A stretch of DNA of 27,654 nucleotides, taken from positions 1 to 27,654 of IMG/VR virus record IMGVR_UViG_3300048690_000136; one strand, 5' to 3'. This document shows, in pieces, positions 1 to 27,654 of the stretch. This DNA is from a virus. The number at the start of each line of letters is the position of its first letter. Within the stretch, counting starts at the first letter, position 1. The notes beneath the pieces are model-generated. The model had not been told where the DNA came from. It did not search any database and saw nothing but the letters and a program-made list of their open reading frames with translations. Position numbers and translations under genes: made by a program.

Positions 1-533
1 CGCTCGTCCCCAAGTAAGTGCATCTCGCCTGCTTGCCACAGTAGCCAACAGATGCGCGTGTCCTGCAAGCAATACGTATGCATCGCTTCGTTGTACGGTA
101 CGTGCCAGATGTCAGACTTGTCAGCGTCTTTGTTACCTGTGGGTGTAAACAAACCAGCGTCAACAAGGTCTTGCATGTAGTCACCCTTCTGTACGTCGAA
201 GCGCTTACCCAAGTTGTCAAGCGAGTAGCTCCCCAACGTAGGATTAACTTTGTGCCACAACACTTGGGTGCAAATGTACTGACCTTCATTGACGCGTAAC
301 CCGAAGCCACGCAGCACAGCCACGTCGTAGCCTGCGTTGTGGAATGCTAGTGTCCACCCGTCATCGAGTAAGTCTTGTAGCTTACACAGCACGGTGTCGT
401 GCCCCACAATAACTTCCTGCATGTCGCTGTTATATAGGCCGCAACAATGTATCTTCGTAACCGTGCGCTGTAGTCCGTCAGTTTCTAAGTCGGCAGCGAT
501 AACGCGTAGCTCGTCTAGTGGGGTAGTAATCAT
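1..533 (-). CDS. T7-type family A DNA polymerase, N-terminal exonuclease part (3' end beyond the left edge)
   Basis: This is the N-terminal 3'-5' proofreading exonuclease domain of a T7 gp5-like replicative DNA polymerase; the polymerase domain lies outside the window. My translation shows ExoI AADLETDG (D15, E17), an ExoII-like AFHNAGYDVAVL, then GSYSLDNLGKRF and an ExoIII-like YCLQDT near residue 165, in the order seen in T7 gp5. The start is the ATG at 533-531, which overlaps the TGA of the upstream HNH gene (ATGA), so the two are translationally coupled. It is the last visible gene of the leftward replication operon. About 177 codons are visible. The fold is clear; whether the polymerase half is intact cannot be seen. 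Confidence 0.9.
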   Translation of the reverse strand, partial: MITTPLDELRVIAADLETDGLQRTVTKIHCCGLYNSDMQEVIVGHDTVLCKLQDLLDDGWTLAFHNAGYDVAVLRGFGLRVNEGQYICTQVLWHKVNPTLGSYSLDNLGKRFDVQKGDYMQDLVDAGLFTPTGNKDADKSDIWHVPYNEAMHTYCLQDTRICWLLWQAGEMHLLGDE

Positions 534-991
534 TTGCTTGCGGCAGTGTGACTAAGTTTGTTAAGGTACGAACGATGTTGGCTCTTACTCAGCAGTTGGT
601 ACGCTTCGGGTGGTGCGTCGCAGTAGTTACTGTCAACGTGCCACACTACGTCATGCGGTGGCTTACAAGTAACTTGATGTGCAAGGCACCACAGTATATG
701 ATGACGCGGTACCCATTTTATTTGGGGGCTACCTGTGTACCACGCGGGTCTGACGTACTTGACGACGCCACGCTTATCAACAAGCCGAGCTTTGGTTCGC
801 CGTGCAGATACGTAGCGTTCTCGCTGGTCGATAGTACCCCTACCGTGCTCTACGAAAAGGTGGTAGTACAATGCGTGATGCGATATGCAGTGTTTTTGTG
901 CTACGTCTTGTATCGTTTGTAAGTATCTGCTATCCATGTAATCAGCAATTGCCATCTGCTGCACATAAGTTAACTGGGTAAGCTGGGACAT
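530..991 (-). CDS. HNH endonuclease with N-terminal helix-turn-helix (probable homing endonuclease)
   Basis: The 153-residue protein has a probable helix-turn-helix at residues 22-48 (TIQDVAQKHCISHHALYYHL). The C-terminal half reads like a phage HNH nuclease: RHHILW (H97, H98), WHVDSN (H118, D120, N122), D125, then SKSQHRSYLN (H139). Free-standing HNH genes of this type nick DNA close to their own insertion site and spread between phages. It lies directly 5' of the DNA polymerase gene and is joined to it by an ATGA overlap, a classic homing location. The start has a good AGGAG five bases upstream, inside the end of a 49-aa frame. The metal-binding set looks complete, so it may be active. Confidence 0.8.
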   Translation of the reverse strand: MSQLTQLTYVQQMAIADYMDSRYLQTIQDVAQKHCISHHALYYHLFVEHGRGTIDQRERYVSARRTKARLVDKRGVVKYVRPAWYTGSPQIKWVPRHHILWCLAHQVTCKPPHDVVWHVDSNYCDAPPEAYQLLSKSQHRSYLNKLSHTAASK

Positions 992-1119
992 ACATACTCC
1001 TGTGGTAATTGGTGGTAACGTCTGACGTATTCGCGGTGTTGTTTAGTAGTCAGCACTTGTAGCCACTGCTCATACGTGTACTCGTAAATTATATTGCGTT
1101 GCAGGTCGTAATTAAACAT
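970..1119 (-). CDS. small hypothetical protein, 49 aa
   Basis: A short frame beginning MFNYDLQRNIIYEYTYEQW and rich in Tyr, Gln and Arg. Its ATG overlaps the end of the upstream 162-aa gene, and GGAGAACACAG precedes it as a ribosome binding site. Its 3' end overlaps the HNH start by about 20 bases and carries that gene's AGGAG. The chain of overlaps fits the coupled organisation of this operon, which is the main argument that it is real. I recognise no domain. It could instead be only a leader that couples translation into the HNH gene. Confidence 0.5.
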   Translation of the reverse strand: MFNYDLQRNIIYEYTYEQWLQVLTTKQHREYVRRYHQLPQEYVCPSLPS

Positions 1120-1600
1120 CTGTGTTCTCCGTATTTATGTTTCTGTCACAGTAATAGACAACGTTGCCGCACTTGAAGTGGTGACCACAGTTGATGGCCA
1201 CGTCGTACTCGATGCTACCCCACCCACTGAACTCGTAACCTGCTTCGAGCAAGCCAAGCAGTAGCCGTGCACGTACAAAGCAGTCACTTACAGGACCGTG
1301 CCGCCACTTGTTACGCTCAAAAAATGCTGCTGCTTTCATTTGATAGTCAACCGCCCCGAGCAGTCGCGGTACTCCGAGACCGACGTGTGGCCCGCCGCCT
1401 TTAATCAGCGTAATAAACTTAGGTGGTTTGTCAGGCTGGTTAGCTAACATGTGGGCGTTGAGTGCGCTATGTGTATCGAACCTGCACAGCACGAGATTCT
1501 TGGTAGCGTAATACATTTTGCGGTAAGCTGCCTCTGCTTTCTCGTTGCTAAACGGCGTAGCTAGTACGTGAAATAGCGCTTCTGCTTGTTGTTGTGTCAT
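1112..1600 (-). CDS. hypothetical protein, 162 aa
   Basis: I do not recognise this protein. The start chosen is the second Met (MTQQQAEALF) because its ATG overlaps the TGA of endonuclease I in an ATGA junction and GAGGGG lies upstream; a start 24 bases earlier is possible but has no such support. The middle is Gly- and Lys-rich (LIKGGGPHVGLGVPRLLG). The C-terminal third contains FSGWGSIEYDVAINCGHHF followed by KCGNVVYYC. The spaced Cys and His residues (CGHH, KCG, YYC) could bind a metal, but I cannot assign a family. It sits between endonuclease I and the HNH gene, so a DNA-metabolism role is possible. Confidence 0.7.
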   Translation of the reverse strand: MTQQQAEALFHVLATPFSNEKAEAAYRKMYYATKNLVLCRFDTHSALNAHMLANQPDKPPKFITLIKGGGPHVGLGVPRLLGAVDYQMKAAAFFERNKWRHGPVSDCFVRARLLLGLLEAGYEFSGWGSIEYDVAINCGHHFKCGNVVYYCDRNINTENTDV

Positions 1601-1932
1601 GCTTGTTGCCCCTCTGTGAGCCACTGCTGTGGTATTGTGTGACTGATACTGACTTTGAAAGTCCTACGTAACCGGGCCTCAACTTTGTCGCTACAACGCA
1701 GGATAAGAAACCGTAAGTCTAGTTGCGGGTTGCTAGCCGCAATGAACTCGTAGCGTTGGCACTCTGCATACGTCATGAACTCCTTGCATTCGAGGTAGAT
1801 GTTATTCCCCAAATAAAAGTCAGGCGTGTATCGGTGCGTCGTCGTGTAGTCAAAGCCACCGTACTCGTAAGGCAACTCGGGGTACACTTTACGTAGGTTA
1901 GCTTCTTGTCGTGAGCGATGTTGCGTTACCAT
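1597..1932 (-). CDS. T7 gp3-like endonuclease I (Holliday junction resolvase)
   Basis: In T7 this enzyme resolves branched DNA and helps degrade host DNA to supply nucleotides. The 111-residue protein carries the PD-(D/E)XK core of that family: RQEANL with E10, HRYTPDF with D38, then YLECKEF with E48 and K50. The 10-residue spacing between D38 and E48 and the E-x-K pair match T7 D55, E65 and K67. SNPQLDLRFLIL and the C-terminal PQQWLTEG also resemble T7 gp3. It is shorter than T7 gp3 (149 aa). AGGT precedes the start, and the ATG overlaps the TAA of the small lipoprotein gene. Like T7, it lies next to the primase-helicase gene. Confidence 0.88.
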   Translation of the reverse strand: MVTQHRSRQEANLRKVYPELPYEYGGFDYTTTHRYTPDFYLGNNIYLECKEFMTYAECQRYEFIAASNPQLDLRFLILRCSDKVEARLRRTFKVSISHTIPQQWLTEGQQA

Positions 1933-2090
1933 TATCGTACCTGGTGATAGGGTGTAGCGTTACGTTGCGGCGGTACTACGGGCTGTGGACTACGCGGCGG
2001 TACCTGATTGCAGCTAGCTAGCAGCCTGAGCAAGCAGGTAGCTACCACGAGCGCTATGATTTGTAAGTTATTATTGGGGTGACTGCGCAT
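1932..2090 (-). CDS. small proline-rich lipoprotein (Rz1-like, candidate outer-membrane spanin)
   Basis: The protein is 52 aa if the ATG that starts MRSHPNNN is used, 13 bases after the primase-helicase stop. A hydrophobic stretch (residues 9-25, IIALVVATCLLRLLAS) ends in the lipobox LLAS-C, so Cys27 would be lipidated after signal peptidase II cleavage. The mature peptide of about 26 residues is proline-rich (NQVPPRSPQPVVPP). That is the architecture of Rz1-type o-spanins, which act with an inner-membrane partner to disrupt the outer membrane at lysis. Its place inside a replication operon is odd for a lysis gene. It could instead be an exclusion lipoprotein. The assignment rests on architecture, not homology. 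Confidence 0.55.
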   Translation of the reverse strand: MRSHPNNNLQIIALVVATCLLRLLASCNQVPPRSPQPVVPPQRNATPYHQVR

Positions 2091-2103
2091 AACTGTCTCG
2101 CTG

Positions 2104-3456
2104 TTAAAAGAACTTGCTTTCGTATTCGGTAAACCCTGAGCCAGGGACAAACGTAAAGTTGACGCGGCCTACTTTACCTGTATCACGGTCAGGTGTGACA
2201 CTGCGTAACTCTGTAACGCCATCTTCTAGTCGTTGCAAGCCGAGCGTAACGCTTGCAACCTGACAGATAGCAGCGCTGCCGCGAAGATGCTGAACCTCTA
2301 CGACGCCAGTGCAACTGCTGTTAGTATGGCTAACGGCTATCATCGTAAGTGACAGGTCATTAACTAACGCTTTAAGCTGATACATTAGTGCGTCAATTGC
2401 GGTGGTCTGTAACCCTTCAGTAAAAGACGTGCTTGCTGCTGTGATGTGGTCAATGACTACCATCGATACACCCAACTGTACGCATGACCTGACGTTGCTC
2501 TCGATGAATGCTGAGTCAGTAGCACCGTAGTGCTTAACGAAGTACAGCATCGAATGACAGTCATCGGGAAAACGCAGCAGCGTCTCGTACATTGTCAGCT
2601 CAAGCGGGATAAACAACACCGGCTTACCGTGTTCGCGGATGTACTTGACAACAAGGTCAACGCAGAACTCACTCTTGCCCTGCTTAGTAGTACCCGCCAA
2701 CACTATTAACTTTCCCGGCCTGTAGCCCCCAATTAAATTATCTAGTCCGAAGATGCCAGTAGTCAGTGCGTTGGATTTCTGTGATGTAGTCGCAGTATCG
2801 ATTACTTGTTGGGCAGTCAACACAGTATCGGGTACTTGGGGTAACGTTGCAAACTGCAAGTCACCACCGTCCATCAACCTTTGAGCTGCATCTTTTATGT
2901 TGTGAGGTAACACTAATCCGTAGATGTTAGTCACACCCCACAAAGCAACGAACTTGTCAGTGTACTCACGACCTTTGTCGTCAGCGTCGAAGCAGAGGTA
3001 CACGTTGCAATGCCCCACCATTCGGCGGATGTCAGCTAACCAGGAAGTAAGCTGCTCATCACTGGGGTTACCGCCGTAACAGACAGATACGCCGCTACTG
3101 ATGAACTGCGAGACAGCCATGCAATCAGTGATACCCTCGCAAACGTACACGTCACAGGGGTTGCCATCCCACAATTGTGTACCGATGAGGTAGCGTTGAC
3201 TACCAGCAGCCCACCAGTTGTAGCGTTTACGCCCCGGCGTCCAGCCGTCACGTCGCAACTGATAGCCAATTGTTTCACCGTCGCGGATAACAGCGGTAGC
3301 AATTTCAAGCGGGGTGCCTGTACTAAACGTTGAGTAGCGGGCGCAAGTCTCAGCCGTTATACCCCTCGTTGTTAGCGGTGGGGACGGCAATAGCAGCGAC
3401 GGCACTTGCAACGTCTCGGCGTGCTCGATTACTGGTGTATCGTAAAGCAAACTCAT
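2104..3456 (-). CDS. T7 gp4-like primase-helicase lacking the zinc-binding domain
   Basis: A replicative hexameric helicase fused to a TOPRIM primase core. With the start at MSLLYDTP (450 aa), LTTRGITAETC at residue 28 matches the beginning of the T7 primase core. A basic segment (GRKRYNWW) leads to TOPRIM motifs CEGITD (E107) and CFDADDKG (D157-D160). The RecA-type helicase has Walker A GTTKQGKS (255-262), Walker B VVIDH, VSHTN (H3-like), LRGS, and PDRDTGKVG near the C-terminus. The T7 gp4 Cys4 zinc ribbon is absent, as in the short gp4B form. The start is uncertain: an ATG 78 bases upstream is open too, neither has a good Shine-Dalgarno, and the frame overlaps the preceding gene by over 100 bases. 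Confidence 0.88.
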   Translation of the reverse strand: MSLLYDTPVIEHAETLQVPSLLLPSPPLTTRGITAETCARYSTFSTGTPLEIATAVIRDGETIGYQLRRDGWTPGRKRYNWWAAGSQRYLIGTQLWDGNPCDVYVCEGITDCMAVSQFISSGVSVCYGGNPSDEQLTSWLADIRRMVGHCNVYLCFDADDKGREYTDKFVALWGVTNIYGLVLPHNIKDAAQRLMDGGDLQFATLPQVPDTVLTAQQVIDTATTSQKSNALTTGIFGLDNLIGGYRPGKLIVLAGTTKQGKSEFCVDLVVKYIREHGKPVLFIPLELTMYETLLRFPDDCHSMLYFVKHYGATDSAFIESNVRSCVQLGVSMVVIDHITAASTSFTEGLQTTAIDALMYQLKALVNDLSLTMIAVSHTNSSCTGVVEVQHLRGSAAICQVASVTLGLQRLEDGVTELRSVTPDRDTGKVGRVNFTFVPGSGFTEYESKFF

Positions 3457-3805
3457 AACAAACCGCCGGGCAAGGATAGTGTGGTGTAGTAACGCGGGCC
3501 ATGCGCATCGTGAGGTCAGCGCAATTAATAACATGAGAGGCGCAAAGCAGCAACGCTAGTCGGTCACCGTTACACTGCATAGGGGGAAAGTACAGCTCAC
3601 GGTAAACGTCAGGTCGGTACTGTTCAAGGTACGTTCGTGACATGCGTACCTCTACTGTTGACATGCCGTGCGCTGTATGTATTAGTGGGGCACAGTGCAC
3701 GATAAACCAGTAGCGCTTGCGACTAAGCAATTGCAAAGCAGCTACTACCCAGTGTAACGGGTGTCGCCAGTTAAACACGGTGAAACAAACAATTGAATCT
3801 TTCAT
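3350..3805 (-). CDS. hypothetical protein, 151 aa (weak resemblance to permuted NlpC/P60 papain-like proteins)
   Basis: Not confidently recognised. The N-terminal part (FNWRHPLHWVVAALQLLSRKRYWFIVHCAPLI) has the shape of a permuted papain-like domain, in which a His (H37) follows an amphipathic helix. The C-terminal PHYPCPAVCYEFALRY could hold the catalytic Cys (C112), as in the YiiX/NlpC group, where the order is His then Cys. This is pattern resemblance only. The ATG overlaps the TGA of the upstream 86-aa gene (ATGA), with AGGC upstream, so translation is coupled. The 3' end overlaps the start region of primase-helicase by more than 100 bases in another frame, making one of the two boundaries questionable. 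Confidence 0.6.
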   Translation of the reverse strand: MKDSIVCFTVFNWRHPLHWVVAALQLLSRKRYWFIVHCAPLIHTAHGMSTVEVRMSRTYLEQYRPDVYRELYFPPMQCNGDRLALLLCASHVINCADLTMRMARVTTPHYPCPAVCYEFALRYTSNRARRDVASAVAAIAVPTANNEGYNG

Positions 3806-4062
3806 GTGCGGTGCCTGTAGTGTGCGGGTGTCGTATCAGTTTGCTTGACGTACTCAACGTAGTTAGTTACTACGTCAGTAACAAGCGCGGCGCTAACGTT
3901 TAACTGAGTTACTGCTTCTTGTTCGCTAAAGTCACCCATCAACAGTCCGTCAGCGACTAGCACTCGTAAGTGTTTGTTCGTATCTTTTAAGTACTGCTTA
4001 ATTACATCCTGTCTAGGAACGCCTGTTAGAATAGCCCATCCGTAATCGCCTAAGTCTTTCAT
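3802..4062 (-). CDS. hypothetical protein, 86 aa
   Basis: A small protein starting MKDLGDYGWAILTGVPRQDVI. It is predicted mostly helical, with an acidic central segment (LLMGDFSEQEAVTQLNVS) that could hold a helix-turn-helix, but no family is recognisable. ACAGGCG is the likely ribosome binding site. Both this site and the first base of the ATG lie in the left terminal repeat (TAGTAC on the plus strand) of the dispersed 194-bp element, so the gene's translation start has been shaped by that element. It is coupled to the following gene by an ATGA overlap. Confidence 0.65.
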   Translation of the reverse strand: MKDLGDYGWAILTGVPRQDVIKQYLKDTNKHLRVLVADGLLMGDFSEQEAVTQLNVSAALVTDVVTNYVEYVKQTDTTPAHYRHRT

Positions 4063-4255
4063 AGTACGCCTGTATTGTAATGATCGTGCCCGTTGAGGAT
4101 GCCCTGTAACAGGCGGTAAGTAGCTTGGGTACGTTTGTCTATTCGCTGGGCTAGCGCACCCTGTACCCCTATCCTATCAGCCTTACAGGCTATGTGCGAT
4201 CGTCTCGCTAGCCTTGACAGGTGAATCGATTGATCGAGAGGGTACTAGTGTACTA
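4062..4255 (+). repeat. dispersed 194-bp element, copy X3 (terminal inverted repeats TAGTAC/GTACTA)
   Basis: It begins TAGTACGCCTGTA and ends GTACTAGTGTACTA. Compared with the reverse complement of the copy at 26492-26679, the first 78 columns align without gaps at about 79% identity by eye, including GTACGTTTG. Inner landmarks shared with the copy at 17062 include GATC...GCCC, TGAG-AT, CCTGTA and CTAGCG..CCCTGTA. The left end carries the ribosome binding site and the first base of the 86-aa gene. The right end lies inside the pentapeptide gene and encodes its unusual C-terminus. Confidence 0.75.
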
Positions 4256-4743
4256 CTAGCCGGATTCATTTCGATGGCATCTTGTATCCACCGCTTATGA
4301 TGCGTCCACCAGTCAACTGCCCCGAAGTCCATCGTCTCAATAGTGTCGTCCTCAAATGCCATCCACTCAGTGATAGAGTGGTATTGACAACCTATCTGCA
4401 TATGCGTAGCAGTGTAAGTAATAGTGTACCACGTAGTTTGTAAGCTAATAATTTCGCGACCGTTACCAGTTGTATCGTGTAAATTAACACGGCATAAGTT
4501 AGCGCGTGATAAGTTAGCGAGGGTTAGGTTAGTGCCGTATAAGTTAGCACCTCGTAAGTTAGTACCTCGCAAGTTAGCACCCCGTAAGTTAGCCCCGTGT
4601 AAGTTAGCACTTTGTAAATCGGCACCCTGTAAGTTAGCACCCCGTAAGTCGGCACGCCGTAAGTTAGCACGCTGTAAGTTAGCATTCCGTAAGTCGGCAC
4701 CGCGTAAACTATCAGGGTATTCTTTGCCGTTAATTAATTGCAT
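4183..4743 (-). CDS. pentapeptide-repeat protein, copy 2
   Basis: After MQLINGKEYPDSL, residues 14-92 are tandem pentapeptides of A(D/N)Lxx type (GADLR, NANLQ, GANLR), predicting a right-handed quadrilateral beta-helix. Next comes NGREIISLQT and a compact C-terminal domain with HMQIGCQ, ITEWMAF, MDFGAVDWW and KRWIQDA. Many phage pentapeptide proteins carry this kind of tail. Beta-helices such as MfpA and Qnr mimic DNA and bind gyrase, but the role here is unknown. It is a tandem duplicate of the next gene upstream and shares its leader. Its last 23 residues (SSTLVPSRSIDSPVKASETI...) differ from the paralogue and are encoded by the end of the dispersed element. Confidence 0.85.
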   Translation of the reverse strand: MQLINGKEYPDSLRGADLRNANLQRANLRRADLRGANLQGADLQSANLHGANLRGANLRGTNLRGANLYGTNLTLANLSRANLCRVNLHDTTGNGREIISLQTTWYTITYTATHMQIGCQYHSITEWMAFEDDTIETMDFGAVDWWTHHKRWIQDAIEMNPASSTLVPSRSIDSPVKASETIAHSL

Positions 4744-4763
4744 GGTAGTCTCTCGTAGTAATG

Positions 4764-5456
4764 TTATTGTAACTTACCGGCGTGGGCGGTAGCAGGATTC
4801 ATTTTGATGGCGTCCTGTATCCACCGCTTATTACGTGTCCACCAGTTGAGTGCCCCGGTGTCCATTATCTTGATAGTGTAGTCGTCAAATGCCATCCAGT
4901 CAGTAACAAGATAACACTGACAACCTATCTGCATATGTGTGGCAGTGTAAGTTATAGTGTAACTCGCAGTCTGTAAGCTGATAATTTCACGACCGTTACC
5001 GATTGTATCATGTAGCTTTGTGCCGTTCAAATTAGCGCGGCGTAAGTTGGTGCGAATTAGATTCGCGAGTTTTAAGTTAACGCCGTTTAAGTCCGCACCA
5101 TGTAAGTCGGCACTCCTTAAGTCGGCATCCTGTAAATCAGCACCGTATAAGTTAGCCCCATGTAAGTTAGCACGCCGTAAGTCGGCACTCCTTAAGTCGG
5201 CGCCGTTTAAGTTAGCCCCGTGTAAGTTAGCACCCCGTAAGTTAACACTCTGTAAGTTAGCACTCAGTAAGTTAGCACTCAGTAAGTTAGCATCCTGTAA
5301 GTTAGCTTCTCGTAATCTAGCACCCTGTAAGTTAGCCCCATACAGGTCGGCGCCGCGTAAGTCAAGGCCATGTAGATCAGCACTACGTAGATCAGCACCT
5401 TTTAAGTTAGCCCCGTATAGACTATCAGGATATTCTTTGCCGTTAATTAGTTGCAT
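4764..5456 (-). CDS. pentapeptide-repeat protein, copy 1
   Basis: A 230-residue paralogue of the downstream gene. It has the same first 13 residues (MQLINGKEYPDSL), a longer helix of about 25 pentapeptides (GANLK, GADLR, SADLH), then NGREIISLQT and the same C-terminal domain with HMQIGCQ and DWMAFDD, ending NPATAHAGKLQ. The longer coil gives a longer predicted rod than copy 2. The leader (GTTACAATAACACTACT, then GAGAGG before the ATG) is nearly repeated before copy 2, so the duplication included the regulatory leader. The TAA lies inside that second leader. A host-gyrase, restriction or DNA-mimic role is possible from family knowledge only. Confidence 0.87.
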   Translation of the reverse strand: MQLINGKEYPDSLYGANLKGADLRSADLHGLDLRGADLYGANLQGARLREANLQDANLLSANLLSANLQSVNLRGANLHGANLNGADLRSADLRRANLHGANLYGADLQDADLRSADLHGADLNGVNLKLANLIRTNLRRANLNGTKLHDTIGNGREIISLQTASYTITYTATHMQIGCQCYLVTDWMAFDDYTIKIMDTGALNWWTRNKRWIQDAIKMNPATAHAGKLQ

Positions 5457-5495
5457 GGTAGCCTCTCACAGTAGTGTTATTGTAACGTTGATAAC

Positions 5496-6095
5496 TTATC
5501 CTCGTGGTCGGTAGCTTGCAAACACTTCGAGCATACTACGCATACCATCGTGTGTCACCCAACTAGATGACGCCGCAACAGTAGTAGACATTAACGCAAC
5601 AAAGTCAGCTAGTTTCATCATGTCAGTATCGCGGTGCTGATGCTCAATTTCGATGTCGTTCTCTGATGTGTAACGATTGATAGCAGTCCAAGCGAGTGCC
5701 GTATCGTTATGCATCTTGCGGTTATTAACGCTGTTTACTGTGTAGCGTGAGTCACTGTAGATTGTAACAGGACCAGCTAGATGTTTAGCGACGTGACGGC
5801 AAGCGTGTAGTACAGCACGCATCTCAGCAAGGTTGTTACTTATTGACTCGCCTACTAGTACGCTACCAAACATACCGTGAATAGTCTCAGGACCGACAAC
5901 ATCCCCGTTATCGTCTATAGCTTGCGACGTGATGACGATACCAGTAGCGGCACGAGAGCTAGGGTTACCCGCTACCGTAGCGGCATCACAGTAGATAGAC
6001 CATGCGCTATTGATTGTGGGGCAGTCATGATGGGCAGAGTGTAACGTGTACCTATCAGCAACAGACAGTTCACGTAACGAGGGTAGGGTAGTCAT
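5496..6095 (-). CDS. ribonuclease H (RNase HI-like)
   Basis: RNase HI cleaves the RNA strand of RNA-DNA hybrids. In phage it would remove primers and R-loops during replication. The four acidic positions are visible: IYCDAA (D37), NNLAEMRAVLHA (E91), TIYSDSRY (D115) and KLADFVA (D164), with the H-x-D segment EHQHRDTD just before the last. The core spans about residues 32-170; the first 30 residues are an extension without recognisable features. GGAG lies three bases before the ATG. The gene is preceded by a 157-base structured leader containing a predicted pseudoknot, the longest gap in this otherwise tightly packed operon, so its expression may be set separately. Confidence 0.88.
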   Translation of the reverse strand: MTTLPSLRELSVADRYTLHSAHHDCPTINSAWSIYCDAATVAGNPSSRAATGIVITSQAIDDNGDVVGPETIHGMFGSVLVGESISNNLAEMRAVLHACRHVAKHLAGPVTIYSDSRYTVNSVNNRKMHNDTALAWTAINRYTSENDIEIEHQHRDTDMMKLADFVALMSTTVAASSSWVTHDGMRSMLEVFASYRPRG

Positions 6096-6136
6096 AAGCT
6101 CCGGTGTTTTGTTTGTAATAGTACGTCGTTAAATAA

Positions 6137-6196
6137 AGCCCGCTATCTCCCCCCTGCTTACTTAACTGGTATCGCACCAGTCGCGGGCTGTAAGCA
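6137..6196 (-). promoter_or_regulatory. predicted RNA pseudoknot in the RNase H leader
   Basis: On the minus-strand transcript the order is UGCUUAC, AGCCCGC, the hairpin ACUGGU-gcgau-ACCAGU, GUAAGCA, a purine-rich GGGGGAGAUA, then GCGGGCU followed by UUUAUUU. The two 7-bp helices are perfect and cross each other, and the first two arms are directly adjacent, as for coaxial stacking. The GCGGGCU-UUUAUUU end also looks like a terminator with a long loop, so folding could switch between attenuation and read-through. No known riboswitch class is recognised. Confidence 0.6.
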
Positions 6197-6205
6197 AGGT
6201 AGTCA

Positions 6206-6240
6206 CCCCAAGTAAACTACAGTAGCGTAGCTTACTGGGG
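6206..6240 (-). promoter_or_regulatory. hairpin directly after the ParB-like gene
   Basis: CCCCA-a-GTAA pairs with TTACTGGGG (9 bp with one bulged base) and is continued inward by CTAC/GTAG around a six-base loop. It sits 12 bases after the ParB-like stop and just upstream of the pseudoknot. There is no U-run after it on the transcribed strand, so it looks more like an mRNA 3'-end stabiliser or processing site than an intrinsic terminator. Confidence 0.5.
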
Positions 6241-6252
6241 TAGCGTCAACTG

Positions 6253-7149
6253 TTAGGCGGGCAATGACAGACCAGCGGCGGCCATCGCAGCTTCAGCAGC
6301 TTGCAAGCGTGCCATTAAATCGCTAGTCGTAGCCTTAACGACCTTGGTTGGTTTGGCTAGCTTGCTTGCCCACTCATTGATAAGCGCCATCGATTCGGGT
6401 TCGCCTTGTGCGTCGAATGCTTCAACTTCTTGGTAGCAAACCGCGTCAACAAGTACCTTGTACTCACGTGCCATGTTGGAAGGCACAGACTCTTCATTGT
6501 TCTCGATGTACTCGACAAACTCAGCAGTCAGCAGTTCAAGCTGCGCATCAGTAGCGTATTGCATACCGGACGCCTTAGTGCCGACATTAGTAGCAATCGA
6601 TAAGCCAGTCTGGAATGTGCAGTCGATAGCAGCAACAAGCAAGCGGGCAAACTTCTGCTTGACAGCTTCGCCGGGTGTCAGCTTAGCGTAGCTAGCCTTC
6701 ACGGTCAGCTTTTCAGCCGGTGTCATTGAACGGCTACCATTGAAAGACTCTTGCAAGTGGGCTAACGCTTCTTTACTGGTGACTTCGATGTATTCACACA
6801 TCACATTGCCGTGGATTACGTCGCCTTCAGCGGGCATACCACCCTCGGGAATGAGTGTTAGTTTGCCGGTCGCATTGACGTAGTAGTTCTCACAGATGGT
6901 AGCGATAGCGATAGCACGGTGACGACCACTGACCAGGTGACCCACATCATTCATGATGGCAATCACAGGGTACTGCCATAGCTGACCTTGCTTGACAATG
7001 CCACGAACAATAGTATCGACGCGACTCTGAATAATTGGCTCTTGTGCAGTAGAGACAGCAGCAGCGGCGGCTTTAAGCTGATCGATAGTAGCACCCGCAA
7101 AGTAGCGGTCTTGTGTAGCGGCTTGAAACTTAGCGTTAAACTCTGTCAT
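6253..7149 (-). CDS. ParB/sulfiredoxin-fold protein, first gene of the leftward operon
   Basis: The 298-residue protein has a ParB N-terminal-like motif, HLVSGRHRAIAIATI (GRHR at residues 75-78), after a beta strand (YPVIAIMND). That is the nucleotide-binding signature of ParB/Srx-fold proteins, some of which are nucleases or CTPases. A helix follows (AHLQESFNGSRSMTPAEKL), as in other phage ParB-like proteins where the fold is followed by a DNA-binding segment. The last 40 residues are Ala- and Lys-rich. GTAGGTAACCACC precedes the ATG. It is the first gene after three tandem sigma70-like promoters and the leftward TTATTTTGGGG motif, so it is probably expressed early and strongly. The fold is inferred from a short motif; substrate and role are unknown. 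Confidence 0.75.
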   Translation of the reverse strand: MTEFNAKFQAATQDRYFAGATIDQLKAAAAAVSTAQEPIIQSRVDTIVRGIVKQGQLWQYPVIAIMNDVGHLVSGRHRAIAIATICENYYVNATGKLTLIPEGGMPAEGDVIHGNVMCEYIEVTSKEALAHLQESFNGSRSMTPAEKLTVKASYAKLTPGEAVKQKFARLLVAAIDCTFQTGLSIATNVGTKASGMQYATDAQLELLTAEFVEYIENNEESVPSNMAREYKVLVDAVCYQEVEAFDAQGEPESMALINEWASKLAKPTKVVKATTSDLMARLQAAEAAMAAAGLSLPA

Positions 7150-7200
7150 GGTGGTTACCTACGGGGTGTTGTGAGTGGCAGCGGTTAAGCTGATGTAATT

Positions 7201-7229
7201 AATGTAGCGTGTATCGTTTGATTTGTCAA
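7201..7229 (-). promoter_or_regulatory. sigma70-type promoter nearest the ParB-like gene
   Basis: On the minus strand, TTGACA (7229-7224) is followed by exactly 17 bases and TACATT (7206-7201; 4 of 6 consensus matches). The predicted start of transcription is about 45 bases upstream of the ParB-like ATG. Confidence 0.6.
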
Positions 7230-7247
7230 GTAGAAAGTTTGTGTGTC

Positions 7248-7262
7248 GCTACTTGAAGTAGC
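7248..7262. promoter_or_regulatory. 15-bp perfect palindrome, candidate operator
   Basis: GCTACTT-g-AAGTAGC has 7-bp arms around one central base. It lies between the -10 of one leftward promoter and the -35 of the next, 19 bases upstream of the latter, which is a typical position for a regulator-binding site. Confidence 0.4.
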
Positions 7263-7302
7263 AGTTGATATGCTTGTGGCAGTGATTCAACCTGTTGATA
7301 AC

Positions 7303-7331
7303 AGCATAACGAATAGCGGTGCAGTTGTCAA
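7303..7331 (-). promoter_or_regulatory. sigma70-type promoter, second of three in tandem
   Basis: TTGACA (7331-7326), a 17-base spacer and TATGCT (7308-7303) on the minus strand. It points into the leftward replication operon. Confidence 0.6.
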
Positions 7332-7392
7332 GTAATAAGTGTCACAGTGCCAGTTACCTTGATCGCGGGTGTCGGTTAACTGCTGCCTATAT

Positions 7393-7421
7393 ATTATAGC
7401 GCAGTTAGCAGCAACACGCAA
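7393..7421 (-). promoter_or_regulatory. sigma70-type promoter, third of three in tandem
   Basis: A perfect -10 TATAAT (7398-7393) with TTGCGT (7421-7416; 3 of 6) 17 bases upstream, on the minus strand. It is the weakest -35 of the three but has the best -10. Confidence 0.5.
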
Positions 7422-7428
7422 CACATTG

Positions 7429-7468
7429 GTGGCTGGGTTCACTCGCTTCGCTCGCTCTCTACGCCACC
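7429..7468 (-). repeat. 40-bp leader repeat R1, downstream of the leftward TTATTTTGGGG site
   Basis: Read on the minus strand it runs GGTGGCGTAG...GCGAGCGAAGCGAG...CAGCCAC. It matches R3 (10097-10137) and the reverse complement of R2 (9800-9848). It starts 18 bases after the motif. The first GGTGGC can pair with GCCAC at the far end, or with the GCCACC immediately upstream (GCCACCGGTGGC is a perfect 12-bp palindrome), so two exclusive folds exist. Confidence 0.65.
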
Positions 7469-7486
7469 GGTGGCAACGTAGCAGAA

Positions 7487-7497
7487 CCCCAAAATAA
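7487..7497 (-). promoter_or_regulatory. TTATTTTGGGG motif, copy A (leftward), candidate phage promoter
   Basis: It shares the 19-mer TTATTTTGGGGTTCTGCTA exactly with the copy at 11578 on the opposite strand. It is intergenic and faces the replication operon. Confidence 0.6.
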
Positions 7498-7498
7498 A

Positions 7499-7720
7499 TT
7501 AGAGTAGTGTGCGGTAGCAGTTAGCGGCGGCGAGGGTCGTAGCTAAGGCGGGTAGAAGACGTGGTAACAAGGCATCAGGTATCACAGGGTAGTAAGTAAG
7601 TAGCGTGCGTGTGGGATCGTGTAAACGTGTACGGTTATCCGTACCTCGCTTGATCGTGGTTGTTAAGTGTACTACTATTGGCTGTAACGTATGCTGGGCA
7701 AGGGTTGTGCCAATAAGCAC
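7499..7720 (-). CDS. possible small hypothetical protein, 73 aa
   Basis: An open frame starting with GTG (MLIGTTLAQHTLQPIVVHL) and ending at a TAA that runs straight into the leftward TTATTTTGGGG motif. Codon choice (CGT, CGC, GTA, TAC) resembles neighbouring genes. There is no convincing ribosome binding site, no recognisable domain, and part of the stretch resembles the dispersed TAGTAC element. It may be a remnant or not a gene at all. Confidence 0.25.
   Translation of the reverse strand: MLIGTTLAQHTLQPIVVHLTTTIKRGTDNRTRLHDPTRTLLTYYPVIPDALLPRLLPALATTLAAANCYRTLL
7500..7674. repeat. possible fourth, strongly diverged copy of the TAGTAC element
   Basis: The right end, read on the minus strand, is TAGTACACTT followed by GATCAAGC at position 20, as in the copy at 17062, where GATCAAGC is at position 21. 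The left end, TAGAGTAGTGTGCGGTA, only loosely resembles TAGTACNNNTGTACGCTA. Internally there is a perfect 6-bp hairpin, GTACGG-ATAA-CCGTAC. Inner landmarks are otherwise poorly conserved. Confidence 0.3.
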
Positions 7721-7736
7721 AGGGGGTTGACACGCA

Positions 7737-7745
7737 TGTTATAAT
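7737..7745 (+). promoter_or_regulatory. extended -10 promoter, rightward
   Basis: TG-t-TATAAT is a perfect extended -10 element. A TTGACA lies upstream but only 7 bases away, too close to act as its -35. A start near 7752 would lie about 27 bases before a small gene with a strong ribosome binding site. Confidence 0.55.
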
Positions 7746-7778
7746 AGGGGAGTAGTCAGCAGGCGAGCGGAGGATAGT

Positions 7779-7898
7779 ATGGACAACAGTCATTTCCGGC
7801 TCCGTCATCACGCATCAGAAACGGCGCAGCTGCTTCGCGGCACGATCGCGGTAAGTGGCACATGTGACAGTTGTTGCCAACGGTGGTTTACACTGTGA
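7779..7898 (+). CDS. small early protein, 39 aa
   Basis: The frame starts MDNSHFRLRHHASETAQLL and ends TCDSCCQRWFTL. It is not recognised. It deserves listing because GGAGG lies five bases before the ATG, the best ribosome binding site in the region, and an extended -10 promoter lies just upstream. The CDSCC cluster near the C-terminus could bind metal. Position and signals suggest an early host-takeover peptide. Its short length makes the call tentative. Confidence 0.5.
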   Translation: MDNSHFRLRHHASETAQLLRGTIAVSGTCDSCCQRWFTL

Positions 7899-8022
7899 GT
7901 AGTAATACAGCAACGACGTTACGGTACCCCACAAATAAAGCAGCTAGTAACATCGACGAAAGTAGCAATCGAAGTATAAGCAAAGTAACACCCCACAATA
8001 AGTTAGTAAGTAGGTAACGACA

Positions 8023-8655
8023 ATGAGACCAGCGAGACAGACAGAAGTGCAACGGGTAGCAGCGCAGCGTGCGGCTTACATCCGTAAGAAGAACACGGTA
8101 CGGACAACTGCTAGAGAAGCAGCGCAGCGTGCATATGAAGCGGGCCGTAGCTACTTTACGGTGGTGTTTAACGGTGACGATACGCTAATGGCTGACGTAT
8201 TCAGTGAAGCAGGCAACCGTTCAGTAGCGGGTACGACTCGCAAGCTGACGACAGTAGCGTTGCAATCTGCTTTGAGTAGCAGCTACGCTAAGGGTTACCA
8301 ACAAGGAGAACTAACAGGCTACGCGGCGGGCAAGCGTAACGTTTATGTAGCAGCCGAAGAACGGAGTAGCAGCGTACTACGGGATGATGACGACTTCGAC
8401 AAAGGGTATTTGATGGGGTACGTTACAGGCTACCGAGACGGAGGCGGGCAACGTTACAACGAGGTAAAGCAGCAAGCTGATGGCGATGCAGGATGGCAAC
8501 CCTGGTCAGGCGTACCTAGTGGTGAAGCCGGGGTGTTCAGCAAGCAGCTACCAGGTAGATGTCAGTGGCGTCGCCCGCAGTTGACTGAAGGCGGAGACTA
8601 CGCCAACAAGAAAGACACATACACGGTATGGGGTAGCGCGAGGGTGACAGCGTAG
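8023..8655 (+). CDS. hypothetical protein with Gly-Tyr repeats, 210 aa
   Basis: Not assigned. The N-terminus is basic and helical (MRPARQTEVQRVAAQRAAYIRKKN, then TTAREAAQRAYEAGRSY). The middle carries two G-Y-x-x-G stretches, YAKGYQQGELTGYAAGKR and FDKGYLMGYVTGYRDGG, a spacing seen in helical repeat proteins with small-residue packing. The C-terminal 60 residues look disordered and contain several Trp. The start has TAGGTAACGACA upstream, the same AGGTAAC style as the ParB-like gene. It lies in the hub between divergent promoters, so an early accessory or takeover role is likely, but no function can be named. Confidence 0.65.
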   Translation: MRPARQTEVQRVAAQRAAYIRKKNTVRTTAREAAQRAYEAGRSYFTVVFNGDDTLMADVFSEAGNRSVAGTTRKLTTVALQSALSSSYAKGYQQGELTGYAAGKRNVYVAAEERSSSVLRDDDDFDKGYLMGYVTGYRDGGGQRYNEVKQQADGDAGWQPWSGVPSGEAGVFSKQLPGRCQWRRPQLTEGGDYANKKDTYTVWGSARVTA

Positions 8656-8658
8656 TAG

Positions 8659-8958
8659 TTAGCAGCAGTAGCGCTTAACTGACAGTAGTCGTTCGTGCCA
8701 GTGCCTGCGGTGCGTGTACACTATATCGAATGAACCTCCGAGAGCGTATCGGTAGACAGGCAGTGACCACGTTACTCGATGACCATTGTACTGAAGACGT
8801 GTTGCATAGCTGCTACCAGAGTAACCAAAGCATGGTCGGTAGCAGCGATACAATGCACCCGGTAGTAGGTAGACAAAGCAGGCAGCAACAAGCAGCGAGT
8901 AAAGTACGGCGCGTAGCGTTACGTTAAAAGACATTAGTTGTGAAGCGTAGTGTGGCAT
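8659..8958 (-). CDS. possible small membrane protein, 99 aa
   Basis: The frame has one hydrophobic helix (residues 14-36, TLRAVLYSLLVAACFVYLLPGAL) followed by a Tyr-, Arg- and His-rich tail. Codon use resembles neighbouring phage genes. No Shine-Dalgarno is visible before either candidate ATG (8958 or 8934) and I see no dedicated promoter. It ends three bases from the convergent 210-aa gene. If real, it would be a single-pass inner-membrane early protein. Confidence 0.4.
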   Translation of the reverse strand: MPHYASQLMSFNVTLRAVLYSLLVAACFVYLLPGALYRCYRPCFGYSGSSYATRLQYNGHRVTWSLPVYRYALGGSFDIVYTHRRHWHERLLSVKRYCC

Positions 8959-8997
8959 GGTTAGTGAGTGGGTGGATAGTTAGCGGGTGGACGTGTA

Positions 8998-9020
8998 CGG
9001 GGCAGTGTAATGCTACCCCG
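8998..9020 (-). other. 8-bp hairpin
   Basis: On the minus strand CGGGGTAG pairs with CTGCCCCG (one G-U pair) around a 7-base loop. It lies between two small leftward frames and is not followed by a U-run, so it is more likely a processing or stability hairpin than a terminator. Confidence 0.35.
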
Positions 9021-9034
9021 CGTAGGTTAGTCAG

Positions 9035-9244
9035 TTAGCAAGTAAGCAGCGCAAACAGGTCAGTAGCAAATTGAGTAGCGGGCGGGCATTCATTCTTGAA
9101 GTAGGCAAGCTGATGATGAGTGACAGACATGCCGCATAGCGTGTAGTAGTCGTACCATGTGTAGCCGTTATCGCGTAAGTAGCTAGAAGTAGCGCGGGTA
9201 GCAGTAGCGTTAAGCAGTGAGTTGATAGCAGTAGCGTTAGACAT
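9035..9244 (-). CDS. small early protein, 69 aa
   Basis: The start chosen is MSNATAINSLLNATATRATSS because it has ACAGGTAATCCCC upstream and lies about 40 bases after a sigma70-type promoter; an upstream in-frame start would begin before that promoter's transcript. The protein has a helical N-terminus and a Tyr-rich middle (NGYTWYDYYTLCG), then HHQLAYFKNECPPATQFATDLF. The middle and C-terminal part read like a small folded domain, but I recognise no family. A dedicated promoter and small size fit an early phage protein acting on the host. Confidence 0.6.
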   Translation of the reverse strand: MSNATAINSLLNATATRATSSYLRDNGYTWYDYYTLCGMSVTHHQLAYFKNECPPATQFATDLFALLTC

Positions 9245-9283
9245 GGGGATTACCTGTGGGGTGAGTGATTCGTAACTGTTGTT

Positions 9284-9312
9284 ATCGTAGCAGGTTGTCA
9301 GTAAGTTGTCAA
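9284..9312 (-). promoter_or_regulatory. sigma70-type promoter for the 69-aa gene
   Basis: TTGACA (9312-9307), a 17-base spacer and TACGAT (9289-9284; 4 of 6) on the minus strand. Confidence 0.6.
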
Positions 9313-9349
9313 GCAGCGGAGCCGTAGGCGACACTCGTTAGAGTGGAGC

Positions 9350-9568
9350 CTAGTGAGTCAGGCGGACGGTAGCAGTGATGGCAGTGGAAGCAAAGCGAGA
9401 ACGTGAGCCAGTGAGATTAACAGCGCAGCAAAGGTAGGCTACCTGACGACCTGACTGCGGGTACTTCAGCGAGCACAGGGTACGCCACAAGGTGAAGCGC
9501 TCTACTGTGTGGCGGTTGCTAAACGTCGTGCTGGTTGCGGTGGATGTTGCGCTGGTTGTGTGTGACAT
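9350..9568 (-). CDS. small early protein, 72 aa
   Basis: The frame begins MSHTTSATSTATSTTFSNRHTVERF. The Ser/Thr-rich start is followed by a basic segment (RFTLWRTLCSLKYPQSGRQVAYLCC). It is not recognised. The ATG lies about 20 bases after the predicted start of a strong sigma70-type promoter, leaving a short leader with only TAGGGG as a weak ribosome binding site. Its promoter and the one before the next small gene form a repeating unit of one promoter per small gene, typical of phage early regions. Confidence 0.5.
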   Translation of the reverse strand: MSHTTSATSTATSTTFSNRHTVERFTLWRTLCSLKYPQSGRQVAYLCCAVNLTGSRSRFASTAITATVRLTH

Positions 9569-9595
9569 GTGGTGGTGGTGATTGACTACCCCTAT

Positions 9596-9624
9596 ATAAT
9601 GCCACAGTCACACCAGTTTGTCAA
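9596..9624 (-). promoter_or_regulatory. sigma70-type promoter for the 72-aa gene
   Basis: TTGACA (9624-9619), a 17-base spacer and CATTAT (9601-9596; 4 of 6) on the minus strand. Confidence 0.6.
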
Positions 9625-9799
9625 GCGGATGGTAGCAGTACGTCAGCAGCACAGCAGCAGCAGAAGCAGGGGGCGTAGAGGGGGGAGCGCGGCCGGGTAC
9701 AGTATGTACAACGTTGGCGTAATTTTCTGCATGGTGTCACGACGCTGCTAGCTGTTACGGCGGTAGCTGTCCTGCCTCACGGCTCACTGCTCCCTACTT

Positions 9800-9848
9800 G
9801 TGGCTGGGTTCACTTGCTAGCTTCGCTAGCTGCGTTCTCTACGCCACC
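9800..9848 (-). repeat. leader repeat R2
   Basis: The reverse complement reads GGTGGCGTAGAGAACGCA, then GCTAGC-gaa-GCTAGC, then AAGTGAACCCAGCCAC. It shares both ends with R1 but has a larger, perfect 6-bp inner hairpin with a GAA loop. No TTATTTTGGGG copy lies upstream of it on the minus strand, unlike R1 and R3. Confidence 0.6.
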
Positions 9849-9966
9849 TGTGGCACGTTACCCACTTAACAGATATAATTTATAAAACCATAACAGATCC
9901 CCAGCTTGCTAACTGACGGTACAGAACAACGGGCTGGCTGCCCAGCGGACCTAGCTAACCGACCAA

Positions 9967-9993
9967 CAGCCAACTTAGCAGCCAACAGCCAAC
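9967..9993 (+). repeat. three direct copies of CAGCCAAC
   Basis: Copies are at 9967-9974, 9979-9986 and 9986-9993, so the spacing is uneven and the last two touch. They lie in non-coding hub DNA and could be short binding-site repeats or simple sequence. Confidence 0.3.
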
Positions 9994-10066
9994 AGAGTGG
10001 TCCGGCAAGTAGTAATTACCAGCCTGTCGTACCGTATTGATGCAAGCAGCTTACCAGTTTACTAAC

Positions 10067-10077
10067 TTATTTTGGGG
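10067..10077 (+). promoter_or_regulatory. TTATTTTGGGG motif, copy B (rightward), candidate phage promoter
   Basis: It is intergenic, faces the structural operon, and is followed 19 bases later by leader repeat R3, mirroring the leftward copy A and R1. Downstream bases TATCTTACCA resemble the GGCTTACCA after the copy at 18349. Confidence 0.6.
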
Positions 10078-10096
10078 TATCTTACCAGCGGCCAGC

Positions 10097-10137
10097 GGTG
10101 GCGTAAACTACGAGCGAAGCGAAGTAGTCACAGCCAC
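10097..10137 (+). repeat. leader repeat R3, downstream of the rightward motif
   Basis: GGTGGCGTAAACTACGAGCG through GCGAAGTAGTCACAGCCAC. GGTGGC can pair with GCCAC, and ACTAC with GTAGT around a GAGCGAAGCGAA loop. It is a counterpart of R1 on the other strand. Confidence 0.65.
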
Positions 10138-10223
10138 AACCAGGTGAATCAGCGTAATCACGAAAAAAGTTCAGTAGTTACACGGAGGCGGCATGATCAC
10201 GCCACCAGTATAATAAAATCTAA

Positions 10224-10289
10224 CTCTAGTAGTCTAGGAGCCTTCGGCTCCGGAAGACTGCGTGCGCGGGTGACGCACGTAAGAAAGAG
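10224..10289 (+). promoter_or_regulatory. predicted three-way-junction RNA in the leader of the rightward operon
   Basis: CTCT (10224) pairs with AGAG (10286) and encloses two hairpins. The first is AGTCT/AGACT continued by GGAGCC-ttc-GGCTCC. The second is CGTGCG/CGCACG with a 7-base loop, one base further on. All inner arms are perfect. It lies between the rightward motif and the first rightward frames. It does not match ribozyme cores I know, and no U-run follows. Confidence 0.5.
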
Positions 10290-10360
10290 AGGGTAGCACA
10301 CCAGCGATCAAGCGCCTCCGTAGAAACACTGAACTTTCCGCAACGCACCAGCACACCAAC

Positions 10361-11503
10361 GTGAGTAACACAGATGACTACGAACCCACTGTTAACGCCG
10401 GAGCAGCAAGAAGCTGCTACACCTATCTCAACGAAGAAGGTCAGCTCGTACAGCGCATCCCAGCAGGCAGACTTACAGCACCAAGCCGACCACGCTTCGA
10501 CCCAACGCGACGAGACCCTTACACGCATCTCGACCGACACCGCAAAACGCATTACACACGCAGCAAACCCGACTACGGCATCGGAGCCGTCAGGCGTAAC
10601 CAACTGCTCCTTGAAGCGGGATACGATGTTGGAGCCGTCCGAAGTGGAGAACTCGCGTCTGTACCAGTCCCTTTCCGACGGGCTATCTGCGAACTGGACC
10701 CCCACTACAAGTCCAAACGCTGGTCGTATAATTTCTTGCGATACTCTTCAGAGCTACCTACAACCAGCGTTGGCAGCTTCGCAGCCGGAGACCACACAGG
10801 ATTAACGTTTGACTGCCCCTACCGTATTGACCGCATCTTTGACTGGGTAGAGACAGCGCACACGATACCTCAGCACAACGCTATTACAACAGCGACAGAC
10901 TACGCTCCTTATTTTGGGGTAATGCACAGCGGTATCGGCTACGTAGTTTACGGCGACGCTGACAATCCGACGTTTATGTTTACTGCTGCGAAAGACGCCT
11001 GTTTCATATCATCGCGCTACGCACATAAGCTACCGCACCGCGATGATAGCCACCAGGGATCTTTTGAGTATTTGCCACGCAACGCTGCACGGTACGATTG
11101 GGTAGTAACATCCCAGCGTTCCGTACCGTACCACGAACTGTTAAGCAAACTGCTGCCGCTGACGCCTGAGACGACCTACCACGTCACTAAAGCCCGCGCT
11201 CAGTACATCAGCAAACGTGCTTTTCCGTCAGACATTACGTTTAACGTCGCACTGATGGTACTTGCTGACAACCTACACCGCAGCCACGTCCCGCTGTGTC
11301 TTACGCTTGCACAACAAAAGGAGTACAAACATGTTTGGCGCAAACTACCTGAACGGCCAGCCTTCAATCGAAACTGGACAGACATCGTTCACCATCGAGA
11401 TGCCCCTGAGTACCACACCGTCAATGCTGTCATTGCCGACCTCAGGACTACAGACGCCTGGGCTTACCACCCGGACGCTCCGGACAGTGTTCACCACAGA
11501 TAA
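10361..11503 (+). CDS. hypothetical protein, up to 380 aa (start uncertain)
   Basis: A long open frame beginning with GTG (MSNTDDYEP). Not recognised. The part after about residue 150 reads like a real folded protein (CPYRIDRIFDWVETAHT, YFGVMHSGIGYVVYGDADNPTFMF, DITFNVALMVLADNLHRSHVPLCLTL). The first 150 codons are shared with another open frame of 143 codons, and the last 58 with a third frame that has a very strong ribosome binding site. The N-terminal codons use rare CGA and few third-position G, unlike later ones, so the true start may be internal and non-ATG. It would be the first or second gene of the late operon. Confidence 0.55.
   Translation: MSNTDDYEPTVNAGAARSCYTYLNEEGQLVQRIPAGRLTAPSRPRFDPTRRDPYTHLDRHRKTHYTRSKPDYGIGAVRRNQLLLEAGYDVGAVRSGELASVPVPFRRAICELDPHYKSKRWSYNFLRYSSELPTTSVGSFAAGDHTGLTFDCPYRIDRIFDWVETAHTIPQHNAITTATDYAPYFGVMHSGIGYVVYGDADNPTFMFTAAKDACFISSRYAHKLPHRDDSHQGSFEYLPRNAARYDWVVTSQRSVPYHELLSKLLPLTPETTYHVTKARAQYISKRAFPSDITFNVALMVLADNLHRSHVPLCLTLAQQKEYKHVWRKLPERPAFNRNWTDIVHHRDAPEYHTVNAVIADLRTTDAWAYHPDAPDSVHHR
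10374..10805 (+). CDS. alternative or overlapping hypothetical protein, 143 aa
   Basis: It starts at an ATG (MTTNPLLTPEQQEAATPIS) and lies wholly within the preceding frame in another phase. The product is hydrophilic, rich in Gln, Thr and Ser, and probably disordered. Third-position base use is more even than in the competing frame. Either this is the true first gene and the longer protein begins near 10800, or the longer protein is right and this is a shadow. Both products from one stretch are possible. The upstream signal (GTGAG) is weak for both. Confidence 0.4.
   Translation: MTTNPLLTPEQQEAATPISTKKVSSYSASQQADLQHQADHASTQRDETLTRISTDTAKRITHAANPTTASEPSGVTNCSLKRDTMLEPSEVENSRLYQSLSDGLSANWTPTTSPNAGRIISCDTLQSYLQPALAASQPETTQD
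10909..10919 (+). promoter_or_regulatory. TTATTTTGGGG motif, copy C (inside a gene)
   Basis: An exact copy encoding Y-F-G in the 380-aa frame, followed by TAATGCACAGCGG. It may be a promoter or a coincidence of coding. Confidence 0.3.
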
Positions 11504-11546
11504 AAGACGTGCGCGTCGTACCTTCCCAGGGCTACGTAAGCGATAA
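11331..11546 (+). CDS. small hypothetical protein, 71 aa
   Basis: The product begins MFGANYLNGQPSIETGQTSF, has a Ser/Thr/Pro-rich middle and a basic end (DKRRARRTFPGLRKR). AAGGAG lies seven bases before the ATG, among the best ribosome binding sites in the window, which is the main evidence. It overlaps the last 173 bases of the 380-aa frame in another phase. I do not recognise it. The basic C-terminus could bind nucleic acid. Confidence 0.55.
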   Translation: MFGANYLNGQPSIETGQTSFTIEMPLSTTPSMLSLPTSGLQTPGLTTRTLRTVFTTDKRRARRTFPGLRKR

Positions 11547-11577
11547 CATTACTGCATCACCGTATTGACGTTAGAAG

Positions 11578-11588
11578 TTATTTTGGGG
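11578..11588 (+). promoter_or_regulatory. TTATTTTGGGG motif, copy D, candidate phage promoter
   Basis: It lies in the 92-base gap before the membrane-protein gene. The 19-mer TTATTTTGGGGTTCTGCTA is identical to the leftward copy at 7487. Confidence 0.6.
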
Positions 11589-11638
11589 TTCTGCTAGGCG
11601 CTACACACACACTATACGCAACGTACTGCGGGAACGAT

Positions 11639-11881
11639 ATGTCAAATAGATTTCAATTAGTGCTTCAGATTATTGGCTTGTCGCTAGCATTACTCACAAT
11701 GGTGTTATCGTTTACGAACCCTGTATACGACAAACTTAACACAATGTCGGTGCGCCTCACAGAACTTGAAGTAACTATAAAATACACACTACAGCGACTA
11801 CAGGAGACACAGCATGGTAGGCAAAAAGAAAGCTACGACACCGATGGCTACCGCAGCCCCTCTTCCAGTCCCCGGCGTTGA
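11639..11881 (+). CDS. small membrane protein with coiled coil (candidate i-spanin or holin)
   Basis: The 80-residue protein has one N-terminal transmembrane segment (residues 6-26, QLVLQIIGLSLALLTMVLSF), then a heptad-like helix (YDKLNTMSVRLTELEVTIKY) and a charged, Ser-rich tail. This fits an Rz-type inner-membrane spanin (N-in, helical periplasmic domain) or a small holin. Its position shortly before the large terminase matches the T7 lysis genes 17.5-18.7. A proline-rich lipoprotein encoded far away on the other strand could be its partner. GGGAACG before the ATG is a modest ribosome binding site. The last 68 bases overlap the next gene. Confidence 0.55.
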   Translation: MSNRFQLVLQIIGLSLALLTMVLSFTNPVYDKLNTMSVRLTELEVTIKYTLQRLQETQHGRQKESYDTDGYRSPSSSPRR

Positions 11882-12221
11882 CCCACAGCAGCAAGCAGTA
11901 CAGCAGTCGTTACTCGACCAGCTAGCAGCTCTCAAGATGCAAGGCGACGAGCAACTTAATGCCGCCAAACAGCAGCAGCTCACTGAGTCAGAGCAAGCCG
12001 CATCTGTAGCAAACCAGATGCAGCAGCAAAATGCACTCGTTGAGCAGCAAAACGTACTGAACGCAACACGATACAAAGACGCTACCGACGCAGCCTCAAA
12101 GCAAGAGCAGCTAACTAGCGCTCAAGCTGCTGCTGCAACTGCGAGACGTAACGACCAGCGTGTACGCACTACTGGTTTGCTGGCGTCATTCGGACGTCGT
12201 GCTAATCGCCCCAACTACTAA
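11814..12221 (+). CDS. Gln/Ala-rich coiled-coil protein, 135 aa
   Basis: Not assigned. After a basic start (MVGKKKATTPM) and a Pro-rich linker, residues 25-110 form a long Gln- and Ala-rich coiled coil. It ends TTGLLASFGRRANRPNY. The GLLASF motif, also similar in DNA (TTGCTGGCGTCATT against TTGTTGGCGTCATT), recurs in the coiled-coil virion protein at 22029, so the two may be related or bind a common partner. It occupies the place where T7-like phages keep small terminase, but I see no DNA-binding motif to support that. AGGAG seven bases before the ATG is excellent. Confidence 0.65.
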   Translation: MVGKKKATTPMATAAPLPVPGVDPQQQAVQQSLLDQLAALKMQGDEQLNAAKQQQLTESEQAASVANQMQQQNALVEQQNVLNATRYKDATDAASKQEQLTSAQAAAATARRNDQRVRTTGLLASFGRRANRPNY

Positions 12222-12259
12222 CTGCCAACCGAGGCAGTACACACTACGAGGAATACATC

Positions 12260-12757
12260 ATGGCAATGCGCCCGCCTATTTTCACTAAGAGCGACCTCAG
12301 TTCAGCCGACGCTGCAACTCGTGGTCGTGCCCGTGCCGCTGAAGACGCTACGATGGGCCTCAACCCGTCAAAGCACAAACGCGAGACGATTCGCTTGACT
12401 GCTAACTCAGCAGGCGCTGGCATTGTTGAGCTATTTATTTTGGGGCAACTCGGTTACCGTCTACGGACCCTACAGTCGTCAACTGTATGCTTCACTGGCG
12501 TTGTTGTTTACCATTCATCTGTGTCTCGTGTTGCTTGGAATGTAACTGTTGCGGCACAAAACATTGACGGTGTACTTACACTCGTTGGCGTACCGCTGCT
12601 TGTTAAGTACGGTGCTGCTGCCGCCGCGTTAAGTGTAATTGTTGACAACCCTACTGAGTCGTTTGTTATTACCGGTGCTGGTGTCGCCGGTGACCTCAAT
12701 GGTCGTTGGGAAATGTTTATCGACGCCTTTGTTGAAGTCACTGAGGACGCTAAGTAA
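12260..12757 (+). CDS. structural protein with a tail-fibre-like beta domain, 165 aa
   Basis: The first 40 residues are charged and helical. Residues 42-165 have the pattern of a C-terminal domain common on phage fibre and spike proteins: ETIRLTA, YRLRTLQSSTVCFTGVVVYHSS, VAWNVTVAAQNIDGVLTLVG, then GRWEMFIDAFVEV. Such domains are beta-rich and often make trimer tips or surface decoration. As a free-standing 165-aa protein it could be a head decoration, head fibre or small receptor-binding protein. GAGGA lies seven bases before the ATG. The TAA overlaps the terminase ATG (TAATG). Confidence 0.6.
   Translation: MAMRPPIFTKSDLSSADAATRGRARAAEDATMGLNPSKHKRETIRLTANSAGAGIVELFILGQLGYRLRTLQSSTVCFTGVVVYHSSVSRVAWNVTVAAQNIDGVLTLVGVPLLVKYGAAAAALSVIVDNPTESFVITGAGVAGDLNGRWEMFIDAFVEVTEDAK
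12435..12445 (+). promoter_or_regulatory. TTATTTTGGGG motif, copy E (inside a gene)
   Basis: An exact copy within the fibre-domain gene (coding F-I-L-G), about 310 bases before large terminase. It could serve as an internal promoter or be coding coincidence. Confidence 0.3.
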
Positions 12758-14478
12758 TGTACAGCGTCAAACCATCCTGCGACCTTGCAGTCGAAGCGTT
12801 GTACGACTACTGGTCGTTCATCGAAATGATTAAGTTCCAGGGTGGTATTGACGCTTGGGATGACTGTCACTTTGACTTTGTACTGCATTTGCAAGCGCAC
12901 CAGCTCTATCAGTCGGGGCGCTTAACAGGTAAGCTGTTAGAGCACTGGCGACGCATTAATCGTTACGTACCTGACGGTCCCCCACGTAGCAACCGGATGC
13001 TAAAGATGCCACGCGGTCATCGTAAGTCTACCCTAGTTGTAGGGTACGTAATGTGGCGTATCTGGCGTAACCCGGATATCCGCATTATGCACTCTTGTAA
13101 CGTGCTAGACCTCAGCGAATCTTTTATGCGTGAGGTACGTAGCTACTTTGAAGACACCGAGATGCAGGAAAAATTCTGGAATAGACGTCCCCACATCAAG
13201 GGTAAGCTGATACCTGACTTTAATGTGTCACGCGCTAAGCGCATGGGCACTGAAGCTATCGACAGCAAAGTAGTCTGGAACAACGAAGCTATCCAGGTGT
13301 TGCGCCCCAACAAATACAAAGAACCTACACTCAGTACATCGTCAGTCGGTGCAAAGAAAACTGGACAGCATACAGACTTGTCAGTTATGGACGACGTTGT
13401 TGACTTTGACAATGCCAGTTCACCTGGTAAAATTCAGAAAGTTAAACGCTGGGCAGGCGACATCATGAGTATCGTTAACGACGTCGTTGTCACTCGCCAG
13501 GTAGGTGTACTACCAGACGGTACCACTGTATTCGATTCTGTGGGTAACGAAAAGGTAGTCACTGGTACGCACTACGACCCACAGGATTACTACACATTTC
13601 TTGAGCGTGAACGTGTTGATCTACTATACGACGTTTTCGAGCGTAACATCTACCGTAACGACATCGACAATAGCGAAGGATACATCCTTAGCGGCTTCAC
13701 CGCTGAAGTCGAAAAACGTAAACGTGCCGAGCTTGCTGAACTGCCTGGGGTGTTTGATGCTCAGTATCTAAACAAGGTACTTAACCCAGAGCTTCAGGTA
13801 CTCAACACGCGTAACGTCAAGTGGTATAGTGAAGGCGTGCTGCTTGAAGGACTTGCTGAACGTAACGTATCGTTCCGGTTGGGTGACAGCGAGACTATCG
13901 ACGTGTTTACCCCCATCATAACTGTTGACCCAGCTATTTCGCTTAACAGTCGCGCAGATGATACAGCTATTATTGTTGGGGGTTGGTCACAGTACGGTTA
14001 CCTCGTTGTCGCTGATGCTATTGTTGGGCACTTAACGCCAGAGCGTACATGTACTGAGATTGTACGTCTCGCTAAGAAGTGGCACTGCAAGATAGCTTAC
14101 GTTGAGAACGTTGGCTTCCAAGAGCTACTGCGACGCCAAGTGTTGAAAGCAATGCAAGACGATAGCGTCCAGTGTTCAGTTCTTGAGTACCGTCCAACAG
14201 GTAACAAGCACAAACGTATTGAGTACCAGCTTGCGACTACATTCGCTAAAGGTAAGGCTGTAATTGCTTCCCACCTAAAGATGAACCAGCGTTTTGTTAA
14301 TCCAATTGACTTCTTCGGTAAGCTGACAGCACGCGACGACGTACCGGATGCTATCGCCGTACTCGCCGAGAAGTCAATACCACCTACTGAAGGTGGTAAG
14401 CTGCATAAACGTACACCGTGGGATACTGTAACGGCAGCCGGTAACAAGGTTAACACAACATACGGAGGGTATTACTGA
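12757..14478 (+). CDS. terminase large subunit
   Basis: The packaging motor ATPase and nuclease cuts concatemeric DNA and pumps it into the prohead. The 573-residue protein has a deviant Walker A, PRGHRKST (85-92), as in T7-like terminases, and Walker B LSVMDD (212-213). The C-terminal RNase H-fold nuclease shows IITVDPAIS near residue 390, a central acidic segment (YVENVGFQE) and TARDDVPDAIAVL near residue 530. GAGGA within the previous gene's end serves as the ribosome binding site. Start and stop overlap the neighbours by TAATG and TGATG. No small terminase is recognised in the window. Confidence 0.93.
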   Translation: MYSVKPSCDLAVEALYDYWSFIEMIKFQGGIDAWDDCHFDFVLHLQAHQLYQSGRLTGKLLEHWRRINRYVPDGPPRSNRMLKMPRGHRKSTLVVGYVMWRIWRNPDIRIMHSCNVLDLSESFMREVRSYFEDTEMQEKFWNRRPHIKGKLIPDFNVSRAKRMGTEAIDSKVVWNNEAIQVLRPNKYKEPTLSTSSVGAKKTGQHTDLSVMDDVVDFDNASSPGKIQKVKRWAGDIMSIVNDVVVTRQVGVLPDGTTVFDSVGNEKVVTGTHYDPQDYYTFLERERVDLLYDVFERNIYRNDIDNSEGYILSGFTAEVEKRKRAELAELPGVFDAQYLNKVLNPELQVLNTRNVKWYSEGVLLEGLAERNVSFRLGDSETIDVFTPIITVDPAISLNSRADDTAIIVGGWSQYGYLVVADAIVGHLTPERTCTEIVRLAKKWHCKIAYVENVGFQELLRRQVLKAMQDDSVQCSVLEYRPTGNKHKRIEYQLATTFAKGKAVIASHLKMNQRFVNPIDFFGKLTARDDVPDAIAVLAEKSIPPTEGGKLHKRTPWDTVTAAGNKVNTTYGGYY

Positions 14479-16376
14479 TGCTGATGAAACCGACACCGTT
14501 AATTATTGACAAAAGTAGCGTCAACTGCACTGAGGAAGAGTTTGCGGAGAACATTCTACTGCGACTGACTGACGCTAAAGCAATTAGATTGCACGAAGAG
14601 CCACGCTGGAATGAAAGCTACGGCTTGTGGCGTAACTCTAACTTCGATAAAGCTGCTATGAGGGGCGATGCAGTAACAACTGCGGGTACTTCAAGTACGT
14701 GGCAGCACCGCGTAAACACTGGCAAGACTTACGAGGTCGTCGAGACACTAGTAGCGTACCTCAAAAGTGCTACGTTCCCGTCTGATGAGTGGTTTGAAGT
14801 TGTAGCCAAGCAACCTGAGCTGGGAGACATTCTCAACTTGGTGCAAAAGGCCGTTAAGTACAAGTTGGACGAAGCCGCTATCACCGCTAAGGTTGAAGTG
14901 TACCTTCGCTGGCTTATTTTATTTGGGACTTGTACATATCGCGTCACTTGGGAGAGTGAGGTTCAACGTAATACGTCGCGTGTGTTTCAGCCAGACGGTA
15001 ACTCGTCAGTACGAGTCACAAACGAATCTACAGAAGAGCTTGACATCCAAGTTATGTCGCCATTTGATGTATGGCTTGACATCGATGAGGAGAGCACCTG
15101 GGCCAGGTTACGCTTAAGTCGCTCAGAGTTCCTGGAGTTGGTACACCAGGGGTACTACACGGTTAGCGACGAAGCTAAGGCGGCTTACAACCCACGTAAG
15201 CAGACTAAAAGCTACCGTGCTGACAGCGCTACCAACACCGACGGCAAGTCAGAGGAGATTATCGAGTTTTACGGTGACGTTGTTATCCGCAATGTGGTCT
15301 ACTGTAACGTGCACGCGGTATTCCTGGGTGATGAGTTGATACGTCTGGCTGATTCGCAATACTGGTGTGGGTCGCCTTACGTATCAATGAGTATGTTCCC
15401 GGATATTCACAGTCCGTACGGTATCAGCATGTTACATCCTAACCTGGGCGCGTTGCATGTTACTAACGTGATGTCTAACTTACGACTGGACAACATGCTG
15501 CTTCACATGCACGGGATGTGGGAGAAGGTTGAAGACGGAGTTCTGAACGATGACGACCTTCGTGTAGAACCTGGCAAGATATTTAAGGTAGCGCAGCGTG
15601 GTAACATGTCTCGCTTAGATATGGGTCCCCCAACGTTTACGGTAACTTACCAAGAAGCGGCTACTCAAGAAGCTAACATCGACAGAGCGATGGCTACAGG
15701 TCCGCTTATTGGTGGGGCGCAATCACGCGGTGGCGACCGGGTTACTGCCGAAGAGATTATAGCAGTACGTGACAGTGGCGGCAACCGGCTTAACCTGGTG
15801 CATACACACATCGAACAAATGAGCACTCTGCCACTGTTAGCCAAAGCGTTTAAGCTGGTCCAGCAGTATCAGTCAGAAGACATCATTGTCACCGCAATGG
15901 ACACAGACGTTGAGATGCTAGCGTACTACCCCGTACCAGCTGAGTCGTTCAGCTTGCCGCTTGAGTTGCTGCCGATAGGTGCTAACTTCGTTATCGAGAC
16001 TAGTCGCAACCTCGATAAATTGCTGCAAGTTATGGACATTGCTGGCCGTAGCCCCGAGCTATCTGCCCGCGTTGACCACGAGCAGATGCTACTCGAAGTA
16101 ATGAAGCAGCTCCGCGTTGACGACCCATTACGTTTCATCAAGAAAGCTGAGGAACAGCCACCGCTACCTGCGATGCCACAAGCACCGGAGATGCCAGAGG
16201 GTATGCCACCTGCGGGTGGTATGTCAATCGAAGATCAAGCAGCGATGCAAACAATTGCCACTGATGGTGGGGAGCAGCTACTTAACGCAGCTGAGATACC
16301 TACTGATGGCGTGCCTACTGACCAACTACAACAAATTATGGCAGGAGCTTTAACCGATGACGGACAACCAATCTAA
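14478..16376 (+). CDS. portal protein (head-tail connector, T7 gp8-like)
   Basis: A 632-residue protein directly after large terminase and before scaffold, the T7-like portal position, and in the family size range (T7 gp8 is 536 aa). The N-terminal part (NESYGLWRNSNFDKAAMRGD, then TYEVVETLVAYLKSATFPSDEWFEV) and YLRWLILFGTCTYRVTWE resemble connector proteins of this group. The middle (SPFDVWLDIDEE, FPDIHSPYGISMLHPNLGALHV) is also typical. The last 80 residues are Pro-, Met- and Gln-rich. The portal forms the dodecamer at the packaging vertex. The start ATG overlaps the terminase TGA. The 3' end overlaps the scaffold gene by 20 bases. Confidence 0.88.
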   Translation: MLMKPTPLIIDKSSVNCTEEEFAENILLRLTDAKAIRLHEEPRWNESYGLWRNSNFDKAAMRGDAVTTAGTSSTWQHRVNTGKTYEVVETLVAYLKSATFPSDEWFEVVAKQPELGDILNLVQKAVKYKLDEAAITAKVEVYLRWLILFGTCTYRVTWESEVQRNTSRVFQPDGNSSVRVTNESTEELDIQVMSPFDVWLDIDEESTWARLRLSRSEFLELVHQGYYTVSDEAKAAYNPRKQTKSYRADSATNTDGKSEEIIEFYGDVVIRNVVYCNVHAVFLGDELIRLADSQYWCGSPYVSMSMFPDIHSPYGISMLHPNLGALHVTNVMSNLRLDNMLLHMHGMWEKVEDGVLNDDDLRVEPGKIFKVAQRGNMSRLDMGPPTFTVTYQEAATQEANIDRAMATGPLIGGAQSRGGDRVTAEEIIAVRDSGGNRLNLVHTHIEQMSTLPLLAKAFKLVQQYQSEDIIVTAMDTDVEMLAYYPVPAESFSLPLELLPIGANFVIETSRNLDKLLQVMDIAGRSPELSARVDHEQMLLEVMKQLRVDDPLRFIKKAEEQPPLPAMPQAPEMPEGMPPAGGMSIEDQAAMQTIATDGGEQLLNAAEIPTDGVPTDQLQQIMAGALTDDGQPI

Positions 16377-17064
16377 TACAACTGAGACTACCGCCCCAAC
16401 TAACGACCTCGGACTTGTTAGTATGAACCCAGGGATGCTGACAGACACTCCTGACATTGCTGACGCTGCTGACACTGTTGAAGAAACTGCTAGCCTGCAA
16501 GACCAGCTTGCGTTGCACGATGCAATGACTGAGACTGCTGCGCCTGCTGACGACGCGACACCCGTTGACGACGTTGCGCCTGACTGGACATCTGACCGTA
16601 TGGTAAAGCTGGACGCTGACTTCAAAGAAACTATGGGGGTAGGCGTCAAAGAAGCGTTTGACATGTTCACTGAGATACGCGCTGAGTTGACTACTTTACG
16701 CGAAGCAAAACAACAAGACAGCGTAACGCAAGCAGCAGCCACGATTCAAAAAGCCTGGGGTGTAAATGACGCTGAGTTCACACGTCGCGCTTCTGAAGTC
16801 GCTGCCTACGTCAAGACGCTACCTGAGGCAACGCAAGCAGCCGTTGATAACGTAGATGGGGTACAGCTTGTCTGGCAGCATTTGCAGTCACGTCGAGCAA
16901 CCAGCAACGTGACGGGCGGCAAGCAAGGCAACACGTCGAGCGGTACTCCACAGTCGTTTAGTCGCGCTGACATTACACGCTGGATGATGACAGAGCCTGC
17001 AACGTACAACAAGTACGCCACAGCAATTGCCGCAGCGCGTTTAGCTGGGCGTATCACTGACTAG
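16357..17064 (+). CDS. scaffolding protein (T7 gp9-like)
   Basis: Scaffold proteins guide capsid assembly and leave before the head matures. This 235-residue protein is strongly acidic over its first 90 residues (Asp-, Glu-, Thr- and Ala-rich), helical in the middle (FDMFTEIRAELTTLREAKQ), and ends with a short basic, hydrophobic segment (YNKYATAIAAARLAGRITD) of the kind that contacts capsid protein. It lies between portal and major capsid protein. GGAG lies nine bases before the ATG. Its TAG stop forms the first three bases of the dispersed element X1. Confidence 0.8.
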   Translation: MTDNQSNTTETTAPTNDLGLVSMNPGMLTDTPDIADAADTVEETASLQDQLALHDAMTETAAPADDATPVDDVAPDWTSDRMVKLDADFKETMGVGVKEAFDMFTEIRAELTTLREAKQQDSVTQAAATIQKAWGVNDAEFTRRASEVAAYVKTLPEATQAAVDNVDGVQLVWQHLQSRRATSNVTGGKQGNTSSGTPQSFSRADITRWMMTEPATYNKYATAIAAARLAGRITD

Positions 17065-17255
17065 TACAGTTGTACGCTACTGATCAAGCCCTCTGAGAAT
17101 CGCCTGTAGAGCACGCTAGCTATTAAGCATACAAACGTAAGTAAGTGACGCTAGCGTGCCCTGTAGGTACCTTGTAGCCCCATTAGAGAGCGTCCTTGAT
17201 CGCGTAGCTGATACTCACCCGCACTGTTACAGATCGTTAAAGTACGCGTGTACTA
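17062..17255 (+). repeat. dispersed 194-bp element, copy X1, between scaffold and capsid genes
   Basis: It runs from TAGTACAGTTGTACGC to GTACGCGTGTACTA. The first 55 bases match the reverse complement of the copy at 26492-26679 at about 80% by eye, and TAGCGTGCCCT.TAG.TACCTTG is shared near the middle. It can fold into GCTAC/GTAGC, GATCAAG/CTTGATC and CTCT/AGAG, plus a perfect inner 10-bp stem GCACGCTAGC/GCTAGCGTGC. The element supplies the stop codon of the scaffold gene. Confidence 0.8.
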
Positions 17256-17265
17256 CTTAAGACTG

Positions 17266-17279
17266 CCCGCAAACGCGGG
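17266..17279 (+). promoter_or_regulatory. hairpin just before the capsid ribosome binding site
   Basis: CCCGC-AAAC-GCGGG ends nine bases before AGGAG (17288-17292) of the major capsid gene. Short GC hairpins here can protect a processed 5' end and keep the site open, which suits the most highly expressed phage gene. Confidence 0.45.
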
Positions 17280-17298
17280 ACACTTTTAGGAGACACAC

Positions 17299-18330
17299 AT
17301 GCCACAAGCATTATTTAACGGCGAGTCATTTAACCAGACTAACATCACCCGCTTTATTGCGGAAATCTGGCTGCCCGAGATGATGGAGTTCCGCGCCCAG
17401 CGGCTTCTCGTCCCCGAGCAGATTTGCCGAGTATTCAAGTCCAACGTCAAGAAGGGTGATGTATTTCACATCCCGCAGGTTAACGAGCTGCAAGTTGAGA
17501 CGCGTCAAATTGATCGCCCATTTACGTTGCAAACCGACGTAGATAACGAATACGTTATCCAGGTTGACTCGGATAAAGCCACGGCTATCGGTATCGACCG
17601 GTTCGCCGAAGCAATGGCTTCTTACGAGTTTCGTTCTGCATACGTGCGCGGCATGGGCTACGCACTAGCAAAAGATATGTCTGGTGCTATCCTCGGTTTG
17701 CGTGCTGCACTGTACAGCATCCCTGGTCGTAGTATCTTTTGTACGTCTGGCGCACCCAACGCTGGTACGCTTGCCGGTACCGGCGCTCCTCTGAATCTTG
17801 CGGCTATCCTTGCTGCCCGTCAGTTGCTACTTGACGCTGACGCTGACGAATCTGACATCGTTATGTTGGTTAGCACTGCGCAAGAAACAGCGCTGTTGAG
17901 CATTTTGCAGTCTACTAGCGGTGACTACATCAGCGGCAAGCCAACCGAGACTGGTAAGATTGGCTCACTGTTTGGTGTTAACTTCTGGCGTTCTACGTTA
18001 ATCGGCAACAACAGCGCGACAGGCTGGCGTTTGCGTGGCGTCAACAACGCTGTTGAGCTTCTGCCTTCGCCTGGCTTTACTGGTAGTATCTACATGCCGA
18101 AGCAGAATGCCTTTACTTCGTTGCCTGCTACCTGGGGTACTGGTGGCGGTGCTGTACAGACTGCGCTGGTCTGCACTAAAGAGTGGGCTGCGGCTGTCAT
18201 GCAAGGTGAGCTTGCACCAACGGCTGATAGAATCCCTCAGCTAGACATCACGCAGATTGCTGCGCGTCAGGCTTACGGTGCTAAGCTGTTTCGTGAAGAC
18301 CACGGCGTTTTGGTCCACACACTCGGTTAA
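17299..18330 (+). CDS. major capsid protein (HK97 fold)
   Basis: The 343-residue protein follows scaffold and precedes tail tubular protein A, and its length matches T7 gp10A (345 aa). N-terminal FIAEIWLPEMMEFRAQRLLVPEQICRVF and KGDVFHIPQVNELQVETR, then a long helix (FAEAMASYEFRSAYVRGMGYALAKDM) and MLVSTAQETALL, are typical of podovirus HK97-fold capsid proteins. AGGAG six bases before the ATG and a preceding hairpin suit high expression. I see no obvious frameshift product like T7 10B. Confidence 0.9.
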   Translation: MPQALFNGESFNQTNITRFIAEIWLPEMMEFRAQRLLVPEQICRVFKSNVKKGDVFHIPQVNELQVETRQIDRPFTLQTDVDNEYVIQVDSDKATAIGIDRFAEAMASYEFRSAYVRGMGYALAKDMSGAILGLRAALYSIPGRSIFCTSGAPNAGTLAGTGAPLNLAAILAARQLLLDADADESDIVMLVSTAQETALLSILQSTSGDYISGKPTETGKIGSLFGVNFWRSTLIGNNSATGWRLRGVNNAVELLPSPGFTGSIYMPKQNAFTSLPATWGTGGGAVQTALVCTKEWAAAVMQGELAPTADRIPQLDITQIAARQAYGAKLFREDHGVLVHTLG

Positions 18331-18348
18331 TTGTCCACGCCCTCCAGT

Positions 18349-18359
18349 TTATTTTGGGG
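18349..18359 (+). promoter_or_regulatory. TTATTTTGGGG motif, copy F, candidate phage promoter
   Basis: It sits in the 47-base gap between the capsid stop and the tail tubular A start and is followed by GGCTTACCA. Only 18 bases separate it from the ATG, so if transcription starts at the G-run the leader is very short. Confidence 0.55.
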
Positions 18360-18377
18360 GGCTTACCACGTTTTTGT

Positions 18378-18974
18378 ATGCCGTTGTTTCTTTCCCAGGT
18401 TAATAAGCTACTCGTGACAGTAAACGAGTTGCCAGTTGCAGATTTTGAAGGCTACGTTGCACAGAAAGCTGTTAATGCTTTTCAAGGTGCACTAACGTTT
18501 GTGTCAAGTTTATACCGCTGGCCCCATCTAAAGACAGAAGTAGCTGCAACTTCCTGGGTAGGCGACACTATTGCTGTACTACCTGAGTTTCAGTCTGTCA
18601 TCAACGTGTACGACGGTACGACACGCGCCCAGCAGGTAGAGTACAGCCAACTCAAGCGTGACTACGGTACGCTCCCTGTGTGGTGTTACCGTGACCAGCA
18701 ATCGCTTCTATTTCAGCCACAGTCTGCTGCACAAAAAGCTGCGTTACGTTTTCATTTATTACTGATGCCGACGATACCGCAAACAATCAACGACAACGTT
18801 ACGTTAGATGCCCCATTTCTTAGATGCGTGATGCTTTATGCTGAGAACGAACTTCACCGTACGCACACTACTGACCTCGCTGCTGGCAACGCTGCTAGTC
18901 GCCAGTTTGAGGTGGAGCTACAGACTTTACGAACACGACGCGAGTCAGACACCCCAACTCACTGGAGATTCTAA
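18378..18974 (+). CDS. tail tubular protein A (T7 gp11-like)
   Basis: This protein forms the adaptor ring that joins portal and tail nozzle. The chosen ATG (MPLFLSQVNKLLVTVNELPV) gives 198 aa, against 196 for T7 gp11. A TTG start 24 bases upstream falls inside the TTATTTTGGGG motif and is unlikely. Family-like features are VNKLL...NELPV near the N-terminus, a helical segment (AFQGALTFVSSLYRW) and the central VINVYDG. There is no clear Shine-Dalgarno before the ATG. The stop overlaps the tail tubular B start (TAATG). The identification rests on size, order and partial similarity. Confidence 0.82.
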   Translation: MPLFLSQVNKLLVTVNELPVADFEGYVAQKAVNAFQGALTFVSSLYRWPHLKTEVAATSWVGDTIAVLPEFQSVINVYDGTTRAQQVEYSQLKRDYGTLPVWCYRDQQSLLFQPQSAAQKAALRFHLLLMPTIPQTINDNVTLDAPFLRCVMLYAENELHRTHTTDLAAGNAASRQFEVELQTLRTRRESDTPTHWRF

Positions 18975-21900
18975 TGCCGCAGGACCAAGAGCACCAAGGT
19001 ATCTTCACCAGCAGCTTTTCAGGGCTAGACCTTTCGCTGAGTAACGGCGCAGTAGATGTCAGCGCGTCAACTGTATTCCAGAATTGTGACATCAGCGCTG
19101 ACGGTGCTATCGTTCGTAGGGGCGGTACACGCTTACTGTTTACGCTTGACTTTACAACGGCAGCAAAGTCGTGGTCAACTGTAATGAAAACACGCGACGG
19201 CACTGAGTACGTTGTTATCGTACAAGACGGTGGCATACTTATCACACGCACGTTGAACACCTCTGATAGTGAATCAACAAATATCGGCAGGTCAATAGTC
19301 AAGTCTAACGTGTGGCTTAAACCTTTGACTGATGTTAATTTTGTGTTGCTGTCAGCACCCTACGATAGACTGCTAATTCTGACAGGCAACCATCCGCCTG
19401 TCGAAGTAGGTTTCTTAGAGCGCACGTTAACGTATGACTGTATTGCGTCCCCGGCCCCAACAGACCGGTTTTGTACGTCACCGTTTAGTGCTAACGACTA
19501 CTTTGGGTGGCAGGACACCAACGCTAGCTCTACGTTAGTTTGGGACCCAGCGACGCAGATAGACTACGCAGTAGGTACTAAGTTTCAGAATTTTAACGTG
19601 ACGCTGAACAATGCGGCGACGCTACCGGTAGGTACTAACAGACTGACGTTAGCATCAATTACGTGGCAGTGGTGGGCTGAAGCAGCATTCTACACAGGCG
19701 ACGAGTTTAATCAGAGTGTAACGCGTGCCAACGTAACGAAAGCAGACCAAAACGTGGCAGTGCCACCTGAGTTGATTAGTGACTACCCACAAATATTATT
19801 TGGGGATACTTACACGGGGCTTGAGGTGTCGAGCAACAGCGCTATGTGTGCTGACAATACCTACGTATTATCTGCTAAGCCTCAAACTGCGCTAGAGTAT
19901 AACTTTACAGCAGGCGGCGTTTACGACTATAACGTTGCCTACACCCCACAAATAGCACCGTACTTTGTAACGTTTGGCACTACACAGGCAGTCGGCGTGT
20001 TATCTGCTGTACACATTAACCGCAGGCGACTACTACCGTTCAGAGGTAACTCGCCGCTACCGTTAAATGATTTACGTGTGTTTATCAACAGCACGCCAAT
20101 TGGCATCGGCTCAGGTAAGTGTCTTGGACCAGGTAACATTGCTAGCGCCGCAGCCTTTTCAACAGCCAACGGGTTATCACTCTACTCGTATGTTAACACT
20201 GCTACTAACCCTCTGGTCAGCGCTTTAGACTTTATGGCAGGCAACTCACGCGTACAGGCAGACGCATACGTGCGAGCTGTAGACTTGCTTGGTAAAAGTT
20301 ATTTTGGGGCACTTGCACAGGCTGTGTGGGTAGGTGACTTAACGCAGCTAACTCCGACGCTCGACGGTAGATACGTTGCTGCTTACGGCCTGGGTCAGTT
20401 TTGTAGCTACTTGTCAGGTAACTTTCCTGCTCTCGGCACGGTGTACCGCAACCGTCTGATACTAAAATGTGTTGCCGGTACTGACCAGCTAGTCGCTAGC
20501 GCCAACGCTGACGCCAACGTTGTTGGTGAATTTTATAACTTTTTCCAGGTGACAGGCTCGTTGAAGGGCGCGCCGACTGACCCGTTCACGTTTAACGTGG
20601 CAGCCGATACAAAAAACACAGTGACGGCTCTCAGCTCCTGGCAAGAGCAGCTACTAGTTTTCACGTCAGACAACGTGTACGCAGTACGTGGCGAGCCTTT
20701 TGCTGACGGTACTGTACGCTCTGCGTTGATTGCGTCACAAGGCGCGTTTAACAACAACTGCGTAGTAGTCAGCGAACTGTCAGTTATGTTTATGAACCGT
20801 TACGGGGTGTTTGACTTAATTAACAAACAAAACACCAGCGACCTTGGCGTCTTAGAGCGTAGCCAAAAGGTACGCCCACTGTTTAACACTGACGTGGCAT
20901 CTGCGGTTAACGACAAACTTCACTGGTTGCAATTTGATGATAACACTACCTCGCTGTGGGTAGGGTTAGCAACTGACAATGCACTGTTTACTTCACGTCA
21001 CTTGGTGCTCAACACGACTTGGAACTCGTGGGCAACGTTTACAGGTGCTGTACCTTACACGATGCGTAAACCTGTCAAGCTCTACAACAAAACAGTATTG
21101 TTTGTGACTGGTCCAACAGAGCGTTGGCTACTCGCGCTAGTTGCTAATCAGTTACATCACATCGATATCGCAGTTTACACTACTAGCAAGAAGTGGACAG
21201 ACGACGCTGTTACAACAACGCCGATGAACATTCCGTTTGTTAGCACCCCACAAAAAGTGTACCGTACAGAGATGGCGTTTATGCCAGGTGCACGCGACGC
21301 TGAAGGTACCAACATCGTCAAGGTAGTCTCAAGTTGGGCAAACGAATCTCTCGTAATGACGCCGTTAGTGCCACGGCTGACAATAGCTGACTTGCGAACA
21401 ACACGTTGGTTAGTAGGTAACCCAGCAACGGCACCTGTAAGATACTTACCTTTTGTTGGGGCTACGTCACAGACACCGTACAACACGTACCCGCAAGCAG
21501 TACCTGTTGCAGTCCCCGTCTCGTCAGAGCGGTACACGCTGTTACCTCCAACTACGGTAGACGGCGTAGTTCTCACTGATGTAGTCAACGCAAAATTGCG
21601 CGGTGTAGTTTACCCCAGCATAGCTGCATCGCCGACATTCAACGCATCTACTATGGGGCGCTACAAACGTCTCAAACGGCTACACTTGCAGTTTGACCCT
21701 AGGGTAGCATTAGGCAGCAAATACAACTTTCCTGGATTGTCTGACGTTAGGTTGCTTAACATGGCTACAACAGCAGTAGTGACAGACAACCGTGCAACGT
21801 CGCGTGCTGCTGTCAACCAGGCGTTAACAACACAGCCGTTTGTAGACATTTCACAGTACAGTGCATCGACAGAAGCTATAGGTAACGTCCAACATACTAT

Positions 21901-22027
21901 CACGCTACAGGGTTTCTCTGCCAGCTACCGCTGGTTTGTGTCGTCGGTAGGCGCTGAGACTTTCAAACTAAACGGTTACGAGTTTGATGTTGAACAACAA
22001 CGCAGTAAAACATATCAGAGAGGTTAA
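18974..22027 (+). CDS. tail tubular protein B (T7 gp12-like nozzle)
   Basis: The hexameric tail nozzle of T7-like phages. The N-terminus (FSGLDLSLSNGAVDVSASTVFQNCDISADGAIVRRGGTRL) is family-like: virion proteins of this group begin with a segment about the sequence of surveyed values followed by RRGGT. The middle shows DGRYVAAYG, YRNRLILKC and QEQLLVFTSDNVYAVRG, as in nozzle propeller domains. At 1017 aa it is clearly longer than T7 gp12 (794 aa), so extra domains must exist. GGAG lies about six bases before the ATG. It contains one exact TTATTTTGGGG and one TTATTTGGGG. Confidence 0.85.
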   Translation: MPQDQEHQGIFTSSFSGLDLSLSNGAVDVSASTVFQNCDISADGAIVRRGGTRLLFTLDFTTAAKSWSTVMKTRDGTEYVVIVQDGGILITRTLNTSDSESTNIGRSIVKSNVWLKPLTDVNFVLLSAPYDRLLILTGNHPPVEVGFLERTLTYDCIASPAPTDRFCTSPFSANDYFGWQDTNASSTLVWDPATQIDYAVGTKFQNFNVTLNNAATLPVGTNRLTLASITWQWWAEAAFYTGDEFNQSVTRANVTKADQNVAVPPELISDYPQILFGDTYTGLEVSSNSAMCADNTYVLSAKPQTALEYNFTAGGVYDYNVAYTPQIAPYFVTFGTTQAVGVLSAVHINRRRLLPFRGNSPLPLNDLRVFINSTPIGIGSGKCLGPGNIASAAAFSTANGLSLYSYVNTATNPLVSALDFMAGNSRVQADAYVRAVDLLGKSYFGALAQAVWVGDLTQLTPTLDGRYVAAYGLGQFCSYLSGNFPALGTVYRNRLILKCVAGTDQLVASANADANVVGEFYNFFQVTGSLKGAPTDPFTFNVAADTKNTVTALSSWQEQLLVFTSDNVYAVRGEPFADGTVRSALIASQGAFNNNCVVVSELSVMFMNRYGVFDLINKQNTSDLGVLERSQKVRPLFNTDVASAVNDKLHWLQFDDNTTSLWVGLATDNALFTSRHLVLNTTWNSWATFTGAVPYTMRKPVKLYNKTVLFVTGPTERWLLALVANQLHHIDIAVYTTSKKWTDDAVTTTPMNIPFVSTPQKVYRTEMAFMPGARDAEGTNIVKVVSSWANESLVMTPLVPRLTIADLRTTRWLVGNPATAPVRYLPFVGATSQTPYNTYPQAVPVAVPVSSERYTLLPPTTVDGVVLTDVVNAKLRGVVYPSIAASPTFNASTMGRYKRLKRLHLQFDPRVALGSKYNFPGLSDVRLLNMATTAVVTDNRATSRAAVNQALTTQPFVDISQYSASTEAIGNVQHTITLQGFSASYRWFVSSVGAETFKLNGYEFDVEQQRSKTYQRG
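20299..20309 (+). promoter_or_regulatory. TTATTTTGGGG motif, copy G (inside tail tubular B)
   Basis: An exact copy coding Y-F-G-A and followed by CACTTGCAC. It may be a weak internal promoter or coincidence. Confidence 0.25.
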
Positions 22028-22028
22028 C

Positions 22029-23201
22029 ATGGTAGCAGCATTACCGGCAATTAGCGCTGGGGTTAGCGTAGTACAGGGCGTTGCAGGTCTTGCTGCGAAG
22101 AACACAGCAGCATCCTCGCAGCGTCAGCAGTTAGCAATTCAGCAACAGCAGAACATGCAGGCGTCGGCAACAGTTAAGCAGAGACTTTTTGTACAGCAAG
22201 AACAAGTTGAACGCGAGTACGCGCTGAACCGTATCGCCGCACAAGCAGCCGACCAGCAACAGAAGTTCGGCTTGCAGGCGCAGGGCTTGTTGGCGTCATT
22301 TGAGACTCAGCGCCAACAAGCTAACATCGAGCAGCAGTCACTACGAACGTCGCAAGATAGTCTGCAAGCTGTTGATGCGTTAGCCCGACAGGCAGCAAGC
22401 AACAAAACAGGCGCTAGTACACAACGGCAACAGTCACTAAAACAGGAGGCGTCAACTGCTGATGAACTGTCCGGTGGCGAGCAACAGGTACAGAAACAAA
22501 TCAGCGACACAGAGCGCCAAATGCTAATCAGGCAAGCGTCACAAGATAACCGCTCGTCATCAAGCGTGTTACGTGATGAAGCTGAACGCGTTAGGATGCT
22601 GGCTAATACACTGAGTGTGGGGCTTGACATGGACCGTGCGCAAGTCGAAGCAGCGTTACAAGGTGCTAACGAACGCGACATCACCACAATGATGGAACAG
22701 CTCAGTGCTGGCGATACAGAGTTTAACCAGCAACGAGTAGCAGCTAACCTACAGCTTGCCCGTCAGCAGTCAGCTAATCAGTCGCAAACGTTACAGTTCA
22801 ACGACGGCCAGCAGCAGCAAGCTCTCTCAATGAATCGTCAGCAGCAGGACATTAACGCTCGTATGGCGGACAACAATCGTACTTCGTTGGAGACTACACA
22901 GCGTGCTGACTACATGTTACAGCAAGAGAGTAACGCTGACACAGCTAATAGTGTTAACGCGTCATTACAGCAGCAGCAGCGCAGTGCAAAAGGTGCCTCA
23001 CTACTTGATTATTTGGGGACAGGTTTAACAGGGTACAATGCAGTAGCACCGCTCTTTAAGAAAGAAAAGGAGCAGGTGCCAGAGTACAAGAAGTTAGGTG
23101 GACCTAATGCTTACATGCCTCAGCAGGGTCCTAACGCGTATATGCCCCCACAATACGGCAACAAATCAGGCGAGTACACATCGCAAACAGGAGCAGCGTA
23201 A
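22029..23201 (+). CDS. internal virion protein, Gln-rich coiled coil (T7 gp14 position)
   Basis: The 390-residue protein starts with a short hydrophobic, Gly/Ala-rich segment (MVAALPAISAGVSVVQGVAGLAAKN), as T7-like gp14 proteins do. The rest is almost entirely Gln- and Ala-rich coiled coil. T7 gp14 (196 aa) is ejected and forms the outer-membrane part of the DNA channel; that role is inferred from position and the N-terminal segment. Near the C-terminus GPNAYMPQQ and GPNAYMPPQ form a small tandem repeat, after LLDYLGTGLTGYNAVAPLF. The ATG lies one base after the tail tubular B stop, with AGAGAGG upstream; an earlier in-frame ATG is inside that gene. Confidence 0.75.
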   Translation: MVAALPAISAGVSVVQGVAGLAAKNTAASSQRQQLAIQQQQNMQASATVKQRLFVQQEQVEREYALNRIAAQAADQQQKFGLQAQGLLASFETQRQQANIEQQSLRTSQDSLQAVDALARQAASNKTGASTQRQQSLKQEASTADELSGGEQQVQKQISDTERQMLIRQASQDNRSSSSVLRDEAERVRMLANTLSVGLDMDRAQVEAALQGANERDITTMMEQLSAGDTEFNQQRVAANLQLARQQSANQSQTLQFNDGQQQQALSMNRQQQDINARMADNNRTSLETTQRADYMLQQESNADTANSVNASLQQQQRSAKGASLLDYLGTGLTGYNAVAPLFKKEKEQVPEYKKLGGPNAYMPQQGPNAYMPPQYGNKSGEYTSQTGAA

Positions 23202-26200
23202 TGAAAATTCAACCGATTGGCTTTCAGTTTCCACAGCAACAACAGGTTGACGTAGCCCCGGTAGTTGTTGACACCCCAGCAAGCGTTACAGCACTTGACA
23301 TTACTAACCAAGGGTACGCTGCTGCCGAACGTGCTAACCAGCAGTACGTGCAGACAACACAGCAAGCTACGCAAAGTACCCAACAAACAGCGCAGATACT
23401 TCAACAGAACTCGCAGTCTATCGCTCAGTCGCAAAACGCTGTTCTCCAGCAGAAGCAGCAATCAAGCAACAACTTTGCTGTGTCGCTGCAAAGCATCCAG
23501 AGGGGTGTAGGCGACATGATGAATTACAATGTAGAGCTTGCAAAGATTGACGACACCCGCCGCAGAGAAGCTGCCGACAAGTCTGCCAGGTTGTTAGCTG
23601 CCCAGGAGAAAATTGACCACGACGACCGCAAAGCCAAGGTAGTCGGCAAGCTAGAACAACTGTCTGGCGCGTGGATCAAAAACGGCATGATTAGAGAATA
23701 CGGCGCAACTGCTTACCTCGACATGGTAGCAAAAGAAGTAGCCGCTGCTAAGTTAGATGGGGACAGCACAACAACGCTGACGCAGAAATACGCACAACCT
23801 GCGCAAGATTACAGCAAAGAAGTCTACACCGAAGAACAGAAAGCGGCTGAGACGGTAGTTCTCAAGCAGCGTGAAGTAGACAAGCGGCAATTACTGGCCC
23901 CACTAAATGTTATCATTGCGAAGATCAAAACCAGCGAGGGTCGTGACGCTGGCGAAGTTGCGAAGCAGTGGGCCGAGTTGCAAGCCGGGATGGAAACCAT
24001 CATGGCCGACAAGCGCTTCTCGCAGGTAACGCGCCTTGAGTCCGTCGCAATGGCACTTGAAGCTGGTGCTGCTGGTATGTCAACGTCTAACGAAAACTAC
24101 CAGAAGATGAACAACGCTGCTAGCGCGTACCGTAACGTTACTGCGTTTGCAGCACAGCAGCGTATCAAGGCTAACAACAGCGAAATTGGGCCACAGGAGT
24201 ACGAAGACACCGTGCGACAGAAAGCACTTGAGCTGGGGGTGAGCGGCTACCAGCCAGCAGACCTTAACGCTGAACTGAAGTTCGTAGAAGAGCGCTTGCG
24301 TGTTGACGGTAGCATCACGACAATGCGCAAGAATGCCGTGCTCAGCGAGACAGAAGGCATCGAAGCTGATAATGCTATTGTTGGGGGGCTTGCTATCGAC
24401 GCTGTGCTCGACCCTAGCGGGGCAGGCTCAACTATCCGTGCAGCCGCTAAAAAAGGCGCTGATAAAAACGCTATCGAAGCTGTCCGTGTTGCTGATGACT
24501 TTATTAAATTCCGCGCTACAGACAAACAACAGTACGACGTAGCTCGCGCTGCTAAACAAACTGAGATTAGTCGCGTCGGCGCTAACTTTAACAGTTGGTT
24601 TGTCAGCAACACAAAGACACCTGGTGCGTCAAGTCAGAATCCTGCTGTTGCTAAGCAGCTTGAAATGTTGCGTACACTAAGCGGCATCACACCCGAGCAA
24701 GTACAGGGAGGTCAGCTAACAGCCGAGCAAGTTAACCTCATGCAGAGTTCGGCAGAAGCTATTCAGCAGTCGTTAATCGCTGAGCAAGTAGTTGACGACA
24801 AAAACTTCGCTAACAAGCTACAAGAGTTTAGCCGCTACGGGTTATTCCTCAACGAAGCTGACATGAAAACATCGCGTAAGTCGTTTACGCAAAAGATTGA
24901 CGCGTACATGCAACGTAAAGCAGATATTGAAGCGCAGTCGGCTGTTATTAAACCTGTACAGGGGATGACGGGAACTTTTAAGCAGGGCACCATCAAGCAA
25001 CTGGCGAAGCGCTCTTACGCAGGTTCGTCGATGGTGGTGCCCTTTACTGCTGCTGTGGCTAACGCAATGCCAGACGGCACCAGCGCAGCAGGTCAACTTT
25101 ACGGTGACTCACGTGGTGCCACGCGTAGACACACTGGACTTGATTTTGGGGTACCTTCAGGCACCGAGGTGTTGTCTACGATTGACGGCGTCGTGCAGTA
25201 CGTTGAGCCGATTACCACAGTAGGCTACGGTTTAAACGTTGGCGTGAAAGGAGCAGACGGTTTGATTCATTATTTTGCGCACTTGTCAGCAGCTAACGTA
25301 GTTGTTGGTCAGCAAATATCAGCAGGCGAAGTTATTGCACTCAGCGGCAATAGTGGCGGCACCGCTGGTAAACCAATGGACGAACACTTGCACATGGGGA
25401 CATACCGTGAAGGCGGCGAGATATTTAACCCTGTGCACATCTTATCGAAAGCAGCAGTTAACAACGGCAGCGCCAAGGCCCCACGCACAGCAGGTTACTC
25501 GCAAGCTAACATCCCACGCGGTGCCACCCCCATCGGTAAGAATCAGTACCTGCTTAACGGTGCGCTGTTTAACATACCAAGCGGACCTCCAGCGCGTACA
25601 ACAACAGGCGAAGCAATGACTACTGTGTATATACCACCAGGTACCAAAGCGTACTCAAAAACAAAGTTTGAGTTGGATGGCACTCAAATGAATATACCGA
25701 CGTCGAATGAAAGAAATCGCAGTGGCATGGTAGCAGTGCAAGTTCCAGCAAACGGATCGCCACTGATGCAACTAGGTTCTCCGCTAAAAGCGCGTGCCGT
25801 AACGCCAGCAGCCGCTAAGCCGGTTAGCAACTCGTTTGCCAGCAACCGGGCGAGCGATTACGTTGCTAACATTCCACCAGACCACCATCACGGATACGCA
25901 ATACTAGCTAACGACAAACCGTTTGCCGCTGCGATTAACCGGGTAGCCAACAAGTACGGTATGCCAGGTCAGTGGCTAGCTGACGTTATCGCTTACGAAT
26001 CAGCCGGTACGTTCTCACCATCAATTGATAACGAGCATGGCTTCGTTGGGCTAATCCAGTTCGGTGAAGCACTAGCATCTGACATGGGGGTAACACAGTC
26101 ACAGCTACGCAGAGGTACACGACTGCAACAGATGGAATACGTTGACCGTGCTCTCGCAGTACGTCTGAAGCAATCGGGCGTCAAAGCCTACAAGGGACCA

Positions 26201-26494
26201 GAGTGGTTAGTTGCCGGTATCAACCAAGGTAACCGAGGTATCTACCAAGTTGAAACGAGAGGGGCTGCCGCTATACTTGACCCGGCTAACACTGATGGCT
26301 ACACAACACTCGAAAAGTATATGGCTAACCTGGGGAAGTACAGCGGCCGTAAGTACAACTACATGGGTAATCGCAAAGTACGTACTACTGCTGCTGTCCA
26401 CGAGAAGCATACTGACAATTGCGCCTTCTGCGACAACCTGATAGCTAACAATCTAAGCAGCGGTTTCATCCGTCACCAGGCTTCACTAGCGTAG
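23201..26494 (+). CDS. internal virion protein with M23 peptidase and lysozyme-like domains
   Basis: An ejection-apparatus protein of 1097 aa with two peptidoglycan-cutting domains. Residues 1-620 are Gln-rich and helical. Residues 640-750 are an M23 (LytM) zinc endopeptidase with the full ligand set: RRHTGLD (H644, D648), HYFAH (H694) and HLHMG (H729, H731). Residues 910-1020 are a lytic transglycosylase/lysozyme-like domain with VIAYESAGTF (E933, likely catalytic), FVGLIQFGEAL and a C-terminal AGINQG. In T7 the transglycosylase sits on gp16; here both activities are on one protein that would open the host wall during DNA entry. GGAG precedes the ATG (TAATG overlap). Its TAG stop is the first three bases of element X2. 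Confidence 0.88.
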   Translation: MKIQPIGFQFPQQQQVDVAPVVVDTPASVTALDITNQGYAAAERANQQYVQTTQQATQSTQQTAQILQQNSQSIAQSQNAVLQQKQQSSNNFAVSLQSIQRGVGDMMNYNVELAKIDDTRRREAADKSARLLAAQEKIDHDDRKAKVVGKLEQLSGAWIKNGMIREYGATAYLDMVAKEVAAAKLDGDSTTTLTQKYAQPAQDYSKEVYTEEQKAAETVVLKQREVDKRQLLAPLNVIIAKIKTSEGRDAGEVAKQWAELQAGMETIMADKRFSQVTRLESVAMALEAGAAGMSTSNENYQKMNNAASAYRNVTAFAAQQRIKANNSEIGPQEYEDTVRQKALELGVSGYQPADLNAELKFVEERLRVDGSITTMRKNAVLSETEGIEADNAIVGGLAIDAVLDPSGAGSTIRAAAKKGADKNAIEAVRVADDFIKFRATDKQQYDVARAAKQTEISRVGANFNSWFVSNTKTPGASSQNPAVAKQLEMLRTLSGITPEQVQGGQLTAEQVNLMQSSAEAIQQSLIAEQVVDDKNFANKLQEFSRYGLFLNEADMKTSRKSFTQKIDAYMQRKADIEAQSAVIKPVQGMTGTFKQGTIKQLAKRSYAGSSMVVPFTAAVANAMPDGTSAAGQLYGDSRGATRRHTGLDFGVPSGTEVLSTIDGVVQYVEPITTVGYGLNVGVKGADGLIHYFAHLSAANVVVGQQISAGEVIALSGNSGGTAGKPMDEHLHMGTYREGGEIFNPVHILSKAAVNNGSAKAPRTAGYSQANIPRGATPIGKNQYLLNGALFNIPSGPPARTTTGEAMTTVYIPPGTKAYSKTKFELDGTQMNIPTSNERNRSGMVAVQVPANGSPLMQLGSPLKARAVTPAAAKPVSNSFASNRASDYVANIPPDHHHGYAILANDKPFAAAINRVANKYGMPGQWLADVIAYESAGTFSPSIDNEHGFVGLIQFGEALASDMGVTQSQLRRGTRLQQMEYVDRALAVRLKQSGVKAYKGPEWLVAGINQGNRGIYQVETRGAAAILDPANTDGYTTLEKYMANLGKYSGRKYNYMGNRKVRTTAAVHEKHTDNCAFCDNLIANNLSSGFIRHQASLA

Positions 26495-26679
26495 TACATC
26501 TGTACTCTACCGATCAAGCTGGTCATCAAACAAGTAACCGATCAGACGTTCGTTTAGCGGGGTCGCCAAGGTAGCTAGAGGGCACGCTACACGGCTATCT
26601 AACCAAACGTACACGCGTTACCTACCGCACGCTACAGGTCATCCTCAGAGGGCTTGATCGTTAGCGTACAGGCGTACTA
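26492..26679 (-). repeat. dispersed 188-bp element, copy X2 (inverted)
   Basis: Its reverse complement is homologous to X1 and X3. The ends pair almost symmetrically: TAGTAC/GTACTA, a 2/2 internal loop, CTGTAC/GTACAG, a 6/6 loop with CTA/TAG, then GATCAAGC/GCTTGATC. That is 24 of 28 positions pairable. The left end supplies the TAG stop of the hydrolase protein. Although inverted relative to X1, it lies in the same operon. Confidence 0.8.
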
Positions 26680-26705
26680 TCAACAACTACACTAGCGAGA
26701 CAACT

Positions 26706-27654
26706 ATGGCAGACCTCATTACATCGACTAAACGTAAGGTAGCTACGGGCGAAGTACGCTTTGGTGCCACACCAGCACCGCCTGACAGCTTGCCCCCGTT
26801 ACCTGTTGCGCCTGCTGCACCTGCTGCGCCTGCTGCACCTGTCACACCTCCACAGCTACCAGACCCGTTACCACCTGAGGCGGCAGTTAGCAACCAACCG
26901 CCAGAGATAGCGCTAGCACCTCCTGCTGACATTGCTGCATCAGCTAGCGACCCGCTACCTGGCAACGAGACAGTGCCTCCGCCTGCTGACCCCACATTAA
27001 TGCAGAGCGTCTCCTTTGAGCGTGGCAGCGGGCAGCAGTTCGACCGACCTGTTGAGATGGTTGGCAGTCAGATTGCTGCTGCTGTGTTACGTCCTGCTGC
27101 TAACGCGGCGATTAACAGCGCACAGAACGAACGCGACATCAGCAACGCGTACATTGACAGCCTAACACCAGAAGATTACGTACCTTACGTTATCAACCAA
27201 CCAGGACTGTCGTCGCTGATTGCTGATACAGCAGACCAGCGACAAGCTATCTTCGGGCAGTACGTCCGCGAGAATGAAACAGCTCGTCAATACGGTGACG
27301 CTGTGACAGCCGCAGCGCAAGCAGCTAAAGACAAAGCGGCTGCCAACAGCAGTGTAGGCGACGGGCTTGACTGGGTGCGTGACATCATGGGCAGGCCCAA
27401 CGGTGCGCGTAGCTACTCCGCGCCTATTGCGCTTAACCCACAAACGCAACAGTACGAAGCAAACTGGCTGGGTGCCGTGTTGTACCCGCTTGGCATCCTA
27501 CAGAATACCGTAATGGGGGCAGCACTCGACGGGCGGCTGCTGTTGCGTCAACTAGGGAACGCGTTGCCGCCGCAGCACCGTACCGACGCTGACAAGTTTC
27601 TGCGTAACAGTCCACTGCTGCGCGACAATGCTATTGTTAACTTTGTGCTTAACA
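26706..27654 (+). CDS. large internal virion protein, N-terminal part (runs off the right edge)
   Basis: An open frame of 316 codons with no stop before the window ends. It starts MADLITSTKRKVATGEV. Residues 22-100 are a Pro/Ala-rich, probably disordered stretch (several PAAPAAP units). Residues 110-316 look folded (VEMVGSQIAAAVLRPAANAAINSAQN, YVPYVINQPGLSSLIADTADQRQ, WLGAVLYPLGILQNTVMGAALDG). By order it should be the large inner-core protein (T7 gp16 position), but no enzymatic motif is visible yet. No strong ribosome binding site is seen (GCGAGA). It is separated from the previous gene by the inverted dispersed element. Confidence 0.7.
   Translation, partial: MADLITSTKRKVATGEVRFGATPAPPDSLPPLPVAPAAPAAPAAPVTPPQLPDPLPPEAAVSNQPPEIALAPPADIAASASDPLPGNETVPPPADPTLMQSVSFERGSGQQFDRPVEMVGSQIAAAVLRPAANAAINSAQNERDISNAYIDSLTPEDYVPYVINQPGLSSLIADTADQRQAIFGQYVRENETARQYGDAVTAAAQAAKDKAAANSSVGDGLDWVRDIMGRPNGARSYSAPIALNPQTQQYEANWLGAVLYPLGILQNTVMGAALDGRLLLRQLGNALPPQHRTDADKFLRNSPLLRDNAIVNFVLN

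Follow-up and report, generated by a model that had tools for sequence, protein, structure and literature searches.

A terminator-like RNA element with a crossing upstream helix behind the last early gene of a Saffermanviridae-related cyanophage

Intrinsic terminators consist of a GC-rich hairpin followed by a U-run, and in attenuators an alternative helix of similar stability, formed earlier, is built from RNA upstream of and within the terminator. Phage T7 carries an early terminator, TE, that stops transcription between the last of the early genes under host-type promoters and the DNA-replication genes, and it has RNase III sites between its early genes. The put RNAs of phage HK022 are two simple hairpins that suppress later terminators. 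Pseudoknots near a terminator are common in riboswitches, and the strands of the HDV ribozyme follow the order P1a-P2a-P3-P1b-J-P2b. Here we describe a phage RNA element that shares individual features with each of these systems, and for which a literature search returned no account.

The window, by which we mean the whole stretch of 27,654 nucleotides analysed, is a 27.7-kb virus record with a minus-strand gene block (530-7149) that holds an HNH endonuclease-like gene, a primase-helicase gene, two pentapeptide-repeat genes, RNase H and an ORF7-like gene; its plus strand encodes terminase, portal and capsid genes. Protein matches identify it as a relative of the cyanophage family Saffermanviridae (Pf-WMP4, LPP-1). 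The ORF7-like protein is 30-34% identical to Pf-WMP4 ORF7 and LPP1_g06 and ~ 30% identical to its counterparts in Dor1, Pbo-yong3, Lbo240-yong1 and JingP1, and the primase match stands at 34% identity. Relatives were sought through the ORF7, RNase H and primase proteins and alignments, the leader motif, the S1 motif of the Leptolyngbya phages and the S1a-S2a sequence. These scans yielded L001, L011, L012 and Pf-WMP4, the primase alignment adding only distant primase-bearing contigs with 22-28% identity. The nearest sequence is L001 (IMGVR_UViG_3300046087_000028, a 37.8-kb contig), with 91% identity in ORF7 and 89% in RNase H. L011 and L012 are intermediate, their ORF7 being 50% identical to that of the window (32% for Pf-WMP4) with RNase H directly behind it.

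Several further features of the gene layout were recorded. The tandem pentapeptide-repeat genes (4183-4743 and 4764-5456, minus strand) share the N-terminus MQLINGKEYPDSL and sit between RNase H and the primase region, where the annotated isolate relatives list gaps or different small genes. On the plus strand, a frame of 210 codons (8023-8655) lies opposite the early-region genes. The primase frame (2104-3534, minus strand) probably starts 26 codons later (MSLLYDTP...), since its listed first part overlaps the ORF at 3350-3805 and the alignment to relatives begins there.

The element lies in the gap between the ORF7-like gene and RNase H, and its parts and surroundings, in the order of transcription, are as follows.

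7201-7331, minus strand: two promoter-like sites ahead of ORF7, TTGACA-17-TATGCT and TTGACA-17-TACATT, in parallel to the host promoters pORF1-pORF7 deposited for Pf-WMP4.
6253-7149, minus strand: ORF7-like gene, the last early gene, with a predicted ParB/Noc/sulfiredoxin-like fold; the element consistently follows it.
6205-6241, minus strand: upstream hairpin of 14-15 bp with one bulged base (z = -4.5).
6190-6196, with an extension to 6199, minus strand: S1 5' arm, UGCUUAC; core identical in L001.
6183-6189, minus strand: 5' arm of S2, the putative terminator, AGCCCGC; identical in L001.
6165-6181, minus strand: P3 hairpin, ACUGGU/ACCAGU; core CUGG/CCAG retained in L001.
6152-6161, core 6155-6161, minus strand: S1 3' arm, GUAAGCA, within the S2 loop; core identical in L001.
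6154-6144, minus strand: link of 11 nt between the S1 and S2 3' arms, GGGGGGAGAUA, read from the sequence.
6137-6143, minus strand: 3' arm of S2, the putative terminator, GCGGGCU; identical in L001.
About 6131-6137, minus strand: U-rich run UUAUUU after S2, with 3' ends expected near 6130; identical in L001, with UUUU(C) at the same place in six isolates.
6103-6120, minus strand: leader TATTACAAAC.A.AACAC, an unstructured stretch past the element and ahead of the RNase H start, with a CGGAG ribosome-binding sequence just after; conserved across four relatives.
5496-6095, minus strand: RNase H gene, the first gene past the element (Pfam PF00075, E 2.8e-9; PHROG 531).

The first-pass annotation had proposed two crossing perfect 7-bp helices on the minus strand of this gap, and both (S1 and S2) are present, as are the 6-bp hairpin P3 inside the loop (ACUGGU-gcgau-ACCAGU, 6181-6165) and the U-rich run behind the last arm. 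With 157 nt the gap is indeed the largest of the gene block, the runner-up being 120 nt at 4063-4182. The upstream hairpin also exists, but its size is ~ 14-15 bp with one bulge, not the 13 bp reported. In the window, S1 can be extended to 10 bp (CCUUGCUUAC/GUAAGCAGGG, with one U-G pair).

The arms of S2 are GC-rich and UUUAUUU stands directly behind them, which is the geometry of an intrinsic terminator. Its loop of 39 nt, which contains P3, is longer than the short loop that is usual, if not strictly required, in intrinsic terminators, and the element is therefore classed as a variant rather than a plain terminator; a simple terminator scan of the window did not list the S2 hairpin. S1 and S2 share no base in the window and could coexist as a pseudoknot. 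This sets the element apart from known attenuators, because the competing helix pairs with the loop of the terminator, so that the two structures need not exclude each other. The long loop with a hairpin of its own is a second difference, and the lack of a conserved leader peptide a third. A 14-codon GTG..TAA frame that crosses the element was considered for leader-peptide attenuation and rejected, as its stop is not kept in L001 and it has no spaced ribosome-binding site. A promoter within the gap was likewise not called: TTGACG (6244-6249) has no good second hexamer. The leader TATTACAAAC.A.AACAC occurs once in the window and is common to the window, L001, L011 and L012, including relatives without the pseudoknot.

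Crossing 7-bp helices by themselves are not rare over 27 kb. Crossing perfect helices of at least 7 bp within 90 nt number 16 in the window (both strands), compared with 8.25 +/- 4.8 in shuffles. When only the gap was shuffled, a crossing pair arose in 242 of 20,000 cases (1.2%), and of eight crossing pairs in the window the gap pair alone is followed by a U-rich run. Given S2, a 7-bp S1 appeared within the 16 nt upstream in 161 of 5000 shuffles (3%), and an S1 of that length anywhere in the whole upstream gap in 537 of 5000 (11%). The crossing motif is thus real and moderately unlikely by chance, and not decisive without comparison. Folded to minimum energy, the gap has z = -2.3, a value that owes most to the upstream hairpin.

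L001 allows such a comparison at close range. All 28 bases of the S1 and S2 arms are the same in this relative, while changes affect 22 of the 58 remaining gap positions, a 2-nt insertion adjoining the S1 3' arm included (Fisher p = 3e-5). In the neighbouring gene, third codon positions are 26% different, and at that background the constancy of S1 alone (0 of 14 changed) has a chance of 1.4%. S2 and its U-run could explain half of the constancy of the arms. The surroundings vary: P3 is reduced to CUGG/CCAG, the link differs in length and sequence (UGGGGGAAAGACA), the 10-bp extension of S1 is interrupted, and the upstream hairpin carries two substitutions with its pairing kept (A-U to G-U; bulged C to U). 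Since the arms are unchanged, L001 demonstrates constraint, not covariation. The observation named beforehand as speaking against the element, arms that change without compensation in homologous leaders, is not made in L001, but L011 and L012 lack the crossing helix altogether.

A wider comparison comes from six Leptolyngbya and Phormidium phages (Pf-WMP4, Lbo240-yong1, LPP-1, Dor1, Pbo-yong3 and JingP1). Their gap 3' of ORF7 measures ~ 180-300 nt and ends in a hairpin with a U-run, the loop of the hairpin pairing with upstream RNA. The end of the gap follows the plan GCTGGCAAG(CA)...AGCC(hairpin 5' arm)...(UG)CUUG(C/U)C(A/G)GC...(hairpin 3' arm)GGAGGCUUUUUC-AUG. Here S2 is a terminator-like hairpin of 11-20 bp with a loop of ~ 15-20 nt, below the 39 nt of the window, and a tail of UUUU(C), and its pairing is preserved through two-sided change (G-C to A-U; U-A to G-U). 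S1 comprises 9-11 bp, and its variable positions switch only between standard pairs (U-A/U-G, G-C/G-U), with no two-sided covariation seen in the arm core. MAFFT misaligned the two isolate groups, so these pairs were counted on hand-set arms, which biases the counts towards structure. An extension of S1 by 6-8 bp in Pf-WMP4 and Lbo240-yong1 differs in sequence between the two with pairing kept; in Pf-WMP4 (CAUUACAA/UUGUAGUG) it takes up part of the S2 5' arm. The GGAGG ribosome-binding sequence of the next gene lies within the S2 3' arm in all six isolates, and S2 could thus also hide the ribosome-binding site.

Shuffled loops matched the upstream RNA as strongly as the native one, by energy, in 14 of 5000 cases for Pf-WMP4, 7 of 5000 for Lbo240-yong1 and 0 of 5000 for LPP-1. 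Judged by longest helix the result is less striking, S1 being reached in 102, 63 and 0 of 5000 cases, respectively. No alignment is possible between the S1 and S2 sequences of the window and those of the isolates; place and plan are common to both groups, common descent of the crossing helix is not demonstrated by them, and the likeness may be convergent. Within the isolates, the stretch TTGACTGTCACT.GCTGGCAAGCATT (5070-5095 in L004, 4886-4910 in L007, and the same place in the four others) is nearly invariant across genera. It is longer than the S1 arm needs and present in one copy per genome in the three genomes scanned, and may be a protein-binding site.

Folding energies of the two alternatives were compared next to the order of their formation. 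The S1 and S2 states lie at -21.8 and -19.8 kcal/mol in the window, at -34.2 and -34.7 kcal/mol in Pf-WMP4, and at -37.1 (the S1-containing MFE) and -36.4 kcal/mol in Lbo240-yong1. In the latter two phages the alternatives are thus within 1 kcal/mol, the similar stability expected of an attenuator. In LPP-1 (-28.0 and -34.4 kcal/mol) S2 is better by 6.4 kcal/mol, so competition there would be weak. Folding computed on growing transcripts has S1 forming first. Being complete before the last terminator arm leaves the polymerase, S1 can delay or reshape the terminator hairpin.

The first-pass annotation had placed the element before RNase H and named control by RNase H itself among its possible roles. 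Such control is unlikely: what follows the element in the six isolates is a small unknown gene, and RNase H comes two genes beyond that, which ties the element to the upstream gene, ORF7. ORF7 has no convincing family match in Pfam or NCBIfam. Its motifs are GGRHR...A and NGSR..T..E, and its fold model (pLDDT 68) finds ParB, Noc and PadC as best Foldseek matches (E 1.5e-3), a weak but consistent indication of a ParB/Noc/sulfiredoxin fold. It is conserved over several Saffermanviridae genera, and one record labels it DNA-sulfur modification-associated. That its product acts on the element is speculation.

Upstream of ORF7, the coding strand of the window carries four TTGACA-17-TATxxT-like sites (9624, 9312, 7331 and 7229, within 7150-7498 and 9284-9624), and such sites precede ORF7 also in Pf-WMP4 and LPP-1. 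Total site counts are above shuffles in Pf-WMP4 and near shuffles in the window, and only TTGACA-perfect sites were used for this reason. The Pf-WMP4 record gives host promoters pORF1 to pORF7 and none later, and the full deposited annotations of Pf-WMP4, LPP-1, A-4L and Lbo240-yong1 name no RNA polymerase gene. Taken together, this indicates that the element sits where the early region ends, between the last early gene with host promoters and the replication genes, as does TE of T7. Unlike in T7, no phage RNA polymerase is named in the four annotations; transcription of the replication genes must then come from readthrough or other host-type promoters. The element is also more complex than TE. 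A site TTGACA-17-TACTAT occurs within the second gene past the element, in corresponding positions of Pf-WMP4 (L030, 5644-5672) and LPP-1 (L031, 5460-5488). It may be a promoter from which RNase H and primase are transcribed without passage through the terminator; readthrough need therefore not be the sole source of replication messages.

Cyanobacteria have no Rho and use some U-tract terminators, and in Synechococcus elongatus ~ 22% of transcription units end at a hairpin with a U-tract (PMC13289151). Members of the phage family are able to form lysogens (PMC11812291), which suggests what a regulated stop ahead of the replication genes might be used for.

We therefore lean, with modest confidence, towards an intrinsic terminator or attenuator at the boundary between early and replication genes that is tuned by an upstream helix. 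S2 and the U-rich run would act as the terminator for transcription from the early host-type promoters, with a fraction passing on to the replication genes (RNase H, primase-helicase and others). S1 would pair the loop of the terminator itself with RNA further upstream and, as competitor or pseudoknot partner, would delay or reshape the terminator hairpin and so set readthrough. A phage or host factor may act on the element as well. The attenuator part of the original interpretation thus survives, given the S2 and U-run geometry and the six isolates with a terminator and a loop-to-upstream helix at the same place; its ligand and RNase H parts do not. The stop signal in itself is ordinary. What is unusual, and unproven, is the competing upstream helix, whose sequence differs between the two groups that have it.

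The principal alternative, possible although distinctly less probable, is that a plain terminator ends the early genes and that S1 is incidental and the crossing without function. Simple hairpins do occupy the site in other relatives. In L011 and L012 there is a single plain hairpin whose U-run is weak, and S1 is absent. Anabaena phage A-4L has a simple hairpin with UUUUUU after ORF09R, its distant ORF7 homologue (E 4.5e-14), where a weak 6-bp AAAAAC/GUUUUU pairing resembles S1 and was not counted as such. In Pf-WMP3 no ORF7 homologue was detected among the genes tested and no such terminator in the gaps inspected. A terminator-like hairpin after ORF7 is thus general, while the crossing helix, present in 8 of 11 records, is not universal, as the two intermediate relatives attest. 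The abundance of crossing 7-bp helices in the window and the 3% of shuffles that regain its S1 also favour an incidental S1. Against this stand the constant S1 arms of L001 and the independent 9-11 bp S1 of the isolates.

A role in RNA processing or stability appears unlikely. An RNase III cut, or a knot halting a 5'-3' exonuclease such as RNase J, would separate early from replication messages and protect their ends, much as the RNase III sites of T7 lie between early genes; the window and L001 have a long upstream hairpin with the element, and in the isolates S1 is preceded by hairpins. However, that upstream hairpin varies in sequence and length, and the conserved U-rich run directly behind S2 is accounted for by termination.

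A metabolite-sensing riboswitch or an RNase H autoregulatory site is very improbable. The pseudoknot next to a terminator recalls the common riboswitch plan, and a ligand-sensing pseudoknot had been among the roles suggested; yet loop conservation in L001 is poor, not what a ligand pocket would show, the gene context is not metabolic, and no Rfam match was obtained at any threshold. The earlier statement that no riboswitch or ribozyme consensus fits holds for 4227 Rfam families, none of which reached the gathering threshold in the window or an E value up to 5 in 6050-6300. RNase H, moreover, is not the next gene in the isolates. A self-cleaving HDV-like ribozyme without P4 (S1 as P1, S2 as P2, the inner hairpin as P3) can be practically dismissed, for although the strand order matches, the link before P2b lacks the conserved catalytic C in both the window and L001, the P3 loop is not conserved, P1.1 cannot form, and Rfam gives no match even at E 5.

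Returning to the tuned terminator, its two structured parts could, like the put RNAs, act on the host polymerase; put itself consists of two simple hairpins, and no match of the element to it in sequence or structure emerged here. As a bolder and rather doubtful extension, the element might be one case of a recurrent kind of phage attenuator, in which an early terminator pairs through its loop with RNA just upstream. The pseudoknot or competing helix would then time the switch from early to replication genes in phages wholly reliant on the polymerase of a Rho-less host, and a phage protein, for instance the ParB-like product of the adjoining upstream gene ORF7, might read it.

To our knowledge, LPP-1-like phages were the first cyanophages to be isolated, and we found no paper that explains how they pass from the early genes to those for replication when no RNA polymerase of their own is evident. 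Termination in cyanobacteria, hosts without Rho, is itself poorly understood (PMC13289151). A regulated terminator at a fixed place would be a concrete and testable answer for the LPP-1-like switch, and terminators with a loop paired upstream would make useful parts for tuning readthrough.
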